Of a DNA stretch of 64,000 nt, positions 1 through 64,000 are shown one piece after another; position 1 is the stretch's first letter, and every line of letters starts with the position of its first letter. This stretch comes from Clostridia bacterium (GTDB lineage: Bacteria; Bacillota; Clostridia; Oscillospirales; CAG-272), in the NCBI GenBank assembly GCA_017453205.1, contig JAFTKO010000014.1, positions 1 through 64,000 of the forward strand, given 5' to 3'. Below the pieces are notes generated by a model that did not search any database, had not been told where the DNA came from, and was given only the letters and a program-made list of their open reading frames with translations. Position numbers and translations under genes: made by a program.

Positions 1-2
1 CC

Positions 3-125
3 TTTGCTGATCTTCAAGAGCAGATGAAGCGTTATTTGCGTCGCTCTAATAGTATTCCTATGGCTGTTCTCGGTTGGAAATCTCCCAACCAAAAGCAAGT
101 TGAACTTGAAAATACTTGTGTCTGA
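3..125 (+). pseudogene. C-terminal end of an IS transposase (cut by window edge)
   Basis: Only the last 40 codons are in the window, in the frame starting at base 3 and ending at TGA 123-125. The translation has a basic segment (MKRYLRRSN) followed by LGWKSPNQ. This resembles the end of DDE/integrase-core transposases of the IS3/IS30 type, where a YxxRYN segment precedes an LG(W/Y)(K)(S/T)P motif. The catalytic part is outside the window, so it cannot be said whether the gene is intact. Its codon use (tct, cgt, ctt) is more AT-rich than the genes that follow, as expected of a mobile element. Family assignment is tentative. Confidence 0.55.
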
Positions 126-134
126 CCGCGCGCC

Positions 135-185
135 GCTTTTTGCAGTCTCCACTCGGGGCTTCGCCCCTCCTTCCGCCTGCAAAAG
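135..185 (+). terminator. Nested hairpin after the transposase end
   Basis: Arms gctttttgcag and ctgcaaaagc enclose a second perfect hairpin, ggggc-ttc-gcccc, at about 155-167. It lies directly after the transposase stop. It could be the element's terminator or part of its subterminal end. No clear T-tract follows. Confidence 0.4.
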
Positions 186-333
186 CATTTTACTTAACTC
201 GTTACTTTTATTTTTACTTTTTTCGTCTCACATCATTGACAAAACTACATTTTTTGAAATTTTACTTAAAAATGTTTGATTTAAAAAAAGAGTAGCATAC
301 TAATCAACACAAAACAAAGCAAAGGAAAACATT

Positions 334-1296
334 ATGGAACGAAAACTGCGGTTTGACCTCCGCATTGGGGGATGCGACATTCGCAAATGCGGGATATTGG
401 GATGCGGGAGGATCGGCACGACGGTTGCCTACACGCTGATGCAAACAGGTTGGTTTTCGGATCTGGTGTTGATCGATCCCGACTACCGCGTTGCCGAAAT
501 CGAAGCGGCGGACATGGCGCACGCTCTCCCCTTTCACACACCGATGGACATTTATGCGGGCGACTACGCCGATCTTTCCGACTGCGGACTGATCATCCTT
601 GCGCCCGAGGTCGGTCAAGAGTACGGCGGCGAGGATCGCTCGGTTCAATGCGTCAAGCAACTGCGCACGGCAACGGGCAACATCCTGCTTTACAACCAAA
701 ACGCGATCTTGATCAACGTGTGTGAGCCTGTGGAAGAACTCTCCCACATGATCTACCGCACCTCGGGCTATCCCGCCTCCCGTGTCATCGGCATCGGCAC
801 AGTGCTGGAGACGGCGCGGCTGAAGCAAATGGTGGGCAGATACCTCGGAGTGGACAGCCGCAACGTACATTCGTTCATCATTGGGGAACACGGTGAAAAT
901 GAGATCCCCGTATGGAGCTCGGCAAACGTCTCGGGCGTCGACCTTTCACACTATTGCGACAGCTGCGGCAGAGGCTACGACAAAGCAATGCTGGATGGGC
1001 TCTTCCGCGATGTCAGAGACAGCGCATGCCGCATCGCGGGCACCAAGGGTGCGGGCTATTACGCCATTGCCGAGTCGGTCAAGCGCATTGTTTCGGCGAT
1101 CGTCCGAGACGAACACACCATTCTCACGGTCTCCGCGCTTGCCGAGGGGCATTACGGTCTGGAAGATGTATATTTGAGCCTCCCCTGCATCGTCAGCCGA
1201 GGAGGCGTCAAACGCGTGCTCGAGATTCCCTTAGACGAGGATGAGGAAACACGCCTCCGCCGTGCGGCAAAACGGTTAAAGGAACCGGTGAGATAG
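334..1296 (+). CDS. Diverged L-lactate/malate dehydrogenase family protein
   Basis: 320 aa, the normal length for the LDH/MDH family, which interconverts 2-oxoacids and 2-hydroxyacids with NAD(H). Seen: Rossmann motif GCGRIG at about residue 24, GGEDRS in place of the GETR substrate loop, the RVIGIGTVLETAR segment, and the catalytic-histidine motif IGEHGEN. Several normally fixed positions differ. The Asp that pairs with the active His (LD-ARF in true LDH) is Glu (LETAR). The conserved Asn-Pro of the substrate/NAD pocket is Glu-Pro (CEPVE). The residue before the loop that separates lactate from pyruvate/malate enzymes is not the usual Gln or Arg. So the family is clear but the substrate is not. 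An AAAGGA ribosome site lies 7 nt before ATG 334. The gene stands alone, convergent with the SBP gene at 1426. Confidence 0.8.
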   Translation: MERKLRFDLRIGGCDIRKCGILGCGRIGTTVAYTLMQTGWFSDLVLIDPDYRVAEIEAADMAHALPFHTPMDIYAGDYADLSDCGLIILAPEVGQEYGGEDRSVQCVKQLRTATGNILLYNQNAILINVCEPVEELSHMIYRTSGYPASRVIGIGTVLETARLKQMVGRYLGVDSRNVHSFIIGEHGENEIPVWSSANVSGVDLSHYCDSCGRGYDKAMLDGLFRDVRDSACRIAGTKGAGYYAIAESVKRIVSAIVRDEHTILTVSALAEGHYGLEDVYLSLPCIVSRGGVKRVLEIPLDEDEETRLRRAAKRLKEPVR

Positions 1297-1325
1297 CATG
1301 GACCATACAAACGGTACTCCAAACA

Positions 1326-1359
1326 GCTCGCCCCTCCCGCAAGTTCGGGAAGGGCGAGC
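1326..1359 (+). terminator. Strong hairpin between convergent genes
   Basis: Arms gctcgcccctcccg and cgggaagggcgagc (one mismatch) around a 6-nt loop, lying 30 bp after the dehydrogenase stop. The T-tract is poor (gtcttt). It may serve both the plus-strand gene and the minus-strand operon ending at 1426. Confidence 0.65.
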
Positions 1360-1425
1360 CGTCTTTACTCCTGTGTGAGCAGCTTATTAAAAACGTTTTT
1401 GTCTAAATTACAAAAGTGATTTTAT

Positions 1426-2922
1426 CTATTCCAGCGTCGCCAGCTTATCGTAGATCATTTTGTCCAAATAAAGTTGCCAAGTGACCTGTCTGCCAAGATA
1501 ATAGGTGTTAATAGAGGTTTGCTCTCCGTCCACAATGTTTGAGGACATACAGGTCCAAAACGCCAAATAAGGATTTTCGGCAATGATTTTGGTATAAACT
1601 TGACAAAAATCAAAGGTCAAGCTATCTCGGATCAGATCCAATACCTTTGCAACCTCGGGATCGGAAAGATAGCGGAACTTGAGGGTATCCTCCCAATAAA
1701 CGGGCACGATCAGCTCACGGCTCTCACGGCAAAGCGCCTCGGTGATCAGCCCCATCATTTCGGGGTTCTTTCCCGATGCGGGAAACATGACTGCGGAAAG
1801 TGTGACACGGCAGGTCGAATAATACGGCGTGGAGGTTCCCTCCTCTGCCTTGGGGAACGGAAGTACACCGTAGGACGCGGTCTCCATGTTTGCATTGTTA
1901 AAGCTTGCCGCCTCACTGATGATCTGTAAATAGAACAGTGCATCATTGTTGATAAAGACCTCATTTCCCTCCTCAGCATTCGTGCTGGAGGCGTTTTTGG
2001 GCGGATAATGGATGCCGTTTTGTGAACAGAAGGTCAAAACGTCATCAAAAAGCGAGATCAATTCGGCAGGCGTACTCTTGGGGAAATAGAACTTGCCGTC
2101 GGCATCCTGCTTTGCCATGCTGACATTCATCGCGACGGGAATCGAGCTGAGCGCGTGACCGTTGATGATGAGTCCGTAGGTATTTATGCTGTTGTCGCTG
2201 TCGTTAATACTGATTGCCGCGTTGGAAAGAGCAAACATCTTTTCCATTGTCCAGTTGTAATCCAGCGCCAGCTGCGGCAGATTTTGAAGCTCGGGATATT
2301 CCGATGCCAAATCCTCTGCTACGGATTTATTATAAAAACAAACCTCCATATACTCATACAGAGAAATGGTAATATCACCGATGAGTGCAAAGGAACGGTT
2401 ATCCACGGTACAAATATCCACGTACTGTTTGCACCACCAAGCACCTGCGGGATCGATGTAAGGGACGTCGTAAACATTAAACCCCAAGCCCTCAATCGCC
2501 ATGGATTGGATATACGAGGAATGGGTGGAAATCAAACTGATGCCATCCCCGCCCGCCATTGCTTCGGTACGGACACGGTCGATAAAGATATCGCTTTGAT
2601 CATACTCGCCCGCCTCGGTCAGCAGATTGATCTCCACATTGTAGGCGGCCTCCACATTGGTATTGCGCGCAATGATTTCCTCATCCACGCGGTCGGAGGC
2701 GGCACCGTCACCGGAAAACTCATAATCGGTACCCTCACGGGAAAGAATGGTAAAGGCTTTCAGTCCAAAATCCGCAAGGGGTAACCCGTTCATATCGGCA
2801 GGGCCTGTTTCGGTCATCCCGGCGTTTGTTTCGCTTCCGTCTCCCTTGCCATTACAAGCGGCAAGCATAGGCAGAAAAACCAAAAGAGTCAATAAAAAAC
2901 ATAAAATCCTTAATTTTTTCAT
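1426..2922 (-). CDS. Extracellular solute-binding lipoprotein (SBP 1)
   Basis: 498 aa. The N-terminus is a lipoprotein signal (MKK, hydrophobic core, LAAC lipobox with Cys23), followed by a polar GDGSETN linker. The body resembles ABC-type extracellular sugar-binding proteins of Clostridia: an early segment beginning DFGLKAFTILSREGTDYEF and a late segment with small-residue/Asn contacts. It is homologous to two more proteins in the window (minus-strand 14856-16352 and 58039-59559), sharing a DERV/D-EIIARN-type segment, an FINNDALFYLQ-like segment, and a C-terminal YDIG/FDFCQVY region. No permease or ATPase gene is nearby, so the ligand and transport partner are unknown. Last gene of locus A, 65 bp after the PocR-AraC gene. 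AAAGGA lies 7-8 nt before ATG. Confidence 0.82.
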   Translation of the reverse strand: MKKLRILCFLLTLLVFLPMLAACNGKGDGSETNAGMTETGPADMNGLPLADFGLKAFTILSREGTDYEFSGDGAASDRVDEEIIARNTNVEAAYNVEINLLTEAGEYDQSDIFIDRVRTEAMAGGDGISLISTHSSYIQSMAIEGLGFNVYDVPYIDPAGAWWCKQYVDICTVDNRSFALIGDITISLYEYMEVCFYNKSVAEDLASEYPELQNLPQLALDYNWTMEKMFALSNAAISINDSDNSINTYGLIINGHALSSIPVAMNVSMAKQDADGKFYFPKSTPAELISLFDDVLTFCSQNGIHYPPKNASSTNAEEGNEVFINNDALFYLQIISEAASFNNANMETASYGVLPFPKAEEGTSTPYYSTCRVTLSAVMFPASGKNPEMMGLITEALCRESRELIVPVYWEDTLKFRYLSDPEVAKVLDLIRDSLTFDFCQVYTKIIAENPYLAFWTCMSSNIVDGEQTSINTYYLGRQVTWQLYLDKMIYDKLATLE

Positions 2923-2987
2923 GGCACTGTCCTTTTCCTATCATAATATTTTAATTGTTTTACAGCCGATCTTTTCTCTGTCCCTCT

Positions 2988-3836
2988 TCAGCGTTCCTTT
3001 ATTCTCGATTTCAAAAAATCCTTTGGTAAGGTTCCCGTTTCTTTTTGAAACATTTTGGTAAAGTAACTGGGCGTACTGAAGCCACACTCCTCGGCGATGG
3101 CATAGATTGGCTCGGAGCCCTGCAGAAGCAGATATTTCGCCTTTTCGATACGGCGTGTGCGAATGTAATCCGAAAGCCCCATGCCAAACTCTTTGATCGA
3201 AAAATCGTAAAGAAAACTGCGCGATACCGAAAAATGGCGGCAAATCTCCCCCACCGACAGCGTCTCGGAGGCGATGTTTTGGTCAATGTATGTGAGAAGA
3301 TGATGTCGAAAAGAGGTTTGTCGAAAGCTGATGATATTACTCACCCAAAGATGCTCAATGCAAAAGGCAAGAATGTTCGCCGCGGAATCGAGCTTTTCCG
3401 AGGCGGCGGATTCCATCTCCCCCAAGGCACAAAGAAGTATATCTTTGTCCACTGCGGAGTTTTCCGGCAGCTCAGAAATGGCTTTTTCCACCAATGGGCG
3501 GCCCCCCTCCTCCAACACCTGACCGAGGATGAGATACCCGATGGTCAAGCCGTTACGGATGAGAGGTGCAGTAACCTCGGTCAGCCCCATGTGGCACTTA
3601 TAAATAAAGGGATTTTTGCCCGCCGCACAGCCTTGAAAGCCGTAGTGATCGCACTCACGGCATTTTGCAGTCAGACGTGGATCCTTACGTACCTCGGTGC
3701 AAAACAGCGTCTTTTCGGGCGAAAAGGCGTACAACAGCCGTCGGCTGTCGTCAAACAGGCAAATGTGCCGAAACTGCGTGATATTGAAAAAATCCGTGCA
3801 GACCTTGGATAGCTGCTTTTCGTCCAATTCTAACAT
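2988..3836 (-). CDS. PocR-domain AraC-family transcriptional regulator
   Basis: About 282 aa. Residues roughly 5-165 match the PocR sensory domain: CRECDHYG, then a Cys and the YKCHMGLTEVTAPL segment, a Cys-rich pattern typical of this domain. Residues about 180-280 form an AraC double helix-turn-helix (TLSVGEICRHFSVSRSFLYDFSIKEFG and IYAIAEECGFSTPSYFTKMFQKETG). PocR domains are known to sense small metabolites (propanediol in the name-giving case); the ligand here is unknown. The GTG at 3842 touches the AAGGAGGT ribosome site, so ATG 3836, 7 nt away, is preferred. It lies inside the locus A run between the GldA-like gene and SBP 1, so it may control part of the locus. Confidence 0.85.
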   Translation of the reverse strand: MLELDEKQLSKVCTDFFNITQFRHICLFDDSRRLLYAFSPEKTLFCTEVRKDPRLTAKCRECDHYGFQGCAAGKNPFIYKCHMGLTEVTAPLIRNGLTIGYLILGQVLEEGGRPLVEKAISELPENSAVDKDILLCALGEMESAASEKLDSAANILAFCIEHLWVSNIISFRQTSFRHHLLTYIDQNIASETLSVGEICRHFSVSRSFLYDFSIKEFGMGLSDYIRTRRIEKAKYLLLQGSEPIYAIAEECGFSTPSYFTKMFQKETGTLPKDFLKSRIKER

Positions 3837-3880
3837 ACTCACACCTCCTTTTATTGCGCGGTGCCGATTTTGGGAAAATT

Positions 3881-4990
3881 TTAACGCATTTCCTCCAACG
3901 ACCTGCGCAGCTTTTGCAATTCCTCTGCGGAGACGCCGTCCATCATGGGGGTGGAGGCAACCTCGTTGTAGTAGGTTTCCATCGTTTTGTCGGTATCGGG
4001 GATGCCGATCTCGGCAAGCGTAACAGGCATGCCGACCGACCCCATCTGACTGCGGAACACCTTGGCTGTCTCTTCCTCGCCGTTGTAATAGAGCTGTGCC
4101 AAAAGACCGATGGCAACCAACTCACCGTGGAGCCATGTTTTGGACTCCGACGGAAAAATAACGCGCGTGCTCTCGTAGATCTTATGCGCGATCGAGCACT
4201 GGTTGGAGCCTCTCGCCAACGCGCTGATGATGCCCGTAACACAAATGGTCAGATACACCGTGTCATAGATCGCTTTGGTATTCTCGCCGCGTCTGACGCT
4301 CTCGCAAGCCGCAGGGAGGTCTGCAAGCAATCTTTTGTAGATAAAATCGCTGAGTACAAAGGAAGAACGCAGACCAATGTCGATCTCCTCCTCGGTCTTG
4401 CCATCCAAGCGTTGGGTGGTCTCGATCAGCTTTGCCAAGGAATCATACACACCCGAGACCAACAGGCGTACGGGCTGGCGGCATAGGATATCCATGTCCA
4501 CCAAAATACAGTTGACCTCCTTGAGGTGATGCTGACTGCCGATGGTTTGGAATTTGTCATTGTACATGACGCTCAAGGGCGTGTACGCCGCACAGGTCGC
4601 ACTGGAGGTAGGAATATTGATGACGGGTAAATTTGCCTTTGCAGCACACAGCTTGGTAGCATCCATGAGGTTACCGCCGCCCACGCCCACAAGGCAGTCA
4701 CAGCCACGGAACGCCTCGCTTGCAAGAATGCGGTCACAGTGGTCGGGGTTGCAAAAGCCCTCGTAAATGTAATAGTTGAGGGGAATGTCTTTCTCTTTCA
4801 AGGATGCTTTGATCTTCTTTTCGGCCAAGCTCCAAGCGGTCTTGCCCGTGAGAATGAACGGCTTTTTGCATCCGAGACGCAAGACCTCATCGCCAAGTAA
4901 CAGCGTTGCGCCTTCTTCTTGAATATAACGTCCGCTACCCAAGCGGAACGAACTTTCCACAACTTCGGATTTGGTTGCCATGATTATCAT
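3881..4990 (-). CDS. Iron/zinc-dependent alcohol dehydrogenase, glycerol dehydrogenase type
   Basis: 369 aa, the length of the GldA / glycerol-1-phosphate dehydrogenase group, which oxidises a polyol or hydroxyketone with NAD. Seen: N-terminal nucleotide fold with VGVGGGNLMDATK (the GGG-x-x-D-x-K signature) around residue 100, IPTSSATCA, and metal-ligand candidates Asp in SGVYDSLAK, His in CSIAHKIYES and His in WLHGELVAIG. The second motif differs from the usual HNGL-type segment, so the substrate is likely not glycerol itself. The ATG at 4990 is only 2 nt from AAAGGA; the in-frame ATG at 4981 (MATKSEVV) is 11 nt away and also possible. Locus A gene; a repeat-containing 309-bp gap separates it from the FAD oxidoreductase. 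Confidence 0.8.
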   Translation of the reverse strand: MIIMATKSEVVESSFRLGSGRYIQEEGATLLLGDEVLRLGCKKPFILTGKTAWSLAEKKIKASLKEKDIPLNYYIYEGFCNPDHCDRILASEAFRGCDCLVGVGGGNLMDATKLCAAKANLPVINIPTSSATCAAYTPLSVMYNDKFQTIGSQHHLKEVNCILVDMDILCRQPVRLLVSGVYDSLAKLIETTQRLDGKTEEEIDIGLRSSFVLSDFIYKRLLADLPAACESVRRGENTKAIYDTVYLTICVTGIISALARGSNQCSIAHKIYESTRVIFPSESKTWLHGELVAIGLLAQLYYNGEEETAKVFRSQMGSVGMPVTLAEIGIPDTDKTMETYYNEVASTPMMDGVSAEELQKLRRSLEEMR

Positions 4991-5299
4991 AGTCCTTTCA
5001 AATTAAGTATTCTCTCTGCGTACCTACTCCACAGAGGAGAAAAAGAGCATAGGTATCTTTGCATTTGGAAACTCCCTCAGTCACGACAAGTCGTGCCAGC
5101 TCCCTCGAGAGGGAGCCTAAAATCATATTCGCCTTAAATGGCATCAGCCTCCTCCTTCGGGGGCGGTGGCGGCGGGTAATTTTGCTTCAAATTTAGTGAA
5201 ACCATATCCCCGCCGACGGAAGGAGTAAGTGTATCGTTTAAAATCTGATGTTCTATTTGATTGTTGCTTATCTTCTCACCTATGGTGGGATCGCATCAA
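4991..5299. other. Gene-free gap inside locus A
   Basis: 309 bp between the FAD oxidoreductase stop and the GldA-like start. It contains a double-hairpin repeat (5070-5118) and a GC-rich stretch at 5146-5180 (cctcctccttcgggggcgg). No open frame here has a ribosome site or family resemblance. No convincing promoter seen. Confidence 0.6.
5070..5118. repeat. Interspersed double-hairpin repeat, copy 1
   Basis: Two perfect short palindromic units lie side by side: cacgac-aa-gtcgtg and gctccctc-ga-gagggagc, joined by cca. This CTCCCT...AGCTCCCTC...GAGGGAGCC layout resembles small interspersed intergenic repeats of gut Clostridia. A degenerate copy lies at 52182-52234 in locus B. It does not code for anything. 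Confidence 0.6.
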
Positions 5300-6697
5300 T
5301 CACGGATTGACAGGTGCGCTGTTGACCTGCTCCATGGTAAGGATGGCGCCGTTTTTGAGCAGCTCGGCGCGCACATCCTCAACGTCGACCTCTGCCGGCA
5401 GAATGCCCGCATTTTGTGCCAGCACCGCGCCGACACCTGCCGCCTCTCCCATCGACATGCACTGCGGCATGACACGAAGCGAGGACATGACCTCGGCATC
5501 CACGGACACACATCTGCCCGCAAACATCAGGTTCTTGATTTCACGGCTGACAAGGCACCCGTAAGGGATACCGTATGGCTCCTTGACCGCCTTGAAGATG
5601 GTGGAACGGTCGACGCCCGAGTGGATATCGATTTTGTACGCGCCGAGCGCAATGGTATCCTCGGGGATCTCGCCCGCGCAGATACGATCGGATGTCAAAT
5701 AGGAGATGCCCATAAAGCGACGTGTCTCACGCACGCCGAGCGAGGGATTGATGGCGGAAATAAAGCAGTTTTCAAACCCCGGGACATTCTCACGCAGCAT
5801 CTCGGTAAGCCTGGGCGCTTGGAGCTGTCCCTCAAGCTCGGCATTGGTCAAAGAGAGAATGTCGGTGGCGTCGGTATTGAGCAAGCGTGTGGAGTTGACA
5901 TAGACCTCGCCGGGATGAAAACTCTTGATATAGATTAACGTCTCACGGTCCACAGGGCACTTCCCTTGCTCACGCAAACGGGTAAAAGTCGAACGCAAGC
6001 CCACAAACACATGGTTATCGCTGGCGCGGAAGTAGGGGGCGTCATAGCCCGGACGGTGCTCGATAGAGGCGCTGTAAGTCATTTCATCGGGGTGCTGCTC
6101 GATGTAGTCAAACAGACGTGCGGTATCGACGTTTTCCAATGTAAACATAACCGTGGGAGGCTGAAGCACACCCGTACCGACCTGCCCCATCTCATAAGAA
6201 CAGCCCGCAAGGTACGCCACGTCACCGTCGCCCGTGCAGTCGATAAAGGTGGGCGCTTTGACCGTAATGCGATTGCCCTTGCCGTAAAAGACCACCTTTT
6301 TGATCTCTCGGTTTTCGACCTCTGTCTCGATCGCCTCGCTGTGGAGCAGAATTTTCACTCCCACCTCGCGGCACATTTCAATGGCAAGCACCTTAAACGC
6401 GTCCGGCGTGATATTGGTGGTGGAATTGTGCTTGGGACAGGTCCTGTGCCCTTGACTTCCCCCCACCTTTTGCAAACGGCTGACATATTCCTGTGCGATG
6501 CCGCCCGTTATGCGCCTGCCGTCGAGGTCGAGGAAACCCAACAGCGGCAGTCCCATGGTACAGTTACCGCCGAGGTAACCGTTCTTTTCGATCATGATGA
6601 CGTTCTTTCCCATCCGTGCCGCCGTAATTGCCGCGCTCAGTCCCGCGGGTCCTGCGCCGATCACGGCAATGTCACATTCAAATGCGTATTCTTTCAT
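5300..6697 (-). CDS. FAD-dependent oxidoreductase
   Basis: 465 aa. N-terminal dinucleotide-binding motif VIGAGPAGLSAAITAARMG, then the MIEKNGYLGGNCT segment and an internal FIDCTGDGDVAYLAG segment. This set is typical of the FAD_oxidored family (PF12831-like), which also includes fumarate reductase-like flavoproteins. The C-terminal NLMFAGRCVSVDAEVMSSLRVMPQCMSMGEAAGVGA is the usual FAD-contacting end. No signal peptide, so it should be cytoplasmic. Substrate unknown; the neighbours (DHDPS-type lyase, GldA-like dehydrogenase) suggest oxidation of a sugar or sugar-acid derivative. ATG 6697 is chosen over the upstream start because GGAG lies 9 nt before it. Confidence 0.82.
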   Translation of the reverse strand: MKEYAFECDIAVIGAGPAGLSAAITAARMGKNVIMIEKNGYLGGNCTMGLPLLGFLDLDGRRITGGIAQEYVSRLQKVGGSQGHRTCPKHNSTTNITPDAFKVLAIEMCREVGVKILLHSEAIETEVENREIKKVVFYGKGNRITVKAPTFIDCTGDGDVAYLAGCSYEMGQVGTGVLQPPTVMFTLENVDTARLFDYIEQHPDEMTYSASIEHRPGYDAPYFRASDNHVFVGLRSTFTRLREQGKCPVDRETLIYIKSFHPGEVYVNSTRLLNTDATDILSLTNAELEGQLQAPRLTEMLRENVPGFENCFISAINPSLGVRETRRFMGISYLTSDRICAGEIPEDTIALGAYKIDIHSGVDRSTIFKAVKEPYGIPYGCLVSREIKNLMFAGRCVSVDAEVMSSLRVMPQCMSMGEAAGVGAVLAQNAGILPAEVDVEDVRAELLKNGAILTMEQVNSAPVNP

Positions 6698-6930
6698 AAT
6701 TTCAAAACTCCTTTTTGGTATAAAAAGTGTCATGTTTCTTGATCTTCATACAAAGTCATATATTTGTAGTACACTGTCCCAAATAAAATTTCCGTCTGTG
6801 CCACCCCAGATGAAAAATTCAAATGGGACAAAGCATTACATTCTTTGAAATTTTTTTCGCTCCTGCGCGGGCATGCGGCGCCTTGCAAGAAAAACTTGCA
6901 AAGCACCGCAGCCGAGCGATGGAAAACCAC

Positions 6931-7827
6931 TCAGATCATCTTTTGGTAAGCCTCGAGAGCAACGTCAAGACGCTGTTTTTCCTCATCGGTCAATTTGCGG
7001 AATGGAGCACGACAAGTATCGTAAGCAATGACGCCCATCTTCATCAGCATATACTTAATGGCGGGAATTTCGGGAATCCCCGCAATGTTCGCCATAGCGG
7101 TCTCAATACCCTTTTGCATTGCTACTGCCCCCTCCTTGTTGCCCGCTTCGAGCGCATCCCACAGACCCGTATGGAGCTTGCAGTAGACTGCCGCAGGTCC
7201 CGACACCCAGCCGCAACCGCCGACATTGTAGCAGTTCATGGCGTTACAGTCGCTGCCGATCAGCGCATGCGCGCGTCTGTTTTGGGGGGCGTTGACATAC
7301 GCCTTGATGCGCTCCAAATCGGGATAGGAAAATTTAATTCCGTACAAATTGGAATAACGGTCCATCAATCTGCCCAGCAGTTCGGCGGAGACATCATTTC
7401 CCGTGCGCGTAAAAATGTTGTACACATACAGCGGAAAATCGGTGATCTCGTCTAAGATGGTCTCATAGTATTCCTGCATCGCCTTTTCGTCCATCGGAAA
7501 GAACACGGGCGTCATCAGTCCCGCGCCATCCGCACCAAGCGCGCGTGCGTGTCTGACATGCGCGTAGCTTTCGCTGACGGTAGATGCACCGCACTGAATA
7601 TAGACCGTTGCGCGGTTTTGGTTCTCCGCCAAAATGGCAGAGGCGATTTTTTGTCTTTCCTCGGCGGAGAGAGACAAGCTCTCTCCGTTGGTTCCGTTGG
7701 GATAAAGACAGTGAATGCCGTTTGCATTCAAGTGTCTGCAAAGGCTGCGTACACCCGCGTAGTCAACACTGCCATCGGGCATCATCGGAGTGACGGTTGC
7801 ACACACAACACCTTTCAATTGTTTCAT
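6931..7827 (-). CDS. Dihydrodipicolinate synthase / N-acetylneuraminate lyase family protein (1)
   Basis: 298 aa, standard length for the class I aldolase (DapA/NanA) superfamily, which forms or cleaves 2-oxoacid aldol products through a Schiff base. Seen: GTNGESLSLSAEER near residue 45 (usually GTTGE), catalytic Tyr in YVYNIF, Schiff-base Lys in GIKFSYPD, and a conserved GSDCNA segment before the GGCGWVSG stretch. The Thr-to-Asn change in the first motif, and its place among catabolic genes, argue against lysine synthesis and for cleavage of a sugar acid. No dapB neighbour. GAGGA precedes ATG. A paralogue is in locus B at 52371. Confidence 0.82.
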   Translation of the reverse strand: MKQLKGVVCATVTPMMPDGSVDYAGVRSLCRHLNANGIHCLYPNGTNGESLSLSAEERQKIASAILAENQNRATVYIQCGASTVSESYAHVRHARALGADGAGLMTPVFFPMDEKAMQEYYETILDEITDFPLYVYNIFTRTGNDVSAELLGRLMDRYSNLYGIKFSYPDLERIKAYVNAPQNRRAHALIGSDCNAMNCYNVGGCGWVSGPAAVYCKLHTGLWDALEAGNKEGAVAMQKGIETAMANIAGIPEIPAIKYMLMKMGVIAYDTCRAPFRKLTDEEKQRLDVALEAYQKMI

Positions 7828-7853
7828 TTTCTTGGTCCTCAGCTTTAATTCGA

Positions 7854-10679
7854 TTAGTTTTCTTTCTTCTTGGTCAAAGCAACACCCATGCCAACGGTCA
7901 AAATTGCGATCACGCAGGTTGCGGAAATCGATGAGCCACAGCCCTTCTCTTCGTCAACGGGAGCGGGAGTTGTGGGGGCCTCGGTGGTGGGTTCGGTCAC
8001 AGGCTCGGTGTCTTGTGTACCGTTGCCTTCACCTTCACATTCACCTTCACCCTCACCTTCACCCTCACCTTCACCTTCGCCCTCGCCTTCTCCTTCACCT
8101 GTACCGGGGTTGGCGGCAAGAATCTCTTCCAAAATCTTTGCGGCAACCGCCTCAAGCGCCTTTTCGGCATTCACGGTGGGATAGTCACCGCTTACTGCTG
8201 TGAAGATGGTGTTATCCATATCGGAAACCGTGGTAAATACCGTGTCGCCCTTGAGAGCATCTGCGGAAACCTTGGCACATGCAACCAGCTCCTCTGCGGT
8301 AAAGCCCTCGGGAGAGACCTTGGAGATAATGTCGCCGTCATAGACCGTATAGTTGTTGCTACCGATGATGATCTTGCTCAAGTGACCTGCAATTTGACCA
8401 ACACCGCTGACAGATTCCTTGGCATCGATGGTGGTGTCATGGGTGATGACACCGAGGTTGATACAGTTGTTAATGGTGGAAGCCGCCACGTGACCTGCAC
8501 GACCAGCGATACCACCTGCCATATTGTAGCCGCTGGCAGTCTTGAGACCGACATTGTACAGTGTGATATCACCGTAGTTGACACACCAATCGATGGCAAC
8601 GGCTGCACTGTTAGAGCCTTGAATACCGATGATACCGCCAAGGAAGTTGCTGACGGTCAGCTCGTTTTCGGGACGGTTGGTAATCTTACCGAAGTTCTCG
8701 CAATAGCTAATGGTCAAGCATCCGCCCGCACCGACGATACCGCCGCCGTAGCAGAGACCGTAGATAGTGGAATAGTTCTTACAAGCAACAATGTAGTTGC
8801 CGCTGGTACCGCTGGCATTTTCACCTGCAATCTGGTCCATACGTCCCGCAATACCGCCCGCTTGGGGAGAGGAAATGGAGGTCACGTTGGAAACACAGTT
8901 GGAAATCATGCTTGCATAAGAGTCGGAAACCGTGTTCCAGCCGATGATGGCACCGCCGCGTCCCACAGCATATACCTCGGTACCGGTTACGGTGAGGTCA
9001 CAGATATTGGCGTTCTTACCGACGCCGAACAAGCCTGCATAACTTACATTTGCGCTTTGGGGAATGTTCAATCCGCTGACGGTCTTGCCGTTGCCGTCAA
9101 AGATGCCCTGGAACGCCTTAGTAAAGTCCTTACCGTCAGCGCTCTTACCGATGGGTGTCCATGTCTGATTATTGAGGTCGATATCCGCAGTCAGTACAAA
9201 GTACAAGCCCGCAGTCGCGTCGGTTCCGTTATTGGTAAATCTTGCAAGATATGCAAGCTGAGGAGCGGTTGCAATCTGATAAGGATCGGTCTCGGTACCC
9301 GTACCGCCGGCAAATGCCTCGGCATAGCCGATACCGTCCCAAGGACCTGTCTTATCACCGGTGTTCTCGATGACAAGGTCGATCTTATAATAGGTAGATA
9401 CTGCGGTGACATTGAGAATCGGAAGCTGATCAGCCGCAAAGGTGTAGAAATCCGCATAGGTGGTGGTGTCATCCGCATCGGTGGGATTGACCTTGTCGGT
9501 CATGACCAGCTTGCTCTTAGCGGCAGAGGTTCCCTTGAGGTCGGCAATGGAGTTGATTTCCACATTATTCTCGGCAACCACAACAGCTGTTGCACCGTCG
9601 TCGACATCCTCGAGGATAGCAACCACATTGTCGCCCTTTTCATATGCGTTATTCTTGACGGTGAGCGCCTTTCCCTTGGTGTTACCGACAAGCGCCGCAG
9701 ACTGAGTAGCATCCTTTACGGTCAAGTCGCCTGTGTTGTAGGAGTTGGTAAGCGTAAGGTTGGTGCTTGCATGAGCGGGGTTTGCCTGACCGACGATACC
9801 GCCGGCAAAGGTGGTTTCCGCAAGCGTGGGAATGTTGATATCACCGGTATTGCCACAAAGGACAATGACGGTGTTATCGTTGGTAACATAGCCCGCAATA
9901 CCGCCGGCTTTGATTGCGGATTGAGCCACACTGATGGTATCGGGCGTGGTGATGTTACCGCTGTTGGTGCAGTAACGGATCTCCGCGCCGATGGCACAGC
10001 CGATGATACCGCCGTAGTACATGGTCTTATCCTTGTTCTGACCGACAATGTTCACAGCATTGGAGCACGCGATGAACTTTGCGCCTGCCGCGTTACGTCC
10101 GACAACGCCGCCGCAGTTGTAGCCGGTGATAAAGGAGTTTTCGTCAACGGGCTTGACATGGCAGTCGAACAGGGTGGTTCCCGTGTTTGCCTGACCGAGG
10201 ATACCGCCGGCTCTGGTGGCACCGGTAATGCTCTTTACCGTCAAATTGATGTGCTTGATGGTGGCACTCTGCGCATAACCGAACAAGCCCGCGTAGGCAA
10301 CACCGGCAGCCTCGTCAATGAACAGATTGCCGATGGTCTTGTAGTTACCGTCAAAGATACCGTAAAAGATCTTACCGTTGTCACCGATCGGGGTCCAAGA
10401 ATAACCTGCAAGATCAATGTCGGCGGTCACTTTAAAATAAGTATCCGCGTAGCTTTGACCGCCCGCAACATTTTTAGCAAGAAGTGCAAGCTGAGCGGCG
10501 GTAGCGATCTGATAGGGGTCGGTGTCCGTACCGGTACCGCCCGCAAACTCGGTTGCGGCGTGATCGGTCCAGGTTTCGGGCTTTTGTTCTTCATTCTCAG
10601 CAAACGCCGTGGGAACAGCGATGACAACCATACTCAGCAGCATGGTAATGACCAAACAGATGGAAAGTAATTTTTTCAT
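7854..10679 (-). CDS. GLUG-repeat surface protein with C-terminal GC-x-SS anchor
   Basis: 941 aa. Signal peptide (MKKLLSICLVITMLLSMVV...AFA). Two large repeats each begin with an FAGGTGTxTDPYQIATAxQLA(L/Y)LA segment and contain many GLUG units (YAGLFGYAQ, GGILGQAN, GGIAGYVT, GGIAGRAG). Such repeats form beta-helix-like stalks in bacterial surface proteins. The C-terminus has a Gly-Glu dipeptide tract, a Thr/Pro/Glu linker, then GCGSS, a hydrophobic helix and a TKKKEN tail. No LPXTG motif is present, so an alternative anchoring signal is likely. ATG 10679 is preferred to the longer frame because AGGA lies 8 nt before it. It follows the 45-codon gene by 34 bp. Ligand or enzyme activity unknown. 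Confidence 0.85.
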   Translation of the reverse strand: MKKLLSICLVITMLLSMVVIAVPTAFAENEEQKPETWTDHAATEFAGGTGTDTDPYQIATAAQLALLAKNVAGGQSYADTYFKVTADIDLAGYSWTPIGDNGKIFYGIFDGNYKTIGNLFIDEAAGVAYAGLFGYAQSATIKHINLTVKSITGATRAGGILGQANTGTTLFDCHVKPVDENSFITGYNCGGVVGRNAAGAKFIACSNAVNIVGQNKDKTMYYGGIIGCAIGAEIRYCTNSGNITTPDTISVAQSAIKAGGIAGYVTNDNTVIVLCGNTGDINIPTLAETTFAGGIVGQANPAHASTNLTLTNSYNTGDLTVKDATQSAALVGNTKGKALTVKNNAYEKGDNVVAILEDVDDGATAVVVAENNVEINSIADLKGTSAAKSKLVMTDKVNPTDADDTTTYADFYTFAADQLPILNVTAVSTYYKIDLVIENTGDKTGPWDGIGYAEAFAGGTGTETDPYQIATAPQLAYLARFTNNGTDATAGLYFVLTADIDLNNQTWTPIGKSADGKDFTKAFQGIFDGNGKTVSGLNIPQSANVSYAGLFGVGKNANICDLTVTGTEVYAVGRGGAIIGWNTVSDSYASMISNCVSNVTSISSPQAGGIAGRMDQIAGENASGTSGNYIVACKNYSTIYGLCYGGGIVGAGGCLTISYCENFGKITNRPENELTVSNFLGGIIGIQGSNSAAVAIDWCVNYGDITLYNVGLKTASGYNMAGGIAGRAGHVAASTINNCINLGVITHDTTIDAKESVSGVGQIAGHLSKIIIGSNNYTVYDGDIISKVSPEGFTAEELVACAKVSADALKGDTVFTTVSDMDNTIFTAVSGDYPTVNAEKALEAVAAKILEEILAANPGTGEGEGEGEGEGEGEGEGEGECEGEGNGTQDTEPVTEPTTEAPTTPAPVDEEKGCGSSISATCVIAILTVGMGVALTKKKEN
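8026..8102 (-). repeat. Gly-Glu dipeptide-coding hexanucleotide repeat
   Basis: An imperfect run of a GGTGAA/GGCGAG-type 6-bp unit inside the surface protein gene. It encodes about a dozen GE pairs interrupted once by Cys (GECE). It acts as a spacer between the repeat domain and the anchor and could vary in length by slippage without breaking the frame. Confidence 0.8.
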
Positions 10680-10713
10680 GTTTTTTATCCTTTCTTTCAT
10701 ATAGGGTTTCGGA

Positions 10714-10851
10714 TCATGCAAGGATATCGTCGATGGAGATCGATCTCAGCGTGTCGCCTTGTGTGGACGCACTGAGTACATCGATCGTTTGAATGTCCTC
10801 TTCGCTCAAAAGTACTACATTGATCGAAGGTTGTGCATAAAGCTTTTTCAT
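10714..10851 (-). CDS. Small 45-aa peptide, paired with anchored surface protein (1)
   Basis: 45 aa, starting MKKLYAQPSINVVLLSEED and ending in SIDDILA. ATG 10851 has an excellent ribosome site (aaaggagga, 6 nt spacer), much better than a random ORF would have. It lies 34 bp downstream of the metallo-hydrolase stop and 34 bp upstream of the GLUG surface protein, so all are co-transcribed. A second peptide at 50614-50754 shares the pattern M-K-x-x-(Y/F)-x-x-P-x-x-x-x-x-LL-x-x-ED-(I/V)-x-(T/S) and the same position next to an anchored surface protein. No signal peptide, Cys or helix suggests a known role. It may be a leader peptide, a short exported peptide or a modified-peptide precursor; none is shown. 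Confidence 0.72.
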   Translation of the reverse strand: MKKLYAQPSINVVLLSEEDIQTIDVLSASTQGDTLRSISIDDILA

Positions 10852-10885
10852 TGAATTTCCTCCTTTTAATGTCAAAATTCGGGAA

Positions 10886-12289
10886 TTACGTATTGTACTC
10901 GTCCCAAGGTGTCGAGGTGACGGCACCCGTGGAGAGGTCGATCATATGAACCGAGGCGGCATCCAAAATATGATCGGCGCCGATCGTATTCATAAGGTCA
11001 ACATTGATCTGATTGCTGAGACTTCCCTGTGCGGCAAGTCGGACGCGGCTTGCTTGCGGGAGAAGTGCGTAGGTGGGCGCTACCGTCTCGTATAAGAACG
11101 CGGTGGCATTGTGTCTGCGGTAGGTGTCACCCGTAATACCGTGGTGCGGCATAGTGACAATGTAGGAAGTCAGATACTCGGTGCCAAAGCGCTCACACAT
11201 CTTGTCAAGCAGGATGGCGGTCGCGTCTCCCGTGAGCATCACGGTCTTCCCCGATCCGTTTGTCGGCTTTAGGCGAACGACCATCGACATGGTATTGCCG
11301 TCGCCCTTCTCGCCCTTTGCCACAGCATCCTGTGCCAATTGGTTCTCATAGCCGATGACGGTAGGGACAAAATCCGTCATGGTGGAAAGAATCTCCATAT
11401 CCATACCCGGGAAGTGGAACACCTGTCCCGTGAGCGCCTTGTAGACGGGAACGCCCGCAAAGCCGGTCTGCCCGCTGTCGTTGGTCTCCAAGCCGATACC
11501 GACATAGATACGGTGGAACTCGGACTCGGCGGCGGATAAAAACTCGGTTTGCTCCTCGGTATCTACAATATTGTAGATCACGCTTTCCAAGGTGACATTG
11601 ATATCGTTACCGTAGTCTCCTCGGTTATATCTGACCGCAAACTGGTAAAATCCACCAACATGATCGGCGTGATGGTGCGAGAGAATCCACGCGCGGATGA
11701 CAATGTTGTTATCGTTGTTGGGATCACTGTCGGACGCCGCCAAGGATTTGAGCGTTTGATAGATCATTTCGGCGTTGACCGAATAGGAATTTCCGCCGTC
11801 ATAGACAAGAAAGCTTCCGTCCTCGAGCCGAACGATACCCGCAAGCGAACCGCTGGACTCGGTATAAGCGGGATTTTCTAAGGAGACCTCGTCAGCCAAG
11901 GTACCGTCCTCATCCAAGTCAGCAAGCGCGACATAAACCGCATCTGTGACCTTGGTATAGGTGGGGATTGTGGTTGACGGGAGGTTCACATTCTTTGCGG
12001 CGATCACTCGCGTGTCTCCCGAGCTCTCCGTAAAGTAAACATGAACCATGATCTGATCTGTGCCCTCGGTTTTTGTGTAGGTTGCAAAGCGGTTGACCAA
12101 ATCGGCATCACCGTCGGTATTGGTGATGGAATTGGTGGCGTACTCCGCAAAGCCTGCTTCTTCAAGAACCTCGAGGTAATTTTGGAACATTGCTTCGGTG
12201 GTACCCGAGACCGTCACTTGACTGTGACCGTCTCCGAGATCGGAGAGCGTCTGCTCCCCTCCCCAAAGGAAAGCGGGAACACCCGCCAA
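10886..12289 (-). CDS. Metallo-beta-lactamase-fold hydrolase (MBL 1), possibly made by -1 frameshift from the GLUG gene
   Basis: About 467 aa from the first TTG. The fold is shown by SHHHADHVGGF (HxHxDH zinc motif), VMLTGDA and TMPHHGITGD. These are metal-ligand stations of extracellular ComEC/phosphodiesterase-like MBL proteins. It is homologous along its length to MBL 2 (16548) and the C-terminal two thirds of MBL 3 (17857). No ATG or GTG exists in this frame upstream; TTG 12289 has no good ribosome site. Homology to MBL 2 continues 5' of the TTG (LIKPLAGVPAF against NFKQLSCLPTF), so translation probably enters earlier. The frame is -1 to the GLUG gene that ends at 12298, with GGGAAAC just before that stop. 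Entry by frameshift, by CTG 12301, or a sequencing error are all possible. Confidence 0.8.
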   Translation of the reverse strand: MAGVPAFLWGGEQTLSDLGDGHSQVTVSGTTEAMFQNYLEVLEEAGFAEYATNSITNTDGDADLVNRFATYTKTEGTDQIMVHVYFTESSGDTRVIAAKNVNLPSTTIPTYTKVTDAVYVALADLDEDGTLADEVSLENPAYTESSGSLAGIVRLEDGSFLVYDGGNSYSVNAEMIYQTLKSLAASDSDPNNDNNIVIRAWILSHHHADHVGGFYQFAVRYNRGDYGNDINVTLESVIYNIVDTEEQTEFLSAAESEFHRIYVGIGLETNDSGQTGFAGVPVYKALTGQVFHFPGMDMEILSTMTDFVPTVIGYENQLAQDAVAKGEKGDGNTMSMVVRLKPTNGSGKTVMLTGDATAILLDKMCERFGTEYLTSYIVTMPHHGITGDTYRRHNATAFLYETVAPTYALLPQASRVRLAAQGSLSNQINVDLMNTIGADHILDAASVHMIDLSTGAVTSTPWDEYNT

Positions 12290-12321
12290 GGGCTTGATCA
12301 GTTTCCCGAGATAACGTCCTC
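12273..12321 (-). promoter_or_regulatory. Candidate programmed -1 frameshift site
   Basis: Reading the minus strand: SD-like GAGGA (12321-12317), 9 nt, then the heptamer G-GGA-AAC (12307-12301) in the GLUG zero frame, then the TGA stop (12300-12298), 14 nt, then a perfect 5-bp hairpin gcggg-tgtt-cccgc (12286-12273). A heptamer of the X-XXY-YYZ form, an upstream SD-like stimulator and a downstream hairpin are the three known parts of bacterial -1 frameshift signals (as in dnaX). The product of a shift would read ...VISGN-LIKPLAGVP..., joining the GLUG protein to MBL 1. Efficiency cannot be judged from sequence; GGGAAAC is not the best bacterial heptamer. Confidence 0.5.
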
Positions 12322-14814
12322 GGCGTTCACGTAGGTCAAGGTTTTTGTTTGGCAGTAAACAGCATCTGTCGAGCCATTCAGCGTGTAATAAGGCGTGATG
12401 GCAAAGATGTAGCCATCCGCAACGTCGGTAAGACCGGTAACGGTAAGCGCCACGATGTAATCAGCGTTCAGCGAGGACGCCGACAATGTGCTGTCCCCTG
12501 CCTTTACGGAAGTATAGACCGTCGTCAAAGGCTCGGTGGTGTAGCTGCCGTGTGCATCATCCGATTTGCGGAGAAGAATGATCTGAAATCCGACCGAGTC
12601 GTAAGCGGTCAAATCAACATCACCCGTTCCGTCACCCATACCTGCAATGATACGAACCTGTGTTGCATCCCCTTCAAAGGTCTGCCAACCCTTGAGGTCG
12701 ATGAGGGTTTCGTTGGTATAGGTTACGGTTTTATCGGTAGCAACTTCGCCAACAACATTTTCCCCACAGTTGGCAATCGTAATATTCGCGCCGGTATAGC
12801 CGAGGATTTCACCAACCGTATTTATTGTGGGAAGTGTACCTACATTAAAGCAATTGGCAATACCGCAAGAACCGGGATTAATACGCCCTGCAATACCGCC
12901 CGCGTAGTTTGCGGTTTCGGTAGATACCATTTTCACGTCACCATAGTTTCCGCACCAAGCAATTTCAGTCGCGTTGGTCGCCGCATATCCCATGATACCG
13001 CCAATATAAACATTACAAGTTGTTGTACCCGTATAATCAAAAGATGTTACCGTTGCAAAGTTGTAGCAGTTTTCGATGCTTGCACCGATAGAAGTACCGA
13101 TAATACCGCCGATATTTTGTGTAGTGTTATCAATTGCACTGACAGGACAAGCATTGCTGCAATTGGAAATCGTCAAAGTATCCGTTGTGGTAGAAGCAGT
13201 TCTTCCTACGATACCGCCGGCGTTGGGAGCCTCGATAACAGAGGTAGCATCAACTGCGGTTACATGACAATTTGTAATGGTTGCACCGTTGCTGACCTGT
13301 CCCACAATACCACCCGCACGGGTAGAACCGGAGATCGAAGCAACAGAAACATTCAAGTTCTTAATCGTTGCACCGTTTACATAACCAAACAAACCTGCAT
13401 AAGTAGTGCCCGATACAGACACATTGGAGAGTGTTTTGCCGTCGCCGTCAAATGTTCCCGCAAATGCGTTGGTCGAAGATTGAGAGATGGGAAGTTGGAA
13501 AGGATCCGCATTGAGCATAATATCAGCAGTCAGTTTTACAGTTTTTCCTGCAAAAGCATTGCCCATATTACTGAAAGCTGCAAACATTGTTACATCAGCC
13601 GCACTTGCAAGTTCAATCGTATCGGTACTATACCAATGATTGAAACCGGCATTTGCAAGCGGTGTCAAAGAAGTTACGAAATACTTGGAAGTATCACATC
13701 CGTCTGCTTCATCAAGCTTAGCAAGAACAGTGTCGGTTGTAACGCCTGTTACAAAATTAGTCGAAGTTGTTGTACCGTTTTTTTGTAAACCGAATACCGT
13801 TGTATTGGTACTGGTGCTTGCGCAATGATTTACAGTTGCAGTATTTCCGGAAGTCCAAGCGCCTACTCCGTTAATGGCACCTTGTGCATACAAGCCGCTA
13901 AGCGTTCCGGTATTGATACAATAATCGATTGAGGAATTTCCGACATCAAGCCAATCCAACGCACCGGCAATTCCACCAACAAAACGATTGTTGCTGGATC
14001 CCGCACCGGAGCCAACTTGAGGTGAAAGACTCGCATTATTTACACAAGCAATGATCCATGCACCGTTAGACCAACCTACAATACCGCCATTAAACAAAAA
14101 ATATTTCAATATAGAAGATGTCCATGTTGTATTGTTATTGATGGTTGTGTTACTATCGGTCGTGCAACTAATGATTTGGGTGGGTTCATTGCCACCAACT
14201 TTGGCGAAACCAACAATACCGCCTACCACATAACCGTAAAGATCATTGTCAACCGAATGACAGTTCACAATAAGAGAGCCCTTCGTTGCAAAACCAACAA
14301 TTGAACCAACATTAGTATAACAGGTGGTAGAATTAGATATACTTGTTGGCAAAGCAGTCGCACTGATTGTAGCACCGGATACCGTCAAATTCATGATGGT
14401 TGCCTGTGCAATTTGTCCAAACAATCCTGCCGCATATTGGGTAGTAGCCGTATTGGTGACCGTAAAGTTGCTAACGGTATAACCGTTACCATCAAAAGAT
14501 CCTCTGAAATAGGCATTGGTATTGCCTACCTCACCAATCGGTGCCCAAGATTTTCCGTTCAAATCGATATTAGCCGTCAATTTGTAGAACTCACCGCGGC
14601 AATTATCGGTTTTCACTCTGTTGGCAAGCCAAGCCAAATTTTCGGGGGTGGAAATTTCATAAGGGTCGGCGGCGGTACCGGTACCGGTGGTGGGTTTCGT
14701 GATCGTCGTTCCGTCCCATCCTTCCCCTTCCGCCGTCACAACAACGGGAACAGTAAGCGCAATCATTGCGAGAGAGATCAAAAGTAAGAGGCTACGTTTG
14801 AGTAGAATTTTCAT
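12298..14814 (-). CDS. GLUG-repeat secreted protein without its own anchor
   Basis: 838 aa. Signal peptide after MKILLKRSLLLLISLAMIAL, then two GLUG blocks, the first opening with GTGTAADPYEISTPENLAWLA and both carrying repeated YAGLFGYVN / GGIVGQVS / GGIMGYAA units. The last 130 residues (from about GWQTFEGDATQVRI) look like a beta-sandwich domain. Unlike the homologous GLUG protein at 7854, there is no GE tract, GC-x-SS motif or membrane helix at the end; it stops at VISGN, inside the candidate frameshift site. ATG 14814 is used; AAAGGA is 12 nt upstream, a long spacer. Co-oriented with SBP 2 upstream (41-bp gap). Binding partner unknown. Confidence 0.82.
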   Translation of the reverse strand: MKILLKRSLLLLISLAMIALTVPVVVTAEGEGWDGTTITKPTTGTGTAADPYEISTPENLAWLANRVKTDNCRGEFYKLTANIDLNGKSWAPIGEVGNTNAYFRGSFDGNGYTVSNFTVTNTATTQYAAGLFGQIAQATIMNLTVSGATISATALPTSISNSTTCYTNVGSIVGFATKGSLIVNCHSVDNDLYGYVVGGIVGFAKVGGNEPTQIISCTTDSNTTINNNTTWTSSILKYFLFNGGIVGWSNGAWIIACVNNASLSPQVGSGAGSSNNRFVGGIAGALDWLDVGNSSIDYCINTGTLSGLYAQGAINGVGAWTSGNTATVNHCASTSTNTTVFGLQKNGTTTSTNFVTGVTTDTVLAKLDEADGCDTSKYFVTSLTPLANAGFNHWYSTDTIELASAADVTMFAAFSNMGNAFAGKTVKLTADIMLNADPFQLPISQSSTNAFAGTFDGDGKTLSNVSVSGTTYAGLFGYVNGATIKNLNVSVASISGSTRAGGIVGQVSNGATITNCHVTAVDATSVIEAPNAGGIVGRTASTTTDTLTISNCSNACPVSAIDNTTQNIGGIIGTSIGASIENCYNFATVTSFDYTGTTTCNVYIGGIMGYAATNATEIAWCGNYGDVKMVSTETANYAGGIAGRINPGSCGIANCFNVGTLPTINTVGEILGYTGANITIANCGENVVGEVATDKTVTYTNETLIDLKGWQTFEGDATQVRIIAGMGDGTGDVDLTAYDSVGFQIILLRKSDDAHGSYTTEPLTTVYTSVKAGDSTLSASSLNADYIVALTVTGLTDVADGYIFAITPYYTLNGSTDAVYCQTKTLTYVNAEDVISGN

Positions 14815-14855
14815 AATGATGCGTTGTCCTTTCATAAATATTTATAAAGTCTTTA

Positions 14856-16352
14856 TTATTGGAATTTCTCCATGATCTTTCCGATCAATTTTTCGACAAC
14901 AGGCTTCTGCCCTACCCAGTCGGACGCGATGGTGGTAGAGCCTTGCTTTACCTGATTGACAAAAATGGTGCTGGGAATGTACGAAAGCGAAATATCAAAG
15001 ATCTCACCGATGTCATAGACCACGCCGTTGCGGATGGTGTCAAACATCTTACTGGTCACGTCGTCCTTGGAGTAACGGAGCTTTAAGCTCTCCTCAAAGA
15101 TGATGGGAGTGACTTGACGGTAGCTCTCGGATGCCAAGCACTCGAGCGCCGCGGAAAGCATATCCACCGTGGAAGCATCCAACAGATTGTTGATACCGTA
15201 CATGGTGAAGGGTGCACCCACCGCCGTGTAGTATTCCTTTTGTGACTCGCTGTACTTGGGCGAAGGCGCGATCAAAACGTCAAACGAGATTGCGGTTTGG
15301 TCGGCATTTTGGTTGTCCTTGCCGCGCAATACAAAGAGCTTGTCAACATGGAACAGCGCGTTCTGTGCGCAAAACACCTTTCTGCCATCGATACCGTCCT
15401 GCACATATGCGTTGTCGGCATAAGCGATCTGTCTGGTCTTGTTGATGACAGAGATCATCTTCTCGCTCGCCAAGGAGTCGGAAATGATCAGCGCGTCATC
15501 CTCATCTTTTGCCATGCAAAGCAGTCCCGAGCCCGTGCTGAACAGGTTGAGGTTGACCGCCTGTGCCGTAAAGGCAAAGAAATCACCGGAGGTGACTGCG
15601 TCATCTCCATCACGGTTCTCAAACACGTCCTTGCACATGCTCAACATTAGGTCAAGTGTCCATTCGCCGTCGTTGATGATGTCATAAAGCTGCTTTTCCT
15701 CAAAGACTCGCCAAGAGTCTGCCGCATCCTCGTTGACAAAAATACAGTGCATCATCCACAATGCGTTGGAAGAAATGTCGCCGGACGCAAAATAGAGCTT
15801 GTTGTTGATGGTGCAGTTGTCGCGCAACCCCTCTGGCCACCAGGGCTTTTCGAGATCGAGATAGGTGGTTTGCTTCAAGTCGACCAAAAAACCTCTGGTT
15901 GCCAGCGTTGCAAATGTACGGCTGTAGGTCGCGTAAATGTGATACGCCTTAGAACCGGAGCTGTAATCGATCTCACAGGTGTTAAACCAGTCCTCTACGG
16001 CGTGTCCCGCCTTTTCGGTGTAGCTGAACTCGACGTTCAAGCGCGCCTCTGCCTCCAAATTGCGGTAGTAGATGGCGTCGTTGATCGCTTGACCGTTCAG
16101 CCCTTCCGCCTCGAACTCCTGCATGGTGACATCTTCCCATACCAGCATGGAAATATTCGCCAGATTGTAGTCCAAGTCCGGAAGATCGTCGTTAAGGAAC
16201 CCGTCCTCGTCGTACTCTCCCTTGACCTCGTCGCCGCCGTTATCCGAGGTGTCGACAGGTGTATTTTCATCGTCCTTGTTACAGGACACCATGCCGAGCA
16301 TCGTCGAAAACGTCAACAACAACGCAAGGAAAATCAAGATCATTCTTTTCAT
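14856..16352 (-). CDS. Extracellular solute-binding lipoprotein (SBP 2)
   Basis: 498 aa from ATG 16352, which has a perfect GGAGGT ribosome site; the longer frame upstream does not. Lipoprotein signal with lipobox MVSC (Cys24) and an Asp/Asn-rich linker. The body matches SBP 1 and SBP 3: an early INDAIYYRNLEAEARLNVEF segment, LEKPWWPEG, ...NALFHVDKLFVLRG, a middle VLIAPSPKYSESQKEYYTAVG and a C-terminal VYDIGEIFDISLSYIPS. It likely captures an oligosaccharide or related ligand at the cell surface. No cognate permease lies in the window. It sits 195 bp after MBL 2. Confidence 0.82.
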   Translation of the reverse strand: MKRMILIFLALLLTFSTMLGMVSCNKDDENTPVDTSDNGGDEVKGEYDEDGFLNDDLPDLDYNLANISMLVWEDVTMQEFEAEGLNGQAINDAIYYRNLEAEARLNVEFSYTEKAGHAVEDWFNTCEIDYSSGSKAYHIYATYSRTFATLATRGFLVDLKQTTYLDLEKPWWPEGLRDNCTINNKLYFASGDISSNALWMMHCIFVNEDAADSWRVFEEKQLYDIINDGEWTLDLMLSMCKDVFENRDGDDAVTSGDFFAFTAQAVNLNLFSTGSGLLCMAKDEDDALIISDSLASEKMISVINKTRQIAYADNAYVQDGIDGRKVFCAQNALFHVDKLFVLRGKDNQNADQTAISFDVLIAPSPKYSESQKEYYTAVGAPFTMYGINNLLDASTVDMLSAALECLASESYRQVTPIIFEESLKLRYSKDDVTSKMFDTIRNGVVYDIGEIFDISLSYIPSTIFVNQVKQGSTTIASDWVGQKPVVEKLIGKIMEKFQ

Positions 16353-16547
16353 AAATTTACCTCCTTCTATGAAAAATTTTTTATCAGCAATCACCGCCGC
16401 CGTCAAGCCCGTATGCGTTCTGCAAGTCCGACCGCGTCCGTTTGATCGCACTGCGAAGCGCTCCCAGCTCTTTGGCTCCGTGATTTGCTTTTAAAAGAAG
16501 ATCTTTTCATGTGTAAATTGCCGCTTTTGCGGCTGAACCGGATTTGA

Positions 16548-17816
16548 TTACTCTAACTTCATCTCCCCGAGGATCGCTCCGTCGGAGAGGCGCACGGTGC
16601 GGGGAGCATCCGCCAAGAGGATGGCAGGGTGGTATTTCTCTTGCAGATAGACATTGACCTCGTTGGTGGTAAAGCCTTGGTCGCCCAAACGCGCATCCGA
16701 TGCCGAGGGCAGGAAGCAAATGTCGGGGCGGGTATAATCGTAAAAGAGTCTTGTCGCGTTGCGTGCGCGGTAGGTAGGCTTGTTGAGTGCGTGGTGCGGC
16801 ATGGTCATAATGTCGGTTTTGATGTGATCCTCAAACCGCAGACACATATCGTCAAGCAGTGTGCAGTTCGCATCTCCCGTCAGCATCAGATTTTTGCCGT
16901 TCTCGGTAAGAAGACGGACCACGATCGAGGTCGCGTTGCCGTCGCCCTTGTCCTTTTCCGCATCGGGAAACTCATAACCGATAACGCGCGGGACAAAATC
17001 CGACATGCAGGAAAGCACCTCCATTCGCACCCCCGGGAAGAAGAACTCCTGTCCCGTGAGGCATTTGTAAACAGGCGCCTCGGGGAAACAGGCAATACCC
17101 TTGGCAATGCGTTCAAAGTCAGTATCTCCGCAATACAGACACTCGCTCTGCTCGGGTGTGTTGCAAAGATTGTAGATAAAGCTCTCCACGGTCACGCCCG
17201 TAAAAATGCCCTTCTCCACCGCCTTGACAAACTGGTAAAAGCCGCCTGTGTGGTCCCAGTGCAAATGCGAGAGTACCCAAGCGCGGATGACAATCTCATC
17301 GTCCTTTGCCAGTTTTTTGAGCACCTTGTAAATCTGCTCGCCTGCGGGAAAATTGCCGTACCCGCCGTCGTAGAGGATAAAAGTTCCGTCCTCAAGCTGT
17401 AGCACGCCGCCCAGCGAGTCGCCCGTGGGGTTGCCCTCTTTTCCAAGAGAGGCAAGCGCGGTATAACTAACCTCGCAAACCTTTTCGTATGTAGGTGTTT
17501 CCCGTGCGGGCAAAAGCGCGTCAAACGCCGCGACGATGCGCGTCTCACCGGAGTACCCCGCGCGGTAGATATGTACCATATGATTTTGTTGCGTCAACGT
17601 GTAAGAGGTAAAGTTGCCCTTGGACATCGAGGCGTAAAGAACATACCCCGCGCCCTCGAGTACCGTTATGTAATTTTCGAGCATCTCGGCGGTCGTCTCA
17701 AAGACCGTAATCTGTGCATAATCGTCGCCGATGTCGCAGATCTTTTCTACCCTGCCACCCTCAAACGTCGGGAGACAGGACAGCTGTTTGAAATTTTCGA
17801 TTTCTTGCATGGACAT
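16548..17816 (-). CDS. Metallo-beta-lactamase-fold hydrolase without signal peptide (MBL 2)
   Basis: 422 aa. ATG 17816 (MSMQEIENFKQ) is preceded by AAGGAGA at good spacing. HLHWDH at residues 184-189 is the zinc motif, followed by MLTGDA and TMPHHALNK. An N-terminal 100-residue region (ICDIGDDYAQITVFETTAEMLENYITVLEGAGY) is shared with MBL 1 and MBL 3 and is not part of the core MBL fold. No signal peptide or membrane segment is seen, so it would stay in the cytoplasm, unlike MBL 3. Substrate unknown; no lactamase-specific or RNase-specific feature was recognised. Upstream MBL 3 ends 41 bp before. Confidence 0.8.
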   Translation of the reverse strand: MSMQEIENFKQLSCLPTFEGGRVEKICDIGDDYAQITVFETTAEMLENYITVLEGAGYVLYASMSKGNFTSYTLTQQNHMVHIYRAGYSGETRIVAAFDALLPARETPTYEKVCEVSYTALASLGKEGNPTGDSLGGVLQLEDGTFILYDGGYGNFPAGEQIYKVLKKLAKDDEIVIRAWVLSHLHWDHTGGFYQFVKAVEKGIFTGVTVESFIYNLCNTPEQSECLYCGDTDFERIAKGIACFPEAPVYKCLTGQEFFFPGVRMEVLSCMSDFVPRVIGYEFPDAEKDKGDGNATSIVVRLLTENGKNLMLTGDANCTLLDDMCLRFEDHIKTDIMTMPHHALNKPTYRARNATRLFYDYTRPDICFLPSASDARLGDQGFTTNEVNVYLQEKYHPAILLADAPRTVRLSDGAILGEMKLE

Positions 17817-17856
17817 GATGGTTCTCCTTTTTTTGCCGATGGCTTTTGTGATAAAA

Positions 17857-19647
17857 TTATTGCGTGATCTCCAATGTCGACATATTGATGGTTCGCACGG
17901 CATCAAGCAATACCATGGTGGGCTTGTAGGTATTTACCAAATAAATGTTGATCTCGTTGGTGATAGCAGCGGTCTCATATGCCAATCTCTTGTTGGATGC
18001 CGAGGGCAAAATGGCAATCTTGGGCTGAACGCTGTCGTAAAGATACTTGGTACCGTTGCGACGGCGGTAGGCGTCGCCCGTCAATCCGTGGTGCGGCATA
18101 GTCATCACATCGCTCTTGAGATAATCGGCGCCAAAGCGGTCGCACATCTGGTCAACCAAAATATTGACCGCGTCGCCCGTCAGCATCAGCGTCTTGCCGC
18201 TTGCAAACTTCATTCGGTGGATCACTGTCATGATGTTGCCGTCGCCGTTGGTCTTGTCAACGTCCTTAGTCTCGTAGCCGATGACCTGCGGGACAAAATC
18301 GGACATGCACGAAAGAATTTCCATCTGCATCCCCGGGAAGTAGAACACCTGTCCCGTGAGACACTTGTATACGGGGATATCGTAGCTGAACTTTTTGATC
18401 GATGCCGCCACACCGTCAAACTCCTTGCGGGCATTGGGAAGGAACTCGATCTGCTCCTCGGTGTCGCAGAAATTGTAAATAAAGCTTTCAATCTTAATAT
18501 TGGAAGCATTCACGTAGGAGGAGCTTGCGTAAGCATTGAATGCGCCCACATGGTCGCCGTGCTGATGTGAGAAGATCCATGCGCGCACCACGATGTTGTT
18601 TTTGTCGGGTGCCTTTTTCACCAGTTGAGAATAGATTTGCGTTGCGGAGGCGGCGTTCTTGTTTCCGCCGTCGTAGATGATAAAGCTACCGTCCTCCAGT
18701 TGGACAATACCGCCAAGCGCATCACCCGACACTGTGCCTTCGGCAGTCATGACCGCCAGAGTGGTGTAAGTCGCGTCACAGACCTTGGTGTAGGTCGGCG
18801 CCTCGGTTGAGGGCAGCAACGCGTCTTTGGCTCCGATCACACGGACCTCTTTTTCGCAATCGGTGTAATAAGTGTGCACCATTTGATTATCCTTTTGATA
18901 GGTGGCAAAATGGTTGTTGCCAATGGTGTTGGTGGTATACTGTGTATAGCCCGCCGCCTCCAAAGCGGTTTTGTAAGCATGGAAGGCATCGAGCGTGGTC
19001 TCGCCGTAAAGCACCTGTGTATGTGAGTCACCCAGGTCGGCAATCTTTTCCACCTTGGTGTTGCGAATGACGGGAACACCATCCAAAGCATCGAGCAGAT
19101 CGACCTCTGCGGAGCCGATCATCTCAAAGCCGTCGGTCATGGTCAGTGTGCCGTTTTCGTTGTATCTCGAAACATACGAAATAAACGCGTTGACTGCCGC
19201 TTGCAAGCCCAGATCCTCGCTTGCCGCGACAATGATCTTATTGCCCGCAACTTGAACGATGTATTGGTTGTGCGCAAGCTTGGCGATCGCCGCGTCGACC
19301 TCGTCATAATCAACAAAGCCGATCAATATCTCAACGGTGGAGGCGTCGTAGTTCTCACCCGTTAGGCGCGCGTCCTTGGAGGCCTTGATGCTCTCGGCAC
19401 CGCTGGCATTGAGCAGATAGGAGCGCAGTGCCAAAACCTGTGCGTACTCGTTTTCGGTGTTGGACGCGGGATAGACCAAGGTACCGTGGAAAGTACCGTC
19501 GGAAAAGAGTGTGACCGTCTGCTTGGGTGCGTCGGTCTCGTCCCCCGCGGTCGAGGTGTCGGTATCGCCGCCGTCTTTGGTACAGGCAACCAATTGGAAC
19601 AGCATAACCAACGACAAGAGGATCAGCAAAAAGCGACTTTTTTTCAT
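17857..19647 (-). CDS. Lipoprotein with glycosidase-associated N-terminal domain and MBL-fold domain (MBL 3)
   Basis: 596 aa. Lipobox LVAC (Cys22), then an acidic/Thr linker. Residues about 40-190 hold a domain with EILIGFVDYDEV and NKIIVAASEDLGLQAAVNAF; the EIL(I/V)G-x-(T/V) pattern also occurs twice in the protein at 55459 and is like the N-terminal domain attached to alpha-glucuronidases and related surface proteins. From about residue 205 the MBL module begins (GVPVIRNTKVEKIADLGDSHTQV), with HQHGDH, LMLTGDA and TMPHHGLTGD. So the hydrolase should act outside the membrane. First gene of the locus A minus-strand run; ribosome site AAAGGAGGG; divergent from the AraC gene at 19963. Confidence 0.82.
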   Translation of the reverse strand: MKKSRFLLILLSLVMLFQLVACTKDGGDTDTSTAGDETDAPKQTVTLFSDGTFHGTLVYPASNTENEYAQVLALRSYLLNASGAESIKASKDARLTGENYDASTVEILIGFVDYDEVDAAIAKLAHNQYIVQVAGNKIIVAASEDLGLQAAVNAFISYVSRYNENGTLTMTDGFEMIGSAEVDLLDALDGVPVIRNTKVEKIADLGDSHTQVLYGETTLDAFHAYKTALEAAGYTQYTTNTIGNNHFATYQKDNQMVHTYYTDCEKEVRVIGAKDALLPSTEAPTYTKVCDATYTTLAVMTAEGTVSGDALGGIVQLEDGSFIIYDGGNKNAASATQIYSQLVKKAPDKNNIVVRAWIFSHQHGDHVGAFNAYASSSYVNASNIKIESFIYNFCDTEEQIEFLPNARKEFDGVAASIKKFSYDIPVYKCLTGQVFYFPGMQMEILSCMSDFVPQVIGYETKDVDKTNGDGNIMTVIHRMKFASGKTLMLTGDAVNILVDQMCDRFGADYLKSDVMTMPHHGLTGDAYRRRNGTKYLYDSVQPKIAILPSASNKRLAYETAAITNEINIYLVNTYKPTMVLLDAVRTINMSTLEITQ

Positions 19648-19757
19648 AATAGGTCCCTCCTTTGGGCTTTTTCGCGTGTTTTTTCACGCTTTTTTTGGAA
19701 TTTTTTTATATTTTGTGGGAATTTTACCCACAAATGGGGTTTGAAATACGAGGTCGT

Positions 19758-19784
19758 TTGTACAATCCCGTCATTATTGTACAA
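19758..19784. promoter_or_regulatory. Paired TTGTACAA palindromes in the divergent control region
   Basis: Two identical 8-bp palindromes TTGTACAA at 19758-19765 and 19777-19784, start to start 19 bp, about two helical turns. They lie between MBL 3 and the AraC gene. This is the layout of a dimer-pair operator. The bound protein is unknown; the adjacent AraC regulator is the natural candidate. Confidence 0.45.
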
Positions 19785-19865
19785 CATTTTACAGAGCGAT
19801 ACCATAAAAAAGCAAAGATAAATCATAAAAATTCAACGATGTTTATAAAAATCAACACAAAAAAA

Positions 19866-19894
19866 TTGACTTTTTATAATTTATATGGTAAAAT
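19866..19894 (+). promoter_or_regulatory. Promoter of the locus A AraC gene
   Basis: TTGACT (19866-19871), 17-bp spacer, TAAAAT (19889-19894), in AT-rich DNA 70 bp before ATG 19963. A good sigma-A match. Confidence 0.6.
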
Positions 19895-19962
19895 GTTTAA
19901 TGTCACATCAATAAAGAAAGGTTTTATATCTGCAAATTTTTTGGAAGGAAGGTTTGATTAAG

Positions 19963-20844
19963 ATGAGCCAAATCAGAGTTGTTACCTCAAATTTTGAGAC
20001 CGATTTCGAGTTTTCGATTGCCAAAAAACATCTACAACCGGGCTCAAGCCAAGCCAAGCAGAGCGCTAACGTCCATTGCCACGAGAATTTTGAACTCGAG
20101 TTCATCCACTCGGGTGAGGGCTTTGTTCTCATCAACGACGAAAAATACGCCGTGCGCCGCGGCTCCGCCTATTTGATTACGCCGTCCGATCTGCACGCAG
20201 TGCAACTGGAGGGCTGTGAGCTTTGGCTGTACAGTCTGCGCTTTAATGCCAATATTCTTGCGGACAACTTTCTCCAAGAGCTCTTCTTTATCCAATCGGC
20301 GTTCATTACCGACTTTCCCGAGGAGCTCTCGCAGATGCTTTGCAATCTTCTCGACAAGATTACAGGGGAATACGACAGCCAAAACACCTATCGCAAGGAG
20401 CTGATCCGATTGCTTTTTAGCGAGCTGATCGTCTATTTTCTGCGTCAAATTCCCAAGGAGAACCGCAAGCCGGGCGTCTCCAAATCGGCTCCCATTCTTA
20501 TTCATCGCATTTGTGCATATATCAAGTACAATTTTAACGCCGAAACGCTCTCTGTCAACACACTGGCAAAGCACTTTTACCTCTCCCCCAACTACCTTGG
20601 CGCGTTCTTTAAAAAAGAAACCGGTGTCAGCTGTACTGCATACATCAAAAATCTGCGCTTGCAATTTGGGCGTTCGCTGATCTTAAATACCAAGCTCTCC
20701 ATCGGTGAAATCACCGATAAATGCGGCTTTTCCTCCTCCGCCTACTTCACCAAAGAGTTCCGCAAAAAATACGGCATCCCACCCGCCGCCCTACGCAAAA
20801 ACCCGCAAAAGGCGACGGAAGAGCAGACATTGATACAACATTAA
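19963..20844 (+). CDS. AraC-family regulator of locus A (cupin type)
   Basis: 293 aa. N-terminal cupin half (VHCHENFELEFIHSGEGFVLINDEKYAVRRGSAYLITPSDLHAV) that likely binds a sugar or related ligand. The C-terminal AraC DNA-binding domain has two helix-turn-helices (LSVNTLAKHFYLSPNYLGAFFKKETG and SIGEITDKCGFSSSAYFTKEFRKKYG). ATG 19963 follows an AAGGAAGG ribosome site at 10 nt; a TTG at 19954 is also in frame but too close to it. Divergent to the locus A operon, so it probably activates or represses MBL 3 and the genes after it. Ends before a bidirectional terminator. Confidence 0.88.
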   Translation: MSQIRVVTSNFETDFEFSIAKKHLQPGSSQAKQSANVHCHENFELEFIHSGEGFVLINDEKYAVRRGSAYLITPSDLHAVQLEGCELWLYSLRFNANILADNFLQELFFIQSAFITDFPEELSQMLCNLLDKITGEYDSQNTYRKELIRLLFSELIVYFLRQIPKENRKPGVSKSAPILIHRICAYIKYNFNAETLSVNTLAKHFYLSPNYLGAFFKKETGVSCTAYIKNLRLQFGRSLILNTKLSIGEITDKCGFSSSAYFTKEFRKKYGIPPAALRKNPQKATEEQTLIQH

Positions 20845-20871
20845 CCGTTTGTATAAAGGTTACTTTTACCG

Positions 20872-20917
20872 CAAAAGCCTCCCGATTCTTGCCAAAACAA
20901 GAATCGGGAGGCTTTTG
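20872..20917. terminator. Bidirectional intrinsic terminator
   Basis: A perfect 20-bp inverted repeat (caaaagcctcccgattcttg and its complement, 6-nt loop) between the convergent AraC gene and the cupin gene. The arm ends give A/T runs in both directions. Confidence 0.92.
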
Positions 20918-20939
20918 ATATAAGAACGGTAAATTGGTT

Positions 20940-22127
20940 TTATAAATTCATCGGCAGGTCGGGATTTTCGGAGAAATGCTTCAGCATGACCAGAGGCTCG
21001 GTTGCCGAGGTATTGGTAATGCGAATCCCTTTTTTGGCGGCGGCCTCGGAGACAAAGAACTCATCGTTGGTCAGTTCGCCGTAGCGGATCAATGTAGGCG
21101 TTGAAATATCCCACTTCCCCATTTTGCCGTAGCCTTCAATCAAGATCATTCCATAAGCCGCATTGTCCACGATCTCCACCGTCTGTCCGGGATGGACGGT
21201 CAGTCTCTTTGCCGAAACCGTTTTGCAACGGTAGCAAATCCACTCCTCGCAATAACGGTCATCCGAACGGCAAACCACTGGCTTCATAAAGCGGTTCTTA
21301 TGGAAGTCGGGATCGACATTTGCTTCCCAGTCGATGACATCCATCAAATAATCGATGTTGCCCAGCTCCTCCTCGGGACAATTCTTCCAAAGCAGATCCT
21401 TAGAAAGTGTTTGACCGCCGTAAAGGACCGACTGATACATAGCGTAAACGTCGGACGCAAACTGCGGCTCATAGGTACACAGGCTTGCTGGTGCATGCAA
21501 CACTCCCGGAGGAACATCCCAGCCCGTGTCAAGCGTAATCTTGTAGGCTTGCGAATGATCGAGCAGGTGGTTGTCGCCCTTTTCAAAGTTGGCGAGGCAC
21601 TCACGGATCTCCTCCTTGGTGCACTCGGGGTTCAGACCGAAGAACGTGAACGGGAACTCCCCACCGTGGTTATTCAGCTGTGACGGGAAGAAGTACATTT
21701 CGGGCTTTCCCGAAGCGCCCACGCGTGCGGCATGCTCTTCGCGGTGATGAATGTGGTGCGGCAGAGGTCCCGCATTGTCAAAGAATTTGCTGAACATGGG
21801 CCAACGGTGATATTTGTTCCACAGACCGTCGCCGATCAGCTCGCCCTGCAATTCTTCCACGGCGTCACGGAGTAGCATCTGTTCTGTTCCGTCAGCCGAA
21901 ACGATGTAGGAAAGTCCCTCGTCATCGGGCGTATCGGGACCGTTCTCCGCCCATGTGGTGGACGAGAACCAACGCTCGTCGATTCCACCCTTTTCGGTGC
22001 CCTTGACGTAATAATCGTCGGGATGGAGTTTAATTCTTTTCCCGGGACGGCAGAACGAACGCGGCACCCAGGTGGGCTTGAGGCGAAGGATTCCCTCTCC
22101 CTCCTGCAACAGTTTTTTGGATAACAT
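20940..22127 (-). CDS. Cupin protein, class I mannose-6-phosphate isomerase-like
   Basis: 395 aa. The central motif PLPHHIHHREEHAARVGASGKPEMYFFP matches the metal-binding region of type I phosphomannose isomerase-like cupins (clustered His plus Glu, then P-E-x-Y). A second half carries YRCKTVSAKRLTVHPGQTVEIVDNAAYG, a second cupin barrel with the GQTVEI turn. The usual function of this fold is aldose-ketose isomerisation of a sugar phosphate, but such homologues are often unassigned. ATG 22127 has GGAGG at 10 nt; the longer frame does not. A good promoter sits at 22205-22233. Monocistronic. Confidence 0.7.
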   Translation of the reverse strand: MLSKKLLQEGEGILRLKPTWVPRSFCRPGKRIKLHPDDYYVKGTEKGGIDERWFSSTTWAENGPDTPDDEGLSYIVSADGTEQMLLRDAVEELQGELIGDGLWNKYHRWPMFSKFFDNAGPLPHHIHHREEHAARVGASGKPEMYFFPSQLNNHGGEFPFTFFGLNPECTKEEIRECLANFEKGDNHLLDHSQAYKITLDTGWDVPPGVLHAPASLCTYEPQFASDVYAMYQSVLYGGQTLSKDLLWKNCPEEELGNIDYLMDVIDWEANVDPDFHKNRFMKPVVCRSDDRYCEEWICYRCKTVSAKRLTVHPGQTVEIVDNAAYGMILIEGYGKMGKWDISTPTLIRYGELTNDEFFVSEAAAKKGIRITNTSATEPLVMLKHFSENPDLPMNL

Positions 22128-22204
22128 ATGTTTGAAACCTCCTTTTTTTCGGTTAAAAAATACAAGCAACGGGAGCACGGAAGAAAACTCCCTTTCCCCA
22201 TTTT

Positions 22205-22233
22205 ATTATAATTTTTTCCTCACCGTTTGTAAA
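22205..22233 (-). promoter_or_regulatory. Promoter of the cupin gene
   Basis: Minus strand TTTACA (22233-22228), 17-bp spacer, TATAAT (22210-22205). Start would be near 22198, giving a leader of about 70 nt. Confidence 0.7.
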
Positions 22234-22564
22234 GGAAGTATCGATTGTAAAAATGGCACTTTGGATTGTATTTCCACCGTCTGTGCCACCAGCACCACCT
22301 GCGGTGAGGCCGCTTGTCGGGGTATGTATTGTAAAAACATTTAACACGATGGGAAATGTAAAGCAGTATGCTGAAAATTCAAATAAACGTATACCGCCGC
22401 ACAATCTCTCCGTGCGTCATCCCGGGTGGTAGAATGTGGTAATAAAAAACAAATGACAAAATGACAGTCATAGAAAGCTAAAAAAACTTCCCGCACAGGG
22501 AGATTTTTCTTTTCGCTCAAAAAAGTAAATTTGCATTGTGAGCTATCGTTCAATCTACTTTCAT
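22234..22564. other. Gene-free stretch upstream of the cupin promoter
   Basis: About 330 bp with no supported gene. Short open frames exist on the minus strand but lack ribosome sites and have low-complexity translations. A small hairpin (tccc-gcaca-ggga followed by T-rich DNA) lies near 22490. Confidence 0.5.
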
Positions 22565-22597
22565 AAAAAATCGGGAGAACATTCGCAAACGTCTCCC
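22565..22597 (-). terminator. Terminator after the membrane-anchored protein gene
   Basis: Minus strand gggaga...tctccc hairpin followed by a TTTTTT run, 16 bp after the stop at 22613. Confidence 0.75.
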
Positions 22598-22612
22598 AAA
22601 AAAATATTCACT

Positions 22613-23347
22613 TTAGGGTGCTTGAAAATTGACAATGGCGTAATACATGGCTTTAAATTCCTCGTATTTTTCCGCGTCGGAGGAGGCGCCCCACACATAA
22701 CTGTGCGGCATCACGATGAGAGTATCCGCAGGCAGAACCTTTAGCGCGTCGTAATATTTGTACAGCGCGGTATCACCCAGGCGGATGGCGTAATCGTTGC
22801 AGGCACTCTCGGGGAGCGTTTCAAACAACTCGGAAAGCGGCACCGCAACCGCGGCAAGATTGCGTTGCTCATACACATACTCGCTCACCAGCCAAACGGC
22901 TGCCTCTCCCGTCATAACGTATGTACCAAAGGTAGTAAGATTGTCGTTTGAAACCTGCTTGGCATTGTTGAAAGCGTAAAGATCGACATTCCCCTGTGCG
23001 TCGGTATATTGCGGGCGCAATTCGTCCTCGGTATAGACCGAGTAATCGGTGAGTAGAACCTCCATTTGCGCTGTTCTGCCGTCCTTTTCTTTTTCGGGCG
23101 CAACAGCGTTAAAGACATCGATGACGCGTTCACGCTCCTCGCCCGACAACGTGTAGTTGCCTGCGTAAGCCAACGTCACGTCCCCGGTCTCTTTGGTGGA
23201 GCATTGTGCAAAGCAAACGATGCCAACAAACACAAAAAAGCCGATGACGATCACGGGCCATTTGTAGTGATACCAAAAATTATCCAACCACGTCAAAAAA
23301 CGGTTCTTAACGACGATCTCCCCCGCCGTGTTTTTTTCCTGTTTCAA
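22613..23347 (-). CDS. Membrane-anchored protein of unknown function
   Basis: 244 aa. A basic N-terminal stretch, then one hydrophobic helix at about residues 30-48 (WPVIVIGFFVFVGIVCFAQC), then an extracytoplasmic domain rich in Asp/Glu with DVTLAYAGNYTLSGEERERVIDVFNAVAPE. The Cys just after the helix is not preceded by a standard lipobox, so a signal anchor is more likely. Layout resembles uncharacterised proteins often found near greA in Clostridia. It follows greA by 156 bp in the same direction. No enzyme motif recognised. Confidence 0.6.
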   Translation of the reverse strand: MKQEKNTAGEIVVKNRFLTWLDNFWYHYKWPVIVIGFFVFVGIVCFAQCSTKETGDVTLAYAGNYTLSGEERERVIDVFNAVAPEKEKDGRTAQMEVLLTDYSVYTEDELRPQYTDAQGNVDLYAFNNAKQVSNDNLTTFGTYVMTGEAAVWLVSEYVYEQRNLAAVAVPLSELFETLPESACNDYAIRLGDTALYKYYDALKVLPADTLIVMPHSYVWGASSDAEKYEEFKAMYYAIVNFQAP

Positions 23348-23503
23348 AATAAAAAACCTTTCTTCAATTCTTTTGTTCTGATATTCTCTTACATCCTATC
23401 GTGGCAGATGTTCATACAAACATCCCCCCGAACGAGAGCACCATCGCAGGTGGAAAACAGCGGAACGCACCGCAATTCAGTCCGTCCCGCTGTTGATAAA
23501 TGA

Positions 23504-23989
23504 TCAGCCTTGTGTTCTGGAAACTTCCAAAACTTTCATGCGGATGGTTCCGTTGGGAACCTCCACTTCAAGCTCATCGTCCGCGCGTTTGCCGATGAGC
23601 GCCGCGCCGATGGGAGCCTGATCCGAGATCTTCCCCTCCAAGGGGTTCGCCTCGTTGGAACCGACCAGATCGTAGGTGACCTCCATGTTGGCATCGATAT
23701 TGAGCACCTTGACGGTGGAACCCAAGCTGATTACGCTGGTGTCGATGGTGGACTCATCGAGGATCACCGCGTTCTCAAGCAGTTCCTCCAACTCCTTGAT
23801 ACGCGCCTCGTTCTTGGCTTGCTCGTTCCGCGCTTCATCATACTCGGAGTTCTCGGAAAGGTCTCCGAAGGAACGCGCTACCGCGATATCGTTTTTGATC
23901 TTTTCTCTTTTCTCGTGCTTCAAATAATGCAGCTCATCTACCAACTCTTGATAGCCCTGCTGTGTATACATCTGTTTTCCCTTTGACAT
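23504..23989 (-). CDS. greA: Transcription elongation factor GreA
   Basis: 161 aa, the normal length. GreA binds in the secondary channel of RNA polymerase and stimulates cleavage of backtracked transcripts. Seen: N-terminal coiled coil (about residues 10-78) with the acidic tip DLSENSEYDEARNEQ, carrying the two acidic residues needed for cleavage, then the FKBP-like C-terminal domain with ISDQAPIGAALIGKRADDELEVEVPNG. AAGGAGA precedes ATG. It follows the S41 protease gene by 33 bp, so the two may be co-transcribed. Confidence 0.97.
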   Translation of the reverse strand: MSKGKQMYTQQGYQELVDELHYLKHEKREKIKNDIAVARSFGDLSENSEYDEARNEQAKNEARIKELEELLENAVILDESTIDTSVISLGSTVKVLNIDANMEVTYDLVGSNEANPLEGKISDQAPIGAALIGKRADDELEVEVPNGTIRMKVLEVSRTQG

Positions 23990-24022
23990 GTTCTTTCTCC
24001 TTAATAATATAGTTATGAAAAA

Positions 24023-25477
24023 TTATGATTGCAATTGTGAGATTGCCGTTTGCAGTTGGTTGTCCAGTGCTTGCGGCAGAACGTAAATGTTATATTTCTT
24101 TGCCTCATCAGAGAGTGCCACCTCGCACCCCTCGGAGGGATCGATGCCGATGTCGTGGTAGGTGATGCCGCACTTGGTAACATACGCATAGGTCGTCATT
24201 TTAACGTACCCGCTGTAATTGCCAAACATGGCAAGCGGTAGGAAGGACTGCATAATGCCTTTGCCGAATGTGGTCTCGCCCACGACCTTTGCCAAGCCGT
24301 AGTCACGCAGGGTTGCCGTAAAGACCTCGGCGGCGCTGGCGGTATTGCCGTTGCAAAGAACAACCATGTTAAGACTCGCATACATCCCAATCTCGTTTTC
24401 CGCGACACTGCACGACGCGTAATCACCCGAAAGCTTGGTCGCCTCGGCATAATAAGAGGTCGCTGTATTTCCGTTTTTATCGATGGCGGAAAGGATCAAG
24501 TCACCCTTTTGCAAAAAGTAAGTCAGCACCGCCTTGATCGATTGCAGATCGCCGCCCGGGTTGTTACGCACATCAAAGACGAACTTTTGCACATTTTGTG
24601 CCAACAACGCGTTTACCGCCTCTTTGAACTGGTGCGGCGTGGTCAGATCGAAATTGCTGATCTGCACAATGCCCACGGTCGGATCATTCTCGGCAAGCTT
24701 ATAGTTCACCGAAACCGACTCAAAGGTGTCACGTGTGATGCTGAACTCCAGTGACTCGTAGCCCTCGCCGCTCTTGCGAAACGCCGCGAACTCGGCTTGC
24801 GTGCCTTTTTCACCCTTAATCATTGAGATCGCTTTGGTGTACCCAAGCGTGTTGACCAACTGATAAGAACCGTCGGCTTTGACGCTGTAGATCATGTCGC
24901 CCACCTGCAACTCCGAGTCCGCGGCGGGACCGTCCGCATAGACGGCAATGATCTGGAACACCATATATTCATAATCCGAAACGGTCAGCGTCGTTTGAAT
25001 CACGCTCACGCCGATGCCCTCGTAGTCACCCACGTTTTCATCGGTCAGCGCCTTGTATTCCTCGTCGGTGTAATACTCGGCGTAAAGATCACCCGTCGCC
25101 TCGGCATAAGCTTTGAGCACTGCGGTAAGAAGCTCCTCCTCGCTCACCTGTCCCGCGTAATAGGAATAACGCTCAAACAGGGCGGCAAGAACCTCCAGCT
25201 TGTCAAAATCGATATCAGCGTCCACGCCGTTGTCGGCTTTGAGCCGGTCAATGGTCTCTTGCTGTACCGCGAGCTTTTCGGAATAATACGCACGGTTGGC
25301 AGCCGAGGTAAGTGTGTAAGTCAATATGATCGAGATTGCCGCTACGATGCAAAGCATCGAGATCAGAAACCCGACCGAACAGGTTTTCTTCTTTTTTGGG
25401 GGGTCGCTCGGCACCGCGGCGCCCATGTCGCCAACATGCCATTCTCCGGGATAATAATCACGGTTATTGGGGTTCAT
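24023..25477 (-). CDS. S41-family carboxy-terminal processing protease, membrane-bound
   Basis: 484 aa. Cytoplasmic N-terminal tail, a membrane helix at about residues 35-56 (VGFLISMLCIVAAISIILTY), then an extracytoplasmic PDZ domain (GIGVSVIQTT... DGPAADSELQVGDMIYSV) and the S41 catalytic domain. The nucleophile is the Ser in NGNTASAAEVF, and the general-base Lys is in GETTFGKGIMQSF. FVFDVRNNPGGDL is the third S41 hallmark. CtpA/CtpB-type enzymes cut secreted or membrane proteins near their C-termini; the target here is unknown. The end lacks a peptidoglycan-binding domain. AAAGGA precedes ATG. Confidence 0.92.
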   Translation of the reverse strand: MNPNNRDYYPGEWHVGDMGAAVPSDPPKKKKTCSVGFLISMLCIVAAISIILTYTLTSAANRAYYSEKLAVQQETIDRLKADNGVDADIDFDKLEVLAALFERYSYYAGQVSEEELLTAVLKAYAEATGDLYAEYYTDEEYKALTDENVGDYEGIGVSVIQTTLTVSDYEYMVFQIIAVYADGPAADSELQVGDMIYSVKADGSYQLVNTLGYTKAISMIKGEKGTQAEFAAFRKSGEGYESLEFSITRDTFESVSVNYKLAENDPTVGIVQISNFDLTTPHQFKEAVNALLAQNVQKFVFDVRNNPGGDLQSIKAVLTYFLQKGDLILSAIDKNGNTATSYYAEATKLSGDYASCSVAENEIGMYASLNMVVLCNGNTASAAEVFTATLRDYGLAKVVGETTFGKGIMQSFLPLAMFGNYSGYVKMTTYAYVTKCGITYHDIGIDPSEGCEVALSDEAKKYNIYVLPQALDNQLQTAISQLQS

Positions 25478-25530
25478 TAGAGTTCCTTTCCGAGACGCGT
25501 CGTTCCCGCGTACTCATAAAACCCGAACCG

Positions 25531-25584
25531 CACCTATGGTGAGGCTATATATCCTCACGGTATTTTGCATTTTCCCCATAGGTG
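25531..25584 (-). other. Structured leader upstream of the S41 gene
   Basis: Outer arms cacctatgg (25531-25539) and ccataggtg (25576-25584) enclose a second hairpin gtgagg/cctcac (25539-25544, 25553-25558). The two stems share the base at 25539, so they compete or stack. It lies 54 bp before the protease ATG. Confidence 0.4.
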
Positions 25585-25654
25585 GAATCGGTCCTAAATA
25601 TTTTATGGACGGCAAAGGAAAGTTATTCAAAAAGCTTTCTGAAAAACAGTACAG

Positions 25655-25703
25655 AAGCGAAATGCAGATGGATACGGAAAAACACCCGCCCTGCATTTCG
25701 CTT
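25655..25703 (-). terminator. Hairpin after the CdaR-type gene
   Basis: Perfect 13-bp arms aagcgaaatgcag (25655-25667) and ctgcatttcgctt (25691-25703) with a 23-nt loop, 26 bp after the stop at 25729. On the minus strand it is followed by ctgtactgttttt. Probable terminator. Confidence 0.6.
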
Positions 25704-25728
25704 TCAGCCGTCATAAAATCGTCATATG

Positions 25729-26814
25729 TCAGAACTTAATGGGTTTGGAGTTGAGGTACTTTTTGACCATGAGCGCGACCTTAAAGGTGATGGCGTGCTC
25801 AAATTCGCGCAGGTCAAGCCCCGTCAGCTTACGGATCTTTTCCAAACGATAGACCAACGTGTTTCTGTGCACAAACAGCTTTCTCGAGGTTTCGGAAACA
25901 TTGAGGTTGTTCTCAAAGAAGCACTGAATGGTCATCAGCGTCTCGCGGTCAAGCGACTCGAGGCTTCCCTTTTTAAATACCTCTTGCAGGAACATCTCGC
26001 ACAGCGTGGTGGGCAACTGATAGATCAAACGACCGATACCGAGGTTCTCATAGCTGATGATGTTCTTTTCGGTCTCGAATACCTTGCCGACCTCCAGTGC
26101 GACCTGTGCCTCTTTATAAGCGCGTGCCAAATCTTTAATGTTCTCGACAATGGTGGAGATACCGATGGAAACCTTGGTGTAGAACTCGGTAGAAAGCGTA
26201 TCGGCGATGTTGGTCGCGATCTTTTCGATGTCGCGGCTCTCGGTGCCGGGCTTGATATCCTTAACCAACACGATGTCATGCTCGCCTACACTGATGACAT
26301 AGTCCTTGGATTTGTCGGGAAACATGTTCTGCAACATCTCAAAGGGCATCATATCGGTCTTGCCGTAGAACTTGATGAGGAAGACGATGCGCATTTCCTC
26401 GGTGTTAAAATGAAGCTCCTTGGACTTGATGTAGATATCGCTGGGCAGAATGTTGTCCAGAATGATATTTTTGATAAAGGATCCCTTATCGTATTTTTCA
26501 TCGTAAAGATTTTTGATGTTGCCGAGCGAGATGGCAAGCAGCTTGGACATCTTCTCCGCCATTTTATCCTCACCCTCGACAAATACGATATAATCGGTCT
26601 TGGGACCGTTGGTCATGGGACGGTAGGTATAGCCGCCGTTGGTGATGACGTCGCTCGTATAATTGAGCTCGTCGCGGACACCCTGGCGGATCTCACCGAT
26701 CTTGACCAATTCCGAGCAAGCGATGATCACACCGTTTTCGTCGATAACACCGATGACGCGATCGATCGCATCCTTCATTTGATGAATGACACCCTGAAAC
26801 AACCTGTTAGACAT
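25729..26814 (-). CDS. CdaR/PucR-family transcriptional regulator
   Basis: 361 aa. N-terminal sensory region (QMKDAIDRVIGVIDENGVIIACSEL, a CdaR/diacid-recognition-type PAS-like fold), a central GGDEF-like region (STEFYTKVSIGISTIVENIKDLARAYKEAQVALEVG) and a C-terminal PucR helix-turn-helix (CFFENNLNVSETSRKLFVHRNTLVYRLEKIRKLTGLD). Family members respond to sugar acids or other carboxylates. It is not next to a transport or catabolic gene, so the regulon is not evident. ATG 26814 has GAGAAAGAA upstream, a fair ribosome site. Confidence 0.88.
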   Translation of the reverse strand: MSNRLFQGVIHQMKDAIDRVIGVIDENGVIIACSELVKIGEIRQGVRDELNYTSDVITNGGYTYRPMTNGPKTDYIVFVEGEDKMAEKMSKLLAISLGNIKNLYDEKYDKGSFIKNIILDNILPSDIYIKSKELHFNTEEMRIVFLIKFYGKTDMMPFEMLQNMFPDKSKDYVISVGEHDIVLVKDIKPGTESRDIEKIATNIADTLSTEFYTKVSIGISTIVENIKDLARAYKEAQVALEVGKVFETEKNIISYENLGIGRLIYQLPTTLCEMFLQEVFKKGSLESLDRETLMTIQCFFENNLNVSETSRKLFVHRNTLVYRLEKIRKLTGLDLREFEHAITFKVALMVKKYLNSKPIKF

Positions 26815-27012
26815 TTTCTTTCTCCTCTGTTTTTGTTATTGAAAAAATAGGGGTTGTAAAAAACTACTTGTATTTTACACCATTTTTTGTATTTTTTCAA
26901 TAGGTATTTTAATATTTTTTATAAATTTTTTTATTTTTTTCGGACATTTTGCATATCACGTCAAATTTTTCGTCATTTTTTACGAAAATTTAACGAAATG
27001 TCGTGACAGAAA

Positions 27013-27771
27013 TCACTCGGAAAGCTCCAACTCATACACCAAACAAGCCAAAACGAACGATGCCGCGGTCTCGGTACGCAGGATGCGTTTGCCCAGCCCC
27101 ACGGGAAAAAGTCCTGCTTTGATCGCCGCCTCGGCCTCTCCGAGCGAGAACCCGCCCTCACTGCCGATGATCACCGACACCGTGGGAGCCACGTCCGTCG
27201 GGAGCTTTTGGCGCAAGGTCTTGAGCACCTCGGGCAACGGTTGCGTACCATCCCCCTCATAGCAAAACAGTGGGATGTCAGCCTTCCCCGCCTCGGCGAT
27301 CGCATCGGCAAAGCGCACCGTTGAGTGCACCTCGGGGATCACTCCCCTACCGCTCTGCTTTGCCGCCTCCAAGGCGATGCGGCGGCGTCTTTCCACCTTT
27401 TTCTCCTCGGCTCCGTCCTTGGCGCGCACCACACATCTCTCACTTTCAAAGGTAGTCAGCTCCGCGGCTCCGCACTCCACCGCCTTTTGGATCACACTGT
27501 CCAGCTTGTCTCCCTTGGGGAGCGCTTGATAGACATGGACATGATACGGCGGCTCGGTGTCACACTTGACCGTGGACAGCACGCGTGCCTGTACACAGTC
27601 GGGCAAAAAGGCGATCAGCTCGCACTCATATTCGTATTTTTGCATATCGCAAACCGTGATGTGCTCCCCCGCCGCCATCCGCAAGGAACGCGAAATGTGG
27701 TGGGCATCATCGCCCGTGAGCGTCACAACACCGTCCGCGATACGGTCCTTGCTGACGAAAAATCTCGGCAT
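27013..27771 (-). CDS. rsmE: 16S rRNA (uracil1498-N3)-methyltransferase
   Basis: 252 aa, normal length. RsmE methylates N3 of U1498 in 16S rRNA using S-adenosylmethionine. Seen: an N-terminal PUA-like domain (GDDAHHISRSLRMAAGEHITVCD), then a SPOUT-fold domain with the cofactor knot motifs VIIGSEGGFSLGEAE and LGKRILRTETAASFVLACLVYELE. No truncation. ATG 27771 follows GAGGGG. A good promoter lies at 27801-27829. The CdaR-type gene follows after 198 AT-rich bases that may hold a separate promoter. Confidence 0.95.
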   Translation of the reverse strand: MPRFFVSKDRIADGVVTLTGDDAHHISRSLRMAAGEHITVCDMQKYEYECELIAFLPDCVQARVLSTVKCDTEPPYHVHVYQALPKGDKLDSVIQKAVECGAAELTTFESERCVVRAKDGAEEKKVERRRRIALEAAKQSGRGVIPEVHSTVRFADAIAEAGKADIPLFCYEGDGTQPLPEVLKTLRQKLPTDVAPTVSVIIGSEGGFSLGEAEAAIKAGLFPVGLGKRILRTETAASFVLACLVYELELSE

Positions 27772-27800
27772 AAACCCCTCGCAAAATTCAGATTGCTTTT

Positions 27801-27829
27801 ATTATACTACAAAATACCCAATTCGTCAA
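27801..27829 (-). promoter_or_regulatory. Promoter of rsmE
   Basis: Minus strand TTGACG (27829-27824), 17-bp spacer, TATAAT (27806-27801), about 30 bp before ATG 27771. Confidence 0.75.
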
Positions 27830-28018
27830 TAGGTTTTTTGTATTTTTTGTCATTAAAAAAAGCATTTTTTACAAGTTTTGGAGAACCCTGCCGTAAAATA
27901 TCCATAGAAAAGCCAAACAACGCAAACAGTTTGCACATTTTGACCGCTTGTTTTTTTCCTTTTGTGTGCAGCGCTTTAAAATTTGACATTTAGTTTGACA
28001 ATTATTTTTTAAAAGCTA

Positions 28019-28047
28019 TTGCAATTTTGCTCCGAAAGGTGTATAAT
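28019..28047 (+). promoter_or_regulatory. Promoter of the thiamine operon
   Basis: TTGCAA (28019-28024), 17-bp spacer, TATAAT (28042-28047). The start near 28053 is just before the TPP riboswitch. Confidence 0.8.
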
Positions 28048-28063
28048 GTTATCTACAATAAAA

Positions 28064-28165
28064 CAGAGGGGAGCTTGATGAGTATATTTACTCGGACAGG
28101 CTGAGAGGAAGGTATGACCTTCGACCCATGAACCTGATTTGGATAATGCCAACGTAGGGATGCCT
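28064..28165 (+). ncRNA. TPP (THI-box) riboswitch
   Basis: All conserved THI-box blocks are present in order: a GGGGAGC opening, GGCTGAGA (28099-28106), GACCC, GAACCTGAT, GGATAATGCC and CGTAGGGA. P3 (aggaaggta-tgaccttc) is short but intact. Thiamine pyrophosphate binding would favour the terminator at 28186-28220 and stop synthesis of the thi operon. Confidence 0.96.
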
Positions 28166-28185
28166 AAGCATAAGTGTATTTTAAC

Positions 28186-28220
28186 GGGAAGTTACCAAAA
28201 CAGGTGGCTTCCCTTTTTGT
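28186..28220 (+). terminator. Riboswitch-controlled terminator
   Basis: Arms gggaagttacc and ggtggcttccc form 11 pairs (two G-T) around aaaaca, followed by TTTTTGTTAT. It lies between the riboswitch and thiS, the expected place for a transcriptional expression platform. Confidence 0.9.
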
Positions 28221-28240
28221 TATACTTCGGAGGTGAAAGC

Positions 28241-28435
28241 ATGGTAAAAATCAATGGAAAAAGTCTTGATATTGCGGGCAAGACACTTGCGGAATATCTG
28301 GAAACAACAGACTATGACGCAAAACGGATCGCGGTAGAACGCAATGAGGAAATTATCCCGAAATCACAGTATGGTCAAACCTTGCTGACGGATGGGGACA
28401 GTGTCGAAATCGTTAGTTTTGTCGGAGGCGGCTAA
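28241..28435 (+). CDS. thiS: Sulfur carrier protein ThiS
   Basis: 64 aa, a beta-grasp fold ubiquitin-like protein. It ends in the required GG-type tail (VSFVGGG), which ThiF adenylates and which then carries sulfur as a thiocarboxylate for thiazole formation. ATG 28241 follows GGAGG at 7 nt, so the longer frame running through the terminator is not used. The stop at 28435 is one base before the thiF GTG start. Confidence 0.93.
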   Translation: MVKINGKSLDIAGKTLAEYLETTDYDAKRIAVERNEEIIPKSQYGQTLLTDGDSVEIVSFVGGG

Positions 28436-28436
28436 A

Positions 28437-29072
28437 GTGATACCGACGAAAGAGGAAATGCAAAAAGCGCTCAGGGATCGTAACGGAAAGGATTTGCAGG
28501 ATAAATTTTTTTCCGCAACCGTTGCGGTTTGCGGACTTGGCGGGCTGGGCTCGAACATTGCCATAGCGCTTGCCCGCGCAGGAATCGGAAAGCTCATCTT
28601 GATTGACTTTGATCAAGTGGATATCACGAATCTCCACCGTCAGCAGTATAAGGCATCTCAAATCGGCAGATATAAAACCGACGCGCTTTCCGAAAATCTG
28701 TCGGAGATCGCACCGTATGTAAAAATTCAAACACATACGGAACGAATGACAGAAAATAATGCCGTAGCGCTTCTGAGGGATGCCGATATCATCTGTGAGG
28801 CATTTGACCATCCGGAAGCCAAAGCAATGCTTACCGACATTGTTTTAGACCAAATGCGCGAAAAATATTTGATTGCGGCATCCGGCATGGCAGGACTCGG
28901 TAATGCAAACAACATAAAAACAAGACGTATCACAAAACAATTCTATCTCTGCGGAGACGAGATCAGCGATGTCAATGACGGGATAGGGCTTGTATCCTCC
29001 CGCGTTATGCTTTGCGCCGCGCATCAAGCACACATGGTTTTGCGCATTTTGGCAGATAATTTTGATACATAA
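28437..29072 (+). CDS. thiF: ThiS adenylyltransferase ThiF (short clostridial type)
   Basis: 211 aa. E1-like Rossmann domain with the ATP loop VCGLGGLGSNIAIALARAG, the DFDQVD acidic motif and the NLHRQQY segment. It activates the ThiS C-terminus with ATP. The protein is shorter than E. coli ThiF and lacks the CxxC zinc pairs, as in the family-2 ThiF of Clostridia. GTG 28437 is chosen because GGAGG lies 8 nt before it and thiS ends just upstream. Confidence 0.9.
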   Translation: MIPTKEEMQKALRDRNGKDLQDKFFSATVAVCGLGGLGSNIAIALARAGIGKLILIDFDQVDITNLHRQQYKASQIGRYKTDALSENLSEIAPYVKIQTHTERMTENNAVALLRDADIICEAFDHPEAKAMLTDIVLDQMREKYLIAASGMAGLGNANNIKTRRITKQFYLCGDEISDVNDGIGLVSSRVMLCAAHQAHMVLRILADNFDT

Positions 29073-29095
29073 TATATGGAAAGTAGGATTATGAA

Positions 29096-29866
29096 ATGAA
29101 CAACGATCAGCTTATCATTGGCGGACATCAATTCAATTCCCGTTTCATTCTCGGATCGGGAAAATATTCACTCAACCTAATTGAAGCGGCGGTCAGAGAC
29201 GCGGGTGCGGAGATCATCACGCTTGCGGTCCGTCGAGCAAACACGAAAGACCGCGAAAACATCCTTGATTTTATCCCGAAAGGGGTCACACTGCTTCCCA
29301 ATACCAGTGGAGCCAGGACTGCTGAGGAAGCGGTACGCATTGCCCGCCTTGCAAGAGAGCTTGGGTGCGGTAATTTTGTAAAGATCGAGATCATGCGCGA
29401 TTCCAAATATTTGCTCCCCGACAATCAAGAAACGATCAAAGCGACCGAGCTCCTTGCCAAGGATGGCTTTGTTGTCATGCCGTATATGTATCCCGATCTG
29501 AATGTTGCCCGTGACCTTGTAAATGCCGGAGCCGCTACCATTATGCCGCTCGCTTCTCCCATCGGTTCCAACAAAGGGCTTGCTACCAAGGACTTTATTC
29601 AAATTCTCATTGATGAGATCGACCTCCCCATTATTGTTGATGCGGGTATCGGCAGACCTTCACAGGCTTGCGAAGCCATGGAAATGGGCGCGGCTGCGAT
29701 CATGGCGAATACCGCACTTGCCACGGCAGGCGACATCCCCATGATGGCATCCGCCTTTCGGCAAGCCATTGAAGCAGGACGCAAGGCATATCTTTCGGGG
29801 CTTGGCAGAGTGCTGACACGTGGCGCATCGGCATCCGATCCTTTAACCGGATTTCTGCGCGATTAA
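29096..29866 (+). CDS. thiG: Thiazole synthase
   Basis: 256 aa, full length. It builds the thiazole phosphate from deoxyxylulose 5-phosphate, dehydroglycine and ThiS-thiocarboxylate. Seen: FILGSGKYS near the N-terminus, the Schiff-base Lys in FVKIEIM, and the phosphate-binding [24 protein letters not shown] segment of its TIM barrel. Positioned between thiF and thiH, its usual partner. An AAAGTAGG sequence precedes ATG. Confidence 0.96.
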
Positions 29867-29877
29867 GGAGCAGACAT

Positions 29878-31131
29878 ATGGAAAATCAATTTTTTGTCGA
29901 CTCGGAGAATTTGTCTCCCAAAGCACTCCAAAAAAAGCATCAGCTTGAAACCGATCCCTCAACCCGTAAAAATCATATGGAATATTTGCCCGGCATGGAG
30001 ATCATTGCGTCGGATGTCTGTGCAAATGTGATGGAACATATGAGAGCCTATGACCACACAGTCTATACCGCAAAAGAAGTAAAGGCGGCGCTCGAGCACC
30101 AGACTTGTACGATTGAGGATTTCAAGGCATTGCTGTCTCCCGCGGCGGAACCGTTTTTGGAACAGATGGCACAAAAGGCGAGAATGGAAACAAGCAAGCA
30201 TTTTGGGAACACCGTTTATTTGTTCACTCCTCTTTACATAGCAAATTACTGCGAAAACTACTGTGTTTACTGCGGCTTTAACTGCTACAACCATATCCAA
30301 CGTATGAAGCTGAGTATGCAGCAGATCGAACGTGAAATGAAAGTCATTGCCGACAGCGGTATGGAGGAGATCTTAATTCTCACAGGAGAGAGCCGTGGAC
30401 AGAGCGACGTAAATTATATTGGTGAAGCCTGTAAGCTGGCAAGAAAGTATTTCCGTATGGTGGGACTTGAGATCTATCCCGTCAATACCGATGAATACCG
30501 TTATCTGCACGAGTGCGGCGCGGATTATGTAACCGTCTTTCAAGAAACATACGACACCGATCAATATGAGCAATTGCACCTCCTCGGTCATAAGCGTGTG
30601 TGGCCGTATCGTTTTGACGCACAGGAGCGTGCATTGCGCGGCGGTATGCGCGGCGTTGCATTCTCGGCACTTTTAGGACTTTCCGACTTCCGCAAGGATG
30701 CCCTTGCAAGTGCATTGCATGTTTACTTTTTGCAACGCAAATATCCTCATGCCGAAATGTCGCTGTCTTGTCCCCGTCTCCGTCCCATCATCAACAACGA
30801 TAAAATAAATCCCCGTGATGTGCATGAAAAACAGCTTTGTCAGATCCTCTGCGCATACCGCATCTTCCTGCCCTTTGTGGGGATCACAGTATCCTCCCGT
30901 GAGAGTGCGGAGTTCCGCAACGGTATCGTAAAAATTGCCGCCACAAAGGTTTCCGCAGGTGTATCTACGGGGATCGGCGACCACGAAAGCAAGTACAGCG
31001 GAACGGAGTCGAACGAGGTTGCGGGCGACGAGCAATTTGAAATCGATGACAGCCGCAGTCTTGAAGCCATGTATAAGGATATTGCCGATGAAGGACTGCA
31101 ACCCGTCTTGAACGATTACCTGTATGTGTAA
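29878..31131 (+). CDS. thiH: 2-iminoacetate synthase (radical SAM)
   Basis: 417 aa. Cleaves tyrosine to give dehydroglycine (2-iminoacetate) for ThiG. The radical SAM cluster motif CENYCVYC is at about residue 124-131, followed by GFNCYNHIQR, and GESRGQSDVNYI as the SAM-contacting GE-type motif. The C-terminal BATS-domain region (VSAGVSTGIGDHESKYSGTES) matches ThiH. Its use instead of the oxygen-dependent ThiO supports an anaerobic life. 11 bp after thiG. Confidence 0.96.
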   Translation: MENQFFVDSENLSPKALQKKHQLETDPSTRKNHMEYLPGMEIIASDVCANVMEHMRAYDHTVYTAKEVKAALEHQTCTIEDFKALLSPAAEPFLEQMAQKARMETSKHFGNTVYLFTPLYIANYCENYCVYCGFNCYNHIQRMKLSMQQIEREMKVIADSGMEEILILTGESRGQSDVNYIGEACKLARKYFRMVGLEIYPVNTDEYRYLHECGADYVTVFQETYDTDQYEQLHLLGHKRVWPYRFDAQERALRGGMRGVAFSALLGLSDFRKDALASALHVYFLQRKYPHAEMSLSCPRLRPIINNDKINPRDVHEKQLCQILCAYRIFLPFVGITVSSRESAEFRNGIVKIAATKVSAGVSTGIGDHESKYSGTESNEVAGDEQFEIDDSRSLEAMYKDIADEGLQPVLNDYLYV

Positions 31132-31142
31132 GGAGAACCCCC

Positions 31143-31778
31143 ATGAAAAATTTTGACTCAACACTTTATTTTATTACCGACAGCACAAGTTTTTGGGAAG
31201 AAGAATTTTTGCGCCGTGTGGAAAAAGCGTTAAAGGGCGGTGCTACGCTCTTACAGCTTCGCGAGAAGGACAGAACAACCAGAGAATACATCTATCTTGC
31301 CGAGAAAGTTCACGCGCTGACAAGAAAATACCGTGTCCCGCTCATCATTGACGACCGTATCGACGTAGCAATGGCTACAGGAGCCGAGGGCGTGCATCTT
31401 GGGCAGAGCGATATGCCGATTGCAATCGCACGTAAAATCCTCGGAGATGATGTTATCATCGGTGCAACCGCAAAAACCGTGCCACAGGCACTTGAAGCCT
31501 ATGAACAAGGTGCGGATTATCTTGGAGTGGGGGCCATCTACCCCACCACCACAAAGGTCAAAACCGTTTTGACCTCAACCGAAACCCTTGATGCGATCTG
31601 CCGTGCCGTCCCCATTCCCGTAAACGCCATCGGAGGACTCAACAAAAACAATGTGCAAGTATTGAAAGGGATCGATATTGCGGGCTTTTGCGTCGTATCG
31701 GCAATTATGAAAGCGGAGGATCCAAAGGCAGAAGCCAAAGCTTTGCTTGCGCTTGCAAAGGAACTGACAAATAAATAA
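31143..31778 (+). CDS. thiE: Thiamine-phosphate synthase
   Basis: 211 aa. Joins HMP pyrophosphate with thiazole phosphate to give thiamine phosphate. TIM-barrel motifs: LQLREKDRTTREY, DDRIDVAMATGAEGVHLGQSDMP, GADYLGVGAIYPTTTK and VNAIGGLN (phosphate binding). 11 bp after thiH with a good AGGAG ribosome site. Confidence 0.96.
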   Translation: MKNFDSTLYFITDSTSFWEEEFLRRVEKALKGGATLLQLREKDRTTREYIYLAEKVHALTRKYRVPLIIDDRIDVAMATGAEGVHLGQSDMPIAIARKILGDDVIIGATAKTVPQALEAYEQGADYLGVGAIYPTTTKVKTVLTSTETLDAICRAVPIPVNAIGGLNKNNVQVLKGIDIAGFCVVSAIMKAEDPKAEAKALLALAKELTNK

Positions 31779-31914
31779 TCAAAGGTATTGTTCCGACAGA
31801 ACATTACTTAATTCCACACAGATAGAAAAACAATTTGAAAAATAGCGGCAGACCGGGGGCACCACTCTCTGTCGCTCAACAAAAATAATGCCAATCATCT
31901 TGAAGGAGTAAAAA

Positions 31915-32712
31915 ATGAGAACAGCATTATCAATTGCGGGAAGTGATTCCAGCGGAGGCGCCGGTATTCAAGCAGATTTGAAAACAATGACGCTAAACGG
32001 TGTTTATGCCATGAGCGCGATCACAGCACTGACGGCACAAAACACGACCGGCGTAAGCGCAATTCAGGAGGTAACTCCGAAATTTTTAGCACAACAAATA
32101 GACGCGGTGTTTGAGGATATTCATCCCGATGCCGTAAAGATCGGTATGGTCAGCTCGGTTGAGCTGATCAAGACCATTGCGGAAAGATTGAAATATTACA
32201 AAGCGAAAAATGTTGTTGTGGATACCGTCATGGTCTCCACCAGCGGAGCAAGACTCATCGGTGAGGATGCGATCGATATTTTAAAAAATGAGTTGCTTCC
32301 CCTTGCAACCGTCGTTACCCCCAATATCCCCGAGGCAGAGGTGTTGGCGGGAATATCCGTCCGCAACAAAAATGATATGGTCCATGCGGCACAAATCATC
32401 GGCAATACCTATCATTGTGCCGTTCTTTGTAAGGGCGGTCACAGCATCAATGATGCCAATGACCTTCTTTATGCGAACAGTCGGTGTCATTGGTTCAAGG
32501 GAAAACGAATCGACAATCCCAATACCCACGGGACAGGCTGTACACTGTCGTCTGCCATCGCCGCCAATCTTGCCAAAGGCTATGATCTTGCATCCTCGGT
32601 ACAAAAAGCCAAAGATTATATTTCCGGTGCACTTGCCGCTATGCTCGATCTCGGGCACGGGTCGGGTCCGATGAACCATACTTTTGATTTGAACAGTCGG
32701 TTCGCCGAATAA
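31915..32712 (+). CDS. thiD: Hydroxymethylpyrimidine/phosphomethylpyrimidine kinase
   Basis: 265 aa. Phosphorylates HMP and HMP-phosphate with ATP. Ribokinase-fold motifs: AGSDSSGGAGIQADLKTM at the start, VTPNIPEAEVLAG, and the anion-hole/base segment NTHGTGCTLSSAIAANLA near the end. GAAGGAG precedes ATG. It follows thiE by 136 bp, in which an imperfect hairpin (agcggcaga/tctgtcgct, about 31843-31875) lies. No T-run, so it need not stop transcription. Confidence 0.96.
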   Translation: MRTALSIAGSDSSGGAGIQADLKTMTLNGVYAMSAITALTAQNTTGVSAIQEVTPKFLAQQIDAVFEDIHPDAVKIGMVSSVELIKTIAERLKYYKAKNVVVDTVMVSTSGARLIGEDAIDILKNELLPLATVVTPNIPEAEVLAGISVRNKNDMVHAAQIIGNTYHCAVLCKGGHSINDANDLLYANSRCHWFKGKRIDNPNTHGTGCTLSSAIAANLAKGYDLASSVQKAKDYISGALAAMLDLGHGSGPMNHTFDLNSRFAE

Positions 32713-32736
32713 TTTGCTTGAAAGGAACCAAACCAT

Positions 32737-34041
32737 ATGAGAGACTATACCACACAAATGGATGCCGCAAAGCGTGGCATCATCACGCCCGAAATGAAGG
32801 CAGTCGCAAAAAAAGAATATCGCACGGCGGAGGAGATCAAGGAACTGGTAGCCAAAGGACAGGTCGTTATTTGCGCAAACAAATTACATACTTGTTTGGA
32901 ACCGAACGGCGTCGGCTCCATGCTCCGCACAAAGATCAATGTCAACCTCGGCGTATCTCGCGATTGCAAGGATTACGATATCGAAATGCAAAAAGTCATG
33001 GCGGCGGTCAATATGGGCGCTGAGGCAATTATGGATCTTTCCTCCCACGGCAATACACAGCCTTTCCGCCAAAAGCTGACGCGGGAGTGCCCCGCCATGA
33101 TCGGCACCGTTCCCGTCTACGACAGCGTCATCCATTATCAGAGAGACCTTGCCACGCTTACCGCTAAGGATTTTATCGATGTGGTAAGGCTTCATGCGGA
33201 GGACGGCGTGGATTTTGTCACCCTCCATTGCGGTATCACGCGCAAGACCATCGAACAAATCAAAAAGCATAAGAGAAAGATGAACATTGTCTCCCGCGGA
33301 GGTTCTCTTGTGTTTGCTTGGATGTGTATGACGGGACAGGAAAACCCCTTTTACGAATATTTTGATGAGATCCTTGAAATATGCCGCGCGTATGATGTTA
33401 CGATTTCGCTCGGGGACGCTTGCCGTCCCGGCTGTCTTGCCGATGCAAGCGATGTATGCCAAATCGAAGAGCTTGTTAGGCTCGGGGAGCTTACCAAGCG
33501 TGCGTGGGCAAGAGATGTGCAGGTCATGGTGGAGGGACCCGGGCATATGCCGCTCGATCAAATCGAGGCAAACACGAAGCTTCAACAGACAATTTGCATG
33601 GGCGCTCCGTTCTACGTGCTCGGTCCCATCGTCACAGATATTGCTCCGGGTTACGATCATATTACCTCTGCCATTGGCGGCGCCGTTGCGGCATCGTCGG
33701 TTGCGGCATTTCTTTGTTATGTCACTCCCGCCGAGCATTTGGCACTTCCGAACGTGGAGGACGTAAAGCAAGGAATTATCGCCTCTCGGATAGCGGCTCA
33801 TGCGGCGGACATTGCAAAAAAGGTCCCCCATGCAAGAGACCTTGACGATGCAATGGCTGATGCAAGAAGAACCTTTGATTGGGAAAAGCAATGGGAATGC
33901 GCCCTCGATCCCGAGACCGCAAAGCGGATCCGTGATGAAAGGAAACCGGAGCATGAGGATAGCTGCTCCATGTGTGGTAAATTCTGTGCCGTCAGAAGCA
34001 TGAACAAAGCTTTGATGGGCGAATACATAGACATTTTATAA
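32737..34041 (+). CDS. thiC: Phosphomethylpyrimidine synthase
   Basis: 434 aa. Radical SAM enzyme that rearranges aminoimidazole ribotide to HMP phosphate. The TIM barrel carries GADAIMDLS-like [14 protein letters not shown] and [13 protein letters not shown]. The C-terminal cluster motif CSMCGKFC (about residues 415-422) is the unusual CxxCx4C arrangement of ThiC, close to the C-terminus. Last gene of the operon, followed by a terminator. Confidence 0.97.
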
Positions 34042-34066
34042 TTGCTTGGTGCACGGATTCGATATA

Positions 34067-34093
34067 AAGAGGCTGACCTAAAATCAGCCTCTT
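34067..34093. terminator. Bidirectional terminator between thiC and trpA
   Basis: Arms aagaggctga and tcagcctctt (10 bp, 7-nt loop) with T-rich flanks on both strands. Confidence 0.9.
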
Positions 34094-34099
34094 ATCATT

Positions 34100-34870
34100 T
34101 TATTTTAACGCCTCCTTCATGGACTTCACATACGCTCCGACATACTTTGGCGCATCCTTGCCGTACTTCTCAAGCAGCTTGATAATTGCTGAGCCGACAA
34201 TGGCACCGTCGGAGATATCCGCCATTTTCCTTGCCTGCTCGGGTGTGGAAATTCCAAAGCCGATGGCACACGGGATATCGGTATTTTGGCGAACCACCTT
34301 TACAATGGAGGCAAGATCGGTCTTGATCTCACTTCTCATGCCCGTTACGCCGAGACTGGAAACGATATACAAAAAGCCTTCTGCCTCCTTGGCGATCATG
34401 GCAATGCGGTTTTCGGACGTGGGTGCGATGAGGGAGACCAAGTCCACACCGTATTCGCGGCAGATCGGCAAAAATTCTTCCTTTTCCTCAAAGGGCAGGT
34501 CGGGCAGGATCAGCCCGTCGATCTCAATGTCACGGCAAGTGGAAATGAAGCGCTCCGCCCCGTAGGAGAACACCACATTGGCATAGGTCATGAATACCAT
34601 GGGAACCTTGACATCCTTACGAAGCTCCTTTACAAATTTGAAAATCTTATCGGTCGTAACACCGCCGTTGAGTGCACGAAGATTAGCGCCTTGAATGACA
34701 GGCCCCTCGGCGGTAGGATCGGAGAACGGGATACCAAGCTCGATGAGATCGGCGCCGTTTTCCACAGCGGCACGGACCACGGCGGCGGTCGTCTCGAGAT
34801 TGGGATCACCGCAGGTGATAAAGGCGATGAACGCCTTGCCGTTTTCAAATGCGTTTTTGATCTTACTCAT
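34100..34870 (-). CDS. trpA: Tryptophan synthase alpha chain
   Basis: 256 aa from ATG 34870. Cleaves indole-glycerol phosphate to indole within the alpha2beta2 complex. Seen: the catalytic Glu region [20 protein letters not shown], the loop ...[13 protein letters not shown] with the catalytic Asp, and the phosphate site GFGIST plus [18 protein letters not shown]. The start overlaps the end of trpB by 8 bp, with a GGGGAGGA ribosome site inside trpB, indicating translational coupling. Confidence 0.97.
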
Positions 34871-36053
34871 GGAGATCCTCCCCTCTGTAACGGGCAATGG
34901 CGGCGCAGTCCTTGTCGCCTCTGCCGGATATGGTGATAACGATGATCTTGTCTTTTCCCATCGTGGGTGCAAGCTTGATGGCGTGCGCGACAGCGTGTGC
35001 CGACTCGATTGCGGGGATGATCCCCTCGGTTTTTGCCAAATATTCAAAGGCGTTTACAGCCTCGTCATCGGTGATCGGAACATATTCGGCTCTGCCGATG
35101 TCATAAAGATGCGCATGCTCGGGACCGACGCCGGGATAATCCAGTCCTGCAGAGATCGAGTAGACGGGAGCGATCTGTCCGTCCTTATCTTGACAGAAAT
35201 AGGATTTCATACCGTGGAAGATGCCAAGTCTACCGGTGGCAATGGTCGCCGCTGTCTCAAAGGAATCAATACCGCGTCCGGCCGCCTCACAGCCGATCAG
35301 TCTGACATCCTTATCCTCGATAAAATGATAGAAGCTGCCGATGGCGTTGGAGCCGCCGCCGACGCACGCGATGACCGCGTCGGGAAGTCTGCCCTCTTTG
35401 GCAAGGAGCTGTTCCTTGATCTCCTTGGAGATGACCGCTTGAAAATCGCGCACGATGGTTGGGAACGGATGCGGTCCCATGACCGATCCGAGGCAGTAGT
35501 GAGTATCGGAAATTCTTGAAGTCCACTCACGCATTGCCTCCGAAACCGCATCTTTGAGAGTTGCAGTGCCTGTCTTTACGGGAATGACCTCGGCGCCGAG
35601 CAGACGCATACGGTAGACGTTGAGCGCTTGCCGTTTGGTATCCTCCTCTCCCATAAAGACCACGCACTCCATGCCCATCAGCGCGGCGGCGGTCGCCGTA
35701 GCGACACCGTGCTGACCTGCGCCCGTCTCGGCGATCAGACGGGTCTTACCCATTTTTTTGGCAAGGAGCGCTTGACCGAGCACATTGTTGATCTTGTGCG
35801 CACCCGTGTGGTTCAAATCTTCCCGTTTGAGATAAATTTTTGCACCGCCGAGCTCCTTTGTCATCTTTTCGGCGTAGTAAAGCCTTGACGGTCTGCCCGC
35901 GTATTCATTAAAAAGCTCTGCCAGCTCCCTTTGAAATGCGGGATCGTTTTTATAACGGTGATAGGCTTCCTCCAGCTCGATCACGGCATTCATCAAGGTC
36001 TCGGGGATATACTGCCCGCCGTGAATGCCAAAGCGTCCGTTTGGATTTGTCAT
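34863..36053 (-). CDS. trpB: Tryptophan synthase beta chain
   Basis: 396 aa. PLP enzyme that condenses indole with serine. The PLP lysine lies in [15 protein letters not shown] (HK), the glycine-rich phosphate-binding loop in [10 protein letters not shown], and the [14 protein letters not shown] segment contacts serine. This is the TrpB1 type that pairs with TrpA. It overlaps trpF by the ATGA quadruplet at 36050-36053. Confidence 0.98.
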
Positions 36054-36658
36054 AGTGTTTCTTCCTTTCTCACGGCACAGACAAATGCCGCCATTCTGTT
36101 TTTATCCTTATACCCATCGTGCTCAACGCCCGAGCTGACGTCAACCGCATATGGGTGCCATGTTTTGATTGCTTCGCTCACATTCTCCGCGTCAAGTCCA
36201 CCCGCCAGAAAATACGGCCGTTGGATCATTTTGATCAGTGACCAATCAAATACCATTCCCGTACCCGCGCCCGAATCCAAAAGCACATAGTCGGCTTGGC
36301 TTTGGTTGACTTTTACCGCGTCTTGCACGGTTTCCACGCGAAACGCCTTGATGATCGGCTGATCGGTAAGTGTGCGCAATTCTTTGATATATTCTTCGGT
36401 TTCGGTTCCGTGCAATTGCGCGATATCGATCACACGCTTTGTCAAAAGCGCGGCAACCTTTTGAGGCGCCTCATTGACGAACACGCCCACCGCTTGAATG
36501 CCCGAGGCAAGCATGCCTTTCAGCTCTGCCGCTTTTTCGGGCGACACATACCGCCGACTTTTCGGAGCAAACACAAAACCGATATATTCGGGGCGAAGCT
36601 CGTTTGCCGCTTCAAGATCACAAGCACGGGAGAGACCGCAAAGCTTTATTTTTGTCAT
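36050..36658 (-). CDS. trpF: Phosphoribosylanthranilate isomerase
   Basis: 202 aa. Amadori isomerisation of PRA to CdRP. Motifs: [16 protein letters not shown] with the catalytic Cys, and LLDSGAGTG and [15 protein letters not shown] for phosphate binding. VDVSSGVE carries the other conserved acidic residue. ATGA overlaps at both ends with neighbours. Confidence 0.96.
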
Positions 36659-37437
36659 AATGCCCCCCGCAATTCCGCAAGCTTGGCTTTTTTGTCGGAT
36701 GCTCTCATCAGCGTTTCGCCGACCAGCACCGCATCTGCACCGATCTCGCGCAAGCGTGCCACATCCTCGGCGTCACGCACACCGCTTTCGGAAACAAATA
36801 TGACGTTGTTCGGTATCAGTGCACGAAGCTTACGGCTGTTTTCGGTATCCACCGTAAAATCCTTGAGGTTTCGATTGTTGACGCCAATGATGCGTGCGCT
36901 CGCTTGGACGGCGATCCTTACCTCATCCTCGTCATGCGCCTCCACCAATGCGGAAAGCCCCAGGGTATCGCAAATTTCGAGATATGCTTTGATCTGTTTC
37001 TCGCACAGGATCGAGCAGATCAGCAAAACCGCCGATGCCCCCAAAAGCTTTGCCTCGTAGATCATATATTCATCGACCGTAAAGTCCTTGCGCAGACAAG
37101 GAACCGAAACCGCGTTTGCGATCTCGCGAAGATACACGTCACTGCCGAGGAACCATTTGGGCTCGGTCAGCACCGAGATACAATCTGCGCCCGCCGCCTC
37201 GTAATCCTCGGCAATTTGCAAATACGCGAAATCGGGGGCAATCAGTCCTTTGGAGGGCGATGCCTTTTTACATTCGCAGATAAACGAAATGCCATCCTTT
37301 TTCAGCGCCCTTTCAAAAGCAAAATTCCCTCTCGGTAAAGACAGCGCCCGCTGTTTGATCTCATCCGGCGGTATTTTCTTTTTTGCCTCGGCAACCCGCT
37401 CACGTGCGTAATCGGCAAGCTGATCAAGGATCGTCAT
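36655..37437 (-). CDS. trpC: Indole-3-glycerol phosphate synthase
   Basis: 260 aa. Closes the pyrrole ring to form indole-glycerol phosphate. Motifs: [12 protein letters not shown] (catalytic Lys, phosphate binding), [45 protein letters not shown] and [14 protein letters not shown]. Monofunctional (no TrpF fusion). ATGA overlaps with trpF and trpD. Confidence 0.97.
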
Positions 37438-38465
37438 GCGTCTGCCTCCAAACGGTTGCTGACCGCAATCAGCTTGTGCAGAGTTTCAAGTGCCTTGCCC
37501 GCGTCGATCAACTCCGCCGCAAGCGCAATCCCGTCCCTCATGCTTTCCGCCTTTCCGCCGAGATAGAGTGCGGCGCCCGCGTTCATGAGCACTGCATTTC
37601 TCTTATGACCTTTCTCACCATTCAGAATATCGAGCGTGATCTTGGCATTTTCCTCGGGGGTACCACCGACAAGATCGGCTTTACTGCAACGCGCAAAGCC
37701 AAACTCCTCGGGTGTGAACACATAGGATTTGAACCAACCGTCCTTGAACTCACAAACGGTAGTGGGGGCGCTCATGGAGATCTCATCGAGCTTATCCCGT
37801 CCGTACACCACCATGCCGCGCTTGACACCGAGGTTGATCAGCACCTGTGCAAGCGGCTCAACCAAATATTCGTCGTACACACCGAGTAACTGCAACTTCG
37901 GACTTCCCGGGTTGGTCAGCGGGCCGAGAATATTGAATACGGTACGGAAGCCCAGCTCCTTGCGGATGGCGCCGACATACTTCATGGATGTGTGATACTT
38001 TTGTGCGAAGAAAAAGCACATTCCCACATTCCTCAACAGCTCGATACATTTTTCGGGGCTTTGCTGAATATTCACACCGAGTGCCTCAAGGCAATCTGCT
38101 GTGCCGCACTGAGAGGATGCGGCGCGGTTGCCGTGCTTGGCGACCTTCATCCCCCCTGCCGCCGCAACAAGTGCGGAGGTGGTGGAAATATTGAAGCTAT
38201 GGGCGCCGTCACCGCCTGTGCCGACGATCTCAAAGAGCTCCATGTCGGTCTTGACCTTGGTGGCATGGTCTCTCATGGCGGCGGCACAGCCCGCAATCTC
38301 GTCGGTCGTTTCGGCTCGGGCGCTTTTGGTGGAAAGTGCCGCGAGAAATGCGGCGTTTTGTGTCGCGGTGGTCTCCCCGCTCATGATCTCGTTCATCACG
38401 GTATATGCCTCATGATAAGTGAGATCCTCTTTATTTACGATCTTTACAATGGCTTCTTTAATCAT
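37434..38465 (-). CDS. trpD: Anthranilate phosphoribosyltransferase
   Basis: 343 aa. Transfers phosphoribosyl from PRPP to anthranilate. Motifs: [25 protein letters not shown] (PRPP loop), [32 protein letters not shown] (anthranilate side) and the metal motif GRDKLDEIS. Three bases separate it from trpG. Good AGGAGATATGAGCC ribosome site. Confidence 0.97.
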
Positions 38466-38468
38466 GGC

Positions 38469-39038
38469 TCATATCTCCTGTATGAAATTCTTTAGCATCT
38501 GTTTCCCATCGGGGGTCATAATCGACTCGGGATGGAACTGCACGCCATAGATGGGATATTCCGTATGCTGTACTGCCATCACCTCGCCGTCGGCAGTAAG
38601 CGCGGTCACTTTTAAGCATGCGGGAATGGTTGCGGGATCGGCGGCAAGGGAATGATACCTCGCAACAGGGGCGACTTTTGGACAATTCCGAAATAACAGG
38701 CAATCGGGGTCAAAGGTCACGTCCGACTGTTTTCCGTGCATCAACTGCTTGGCATATGTGACCGTGGCACCAAACGCCGCACAGATGGCTTGATGTCCGA
38801 GACAAACACCGAGGATCGGTATTTTTTTGCCAAGTGTTTTTGCCGTCTCTATAATCACCCCTGCCTCCTCCGGTCTGCCGGGACCGGGGGAAAGAATGAT
38901 GCGGTCGGGGCAGAGATTTTCGATCTCCGCCACTGTCATCTCGTCGTTGCGGATGACCTTGATATTCGACTCGATCTCGCCGATAAGCTGAAAGAGATTA
39001 TAAGAAAAGCTGTCATAGTTATCGATCAGTAAAATCAT
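38469..39038 (-). CDS. trpG: Anthranilate synthase glutamine amidotransferase subunit
   Basis: 189 aa from ATG 39038. Class I amidotransferase that feeds ammonia to TrpE. Motifs: IDNYDSFSYN at the start, LSPGPGRPEEAG, nucleophile Cys in GVCLGHQAI, and the His-Glu pair in VQFHPESIMT. Could also serve p-aminobenzoate synthesis, as in other Gram-positives. Start overlaps the trpE stop by ATGA. Confidence 0.96.
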   Translation of the reverse strand: MILLIDNYDSFSYNLFQLIGEIESNIKVIRNDEMTVAEIENLCPDRIILSPGPGRPEEAGVIIETAKTLGKKIPILGVCLGHQAICAAFGATVTYAKQLMHGKQSDVTFDPDCLLFRNCPKVAPVARYHSLAADPATIPACLKVTALTADGEVMAVQHTEYPIYGVQFHPESIMTPDGKQMLKNFIQEI

Positions 39039-40501
39039 AGATCCGCCTCCTCTGCCTGTTTCAATGCATGGATGACTGCTTTTGCTTTGTTTAGACATTC
39101 TTCAAATTCCTTTTCGGGAACAGAGTCGGCAACGATGCCCGCACCACTCCGCACAAACACCTTACCGTTCTTTTGATAGGCAATGCGAATGGCGATGCAG
39201 GTATCCATATTTCCCGTAAAATCAATATATCCGATGGCGCCGCCGTAGATACCGCGCTTGTTGTTTTCCAGCTTGCCGATGAGCTGACAAGCTCTGATTT
39301 TGGGCGCTCCCGACAGGGTCCCCGCGGGAAGCACCGCTTCGATGGCATCCAAAGCGTCGCGGTCATCCCGAATTTCGCTCCGCACCGTAGAACCGATGTG
39401 CATCACATGAGAATACCGCTCGATGGAATGGAGCTTTTCGACCTGCACCGTGCCGAATTTGCTGATCTTGCCAAGGTCGTTCCGTCCGAGATCGACCAGC
39501 ATATTGTGCTCGGCAAGCTCCTTTTCATCCGCAAGCAGCTCGGTTTCCAACGCTTTGTCCTCTTCTTCGGTCCTGCCGCGCGGTCGGGTGCCCGCAAGCG
39601 GAAAGGTATGGAGGACGCCGTTTTCCAGCTTTACCAGTGTTTCGGGCGATGCCCCCGCGACCTCAACATCCGTACCCGAGAAATAAAACATATAGGGCGA
39701 CGGATTGACAGTTCGCAAAATACGGTAGGTGTTCAAGAGACTTCCCTCAAAGGGAGCGCTGAGGCGATTGGAAAGCACAATTTGAAAGATGTCCCCCTCA
39801 CGGATATGGTGCTTTGCTTTTTCCACCATGCCGCAATAGGTCTCCTTGTCAAACAGCGGTGTGACCTCGCCCGTCAGATGTCCGCTCGGCTCCTCCTTTT
39901 TCTTGCCGTGGCGGAGAAGCTCGACAAGCTGTTCCAGCTCCATAACCGATTTGTTGTACCCCGTTTCGGGATCGTCGAGCGGCATATTGACTATGAGGAT
40001 GATTTTTTGACGGAAGTTATCAAAGGCAATGACCTTATCAAACAGCATCAAGTCAACGTCCTTGAACGCCTCCGTATCCTGCACCTCGGTTCTGACGGTC
40101 GGCTCACTGTATCCGAGATAATCGTAAGAGAAGTATCCGACCAGGCCCCCCGTAAAGGACGGGAGATAGTCAAACCGTGGGCTTTGATAATCGGCAAGGA
40201 TCTGACGAAGGAAATCCGATGGATTTTGCGTTTGGAATTTGATATTTCCTGCTTTCATTTCCCCTCCCGCACAGGTGATCTCCATTTTCGGATCAAACCC
40301 GAGGAAGGTATAGCGCCCCCATTTTTCTCTCTCCGCGACCGACTCCAGCATATAACAGTGCGTCGATATATTTTTCAAAATCTTCATCGCCTCGATGGGC
40401 GTTGTAATGTCCGACAAAATTTCACAGCTGACGGGCAGGACTTGATATTTCCCCGTTTCGGCGATCCTTTTGACCTCATCCAAGCTCGGTTGTACTCTCA
40501 C
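39035..40501 (-). CDS. trpE: Anthranilate synthase component I
   Basis: 488 aa. Makes anthranilate from chorismate. The N-terminal half has the LES-VAEREKWGRYTFLG feedback region (LLES-like Trp-binding motif, here MLES). The C-terminal half has VGYFSYDYLGY, FQIVLSNRL, GTRPRGRT, EHNMLVDLGRNDLG, LPAGTLSGAPKIRA and RSGAGIVADSVPEKEFEE, all standard chorismate-enzyme motifs. The start is GTG 40501 with GGAGG 8 nt upstream. First gene of the operon, behind a T-box leader and a second terminator. Confidence 0.96.
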   Translation of the reverse strand: MRVQPSLDEVKRIAETGKYQVLPVSCEILSDITTPIEAMKILKNISTHCYMLESVAEREKWGRYTFLGFDPKMEITCAGGEMKAGNIKFQTQNPSDFLRQILADYQSPRFDYLPSFTGGLVGYFSYDYLGYSEPTVRTEVQDTEAFKDVDLMLFDKVIAFDNFRQKIILIVNMPLDDPETGYNKSVMELEQLVELLRHGKKKEEPSGHLTGEVTPLFDKETYCGMVEKAKHHIREGDIFQIVLSNRLSAPFEGSLLNTYRILRTVNPSPYMFYFSGTDVEVAGASPETLVKLENGVLHTFPLAGTRPRGRTEEEDKALETELLADEKELAEHNMLVDLGRNDLGKISKFGTVQVEKLHSIERYSHVMHIGSTVRSEIRDDRDALDAIEAVLPAGTLSGAPKIRACQLIGKLENNKRGIYGGAIGYIDFTGNMDTCIAIRIAYQKNGKVFVRSGAGIVADSVPEKEFEECLNKAKAVIHALKQAEEADL

Positions 40502-40513
40502 AGCACTTACCTC

Positions 40514-40555
40514 CAAAACAAAAATACTCCTTTGACCTCTCTGCCAAAGGAGTAT
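40514..40555 (-). terminator. Second intrinsic terminator, abutting the trpE ribosome site
   Basis: Minus strand arms atactcctttg and caaaggagtat (perfect 11 bp, 10-nt loop) followed by TTTTTGTTTT, then immediately GGAGG of trpE. It lies downstream of, and separate from, the T-box terminator, and is followed by the same T-tract sequence. Confidence 0.85.
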
Positions 40556-40562
40556 GCTCCAT

Positions 40563-40858
40563 AAAACAAAAATACCCTTGACAGAAATATCGCTTCCGTC
40601 AAGGACGAACGGTTCCAAAACCATCCGCGGTGCCACCTTGATTCATAACCGATACGGTTATGCGCTTGCGGGATACCAACATATCCCCGGCAACTGACGT
40701 ATGCCCACACGTTGCAGAATACTCGGCACAGGCTCTTCCCGTGCTTTTGACTGCACCCTCAGCGGTCCATTTGTAAGACAGTTTCTAACCCGACTCTCAG
40801 CACTGCGGGCTCTCTGTGTAGTCTTTTCTTACGTTATCTCCGCTTCAACGGTTTGTGA
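40563..40858 (-). ncRNA. Tryptophan T-box riboswitch with terminator
   Basis: Minus strand. The T-box core GGTGGCACCGCGGAT pairs in the antiterminator with TTCGTCC; between them lies a ggtt-ttgg-aacc hairpin. A stem III hairpin (ataaccg/cggttat) precedes it. The terminator is ccttgacgg.../ctgtcaagg (40604-40576) plus TATTTTTGTTTT. The likely specifier is TGG at 40769-40767, in aaaTGGacc, the Trp codon, consistent with trpE downstream. Uncharged tRNA-Trp would stabilise the antiterminator. Confidence 0.93.
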
Positions 40859-40865
40859 TGTTAAT

Positions 40866-40894
40866 AGTATAGCACCGTTTTTTTTCTTTGTCAA
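40866..40894 (-). promoter_or_regulatory. Promoter of the trp operon
   Basis: Minus strand TTGACA (40894-40889), 17-bp spacer, TATACT (40871-40866). Near-consensus sigma-A promoter starting the T-box leader. Confidence 0.88.
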
Positions 40895-41010
40895 TAGTTT
40901 TTTAAATTTTTTTAGGCAATTTAAAATCCGTGAATTTTACTCTTACAACATCTCCCCCAAAGTGCTCCATCATTCAAACATCGTTTAAAACAGACCGGCT
41001 CCGCAAAAAA

Positions 41011-41055
41011 GAAATGACCCTTGACTGCTTCTTTCTCGCAATCAAGGGTCATTTC
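41011..41055 (-). terminator. Terminator of the decayed gene
   Basis: Arms gaaatgacccttga and tcaagggtcatttc (perfect 14 bp); on the minus strand followed by TTTTTTGCGG. Its presence just after 41065 suggests the upstream frame was once a real gene. Confidence 0.8.
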
Positions 41056-41064
41056 TGCTCACTC

Positions 41065-41418
41065 TTAGTATCTAACATCTTTTGTTATCCTCTCTTTCTC
41101 GGTCTGCCTTTGCCACATTTCTACCATGCCCAAACACTTCCAAACTGATTTTCCCTCATGAGAACACTTTCTGTTTTTTGATGCGATCCTGTTGCAAAAG
41201 GCGAATTTCCGTTTTTCGACAAGGCGTTTCACACCCACCGGCAATTTGAACTGAACTTTTTCCTCCCTCACACTCACCAATCTATATCCATGCGTTACAC
41301 CGCCGTGTTTTTTGCCGGTTCGGGGGAACTCCGTTTTTTCGATCTTTTCATCAATCATCTCCGACACGATTTTCCAAAGCGATTGAAAACTCTAGTCTTT
41401 CAAAATTTACTTGCCCAT
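41065..41418 (-). pseudogene. Decayed small gene, possibly DUF961/YdcP-like ICE remnant
   Basis: ATG 41418 has a perfect GGAGG site but meets a stop after three codons. A neighbouring frame then reads GQVNFERLEFSIALENRVGDD and stops, and the original frame resumes as IDEKIEKTEFPRTGKKHGG...YRLVSVREEKVQFKLPVGVK to 41065. Two compensating indels would restore about 117 codons. The order LEF, G-Y-x-L-x-S-V, then V-x-x-P-x-x-x-x-K is like the DUF961 protein of Tn916/ICEBs1-type elements, but the match is loose. It could instead be an unrelated dead gene. Confidence 0.35.
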
Positions 41419-41621
41419 TGGACCGTACCTCCTTGCTTTCTACGCTTATATTATAGCACAACTTTTTGAATTTTGCAATTGGTAATTTGTAAGAAATCAA
41501 CAATATTTTTTTGTTTAAAACAGAGAAATTCCATTTCGACTGCAAATTTTTCTTTACAAAGCCGTAGAAACTGTGATATAATAATTTTATGGGCTTTCCG
41601 AAAAAAGCAAAATTTGTTTAT

Positions 41622-41664
41622 ACAAAAGCTCTCCCCCGCATCAAAGCAGGGGGAGAGCTTTTTG
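41622..41664 (-). terminator. Terminator of the locus B operon
   Basis: Arms aaaagctctccccc and gggggagagctttt (14 bp, 11-nt loop), 26 bp after the GH37 stop. Flanked by A/T runs, so it may work both ways. Confidence 0.9.
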
Positions 41665-41689
41665 TATGCTTCCATTACCTTTGCTTCTA

Positions 41690-42898
41690 TTACCTTTGTA
41701 AGAAATCACATAAAGCTTGGTAAACGCCCGCGGACCAGCCGATCATCGTCGGGGTACCGTATTCTCCGATTGCCTCATTGCTGCCAACGCGTACATTGTA
41801 CTTTTCCCAAAGATGATTTGTTTTTTCAAAGCAGATCTCGACAAGAGACACATACTTTTCGGCAATCCGCACGGCATCCGCGCCCCTGCCGCAATTGGCA
41901 AGCGCTTCACAGGCGATCAGCTGTAAGCACGCCCAACCGTTATCGGCGCCCCATTGAAAGTTTCCTTTGGCAGGCTCCGAGGCTTGGAGACCGAAATCCA
42001 GCTCCAAAGCGTGCAACAGCCCGTCGATTCCTTTTTGACAATCGGTAAGCCCTACAAAATACGGGAAGAAAGACGCACAGGATTTCAACCCGGAACACGT
42101 TCCCGTGACATAACAATAATCGTAAAAGATTCCGTCCTCGCCGCACATCAGTGAAATCATTTTTTCCTTTCGCTTCCGCGCTCTGTCAGCATAATATTCG
42201 CCTTCCGCGCCGCTCAAATGCTCGGACAAAAAGATCTCATCAAAGTACAGGAGTGCGTTGAGGTCCACGGCATTGTATTCATAGCAACGGCCGTCAAACC
42301 GACCGCAAAAATCCCAACCCGATTCCGCCTCCGCAAATACATTCTTTCCAAGGTATTCCCTGTCACCGCCACGAACGATCCCCGTGCGGTTCTCGTAAGA
42401 CCTCAGTGCGTCGAGGTAAGTAGCGGGATCGGCATCACAGGAATAACAGTTCAGTCCATTCGCCGCCTTTCTCCGTGTATCCCAAAACACAAGCTCCTTT
42501 TTGAGGGCGCGGATACCGTCCGCAAGTAAAGCGTCATCTCCCGTTGCCAGAAAATAATCTCTTAACATCAAACCGAAAAATGGCGGCTGTGAGCGATTGA
42601 GGAATACCTTCAGACTTCCGTTGGGAATAAACCCATAGGTATCAATCAAATAAATAAAATTGCGCAAATTGTTTGCAACACTATCACTTTTGCCCGATAG
42701 GAGCAGACCGCGGTTGGCAAAATACGTGTCCCAATAAAACATGCACTGAAAGGTGTTTTCCTCACACGGAACGGTGTAGGGATATGGCAAAAACAGCTTG
42801 CCGTCCGCCGACTCCGATGCCTCCTTTTCGGTAATGGTTCTGACCGTTTTCTCCCAGCCGTTCAAAATGTATTTTTTCAAGTGTTCGTTCATGGTCAT
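41690..42898 (-). CDS. Trehalase-like glycoside hydrolase, GH37 type
   Basis: 402 aa, shorter than typical trehalase (about 500-550). The (alpha/alpha)6 barrel motifs are present: FYWDTYFANRGLLLSGKSDSVANNLRNFIYLIDTYGFIPNG (GH37 signature 1), the acid Asp in ESGWDFCGRFDG, signature 2 in GNFQWGADNGWACLQ, and EKYNV holding the base Glu. No signal peptide, so it acts inside the cell on an imported sugar. Trehalose is the usual substrate, but the pairing with rhamnosidases and the short length leave room for another alpha-linked disaccharide. Last gene of locus B, 8 bp after the isomerase gene. Confidence 0.8.
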   Translation of the reverse strand: MTMNEHLKKYILNGWEKTVRTITEKEASESADGKLFLPYPYTVPCEENTFQCMFYWDTYFANRGLLLSGKSDSVANNLRNFIYLIDTYGFIPNGSLKVFLNRSQPPFFGLMLRDYFLATGDDALLADGIRALKKELVFWDTRRKAANGLNCYSCDADPATYLDALRSYENRTGIVRGGDREYLGKNVFAEAESGWDFCGRFDGRCYEYNAVDLNALLYFDEIFLSEHLSGAEGEYYADRARKRKEKMISLMCGEDGIFYDYCYVTGTCSGLKSCASFFPYFVGLTDCQKGIDGLLHALELDFGLQASEPAKGNFQWGADNGWACLQLIACEALANCGRGADAVRIAEKYVSLVEICFEKTNHLWEKYNVRVGSNEAIGEYGTPTMIGWSAGVYQALCDFLQR

Positions 42899-42906
42899 GC
42901 TTCAGC

Positions 42907-43479
42907 TTACTCCGGCTTGGTTTCCAATGTCAACGGATAATCGCCCAAGTGCTCGATACGGAAGCCGTTCTTTTTGTAGGCTTCATAATCAAACGCCTCG
43001 AGCTCATCGATGGCAAGCTTGTGGAACTCATAAAAGTTATGCCACCACCCGTACCCACTGCCCAGCTCGGCACCGAGGTAAGCATCGGCAATGTCACAGC
43101 CCATTTGCGGTGCAACATAGAACGCACCCATGGCGAGTACATTGACACCGTTGCCCGTAATGGCGCGAAGTGCGGCGGGAACGCTCTCCACAACACCCGC
43201 ATGTACATGTGGGCATTTGCTTGCCGCAATATGAATGCCCATTCCCGTACCGCAAAACAGCAGTGCGCGCTCAAAAATCCCCTCGGAGATCTGTGCACCG
43301 ACGCGCAGTCCCACACGATGGAACATGTTTTCACTGTCCTCCGTGTCGGGGTCGGTCACACCAAGGTCAGTAATCTTCCAGCCCTTGGCTTTCAAATGTG
43401 CCACAACCGCCTCTTTCAGCGGATATCCCGCAAAATCGGCTCCGACAACCAAATATTTATCCTTTACTGTTTTCATCAT
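42907..43479 (-). CDS. RpiB/LacA/LacB-family sugar-phosphate isomerase
   Basis: About 190 aa from ATG 43479. Family members isomerise ribose 5-phosphate, allose 6-phosphate or galactose 6-phosphate. Seen: VGADFAGYPLKEAVVAHLKAKGW (normally D-H-A-G; here the His is Phe), the Cys-containing FCGTGMGIHIAASK loop, and GNGVNVLAMGAF. A C-terminal extension of about 40 residues (WWHNFYEFHKLAIDELEAFDYEAY) exceeds normal RpiB length. The changed first motif and the glycosidase setting suggest a hexose or deoxyhexose derivative rather than ribose phosphate. GAGAGGAA precedes the start. Confidence 0.75.
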   Translation of the reverse strand: MMKTVKDKYLVVGADFAGYPLKEAVVAHLKAKGWKITDLGVTDPDTEDSENMFHRVGLRVGAQISEGIFERALLFCGTGMGIHIAASKCPHVHAGVVESVPAALRAITGNGVNVLAMGAFYVAPQMGCDIADAYLGAELGSGYGWWHNFYEFHKLAIDELEAFDYEAYKKNGFRIEHLGDYPLTLETKPE

Positions 43480-43493
43480 TTGTTCCTCTCTTT

Positions 43494-45974
43494 TTATAGT
43501 AATACTTCTATTTGATACGTCCCCGCCCGCAGGGAAAAACAAAGACGTTCTCCGTCTCGTCGGGCGTCAAGTGCTTTTGCCGTGTATACTTTTCCGTTTA
43601 TCCACAACCGATCGCTCGGACACAGCAATTTAAGCTCCGCATCCGTCCCTTGCGGTACCGACAAAGAATAAACAACACGGTCGTCTTTGATGCTCCAACC
43701 GCTTTTGATCGTCCCGTAGGCGCTGGTATAAGTCGCACAAGCGGAGCCGATATGCGTTTGACCGTTGGGAAGTGCTTTGCGTAGGTCGGGGGACGGGCGC
43801 AGAATAAAGTGCGAAAATCCGGGGGGGTCCTCATTGGGAAGGATCCCGCACATACCCGCGTAAAACCACTCTGCCACCGCACCGTATGCGTAGTGATTAA
43901 AGGAGTTCATCTCCACCTTGCCAAAACCGTCCGCGGTGGTATAGGAGTTCCAACGCTCCCAAACCGTGGTGGCGCCTTGGCGGACCGAATAGAGCCAGCT
44001 CGGATCCTTGGTTTGTAACAGCAGATCGTAGCACAGCTCGTCCAAGCCCACGTGTGACAGCACGGTACACAGCAAGCCCGTACCTACAAAGCCCGTGGAA
44101 AGTGTGTAATCGTTTTCTTCGATCAAGCGTTTGAGGAGCGCCGCCGTGCTCTGTTGTTCCTTAGGTGTCAACAAATCAAACGCCAACGCCAAAAGGCAGG
44201 CGGTTTGTGTTTGAAAGATCGGTTCCCCATTTTTCAGATAACGCTTTCTCCACTCGGTCAAAATTTGCGCATGAAGCTGTTGATAATAGATCTCTCGTTC
44301 GTGCTTTTCCAAAATGCGGCTAAAGATCGCCATCAATGCCGCGTCATAAGCATAATAGGACATTGCCATATATCGGTTGTCGGTAGGCTCGTAATTGAGC
44401 CAATCACCGTAAAAATCCTTTGCGCCCTCCAAGCCGTAGCGCGCAAGATAACGCATGTAGGCTTCCATCGAGTCATAGTGCTCGGCGATGACCGAGCGGT
44501 CACCGTACATTCGCCACAGGCGGTACGGCACAATCAAGCCCGCGTCCGCCCAAGCGGCGTTTCCGAGATTTTGCTCGCTCGCCAGCATGCGCGGGGCAAC
44601 ATCGGCATATGCACCATCACAACCGACCTGCGAATCCCGTAAGTCACCCAGCCATTTTCGCAAAAATTCACGCACATCGGCAAGATAGGCGGCGGCACCG
44701 CAAAAAATTTGCGTGTCCCCTGTCCAACCAAAGCGCTCATCCCGTTGCGGGCAATCGGTGGGGATCGAAAAATAATTGCCGCGCATTCCCCACACAATGT
44801 TGGAATACAGGCGGTTGACCTCGTCATTGTCACAAACAAAGCTCCCCGTTTCGGTCAGCTTCGAGCCCAACACCTCACCACGTACCGAAAGCACCTCGAC
44901 TTCTCCATCGGCTTCGAGCTCCAAATAACGAAAGCCGAAAAAGCTGTGCGTTGGGAAATAACACTCCTCCGCATCTCCCCGCGCCACATAACAAATACGT
45001 GAAAGCGCCGAACGGTAATTGCTCATGTAAAGACTTCCCGCCGGTCCGTCGTTCCCCTTTGCGGGATCTCCGCAGTCATTGCGCATCTCAGCAACATACA
45101 CACGGATATGTGTGCCGCGCGCCGCACGCAAGCACAAACAAGGACGCCCGACCATGTTTTGTCCCATATCCAACAGCAGGGAGTGTCCGACCGATAAAAT
45201 GCCTTTTTCACAGCCCGCGCCGTGATGCTTTTTAAGTACCCGAACCGCCCCCAACGGCGTGCCGTTTTCCTCGGTGCCGCTGATCACCTCGGCTGTCTGC
45301 GGGATACGTTCCAAAGCCGATTTTACGCGCACGGGAGGTCCGACACGCGGAACGATCTCCCCGTCAAAGCCGTCAAACTCTGCAGCATTCATCCACCGAT
45401 GCGCATCGGGGTCGACCGAGGCGTGCGGAATGCGTGCATCATAATACTCACCGTCCCAAATGTCTGCACGTAACACAGGACCGCAGATCGACACTTTCCA
45501 ATCGGTTCCCGTAACCACCGTTTCCTCCGAACCGTCCGCGTAACGGATGACCAACTCCGCCGCAAATGCACAACGCGGAAAGCCGTAAAAGCCATAGGAG
45601 ATGCGACCGCTCCACCAACCCGGTGATACCTCTGCGACCAAGCGGTTTTCGGTACCGATCAGCGCGGTCACGTCGTAGCAATCGGCAAACACGCGGCATC
45701 GGTAATCGGTCCAACCGGGCTTGTATTCGTCATTCCCCACCCGTCTGCCGTTGAGAAAGACATCGTAAATACCCAACGCCGTTGCCGTCAATATTGCAGA
45801 CACAACGGCTTTTTTGGGCGAAAATGAGGTCAACAGTGTCAAAATACCGTCGTAAGGCGCAAACGGGAGCGCCTTGCAATTGTAACGCCCCAGTGCGTAT
45901 CCGTGGTCATCCCAGGGATTTTGATAGCGGCGCGGTGTGTATTGCGGGTGTGTGATCCAAACCGCATGTTTCAT
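43494..45974 (-). CDS. Alpha-L-rhamnosidase, GH78 (1)
   Basis: 826 aa. Releases terminal alpha-L-rhamnose. Domain order fits GH78: N-terminal beta-sandwich with NGRRVGNDEYKPGWTDYRCRV, the GEYYDARI segment, FGFRYLELE, then the (alpha/alpha)6 barrel with the signature TDCPQRDERFGWTGDTQIF carrying acidic catalytic residues, FYGDWLNYEPTD, and a late GATTVWERWNSYT. No signal peptide. GGAGG lies 5 nt before ATG 45974. It differs from the second GH78 (45986) in sequence over most of its length, so the two probably cut different linkages. Confidence 0.9.
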   Translation of the reverse strand: MKHAVWITHPQYTPRRYQNPWDDHGYALGRYNCKALPFAPYDGILTLLTSFSPKKAVVSAILTATALGIYDVFLNGRRVGNDEYKPGWTDYRCRVFADCYDVTALIGTENRLVAEVSPGWWSGRISYGFYGFPRCAFAAELVIRYADGSEETVVTGTDWKVSICGPVLRADIWDGEYYDARIPHASVDPDAHRWMNAAEFDGFDGEIVPRVGPPVRVKSALERIPQTAEVISGTEENGTPLGAVRVLKKHHGAGCEKGILSVGHSLLLDMGQNMVGRPCLCLRAARGTHIRVYVAEMRNDCGDPAKGNDGPAGSLYMSNYRSALSRICYVARGDAEECYFPTHSFFGFRYLELEADGEVEVLSVRGEVLGSKLTETGSFVCDNDEVNRLYSNIVWGMRGNYFSIPTDCPQRDERFGWTGDTQIFCGAAAYLADVREFLRKWLGDLRDSQVGCDGAYADVAPRMLASEQNLGNAAWADAGLIVPYRLWRMYGDRSVIAEHYDSMEAYMRYLARYGLEGAKDFYGDWLNYEPTDNRYMAMSYYAYDAALMAIFSRILEKHEREIYYQQLHAQILTEWRKRYLKNGEPIFQTQTACLLALAFDLLTPKEQQSTAALLKRLIEENDYTLSTGFVGTGLLCTVLSHVGLDELCYDLLLQTKDPSWLYSVRQGATTVWERWNSYTTADGFGKVEMNSFNHYAYGAVAEWFYAGMCGILPNEDPPGFSHFILRPSPDLRKALPNGQTHIGSACATYTSAYGTIKSGWSIKDDRVVYSLSVPQGTDAELKLLCPSDRLWINGKVYTAKALDARRDGERLCFSLRAGTYQIEVLL

Positions 45975-45985
45975 TGGGACCTCCG

Positions 45986-48550
45986 TTACAGCGCACGGCG
46001 CAAGACCGTGACACCACTGCCGACCGCGGTCGTTTTTCCGTCAAAACGCACCTCGGCAGTCATACCGAACGGCACCGAAACGATCAATGAGAGCTCACCC
46101 CACTGTTTTCTCCAAGAGAGCGACAGCATCCCCTTAACGGTCTCCACGCGCGCCGACGCGGAAAGCAGTTCGGATGGGAAATAGGGCTCGATAATTGCCC
46201 TTTCGCACGCGGCACCCGCAAACTTGATGCCCGCGATATAGGCGTAAAGCCAATATCCGACCGCACCGTACATGGGATGGCAGTGAGAGTTCATCGCGGG
46301 CTCGCGCTTCAATTCAAAGCGTTCCCAAACCGTGGTGGCACCGTTTTGGAGCATATAGCCGTAGGAGGGATATTCCTCGCTTGTCATCAGCTTCCACGCG
46401 GCATCCACATAGCCATATTCTGTCAGCACGTCAAAGAGGTAGCGCGTACAGAGATTGCCCGTGGTAAATTTGTAATTTTTTGCCAAAAGGTCCTCATAAA
46501 GCACCTTTGCGGCAAGGGGGCGCTTGTCCTCGGGAAGGATCCCGAGCCAAAGCGAAAAGACCTGACAGCCCTGAGAGCCGGTCGCCATTTTTCCGCTCTC
46601 CCCGTCCCACCATTTGGCAAGCATGGCGTTCTTGATGCGCTCCGCCATCTTTGCATACCGCTTGGCATCCGCGTCTTTTCCGAGAATTTCGGCAAAGGCA
46701 GAAAGCAATTTCGCATTGTAGTAATAGTAGCCCGTGGACATAAAAATACCGGGCGTGTAAAGATTTTGCGTAGCATCGATATTGTGATCCCCACCCACAC
46801 AGGCATACACGGGCGCCGCCCAGTCACCGTAGTGCGAATACTGCACGATGTCGCCGTCGGCATGCTCTTGCAGGCACTCCTGCCAACGCACAAAGTACGG
46901 GTAATTCTCCTCCAGCACCTGTTTGTTCCCCGTGTAACGGTAGGCTTGCAGGGCGGCAAGCAGGAACGACGAGCAAACCGGATCGGCGGGGCGCTCACCG
47001 TAAATGCGCGGCGCCGTACAGGTGATGGCACCGTCCGCGTCTTGGGTATCGGCAAGATCGGTGACGATCTTTGGAAAGATGGCGCCGATATCAAATTGAT
47101 AAGGCGTTTCCTCAAAGCGGACCGTGGCATCGTTCATCCATCCCATACGCTCGTCGCGTTGCGGGCAATCGGTGAGAATGCCGTGAATGTTGGCTTTTTC
47201 GGTCTGCACGATCATCTTTTGTATCGCGTTTACGGTGGCACTGCCGCAGGTAAACTCGCTGTCAAGCGCGATGTCGGTGTAAAAGCTGACCGCGGTAATA
47301 TCGGATCTTGACAAGAGCGGAAGCCCCGTCACCTCGACATAACGAAAGCCGTGATAGGTAAATTGCGGCTGCCAAACGGCAAGGTCGCGCCCGTCTCCCG
47401 CGGCAATGTAGGTATCGATACAAGCCGCCTCGCGCAAGGTCGCTTTGCTGATCGTCCCGTCGTTTTCAAGGATCTCGCCGTGGAACAGCGTAATACGGGC
47501 GCCTTTTTTCATGCTTTTAGGCAAGTGCAACCGCACCGTGCCCGCAATATTTTGTCCGAAATCCACCAACACCCGCCCGTTACCGAGGGGTAGGATCGAT
47601 TTTGGCGCGTAAAGCTCCTGCGGACGGATCGGCTCCATGGTGGAGGTACGGCAGATCTCGGCGGTTTCGGGAACCTTGACCGCCCGGGTAAAGCCCGTGG
47701 GAATGACACCGACGGCGTCCCAGTCGGCAGACAGCACATTGGCATCATAGGTCTCCCCGTTGAACACATTGCTTTGTGTCACGGCGCCATGCCCCACCAG
47801 CCAACTTTCATCGACGGTCACCGTCTCTTCGGAACCATCCTCATAGACAAGATGTAACAGGAGAGAAAGCTGGGGCTGTCCGAAGAAATCAACCACACGG
47901 TCACCGATGGCATCCAAATACTTGCCCTCGTTGCGTCGCCAGCCCTCCGCGACCTTGACGGTCAGCACGTTTTTTCCGACCTTGAGCAAGCCTTGCACCT
48001 CGGGATGCATCACAAAATAAACGCGCTTGGTAAAATCGCTGACGGGAGGCTCCAACAGGCTTTCATCGGGAGAAACGCCGTTGACGGCAAGCGCATGATA
48101 GCCGATGCCGCTGACATAGGCCGTTGCCAAACGGAGCGCTTTGGTGATTTCAAATTCTTTTTTAAAGTACAAAACGCTTTCTTTTTTGTCGATCGGTGCT
48201 GTGATCCAATCGGGAGAAGCTTCACACAGTGCCGAAATATAAAAATATTCTTCTTTCGCAAGGCTCTCCCCGCCCTTTCCGCGCACCGCCACCGAAACAG
48301 TGAGCCTTTCCTCGGACGGAAGCGTTTTGCCGACATACAACAGAGATTGCTCGGCTTGTTCTACCCAGCCGGAGTCCCAAAGCAGGGCTTGGTTGGTACG
48401 CACGGCAACACGGCAAGCGGTCTGCGCGTCATTTGCCTTGTCCGAGACTGCGCTCCATGAAAATAAAACATCTTTGCCCTCGAGAATGCGGTAACGCGCG
48501 TCACCCTTGAGCGGCTTGTGATTTGCCCGAATCTTTTCAACTTTTATCAT
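45986..48550 (-). CDS. Alpha-L-rhamnosidase, GH78 (2)
   Basis: 854 aa from ATG 48550 (AAAGGA 6 nt upstream). Same architecture as its neighbour: N-terminal domain beginning DARYRILEGKDVLFSWS, SGIGYHALAVNGVSPDESLL, FNGETYDAN, DFGQNIAGTVRLHLP, FTYHGFRYVEVTG, then the catalytic signature TDCPQRDERMGWMNDATVRFEE and YGDWAAPVY, with GATTVWERFEL near the end. This form is closer to the well-known GH78 bacterial rhamnosidases that have an N-terminal beta-sandwich (the rhamnosidase-N type). No signal peptide, so rhamnosides must be imported first. Confidence 0.92.
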   Translation of the reverse strand: MIKVEKIRANHKPLKGDARYRILEGKDVLFSWSAVSDKANDAQTACRVAVRTNQALLWDSGWVEQAEQSLLYVGKTLPSEERLTVSVAVRGKGGESLAKEEYFYISALCEASPDWITAPIDKKESVLYFKKEFEITKALRLATAYVSGIGYHALAVNGVSPDESLLEPPVSDFTKRVYFVMHPEVQGLLKVGKNVLTVKVAEGWRRNEGKYLDAIGDRVVDFFGQPQLSLLLHLVYEDGSEETVTVDESWLVGHGAVTQSNVFNGETYDANVLSADWDAVGVIPTGFTRAVKVPETAEICRTSTMEPIRPQELYAPKSILPLGNGRVLVDFGQNIAGTVRLHLPKSMKKGARITLFHGEILENDGTISKATLREAACIDTYIAAGDGRDLAVWQPQFTYHGFRYVEVTGLPLLSRSDITAVSFYTDIALDSEFTCGSATVNAIQKMIVQTEKANIHGILTDCPQRDERMGWMNDATVRFEETPYQFDIGAIFPKIVTDLADTQDADGAITCTAPRIYGERPADPVCSSFLLAALQAYRYTGNKQVLEENYPYFVRWQECLQEHADGDIVQYSHYGDWAAPVYACVGGDHNIDATQNLYTPGIFMSTGYYYYNAKLLSAFAEILGKDADAKRYAKMAERIKNAMLAKWWDGESGKMATGSQGCQVFSLWLGILPEDKRPLAAKVLYEDLLAKNYKFTTGNLCTRYLFDVLTEYGYVDAAWKLMTSEEYPSYGYMLQNGATTVWERFELKREPAMNSHCHPMYGAVGYWLYAYIAGIKFAGAACERAIIEPYFPSELLSASARVETVKGMLSLSWRKQWGELSLIVSVPFGMTAEVRFDGKTTAVGSGVTVLRRAL

Positions 48551-48642
48551 AGGATTTCCTTTCATCATAAAGGGGCAGTCGCAAGCGACTGCCCCGGCGA
48601 GAGTTGCCTATGGCGAACGATCATCGCCTTGTTTGAGTGTGA

Positions 48643-50511
48643 TTATTGTTCTTTTTTACGTTTGATCATCCAAGCGCCGCCGAGCACTGCCATGCCGAGC
48701 ACCGAAAGAATAGAAGCACTGCTCTTGCATCCGCCCTCTGTATCATCGGTAGCGGGTGCGGTCGTAGTGGTTGCTTCGGTTTCGGGTGCAGTGGTAGTCT
48801 GCTCGTTGTTGCCGCCCTGAGTGTTATCTCCAGCCTGCGTGTTGCTACCGCCTTGGGTGTTATCTCCACCTTGGGTGTTGTCACCGCCTTGGGTGTTATC
48901 TCCACCTTGGGTGTTGTCACCGCCTTGGGTGTTATCTCCACCTTGGGTGTTGTCACCGCCGGTGCTTGTGGGGATCAGCTCATCATAGTAAGGGCATACC
49001 CAAGTTTTGGCATTGGTGTTTGCCGTGGTGAACGCGCTCTCGGCAGTGGTGCCCGTCAAAGCGTAAACATCCTTGCAGTAGTGCTTCCACTCGGTACCGC
49101 AGAACTTACAGGTTTCCAAATAGTTGGTGTTGCCCTCGCAAGCGTTGGGGTCGTACTCGCTCACTTCATTGGTGGTGATGATCAATTCGTCGATCAGCAT
49201 GCCTGCTTCGCGTCCCGTGATCTTCAGCTCATGAACACCTGCGGTAAGATGTACCTTTTGCGGTGCATGTCTCCAATCACCGTACTGAATGGTGTAGGAG
49301 CCGTACTGTGTCGTGTCCTCATAGGTACCTGCGGCACGGTAGGTCATGTAAAAGTACTGCCAAGAGTTATAGCAAGCGCTGTCCGCAGAGTCCTCATCGG
49401 GCAGGTCCCAAATGTATTCGGTTCCGCCGTCAAAGCTGTAAAACATTGAGTTGCTTGTTTGGTTGGGGAAATAAACTCTGCCCCAGAAGTAGTAGTCGCC
49501 CTCCTCGGGGACTGCGAAGCGGATCGTTACGCCCGCGCCCGAAACATTGGCAGCGGCGGCGTTGCATTGCAAAGCCTTGCCGTCCATGGCGCCGTCCTTT
49601 GCGGCAAGCGCCCAGGTGGTACCGGTCTTAACGAGGTCAGTGTTTTCCATATCCAAGAACATGGTAAAGTCATTGCCTACCTTGTAAGCGCCCTCCAACT
49701 CGGTGCCGGTTTCGACAGCGGGCTCCTCAAGCGTCAGACCGCCGTAAACGCTGTTAACGGTAAGAGAAACATTCATGCTTTGGCTGGTGTAAGCACCAAA
49801 CACGAGGTAAGCCTCGCCACCCGAGAACAGGTTTGTGGGGAAATACTGACCTGCGCCCGCACCGTCGTACTGCTGTGCCTCCCAAGAGGAATTGGGATCA
49901 AACTCGGCAACCAAGGCGTCTACGGTCGCATCGCCGTTGGTATCGATCCAAACTCTCCAAGTACCACCCGCATAGGCAATCTTTGCGGTAACAGACTTGC
50001 CCTCGGAGGCGTTGCCAATGCCGCTGGACTTATTTCTGCCGGGGTATTTGATGTCTGTGTTTTCCTCGGTGCCCTTATAGTAAAGCCCCATTGCCTTGAT
50101 GTTCCCCTCAGCGGAGCTGAGGCGGTATTCCACGCCCAAGCCGTTGCCCGAGGTACTACCTTGGAAGTTTTGAGAATCCATCAGCGCAAAGGCAAAGCGG
50201 TAATCCTCGCAAGAATCCCCCACGGAGGTGTAATCCTCGTTGTAGGTCACGGTAAAGATGATACCGCACTCACCCGTGATCAAGCCGGGAATCCAAGTGA
50301 TCTTTTGCGCGGATGCGACCAAGCCCGAACCGTTGAGATTGATTTTGTTGTTATCGAACGAATAAGAGCCCTTTTCGCCCTCATAACCGCGAAGAACGGT
50401 AATGGTGTCATCATCGGGCGCAGTTGCCATATTTGCGCTGACCGAAAGGCTTGCGGCAAGTGTGGTAAGTACTAACAGGATGGCAACAAAAATAACGGAT
50501 AATTTTTTCAT
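48643..50511 (-). CDS. Modular surface protein A with carbohydrate-binding-like domain and GC-x-SS anchor
   Basis: 622 aa. Signal peptide (MKKLSVIFVAILLVLTTLAASLSVSA). Residues about 35-245 form a lectin-like domain shared with protein B at 50771 (VLRGYEGEKGSYSFDNNKINLNGSG, then YRFAFALMD...GNGLGVEYRL...YPGRNKSSGI). Residues about 270-440 look like a CBM6/35-like beta-sandwich (GVTIRFAVPEEGDYYFWGRVYF ... TAGVHELKITGREAGMLIDELIIT). A Cys-rich segment (CKFCGTEWKHYC) follows, then a GGDNTQ hexapeptide tract, a Thr/Ala linker, GGCKSS, a hydrophobic helix and KRKKEQ. It follows the 46-codon gene by 102 bp. Ligand unknown; the rhamnosidase genes suggest a plant or bacterial glycan. Confidence 0.85.
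   Translation of the reverse strand: MKKLSVIFVAILLVLTTLAASLSVSANMATAPDDDTITVLRGYEGEKGSYSFDNNKINLNGSGLVASAQKITWIPGLITGECGIIFTVTYNEDYTSVGDSCEDYRFAFALMDSQNFQGSTSGNGLGVEYRLSSAEGNIKAMGLYYKGTEENTDIKYPGRNKSSGIGNASEGKSVTAKIAYAGGTWRVWIDTNGDATVDALVAEFDPNSSWEAQQYDGAGAGQYFPTNLFSGGEAYLVFGAYTSQSMNVSLTVNSVYGGLTLEEPAVETGTELEGAYKVGNDFTMFLDMENTDLVKTGTTWALAAKDGAMDGKALQCNAAAANVSGAGVTIRFAVPEEGDYYFWGRVYFPNQTSNSMFYSFDGGTEYIWDLPDEDSADSACYNSWQYFYMTYRAAGTYEDTTQYGSYTIQYGDWRHAPQKVHLTAGVHELKITGREAGMLIDELIITTNEVSEYDPNACEGNTNYLETCKFCGTEWKHYCKDVYALTGTTAESAFTTANTNAKTWVCPYYDELIPTSTGGDNTQGGDNTQGGDNTQGGDNTQGGDNTQGGDNTQGGSNTQAGDNTQGGNNEQTTTAPETEATTTTAPATDDTEGGCKSSASILSVLGMAVLGGAWMIKRKKEQ
48811..48960 (-). repeat. Tandem repeat coding GGDNTQ hexapeptides
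   Basis: Near-identical 18-bp units alternate in two codon forms, giving a 36-bp higher-order period, and code GGDNTQ about six times plus variants (SNTQA, NNEQ). The unit lies between the folded domains and the anchor. High nucleotide identity marks recent expansion and possible length variation. Confidence 0.88.
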
Positions 50512-50613
50512 AATTGTCTCCTTTGTTTGATTTGGTTTACGGGAGAACCCGAAAACCGATGGGTAAAAACGAAAAGTCATTCAGTGTATGCCGCACAGTC
50601 GGCGGCGGTTGCC

Positions 50614-50754
50614 TTACGATTTGACAATGGGAAGCTCGTTGTCGCCGCGTTCCTCGGGATCGTAGGCGGGGGTGGTGGTTCCGTTACTGGTGGAAATGAC
50701 GTCCTCATTGTCCAAAAGCAGGAACATCAGCTCGGGGCTGAAATATGTTTTCAT
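50614..50754 (-). CDS. Small 46-aa peptide, paired with anchored surface protein (2)
   Basis: 46 aa: starts MKTYFSPELMFLLLDNEDV and ends ELPIVKS. ATG 50754 is preceded by aaaggagga at 6 nt. It begins 17 bp after the stop of protein B and ends 102 bp before protein A. The N-terminal pattern (M-K, aromatic, P, hydrophobic run, LL-x-x-ED, hydrophobic, T/S) matches the peptide at 10714, while the C-termini differ, Asp/Glu/Gly/Pro-rich here. Such conserved-N, variable-C organisation is typical of leader-core peptides, but no maturation enzyme is next to it. Function unknown. Confidence 0.72.
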   Translation of the reverse strand: MKTYFSPELMFLLLDNEDVISTSNGTTTPAYDPEERGDNELPIVKS

Positions 50755-50770
50755 ATCGGCTCCTCCTTTA

Positions 50771-51955
50771 TCAGTTTGCGTTTTGTGCCGCAAAGTAAGC
50801 AGCTGCGGCGTTGCAGTAAGAAATGACAGAATCGCAAAGTGTATCCAAAGCAGTGTCCTCGGTCTCCGCCTTCAAGACAGTGCAATAGTCTACCACCGAG
50901 GTGGACCAAGTGACATATTTTCCGTTGGCTGCGGTAACGGTAATGGTAATGTCATCCGCGCCCTGCTTTGCGGCAACGGGCATGGTGTAATAATAGACAT
51001 TGGTAGTACCCTCCAACAGCTTACCGTCGGTGATGGCGGCATAGGTCTTGGTGGTATCGCCCAGCTTCAGCTCTACCTTTGCACCGCTTGTCAAAAGCGC
51101 CTCGTCATACTCTACATAGAAACGGGTAAGAATATTGTCCTCCAGCGCAATGTTTTCACCGTAGCGACTTGCACCAATCTCATCTACCAGAGAGAAAGCA
51201 TTGTCCACACTGTCAATCGAGATAGAAACATTCATATCCGCATCGGCATTGTAGCTTCCGAAAACAAGATAAAGCTTATCACCGGACATAAGGTCGGTGG
51301 GATAGCCCGCATCGGTTGACACAAAAGTAGCAACATTTTTATCAACCGCACTATCCGCATCATTTGAATCGATCCAAATACTCCATGTTCCATTGGAAGA
51401 AGAATTGATCTGTACGGCAACAGAGGTTCCCTTGGACGCCGTTGCGATACCGCTTGACAAATTTCTTCCGGGATATTGCATGCTCGTAGTGCTTGCTCCG
51501 TCATAGCAAAATCCCATTGCACGAACATTGCCCGCTGCACTCCACAGTCTCAATTCCAAGCCCAAGCCATGACCGCTATTGTCACCTTGGAAAGCTCTCT
51601 CATCCATCAAACCGAATGCAAAGCGGTAATTTTCATAATAGTTGGCATCACCGGATGTACCGCTCAAAGACGTATAATCCTCATTAAACGTCACGGTAAA
51701 TTTAATGTTGCTTTGTGTTGTAGCAATTTTTGCTGCATCAATCGCTACATACTGTGCCGCGGAAACGACACCCGAGCCGTTGAGGTTGATTTTGTTGCCC
51801 GAGAACGAAACTGCGTTGTCACCATCGTAGCCTCTCAAAACCTCGATATCATCTGCAGTAACGCTGTCCGAGGTCACAGTGGCGTAAACGGTGGCGGTCA
51901 TTGCGGTAAACAAAAGTGCCATGGAAAGTAGGATTAGGGATATTCTCTTTTTCAT
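50771..51955 (-). CDS. Modular secreted protein B
   Basis: 394 aa. Signal peptide MKKRISLILLSMALLFTAM...ATVYA. Residues about 35-255 are the same lectin-like domain as in protein A (VLRGYDGDNAVSFSGNKINLNGSG, YRFAFGLMD, GLGLELRL, YPGRNLSSGI). Residues about 262-394 match the N-terminal module of the propeller protein at 53339 (RYGENIALEDNILTRFYVEYDEALL ... YYTMPVAA... YCTVLKAETEDTALDTLCDSVISYCNAAAAYF). No anchor: it ends in AAQNAN, so it is secreted or held by another protein. GGAGGAAATT gives a perfect ribosome site. It appears to be a fusion of modules found in its two neighbours. Confidence 0.85.
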   Translation of the reverse strand: MKKRISLILLSMALLFTAMTATVYATVTSDSVTADDIEVLRGYDGDNAVSFSGNKINLNGSGVVSAAQYVAIDAAKIATTQSNIKFTVTFNEDYTSLSGTSGDANYYENYRFAFGLMDERAFQGDNSGHGLGLELRLWSAAGNVRAMGFCYDGASTTSMQYPGRNLSSGIATASKGTSVAVQINSSSNGTWSIWIDSNDADSAVDKNVATFVSTDAGYPTDLMSGDKLYLVFGSYNADADMNVSISIDSVDNAFSLVDEIGASRYGENIALEDNILTRFYVEYDEALLTSGAKVELKLGDTTKTYAAITDGKLLEGTTNVYYYTMPVAAKQGADDITITVTAANGKYVTWSTSVVDYCTVLKAETEDTALDTLCDSVISYCNAAAAYFAAQNAN

Positions 51956-52370
51956 AATTTCCTCCAAATATTTTTAAAATTTTATTTTGAGCAATCTCAA
52001 TCCTCCCCGTGTGGGCAGGCGCAGGATACGACCTGTTCAAACGGAAATCGGCAACGAACTTGATGGGGCTTCCCTCCTTTCGCAAAAATTTGCGTTTTTC
52101 CGTCCTATTTGAGATCGCAAGGGGCACAGTTTTAAGTAAGATCATTTCGTTAAGAAAATAACCAAAGGCTTTTTCAGAATAACTCCTTCCGTCAAAGTCT
52201 ACGCCTTTGCCAGCTCCCTTGAGAGAACCGGAGCGAAGCAACTGAAGGCTTTATCCAAAGGAAAGTTACTTTTTTGAAAACACTCATTCGGTCAAAGGCA
52301 CAACGGGTGAGGAAAAGACTCTGTAAAACCGTTTTTCTTAATCAAAATGACATTGGCTTAATGCGGGGGC
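51956..52370. other. Gene-free gap with a degenerate repeat copy
   Basis: About 415 bp between the DHDPS-family gene and protein B. It holds the second repeat copy (52182-52234), a short cgcaaaaatttgcg palindrome near 52080, and AT-rich DNA before the protein B ribosome site that could carry an internal promoter. No supported ORF. Confidence 0.55.
52182..52234. repeat. Interspersed double-hairpin repeat, copy 2 (degenerate)
   Basis: Layout actcc-ttccgtcaaag...gccagctccc-ttgagag matches the first copy at 5070-5118 in order and spacing (ACTCC, GTCA, GCCAGCTCCCT, GAGAG), but both hairpins are disrupted. One copy per locus, each in a gap inside the minus-strand run. Confidence 0.45.
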
Positions 52371-53321
52371 TTAAATCAACCCGTTTGTGTGCAAGCTCTC
52401 CACGCTATCGCGAAGCTGTGACAGACAGGTCTTGTAACGGTCGGTCAAAACCGACTCCGATTTGTTACGGGACAGATGCGTCATGGGGACCTTTTCAAAC
52501 ACATCGAGATAATACTTTGCCGAAATGGGATAGCCCATCCCCTCCGACGTGGCGGCAAAATCAAGGAACGCTTGCAGATAGTCGGCAAGCCACGGATCGT
52601 CGCGGTAACAAGCGCACAGCTTGACAAACGGACGTGCCATATAGTTTGCCATTACACCGCAGTAGCCGTCGCCGCCATCTCGAAGCGATTGCAAAAGCGA
52701 GCCCGCGTGCGCATTGAAGAGCTTAACACCGCTCCCGTTTAACAGCTTTAACCGCTTTGCAATCTCATCGGCATCACAGCAGGTATCCTTGATAAACGAA
52801 AAACGCTTGCTTTGCACGATCCAACGCAAAATGTCGGCATCCAACGGTCTTTTATAGGGAGCGGGACACTCGTAAATACCGAGTGCCAACTCCGACGGCA
52901 ACCGCTCCAAAAGATGTTCCGCGTCTGTCCTCCAAGCATCAAATCCTGTATTGGCAATATCAAAGCGATTGGAGATCAACACCACGGCGTCCACACCTGT
53001 GTCGGCAATGGCGTTTAACTCCTTGACCTGATCGTCAAAGGCGTCCGAAACATGTCCCGACGCCACCACCGACATCGGTGTGCGCCTGGGTTCTGCTTTT
53101 GCCAAGCGGTCGGCGGTGCGTTTGGTGAGCGCCGAAAGCTTGACACGTTCCTCGAGTGTGAGCTCAAAAATTTCACTGGAAAGGCAAGCAGCGAAAATAC
53201 CGTCACAGCCCTGTTCCCAGTACCATTCCACCAGTGCCTCGGCGGCACTGTAGTCCACGCTCATGTCCTTGTTGTAGGGGGTAATCATCACGGGATACGC
53301 CCCCGAACGAATATTTTTCAT
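52371..53321 (-). CDS. Dihydrodipicolinate synthase / N-acetylneuraminate lyase family protein (2)
   Basis: 316 aa. Class I aldolase fold with Tyr in LGIYECPAPYKRP and Schiff-base Lys in FSFIKDTCCD. The usual GTTGE motif is replaced by ACLSSEIFELTLEER, a stronger change than in the paralogue at 6931, so the carboxylate-binding pocket is altered. Likely substrate is a 2-oxo sugar acid. Its place among rhamnosidases would suit a 2-keto-3-deoxy-L-rhamnonate-type cleavage, but no rhamnonate dehydratase is in the window. 17 bp after the propeller protein's stop. AAAGGGAGCAG precedes ATG. Confidence 0.78.
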   Translation of the reverse strand: MKNIRSGAYPVMITPYNKDMSVDYSAAEALVEWYWEQGCDGIFAACLSSEIFELTLEERVKLSALTKRTADRLAKAEPRRTPMSVVASGHVSDAFDDQVKELNAIADTGVDAVVLISNRFDIANTGFDAWRTDAEHLLERLPSELALGIYECPAPYKRPLDADILRWIVQSKRFSFIKDTCCDADEIAKRLKLLNGSGVKLFNAHAGSLLQSLRDGGDGYCGVMANYMARPFVKLCACYRDDPWLADYLQAFLDFAATSEGMGYPISAKYYLDVFEKVPMTHLSRNKSESVLTDRYKTCLSQLRDSVESLHTNGLI

Positions 53322-53338
53322 AGCTCTGCTCCCTTTTG

Positions 53339-55447
53339 TCAGTTTACAATGTCCCGATAGTTTTCCAACTTATAGAAACCGACGGAGTTGCCGCTGTGCC
53401 AATCGTTGGAGGCACCTGACGACTCACGCACAATATAGTAAAGGTCATCTCCATCGATCGCAAAGTCGGCATACTGCCAGCCGTGTGCAAATGCCGAAGC
53501 ATCGGCGTTCATCATTTCACGCTCGACCAGCAAGGTATCCTTGGTCTCCCAAGTCAGCAGGTCGCTTGAGGTCGATATGGCAAGCACCGTGCGTTGGTTG
53601 AGTAGCTTTGCTCCCGTATACAGGTTGGAAATACAGATGTACTTTTGGGTGCTCTCATCATAGCGGATGATAAACTTGGAAACGCCTGTTGGGAACGAGA
53701 TCAAACTGCCGCTGTCAAGCATTTCATATGCGGTGCCGTCAGCGGAAAGCTTGAGGATAGCGGCATAGCCCGCGCCGAGGACATTGTTGTTATTGCCGTA
53801 GCTGTCCTTGACATAGCCCTCGATACGCATGAGATTGTAGATACTGCCGTCGGGACCGAGAAGCAGATTGCACTCCTGCGTTTGCAGGCTCTCGTAGGTT
53901 TTGGCGGTCTCTGTTGCCAGCCAAGCTGTATCCAACAAGGTACGAACATCTGCAGATACCGTCCAACTGTCGGCATTCATCAGATCCGACGTGATCGGCG
54001 CGCTGATGGTACGGTCATTATACGCCTTGTACACACGGTCGTTTGCTAACAGTACCGTCGTGGGAGCGCCGCCACCGACACCGCTTGTCAGAATGGCGGT
54101 CTCCACGGTGCCGTCCGCGGTTAGGTGCGCGATCATCGCGTTACCCTGTGTAATATGGTTGCCAAGCAGCCAAACCTCGTTGTTCAAGGTAAACAGGCTG
54201 CCCCAACGCATTGCGTCCACCGTTCCGACCTCCACCCATGTCGTACCGCCGTCGGTACTCTTTTTGATATGGGTGACAACCGAAAATTCCTCCAAGGTGT
54301 GGCAGGTCTCGCTGACCTCATATGAAGCATACAGCACGGTGTTCCCGTTTTCGGTCGTTTTGGTGACCGACGGAGACGCACAGGTGTAAAAATGCTTTTG
54401 CGTGTAATCGCCGTCACGAACAAATTCGACGGTGGCGACCTCCACACGGCTCTGCTCACTGTTGTTGGCGGGCTCATAGGTGCTGTCCTTGAAAAAGTCG
54501 ATGATCCTTTGGCGATACTGCGTATTGGTATAGCCGTAATACGCGGTACTGCCGTCAAAAGTAGGTACCTCGGCGGGCAGGATCACCGCAAAGTTCGATT
54601 GGGTGTCGTGATAAAGCGAGTAATCCGACAGGCTTGCGCAAAGCTCGGTCAAGTTAACGTAGCTATCACTGTCCTTGGTCAAGGTTCTGCCAAAATAGCG
54701 CTCGGCAAACGCGGCGGGGATGAGAATATCACCGTCCGAAAGCCTTGCCGTGCGGCTGTAATCGGCGGGATCCAGTTTTTGCTTGTAGCCTTGATACAGC
54801 ACATTGGAACTGCCCACACTGACCGCCGCACCGCTGCCCATGCGTCGGATCAGCGCCTCAATCAAGAGCTGATCGTCCCGCGCATCGGCAAGCGTGGTAT
54901 AGGTCGCGTACATTTTTTCAAAGGACGAAAGATAGCCCGTGGTTTGGGTATCGAAGTAAGCGGATGCGGCATTGCAGTAGCTTTTTACCGCGGTGCAAAG
55001 GTTGACCAGCGCGGTATCGGTACTATTTTGCTCTGCCAATGCGGTACAATACTCACTGACCGATGATGACCACGAAAAGGTCTGCCCCATTGACGCGGTT
55101 ACGGTCAGTGTGACGATGTCGCTACCGTTGATTGCGGAAAGCGGTACGGTGTAATAATAGATATTCCCCTCGTACACCTTGCCGTCGGTCAGCTTTTCGT
55201 AGGTCTTGACGGTATCGGTATGGGTGATACCGTCAACCTTGGAGACTTTTAGCTCCACCTTGCCGCCCGTTTCCAGCGCGACGTCATTATAAGTCACGTA
55301 AAAGCGCATGAGTAAATTCTCTTCCAAGGCAACATTCTCACCGTAGCGCACAGCGGAAAAGAAGGTATCCGCCACGGTTGCCGAGGTCGGGAAAGACATC
55401 AGCAACAGCGGCATTGCCAGGGAGAACATCAACAGTCGTTTTTTCAT
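53339..55447 (-). CDS. Secreted beta-propeller protein, sialidase-like
   Basis: 702 aa from ATG 55447 with GGAGG 8 nt upstream. Signal peptide (MKKRLLMFSLAMPLLLMSFPTSA). Residues about 30-170 are the module also found in protein B (RYGENVALEENLLMRFYVTYND). A copper-amine-oxidase-N-like stalk follows (LYQGYKQKLDPADYSRTARLSDGDILIPAAFAERYFG). The last 350 residues form a propeller with an Asp-box (STDGGTTWVEVG) and repeated strands, ending NSVGFYKLENYRDIVN. This is the sialidase/BNR fold, but no FRIP motif or arginine triad is recognised. So hydrolysis or binding of a glycan is plausible, not shown. It shares its second half with the gene upstream. Confidence 0.78.
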   Translation of the reverse strand: MKKRLLMFSLAMPLLLMSFPTSATVADTFFSAVRYGENVALEENLLMRFYVTYNDVALETGGKVELKVSKVDGITHTDTVKTYEKLTDGKVYEGNIYYYTVPLSAINGSDIVTLTVTASMGQTFSWSSSVSEYCTALAEQNSTDTALVNLCTAVKSYCNAASAYFDTQTTGYLSSFEKMYATYTTLADARDDQLLIEALIRRMGSGAAVSVGSSNVLYQGYKQKLDPADYSRTARLSDGDILIPAAFAERYFGRTLTKDSDSYVNLTELCASLSDYSLYHDTQSNFAVILPAEVPTFDGSTAYYGYTNTQYRQRIIDFFKDSTYEPANNSEQSRVEVATVEFVRDGDYTQKHFYTCASPSVTKTTENGNTVLYASYEVSETCHTLEEFSVVTHIKKSTDGGTTWVEVGTVDAMRWGSLFTLNNEVWLLGNHITQGNAMIAHLTADGTVETAILTSGVGGGAPTTVLLANDRVYKAYNDRTISAPITSDLMNADSWTVSADVRTLLDTAWLATETAKTYESLQTQECNLLLGPDGSIYNLMRIEGYVKDSYGNNNNVLGAGYAAILKLSADGTAYEMLDSGSLISFPTGVSKFIIRYDESTQKYICISNLYTGAKLLNQRTVLAISTSSDLLTWETKDTLLVEREMMNADASAFAHGWQYADFAIDGDDLYYIVRESSGASNDWHSGNSVGFYKLENYRDIVN

Positions 55448-55458
55448 TGCGAACCTCC

Positions 55459-58020
55459 TTACGAGATCACACTCTGATAATCCTCGAGTGTGTAAAAGCC
55501 GATATAGTTGCCCGTGTGCCAATCGTTGGCGTCTCCCACCGATTCGCGCACCACATAATACAAATCTCCGTCCACGGTCACAAAATCCGCATAATGCCAT
55601 CCGTGCGCAAACGCGGAAACATCGCGGTTGATCATTTCACGCTCCACCAGTAACGCATCCTTGGTCTCCCAATTGAGCAGATCGGTTGAGGTCGAGATCA
55701 CCATCACGGTGCGCTGATTGAGCAGCTTTGCTCCCGTATAGAGATTGGAAACGCAGATATATTTTCCGCTTGCCTCATCATAACGGATACTGAATTTGGA
55801 AACGCCCGTGGGGAAATTTTTGATGAGCGCCCCGCTCTCGGGAACGGTATAGGTACTGCCGTCATCGGAGAGCTTGAGGATGGCGGCATAGCCCGCACCG
55901 AGGATGTTGTTGTTATTGCCGTAGCTGTCAACCACATATCCCTCAATGCGCATGACGTTATAGATTGCACCGTCGGGACCGATCAGCAGGTTGCATTCCT
56001 GCGTTTGTATGCCCGTAACCGCCTTTCCGCTTGCACTCTTGAGCCATGCCGCATCCAAAACACCGGTAATACGATTGGAAAGCGTCCAGCTGTCCGCGCT
56101 GAGGAGGTTGGCATTGACGGGAGCGCTGACCGTGCGGTCATTGTACGCCTTGTAGACACGTCCGTTTGCCACAAGTACAGTGGTAGGTCCTCCGCCGCCG
56201 ACACCCGACATCAGCGTTGCAGACTCCACTTTGCCGCCGGAGGTCACGTGCGCGATCATCGCATTGTTGGACAGGACATTGTTGCCGAGTAACCAAACCT
56301 CGTTGTTCAGCGTAAACGCCGAGCCCCAGCGCAAATCGTCCACCTGCCCCACCGCAGTCCATGTCACACCGTTGTCGGTACTCTTTTTGATGTAGGTCAC
56401 CGTATCCAGCTCCTCAAGGGTGTGCTTGGTTAACGTCATCTCATAGGTCACATAAAGCACGGTCTTTCCGTTTTCGGTAACGGTCGTAATACTCGGAGAG
56501 GCACATGCAGTGTAGGTCTTTGTGGTGTAGTCGGGGTTGTCGCGCAGATACTCGGAGGAAGCGATCACCACACGGCTCTGTTCACTGTTGTTCGCGGGCT
56601 CAATGGTGGTATCGGTAAAGAACTCGATCATGCGCTGAAGATATTGCGCGTTGGTATAGCCGTTGATCTTGCCGCTCTCGGAGAAGGATACCACATCGGA
56701 GGGCGTCAGTATTGCGAGCTTTTTCGCACTGTCGTAGTAGAGTGAAACATCACCCGAGCCCGCACACAAGGATGAGATATCCACATAGTTGTCCGAGGTT
56801 TTGGTCAGTGTTTTGCCAAAATATTTTTCGGCAAAATCGGCGGGGATCAGCACCTTGCCACCCGAAACCTTTGCCGCGCGGTGGTAATCGGAAGGATCCA
56901 GCTTTTGCTTGTATCCTTGATAAAGCACACTCGAGCTACCGATATAAAATGCTGCACCGTTGCCCATACGCTCCACCAATGCCTCGATAAGCTCTTGGTC
57001 AGATTTTGTACTCAGACTCAACTGCGTTGCGTACAGATATTCAAAGGAGGAAGCATAGGTGTTGTACACCTTTTGGTATTCGGTGATAAAGGTTTCGAGA
57101 TCAATTGTATAGTCCCTTCCAAAGCCGCTGTACAGATAATTGTCGGCCTCGGAAAGCTTGCAGTCGGTGCTGTCCTGTGCAATTTCCTCAAGCAATTTCT
57201 TCAGACCTTTGAAAAGCGCCTCGTTATCGGTAGCGCTGACGATCAAGCGGGTTCCCGAAACACAGATTGCAAAATCGTTGTTTCCCGCAAGCATAGCGTT
57301 GACCGCTTTTGTCTCACTGCGGCTCACGCCGGAACCGATCAAGATCTCATAGGTGTGCTCTTCGGCATCGGTAGAGATCGGAAGCGAAACACCGGTTTTG
57401 AGCTTGAATTGCCGTGACAAATAGGAAGCGCTCTCATGTGCGTATTCCTGCGCCTCGCTGTAAACAATGGTGTACTGTGATGCTCCGTTTTCCAACAGGA
57501 TCACCTCGTCACCGCTTGCGGCGGCATCGGGATTTTGACTGTAAAGATAGTTGTTGAGATCGGTAAAGGTAAAGCTGCCCGATGCGGCGCTCTCGGTCAT
57601 CAAGCGTTCCAAGGTCAGCACCAATCTCTCGGTCATTGTGGCGTCGGTCGAAAGCAGAATCAAATCGTCCCCGTCCTGCATCATCGCAAAATCACTTGCG
57701 GTAAGCGTTGCCTGTACCCTCGAGGTGGCATCGCGATTGGTATTCCCAACCAAAATTTCATGCTCGTAGCTTGAGCTGTCGTCACGAAGCTTGAGTGAAA
57801 CACCGTACAGTCGGTCAAACAGGGACCAAATACGGTCGGCAAGTGCACTGCCGTTCTTATCCGCGGAGCTGTAAACGATCACATAATCGGAGGTCTTGTT
57901 TTTGACCAGCTCCAAAAAAACGGTAGGCTCCGTCACAGGAGGCTCCTCGGGAGTGTTTTTGCACCCTGCCAAGCCGATCACCATAGACAGCGCAAGCAAC
58001 AGTAACAGTAATTTTTTCAT
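55459..58020 (-). CDS. Lipoprotein with two GH67N-like domains and a sialidase-like propeller
   Basis: 853 aa. Lipobox LAGC (Cys20). Two copies of an EI-LVGNTNR / EILIGSGVSR-type domain (about 30-165 and 175-300), which also occurs in MBL 3 and resembles the N-terminal domain of alpha-glucuronidases. Then the KQKLDPSDYHRAAKVSGGKVLIPADFAEKYFG stalk and a propeller with Asp-box STDNGVTWTAVG. The C-terminal 500 residues are close in sequence to the gene at 53339 (NEVWLLGNN..., VGGGGPTTVL, SYGNNNNILGAGYAAIL, EREMINRDVSAFAHGWHYADF). A tandem duplication with exchanged N-terminal modules. Substrate unknown. Confidence 0.8.
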   Translation of the reverse strand: MKKLLLLLLALSMVIGLAGCKNTPEEPPVTEPTVFLELVKNKTSDYVIVYSSADKNGSALADRIWSLFDRLYGVSLKLRDDSSSYEHEILVGNTNRDATSRVQATLTASDFAMMQDGDDLILLSTDATMTERLVLTLERLMTESAASGSFTFTDLNNYLYSQNPDAAASGDEVILLENGASQYTIVYSEAQEYAHESASYLSRQFKLKTGVSLPISTDAEEHTYEILIGSGVSRSETKAVNAMLAGNNDFAICVSGTRLIVSATDNEALFKGLKKLLEEIAQDSTDCKLSEADNYLYSGFGRDYTIDLETFITEYQKVYNTYASSFEYLYATQLSLSTKSDQELIEALVERMGNGAAFYIGSSSVLYQGYKQKLDPSDYHRAAKVSGGKVLIPADFAEKYFGKTLTKTSDNYVDISSLCAGSGDVSLYYDSAKKLAILTPSDVVSFSESGKINGYTNAQYLQRMIEFFTDTTIEPANNSEQSRVVIASSEYLRDNPDYTTKTYTACASPSITTVTENGKTVLYVTYEMTLTKHTLEELDTVTYIKKSTDNGVTWTAVGQVDDLRWGSAFTLNNEVWLLGNNVLSNNAMIAHVTSGGKVESATLMSGVGGGGPTTVLVANGRVYKAYNDRTVSAPVNANLLSADSWTLSNRITGVLDAAWLKSASGKAVTGIQTQECNLLIGPDGAIYNVMRIEGYVVDSYGNNNNILGAGYAAILKLSDDGSTYTVPESGALIKNFPTGVSKFSIRYDEASGKYICVSNLYTGAKLLNQRTVMVISTSTDLLNWETKDALLVEREMINRDVSAFAHGWHYADFVTVDGDLYYVVRESVGDANDWHTGNYIGFYTLEDYQSVIS

Positions 58021-58038
58021 TACGTCCTCCGCATCGGA

Positions 58039-59559
58039 TCAATTTGATCCGGTCTTGAAGTAATTGTCCACCAGATCCTGTAAAATTGCCTTATCCGGCT
58101 CATAATAAGAGAACAAGCCCGAGTAAATACTGCTGGTATCGCCGTTGTATACCAATGAGCGCACCGTTTGCGCCGCCTTAAAGCCGGCACCGCCAAGTAC
58201 GCCACCGATGTCGACGATCAGACTGTCATAAATGACCTCCAGCATATCGTAGCTTTCCTCATCCTTTGCGCGTCTGCGGCGGAGGTTGTCCTCGTAGTAG
58301 GTCTCGCGTACCGTTTCTTTGGACTTAAAGTTCATATCCTCCAAAACACGCCCGATATAATCCATATGCTCAGAGTCATCCTTCCAACTGATCGGCACAC
58401 CGACAGCGGTTGCATGCGAATAGTGCACAAAGGAATAATAGTCTGTTTGGATTTCATCATACTTAGGCGCGGGTACGATACCGACACCGAACTCACTGTC
58501 CACAAGGGTGGGCAACTGGTACATCATTTCAATGACGAACAACGCATTTCCGCTGTTAAAGACATCCGCCATCATGTTGGAGCTGGCACCGTTGGGCGAA
58601 ACATAGGAGGGCCAACGGTTGATCAAGAGTGCCGACTCGGTATCCGCCCAGTATTCCACGATCTTGGTAATGATATCCAAGTTCCGCGTGGAAAGATACT
58701 CCACACTCATCACATCTTGGTCATCCTTGGTCACCAACAGACCGCCCATGCCGTTAAACATCGTTTCCACTGCGGCATAGGTCGAGACCACACCGTAACG
58801 GTCGTTTTCGTTCCAAACACCGTCACCGTTTTCATTCTTGACCGCCTTGGTCATTTCCAGTAGCTTGGAATAGGTCCACTGATTGTTTGTTACCAAATCA
58901 TACGGGCTTTCCAAACCCGTATCCTGCACCATTCCCTTATTGAACATCACGGCGCCCACCGAGTGGAGCACCCACAGGTTGGCATCCCCCGTGAGCAGGA
59001 AAGATTTGTTGTCCACGGTACAAGCATCAATAATATCGGTAAACCAGTAGGGCTGTTGGGTGTCGATCACGGGGATGTTACTTGCCTCAATGAGAAGCCC
59101 GTTCCGAGCCAGATTGATAATGCCCGCAAGATCAAGGTTGACCAGATCAAAATTCACCATATCGGTCTGTACCAAATTATAGACCGTTGTGGGAAGGCTT
59201 TCCTTTGACTCGACCTCCACCACAATGTCAATGTTGTATTTGTCCTCCAAATAAGCATTGCGGTCGAATACCGACTGATTGATGCTGTCATCGGTGTATT
59301 CCTCCATGTCAAACTCTTCGTAGGAGGTACCGCCGTAGTTGGAACGCTGCAAAATGACAAATTCATCGCCTTCGTAGTCGATTGCTTCCAGCATCGGATC
59401 GTAGGATGGTTCGGTCTCTGCCCCGACTGCGTCGGTGCCGGTATCATCGGGGGTCTTTTGTTCGTCCTTTTGGCAAGCCGCCGTTGTAAACAGCATAATC
59501 ACCAAAAGTGCCAATGTCATAAGACGTGCAAAAATGCCGCGGGTAACTTTTTGTTTCAT
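58039..59559 (-). CDS. Extracellular solute-binding lipoprotein (SBP 3)
   Basis: 506 aa from ATG 59559 (aaaggag upstream). Lipobox TAAC (Cys29). Clear homologue of SBP 1 and SBP 2: EGDEFVILQRSNYGG, INQSVFDRNAYLEDKYNIDI, FNSGNALFVIEMMYQLPTL, GIVPAPKYDEIQTDYYSFVHYSHATAVGVP, and a VDIGGVLGGAGFKAAQTVRSLVY C-terminus. The ligand is unknown but likely the rhamnose-containing sugar that locus B degrades. No permease gene in the run. It lies between the glycyl radical enzyme and the propeller proteins. Confidence 0.83.
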   Translation of the reverse strand: MKQKVTRGIFARLMTLALLVIMLFTTAACQKDEQKTPDDTGTDAVGAETEPSYDPMLEAIDYEGDEFVILQRSNYGGTSYEEFDMEEYTDDSINQSVFDRNAYLEDKYNIDIVVEVESKESLPTTVYNLVQTDMVNFDLVNLDLAGIINLARNGLLIEASNIPVIDTQQPYWFTDIIDACTVDNKSFLLTGDANLWVLHSVGAVMFNKGMVQDTGLESPYDLVTNNQWTYSKLLEMTKAVKNENGDGVWNENDRYGVVSTYAAVETMFNGMGGLLVTKDDQDVMSVEYLSTRNLDIITKIVEYWADTESALLINRWPSYVSPNGASSNMMADVFNSGNALFVIEMMYQLPTLVDSEFGVGIVPAPKYDEIQTDYYSFVHYSHATAVGVPISWKDDSEHMDYIGRVLEDMNFKSKETVRETYYEDNLRRRRAKDEESYDMLEVIYDSLIVDIGGVLGGAGFKAAQTVRSLVYNGDTSSIYSGLFSYYEPDKAILQDLVDNYFKTGSN

Positions 59560-59660
59560 TTGGTTTCTCCTTTTTTTCTTTTGCGGCGGAGTACAGGCAC
59601 TCCGCAATGGTGGATGGGTGTACTATGTAAAAAGCTTTCCGGAAAAGCCTTCTACCAAGA

Positions 59661-61694
59661 TTAGGCGCGAAACTCGGCGCGGCGGATAATGTGGTTTTGG
59701 TAAGGCAGATCCAGCTCGTTAAAGTATCCGCTCCAACCCCATACACGAACGATCAAATTCGGATATTTTTCGGGATGCTTCTGCGCATCGAGCAACCGAT
59801 CGCGATTGATGGAATTGATTTGGAGCTGATGCCCCTTCAATCGGATAAAAAGCTGAACCAAGCGAGCAACCTTTTCGATACCGTCCTCATTGCGGAAAGT
59901 TGTATCATGAATCTCGATGGTCAAGGGTCCGCCGTTGATGATCTTTGTCATATCAAACTTGGTAAACGATTGGAGCACCGAGAGCGGACCGTTTACCCTT
60001 GCCGTCAATGACGGAGAGAAGCTGGACGCATATGGCTCAAACGCACGTCTGCCGTCGGCGGTCGCGGGGACCTTGCTTGCGCTCAAAAGATATTCCATGG
60101 CGCTTCCCGTCCCCGCGCGAAAGATACCGCCGCGGTCGTTGGGCTTTCCGTTCAGATAGGAAGAAAAGATCTCCATCAAGGCAATCGAAATATCGTCAAC
60201 AGCATCGTCGTTGTTGCCCATTTTCGGGCAATCCAACAAACGGAGCCGCAGTTCCTCACAGCCCTCAAAATTGCGTTCAAGTGCGTCGAGAAGCTCGCGC
60301 TTTCCAATGCTCTTTTCCTCAAAAACAGTCTTTTTAACAGCCGCAAGAGCATCCGCCGCATTGGAGATTCCCGCACCGTGACAGCCGTAATTGTTGTATT
60401 TTGCGGCAGCATCCGAAAAATCCAATCCTTTTTCCAAACAACCGTCGATATAAAGTGAAAGATAGGGCGATTGGCGCGCACAGGTGGAAAATTGGGATTT
60501 GGTATTTGCCTCTTCCATCAGCGCATCGCACTCTGCTCTGATCGCTTGCGCGACCTTCTCCCAAAGCTGATCGTAATTCTCACAGCCTTCCAGCTCGGCA
60601 TGCAGGGTGTCGTTGACAACCTTTGGAAAATTCATGGTAATGAAATTCGGAATATCAGCACCGCACCCGGGAATGATAAACTCCCAACAAGCAGCAACGG
60701 TATAATTGACGGCATCCTCATAATCATAGCCCAGCTTTACCAAACCGTCGATCACCACGTCGTCATTGCTGTACTGCGGAAAACCGAGGCCCTGTTTGGT
60801 CATATGCGTCCCCAACAAATACAGCGAGAACGGTGTTTCTTTGTTGACACGCAGATTGATCTTGGGATCAATCAAATTCAGCTCCATGGAAGCCTCCATA
60901 CAAAGCATCGAAAGATCGTTAAAGGCATCATGCCCGTTTGCATCGTAGCCGCCAAGCACCACGCTCTGTCCGTTATCCCCTTGTTGCATTCCTTGGTAAA
61001 GATCGGTGTCAAAATTTACGGAAACGAAAAACTCCTCCAAAATATCCAACAGATCTTCGCGTGCCACACCGCGGTCAAGGTCGGCTTGGTAATACGGGAG
61101 CATATATTGGTCAAAGCGCCCAATGGTCAAATGGACATTTGCGTTACAGCGAAGTGTGAAGATGATAAACTTCATAAACACGCACGCCTCGTAAAAGCTC
61201 CGCGGTGGCTTGTGCGGGACCTGCCCCAACGCACCGTAAAGCTCGGGGTGTGCCGCTTTTGCCGCCTCGCGGTATCGGTCGGCAAGGGCAAGCGCGGCAA
61301 CCACGGTCATTTCCAAGGCATCCAAAAACGACGTGTGTGTGGCATCCATGGTTCTGCGCTTTTCGCGAATCTCCTCCAATACGGCATCAAGCCCCTGTGA
61401 GAGGACGCGCTCGTAATTGGGAGTCAGATTTCCAAAGCCCCAACCGCTGATGTATCCGTCCTCGGGACGGGTGTAATAAGGAAAATCCTTTGCGTGTCGG
61501 TAAAAACCGATCCGCTCCCCTTCAAACAAAACCGCTTTTTCATGCTCCAGCATGATCTTGAAGCGGTAAGCGTCACGGTGATACCGATCCAAATGCTTGA
61601 TCTCGGCGTTGATATCCAAATCATTGGTTACCCGCCATGTCCGATACTCCCGTTTTTGTAAAATGGAAAGTAGGTTTTGAACTCGTTCTGTCAT
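59661..61694 (-). CDS. Glycyl radical enzyme of unassigned substrate
   Basis: 677 aa, shorter than pyruvate formate-lyase and diol dehydratases (about 760-850). The C-terminal glycyl radical loop RVWGWSGYF has the radical Gly at residue 653; the consensus is RVSGY-x-x-x. The catalytic-site segment is VNYTVAACWEFIIPG, with Cys-x-Glu as in dehydratases and decarboxylases. The barrel also carries LRCNANVHLTIGRFDQY and NNYGCHGAGISNAADALAA. It needs activation by the gene at 61710, 15 bp upstream in the run. In a rhamnose locus a propanediol-type dehydratase or a C-C cleavage would be expected, but the sequence does not decide. AAAGGAGG precedes ATG. Confidence 0.88.
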   Translation of the reverse strand: MTERVQNLLSILQKREYRTWRVTNDLDINAEIKHLDRYHRDAYRFKIMLEHEKAVLFEGERIGFYRHAKDFPYYTRPEDGYISGWGFGNLTPNYERVLSQGLDAVLEEIREKRRTMDATHTSFLDALEMTVVAALALADRYREAAKAAHPELYGALGQVPHKPPRSFYEACVFMKFIIFTLRCNANVHLTIGRFDQYMLPYYQADLDRGVAREDLLDILEEFFVSVNFDTDLYQGMQQGDNGQSVVLGGYDANGHDAFNDLSMLCMEASMELNLIDPKINLRVNKETPFSLYLLGTHMTKQGLGFPQYSNDDVVIDGLVKLGYDYEDAVNYTVAACWEFIIPGCGADIPNFITMNFPKVVNDTLHAELEGCENYDQLWEKVAQAIRAECDALMEEANTKSQFSTCARQSPYLSLYIDGCLEKGLDFSDAAAKYNNYGCHGAGISNAADALAAVKKTVFEEKSIGKRELLDALERNFEGCEELRLRLLDCPKMGNNDDAVDDISIALMEIFSSYLNGKPNDRGGIFRAGTGSAMEYLLSASKVPATADGRRAFEPYASSFSPSLTARVNGPLSVLQSFTKFDMTKIINGGPLTIEIHDTTFRNEDGIEKVARLVQLFIRLKGHQLQINSINRDRLLDAQKHPEKYPNLIVRVWGWSGYFNELDLPYQNHIIRRAEFRA

Positions 61695-61709
61695 AATCTC
61701 CCTCCTTTA

Positions 61710-62546
61710 TTATAAAATTTTGATGTCGATGCCGTAAGCCGCAAAAAGTTCGGGACGGGACGCGGGCGCTTGGTGCTCATCAAATGTCGGTGTATAGTCC
61801 CTACCCACCATCGCGTATTTTCCTCCCGCCATTTTATTGTAAGGGAGCAGCTCGGCATATGAAACGCCATTTTCCCGCAATAGTGAGGCAATGGAAGTCA
61901 AATTTTCCGCAGTGTCGGTCACTCCCGGAATCAGCGGAACGCGCACGACAAACGGGATGCGACTCTTTGCCAATAGCGTAAAATTCTCTAAGATCCAACG
62001 GTTGGAGACCCCCGTGTAGTGTAAGTGCGCCGCCTCGTCGATCAGCTTCAGATCGAACAGCACATAATCGAGCCGCGAGAGGATCTCCCGAAACAGCGTC
62101 GGCTCACAGTATCCGCTCGTTTGCAGTGCACGGTGTAGCTTTCCCTCCATCAAGTCGAGACAGCGTTTCAAAAAAACGGGCTGTGATAGCGGCTCCCCGC
62201 CCGAAAAGGTCACACCTCCGCCGGCCGCTTGCAAAAGTGACGCGTTTTTTAAAAGACGTTCCGTCAAAGCCCGGGGGGTATAGGTCTCCCCGCACAAACG
62301 CACCAACCCGCGCGGACAGGCACCGACGCTTTCCTGTGTCAGTTCCCCCGTTCCCGAGGACAAACAGCGACCGCAGTGTAAACAGCCGTTGGGGTTCCGC
62401 ACGTATTGTGCGTCAAACTCCTGCCCCTCGGGATTATGGCACCACATGCAACGAAGCGGACATCCCTTGAGAAACACCGTACTGCGAATCCCGGGACCGT
62501 CAAAGGTTGCAAATTCCTCTATTGAAAAAACAATTCCGTTTTCCAT
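61710..62546 (-). CDS. Glycyl radical enzyme activase (radical SAM)
   Basis: 278 aa. Installs the glycyl radical on the adjacent enzyme. The SAM cluster motif CPLRCMWCHNPEGQ lies near residue 29, and TFSGGEPLSQPVFL gives the GGE SAM-contact. An inserted second-cluster region CLHCGRC...CPRG (about 54-79) has four cysteines, enough for one extra [4Fe-4S], where some activases have two clusters. The start is ATG 62546 with AAGGTG upstream. First gene of the locus B run; a TATAAT at 62568-62573 sits just before it. Confidence 0.9.
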   Translation of the reverse strand: MENGIVFSIEEFATFDGPGIRSTVFLKGCPLRCMWCHNPEGQEFDAQYVRNPNGCLHCGRCLSSGTGELTQESVGACPRGLVRLCGETYTPRALTERLLKNASLLQAAGGGVTFSGGEPLSQPVFLKRCLDLMEGKLHRALQTSGYCEPTLFREILSRLDYVLFDLKLIDEAAHLHYTGVSNRWILENFTLLAKSRIPFVVRVPLIPGVTDTAENLTSIASLLRENGVSYAELLPYNKMAGGKYAMVGRDYTPTFDEHQAPASRPELFAAYGIDIKIL

Positions 62547-62567
62547 CGTTTTTCACCTTCCACAAAC

Positions 62568-62613
62568 ATTATATCAGTTTGCTGTTGACATTTAAAGAAA
62601 CTTGTTGTATAAT
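62568..62613. promoter_or_regulatory. Overlapping divergent promoters of locus B
   Basis: Plus strand, for the AraC gene: TTGACA (62585-62590), 17-bp spacer, TATAAT (62608-62613), near consensus. Minus strand, for the activase operon: TATAAT (62573-62568) with a poor -35 (TTTAAA at about 62596-62591), as expected of an activator-dependent promoter. The minus -35 lies inside the plus promoter, so the two compete for polymerase. Confidence 0.65.
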
Positions 62614-62649
62614 AGTAGACGGAATTTATCTTTTTTCACGGAGGTTGCT

Positions 62650-63459
62650 ATGATTGTTTACCAATCTTTTAATTCCAAGGGAAATTATGATTATAACCCA
62701 ATGTTTTACCAAAATTTCCATATTATTCAGCATTTTCACAAAAATCTGGAGTTGGTTTATGTGGCAGACGGCATTCTTGAGGTAACGGTAAACGGTCGCA
62801 CCGAGCATTTGCACAAACATGAATTTGCACTGATTTTATCCAATCAGATTCACTCATTCCACACAAGCGAAAGCTCCTCCTGCTGGATCGCCGTCTTTTC
62901 GGAAAATTTTGTATACGAATTTGCAAAGTCGGTATCGGGAAGTGAGGGAGCCTGCTCCAAATTCGTCTGCACCGAAAATATTCGGCAATATTTGGAACAG
63001 GAGCTAATCCACGAGGAAACGCCCGAGCTTTTGTTGTTAAAATCACTGCTCTATGCGGCTTGCGCGGAATATCTGCGTCAAGTGCCCCTGCTCCCGCAAG
63101 GAAAATCCAATGATATTTCCCATCAGATCATCAGCTACATCTACGCACACTATCAACAGGAGATCACACTCAAAGACGTGGCGGAAAAGCTTGGGTATGA
63201 GTATCATTATGCGTCCCGTTGTTTTAACAACATTTTTCAAACCAACTTTAAAACCTTTTTAAACGAATATCGGTGCGAACGCGCCAAGCAATTGCTTTTG
63301 CATGGGGATATGAGTGTTACCGACGTCGCGTTTGAAAGCGGTTTTCAAAGTATCCGCAATTTCAACCGCATTTTCAGAGAATACACCGGAAAAGAACCGC
63401 GCTACTACGCCAATCATATTTTGCAAAAAAAATCGGACGATTCCGATCCGAAACAGTAA
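62650..63459 (+). CDS. AraC-family regulator of locus B (cupin type)
   Basis: 269 aa from ATG 62650, which follows GGAGG at 6 nt. N-terminal cupin half (HFHKNLELVYVADGILEVTVNGRTEHLHKHEFALILSNQIHSF), a helical linker, and a C-terminal AraC domain with ITLKDVAEKLGYEYHYASRCFNNIFQ and MSVTDVAFESGFQSIRNFNRIFREYTG. Same type as the regulator at 19963 but not closely similar in sequence. Position and shared promoter region suggest it activates the activase-glycyl radical enzyme run when the right sugar is present. Terminator follows. Confidence 0.9.
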   Translation: MIVYQSFNSKGNYDYNPMFYQNFHIIQHFHKNLELVYVADGILEVTVNGRTEHLHKHEFALILSNQIHSFHTSESSSCWIAVFSENFVYEFAKSVSGSEGACSKFVCTENIRQYLEQELIHEETPELLLLKSLLYAACAEYLRQVPLLPQGKSNDISHQIISYIYAHYQQEITLKDVAEKLGYEYHYASRCFNNIFQTNFKTFLNEYRCERAKQLLLHGDMSVTDVAFESGFQSIRNFNRIFREYTGKEPRYYANHILQKKSDDSDPKQ

Positions 63460-63492
63460 AAGAGGCAACCCCGTTTTTGGAGTTGCCTCTTT
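63459..63492. terminator. Bidirectional terminator after the locus B AraC gene
   Basis: Arms aaagaggcaac (63459-63469) and gttgcctcttt (63482-63492) around a 12-nt loop, with A/T-rich ends on both sides. It separates convergent genes. Confidence 0.88.
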
Positions 63493-63504
63493 AATTATTC
63501 ACTT

Positions 63505-64000
63505 TTACTTCTTTTTGTAAAGCAGGTCGTTTTCCTTGAGGTAGTTCAAAAGCATGCCGGTCCAGTCGGTTTGGATGAAGTCAAAGCCACGTTTGGCAAG
63601 CCAGCCCCAACCAAGGTCGGGATCGGTACAAAGCGCAGTATCGTCGGAGTGCCCTGCCGCAAGCTGCTCCTTATAGTTGTAAATAATAGAGTTTACCCAA
63701 ACCAATTTGCCATCGCGGTGCATTTTTTCAATAAACGCGGGAGATGCGACCTCGGCATCCTCTTGTTCAAACAGCACCTCGGCGCCGACATAATTCAGCT
63801 TACTGTTCACCAATTGCTCGTGCATCGGGTGCGTATTGCGGACGATCGGCATATAAGGCAGCTCGGGGGCGACCTCCTCCAACACGGAAAAGACCTTTTC
63901 CGACGGCGTCGATTTAACGATCATCTGCTCGGTCATGCCGTGGCGTTTGATCGCCTCGTAGATCTCCTTGGGATGTCCCCAAAACTTATCCACATTGACA
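63505..64000 (-). CDS. Glycerophosphodiester phosphodiesterase-like protein, C-terminal part
   Basis: Open to the window end; the last about 165 residues are visible. TIM-barrel tail with IVRNTHPMHEQLVNSKLNYVGAEVLFEQEDAEV, KLVWVNSIIYNYKE and GFDFIQTDWTGMLLNYLKENDL, which matches the end of GDPD-family enzymes (Q-T-D-x-P/T, here QTDWTG). The active-site N-terminus (HRG) is outside the window. A GTG in frame at 63993 is not a credible start because homology continues upstream. Function beyond the family is open. Confidence 0.75.
   Translation of the reverse strand, partial: VNVDKFWGHPKEIYEAIKRHGMTEQMIVKSTPSEKVFSVLEEVAPELPYMPIVRNTHPMHEQLVNSKLNYVGAEVLFEQEDAEVASPAFIEKMHRDGKLVWVNSIIYNYKEQLAAGHSDDTALCTDPDLGWGWLAKRGFDFIQTDWTGMLLNYLKENDLLYKKK

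Follow-up and report, generated by a model that had tools for sequence, protein, structure and literature searches.

The 64,000-nucleotide stretch analysed here (the window) lies on contig C7 of G000, a metagenome-type genome of 2.29 Mb in 44 contigs that is 73% complete. On the minus strand it carries, in order, the genes for MBL3 and MBL2, a gene that by inspection resembles those for solute-binding proteins, the gene for a GLUG-repeat protein, the MBL1 frame, and a second GLUG gene (Table 1). The product of this second GLUG gene (window 7854-10721, minus strand, directly after MBL1) terminates with a hydrophobic segment and a tail of basic residues. The first GLUG protein matches PF07581 (24.5 bits, cut-off 20.5) and PF05342 (31 bits, cut-off 27.7), and the end of its C-terminal domain, which we call IgL, is similar in sequence comparison to other IgL C-termini. 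MBL1 matches PF00753 (26.8 bits, cut-off 22.7) and retains an intact metal site, HHHADH (HxHxDH); inspection agreed with the sequence-only reading that it lacks its own signal peptide. MBL1, MBL2, and MBL3 group together, with a support of 0.92, in a tree built from 138 domains.

Table 1. Features at and around the GLUG–MBL1 junction (positions in the window)
Feature	Positions	Strand	Remarks
GLUG-repeat protein, 845 aa	12298..14835	-	Signal-peptide-like N-terminus by inspection
IgL, C-terminal domain of GLUG protein	12313..12654	-	Name given in this study
GAGGA	12317..12321	-	Shine-Dalgarno-like; 9 nt 5' of heptamer; direct reading
Putative slippery heptamer G_GGA_AAC	12301..12307	-	GLUG frame
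TGA stop	12298..12300	-	GLUG frame
CTG overlapping the stop (CTGA)	12299..12301	-	Rival start codon of MBL1
TTG	12287..12289	-	Sole ATG/GTG/TTG ahead of domain; no Shine-Dalgarno match
5-bp GC hairpin GCGGG/CCCGC	12273..12286	-	14 nt past heptamer
MBL1	10886..12300	-	Metallo-beta-lactamase-fold hydrolase; -1 frame; stop included
MBL2	16548..17816	-	Paralogue without signal peptide; ATG with AAGGAG
MBL3	17857..19647	-	Lipoprotein-type exported paralogue (by inspection); ATG with AAGGAGG

Anatomy of the GLUG–MBL1 junction

A GLUG frame ending in G-GGA-AAC-TGA, followed by an MBL frame offset by exactly -1 with neither ATG nor GTG ahead of its domain, had been described from the sequence, and both observations were borne out when the minus strand was read. 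The GLUG ORF closes with the residues V-I-S-G-N, and G_GGA_AAC, a motif of the X_XXY_YYZ type in the upstream frame, directly precedes the TGA. The MBL1 frame, free of stops between 12460 and 10889, contains no ATG or GTG before +83 nt after the GLUG stop; its first GTG (12217) and first ATG (12190) both lie within the domain. The candidate starts near the domain are the CTG that overlaps the stop and the TTG at +11, which is indeed the only TTG before the domain, and no ribosome-binding site was matched at a usable distance before this TTG. The best external guides to the start of MBL1 are lipoprotein-type homologues from other genera, among them that of G135, in which MLKPLAGVPAF aligns with LIKPLAGVPAF of MBL1; the similarity thus extends back to the first -1 codon past the heptamer and takes in the four codons ahead of the TTG. 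The homology reported 5' of the TTG is therefore real (LIKP) and best against G135, but it is short, and weaker against MBL2 and MBL3. Because the GLUG end is typical of its domain and the MBL1 homology starts at the first -1 codon, the frame change falls at the boundary between a first protein that seems complete and the beginning of the next.

The same anatomy could belong to two translationally coupled genes, with reinitiation at the CTG or the TTG giving a separate, non-exported MBL1. A 4-nt overlap such as CTGA is common in operons and by its nature gives a -1 offset, the GLUG protein seems to end at a natural terminus of its domain, and the CTG aligns with the Met codon of G135. We nevertheless consider coupling somewhat unlikely, as the window stop has neither an ATG or GTG within about 10 nt nor a Shine-Dalgarno match at a usable distance, and initiation at the TTG would exclude the conserved LIKP from the product. 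Coupling would also leave the heptamer unexplained: in 450 kb of G000, a heptamer stands directly at the stop in 2 of 297 gene-like ORFs, the GLUG gene included, and within the last 15 codons in 29 of the 297.

Stimulators are frequent at frameshift sites without being obligatory. Of the two said to occupy known bacterial positions, GAGGA does so, and the hairpin, by the usual rule, does not. According to passages of PMC4066793, Shine-Dalgarno-like stimulators lie 6-17 nt upstream and hairpins 4-10 nt downstream of the motif; the 9-nt spacing of GAGGA is within the former range and the 14-nt spacing of the hairpin outside the latter, while part of PMC5009743 describes a minority of stimulators at 12-15 nt. 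The GCGGG/CCCGC stem appears in the minimum-free-energy fold of a 60-nt stretch only, other pairings being favoured in stretches of 75 and 105 nt, and in the 105-nt fold GAGG pairs with the TTG region, as can occur at coupled starts. Fold z-scores at the junction vary from -0.4 to -2.9 with the stretch chosen; those of the first 75 nt downstream (-1.8 to -2.1, near the 6th percentile when set against 137 stretches from inside coding sequence) are not decisive. As to the heptamer, the same passages of PMC4066793 describe G_GG.A_AA.C as of low efficiency in E. coli and the re-pairing of AAC to AAA as non-cognate, and list G_GG.A_AA.C among the next commonest heptamers of IS1/IS3 after A_AA.A_AA.G and A_AA.A_AA.A.

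In-frame and out-of-frame MBL copies in related genomes

MBL genes of the MBL1 type have multiplied locally. By our reading of the tree, the loci in the window, on contigs C29 and C5 of the same genome, and in G024 each include three kinds of copy: lipoprotein-type, standalone, and tied to another exported protein. The last kind is an in-frame fusion in C29 (886 aa), G024, G002, G025, and G065, and lies out of frame in the window, C5, G017, G027, G029 (two copies), and G030. Ordinary ATGA overlaps precede MBL genes of the same type at L075, L080, L097, L110, and L145, which favours coupling. Two matches in this genome, L005 and L006 (G000:C29:63461-64429 and G000:C37:66564-67532), have identical scores on two contigs, which suggests a duplicated stretch or unresolved strain copies. 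No match to MBL1 above 44% identity was present outside the locus among the matches listed from 35 genomes of the genus, nor among those listed from samples of 395 family genomes (E up to 1e-30) and 345 order genomes (E up to 1e-40), and a related-locus search of genome contigs and viral contigs gave no relative. Comparison of homologous loci thus gave no orthologue of the window junction; comparable -1 junctions bear other heptamers.

The earlier statement that this hydrolase module exists as part of an exported protein stands for in-frame fusions of an exported protein, IgL, and MBL in C29 and its relatives. GLUG is not the common element, however: of nine proteins tested, upstream or fused, none has a PF07581 match at E 0.01, whereas the window protein does, and the proteins upstream of out-of-frame or fused MBLs are repeat-type by eye. 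Judging from the sequences, the element shared ahead of the hydrolases is the C-terminal domain, of a type that we call FFG or IgL.

In-frame fusions bring in a further alternative, which we regard as unlikely, namely that GLUG and MBL1 formed one such fusion that an indel has put out of frame, whether by recent mutation, phase variation, or assembly error. By our count, 29 residues separate the domain end from the MBL start, near the 19, 27, and 27 residues in fused proteins, and the incompleteness and fragmentation of the genome also favour this alternative. On the other hand, the last 60 nt of the window junction have no homopolymer run of at least 6 (the longest is A5), and the frame is broken past a natural-looking terminus but before MBL homology sets in. 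In a coding-frame survey of 450 kb of G000, which is about a fifth of the genome on contigs chosen for MBL or IgL matches, 27 adjacent pairs had no good start, and four of them, those with both coding scores above 40, were read individually. Two look like antisense shadows (our reading), and the remaining two are GLUG/MBL1 and another MBL pair, on contig C5. Errors striking at random should not single out these MBL junctions, and the finding that the only strong startless pairs are two MBL pairs sets back random assembly error as the sole cause; a genuine mutation or phase variation limited to them may, however, be involved. The value of the C5 pair as proof of -1 frameshifting was itself weakened, since its TTG start gives an N-terminus of about the length of a standalone paralogue (our count), and the Phe-Phe behind its T6 run belongs to the domain end.

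Composition was modelled on 60 exported-type domains (those more than 120 residues into an open frame) and 37 standalone genes, hand-picked by anatomy; with leave-one-out, 57 of the 60 and 35 of the 37 were assigned correctly. MBL1, with one Cys in 458 residues, scores 0.986 as exported-type, and MBL2 scores 0.26 when left out of training. Other scores are 0.994 (C5 MBL), 0.992 (G027), 0.980 (L108), 0.951 (L100), 0.940 (G017), and 0.505 (L107). An earlier, smaller model gave MBL1 0.991 and 0.996 and agrees on MBL1, C5, and G017, but its 20-residue form gave 0.445 for L100 and 0.03 for L107, so that scores are unsteady for some relatives. The composition of MBL1 would fit export as part of the GLUG protein, and it argues against a separate cytoplasmic product at a locus that already has a standalone copy. 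Its value as proof of fusion is weakened by G027, L100, and L108, where an ATG lies at the stop and the score is also 0.95-0.99 (L100 earlier 0.445); since these pairs score alike, ancestry may explain part of the composition.

Shifted hydrolase frames at FFG and IgL C-termini

As no orthologue of the junction was available, the survey turned instead to both types of C-terminal domain seen ahead of such hydrolases, FFG (alignment A1) in two genera and IgL (alignment A2) in one, using part of the matches listed together with loci already identified. The query alignments included known cases: A1 contained L077, L145, L158, L100, L107, L108, L175, and the place of L221 (as L160), and A2 contained the window. 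Each repeated end entered the count a single time, and at least 400 nt of downstream sequence was required (FFG, 89 to 84). Among the resulting 155 distinct C-termini (84 FFG and 71 IgL), a shifted frame that stays open for 100 codons or more crosses 30 (19 FFG and 11 IgL). A canonical heptamer occurs in the last 12 codons of 10 of these 30 and of none of the 125 others (Fisher 1.8e-8), with 6/19 versus 0/65 for FFG and 4/11 versus 0/60 for IgL. By offset, the heptamer is present in 10 of 17 ends at -1 and in none of 13 at +1 (Fisher 0.001). When the five heptamer cases known beforehand (the window, L077, L145, L158, and L099) are removed, 5/25 versus 0/125 remain (9e-5). Wider limits give 10/17 at -1, 1/13 at +1, and 2/125 without a shifted frame (20 codons), and 10/17, 2/13, and 5/125 (30 codons). 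By our reading, the seven -1 ends without a heptamer comprise two lipoprotein-type genes that each have an independent ATG and ribosome site, a phosphatase-type gene whose ATG is at +86, and four short frames unlike coding sequence. These data show that, among the surveyed proteins, heptamers associate specifically with -1 hydrolase junctions.

Reading by hand gave 19 contiguous coding pairs, 10 at -1 and 9 at +1. According to part of a frame-transition survey (PMC3711429), an ATG or GTG near the stop marks translational coupling and homopolymer runs mark phase variation. The former, present no more than 10 nt from the stop in 9 of these pairs (L145, L299, L290, L317, L129, L108, L100, L107, and L300), favours coupling, and A or T runs of at least 7, found at L099, L145, L158, L299, L371, and L300, favour a broken or phase-variable fusion. 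The window junction has neither an ATG or GTG at the stop nor a long homopolymer run. T-runs of 6-7 also occur at the +1 junctions L100, L108, and L300, the last having T_TTT_TTG 16 codons before its stop; polymerase slippage or indels would account for such runs as readily as slipping ribosomes. That all 10 heptamer cases are nevertheless at -1, and that the out-of-frame state is kept in the related pairs L175/L221 and L100/L108, speaks against broken fusions.

The hydrolases reached out of frame are of several kinds. By Pfam they are EEP phosphatase-nucleases at L158, L299, L317, and L290 (L129 and L324 below cut-off), GDPD at L175, Lactamase_B at L307, and BNR_2 at L371; L302 gave no match. 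L371 (G000:C10:9400-11850) repeats the window geometry (X_XXA_AAC_TGA) with another enzyme in the same genome: the last residues of its IgL domain are EVKKN, at A_AAA_AAC_TGA, and the BNR module follows in the -1 frame, which has no ATG, nor any GTG before +20 nt. In its paralogue L378 (G000:C26:2050-10100; 50.5% identical), IgL and BNR_2 share one frame. The A9 tract at the C10 junction also allows polymerase slippage or an indel. At L158 (4835-5833, minus strand; G320:C78), the FFG end of an exported repeat-type protein carries T_TTT_TTT ahead of a -1 EEP phosphatase-nuclease with a TTG at +14, a GTG at +44, and no ATG nearby. L145 (2389-4112, plus strand; G027:C5) combines T_TTT_TTT, a 7-nt spacer, a 10-bp hairpin, and an out-of-frame MBL, a better-looking frameshift signal than that of the window, but it also has an overlapping ATG (ATGA).

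Frames at +1 include an MBL after an FFG domain at L307 (332-1693, plus strand; G320:C61), without ATG, GTG, or TTG from the stop to +121 nt, and GDPD after FFG at L175 (1987-3030, minus strand; G320) and L221 (1880-2374, plus strand; G368). Over the 84 nt past the stop, L175 and L221 differ at 3, 2, and 17 positions by +1-frame codon position, with 9 non-synonymous differences in 68.5 sites and 13 synonymous differences in 15.5. Right from the stop, the GDPD +1 frame is thus under purifying selection as protein, and this pair is the clearest sign of out-of-frame translation in the group. An ATG occurs at +43 in L221, whereas L175 has no ATG, GTG, or TTG before +85 nt; this selection and the startless frame of L175 together make out-of-frame translation across such a stop likely somewhere in the group. 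Since the GDPD case is +1, it supports recoding in the group and not the -1 heptamer itself.

Interpretation and relation to known systems

We tentatively favour programmed -1 recoding of GLUG and MBL1 as the most likely explanation of the window junction, with coupling from the CTG or TTG and a broken or phase-variable fusion as serious rivals. The two would form one recoded gene, in which most ribosomes would stop at the TGA and release a GLUG surface protein with a natural-looking terminus, and a minority would slip by -1 on G_GGA_AAC and read on to give an exported GLUG-MBL fusion. MBL1 would then fill a surface slot beside MBL2 in the cytoplasm and the lipoprotein MBL3. Ribosomal slippage as the mechanism, its rate, and export of the fusion are what we infer from the sequence. 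The original proposal of a -1 frameshift giving a secreted fusion is partly supported. It gains from the in-frame fusions, the exported-type composition, the -1-specific heptamers, and the C10 geometry; it loses from the want of an orthologue with the heptamer, the distant hairpin, the weakness of the motif in E. coli, and the ATG or GTG at several comparable stops.

The window anatomy belongs to a recurrent arrangement, and the pattern across the family merits closer attention than the window by itself. It is possible, if somewhat doubtful, that the family recodes at the stops of exported repeat-type proteins, attaching MBL, EEP, GDPD, and BNR sialidase-like hydrolases to some of its surface molecules, at canonical heptamers for -1 and at other sites for +1, alongside cytoplasmic and lipoprotein copies of the enzymes; the window would be the G_GGA_AAC_TGA form. 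If so, recurrent frameshifting at surface-protein ends would offer a novel means of adjusting how many surface molecules are plain and how many bear an enzyme, and some hydrolases that resemble cytoplasmic orphans would be exported. The ten -1 junctions, with several different heptamers, form a directly testable set. Among the papers listed from one full-text library, no title or abstract opening dealt with this subject.

In bacteria, the best-known cases of -1 frameshifting are those of mobile elements and of a few genes such as dnaX. The window resembles the IS1/IS3 and dnaX systems in its X_XXY_YYZ heptamer (G_GG.A_AA.C in IS elements), its Shine-Dalgarno-like element 9 nt upstream, its -1 offset, and the C-terminally extended product predicted for GLUG-MBL1. 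It differs in that GLUG is a chromosomal surface-protein gene rather than one for a transposase or polymerase, the hairpin is further off, and the case is known from sequence alone. The window shares the 4-nt overlap of ATGA-type coupled genes, but has CTG in place of ATG, no ribosome-binding site, and an exported-looking MBL1 that lacks a signal peptide. Like phase-variable surface genes with homopolymer tracts, it involves a surface protein and a domain in or out of frame, but its junction has no long homopolymer tract. The in-frame exported repeat-IgL-MBL proteins, such as that of C29 (L075), have the same order of C-terminal domain and MBL and a similar linker length; the C29 protein, in contrast, is encoded by one open frame, and its repeats fall short of the Pfam GLUG model.
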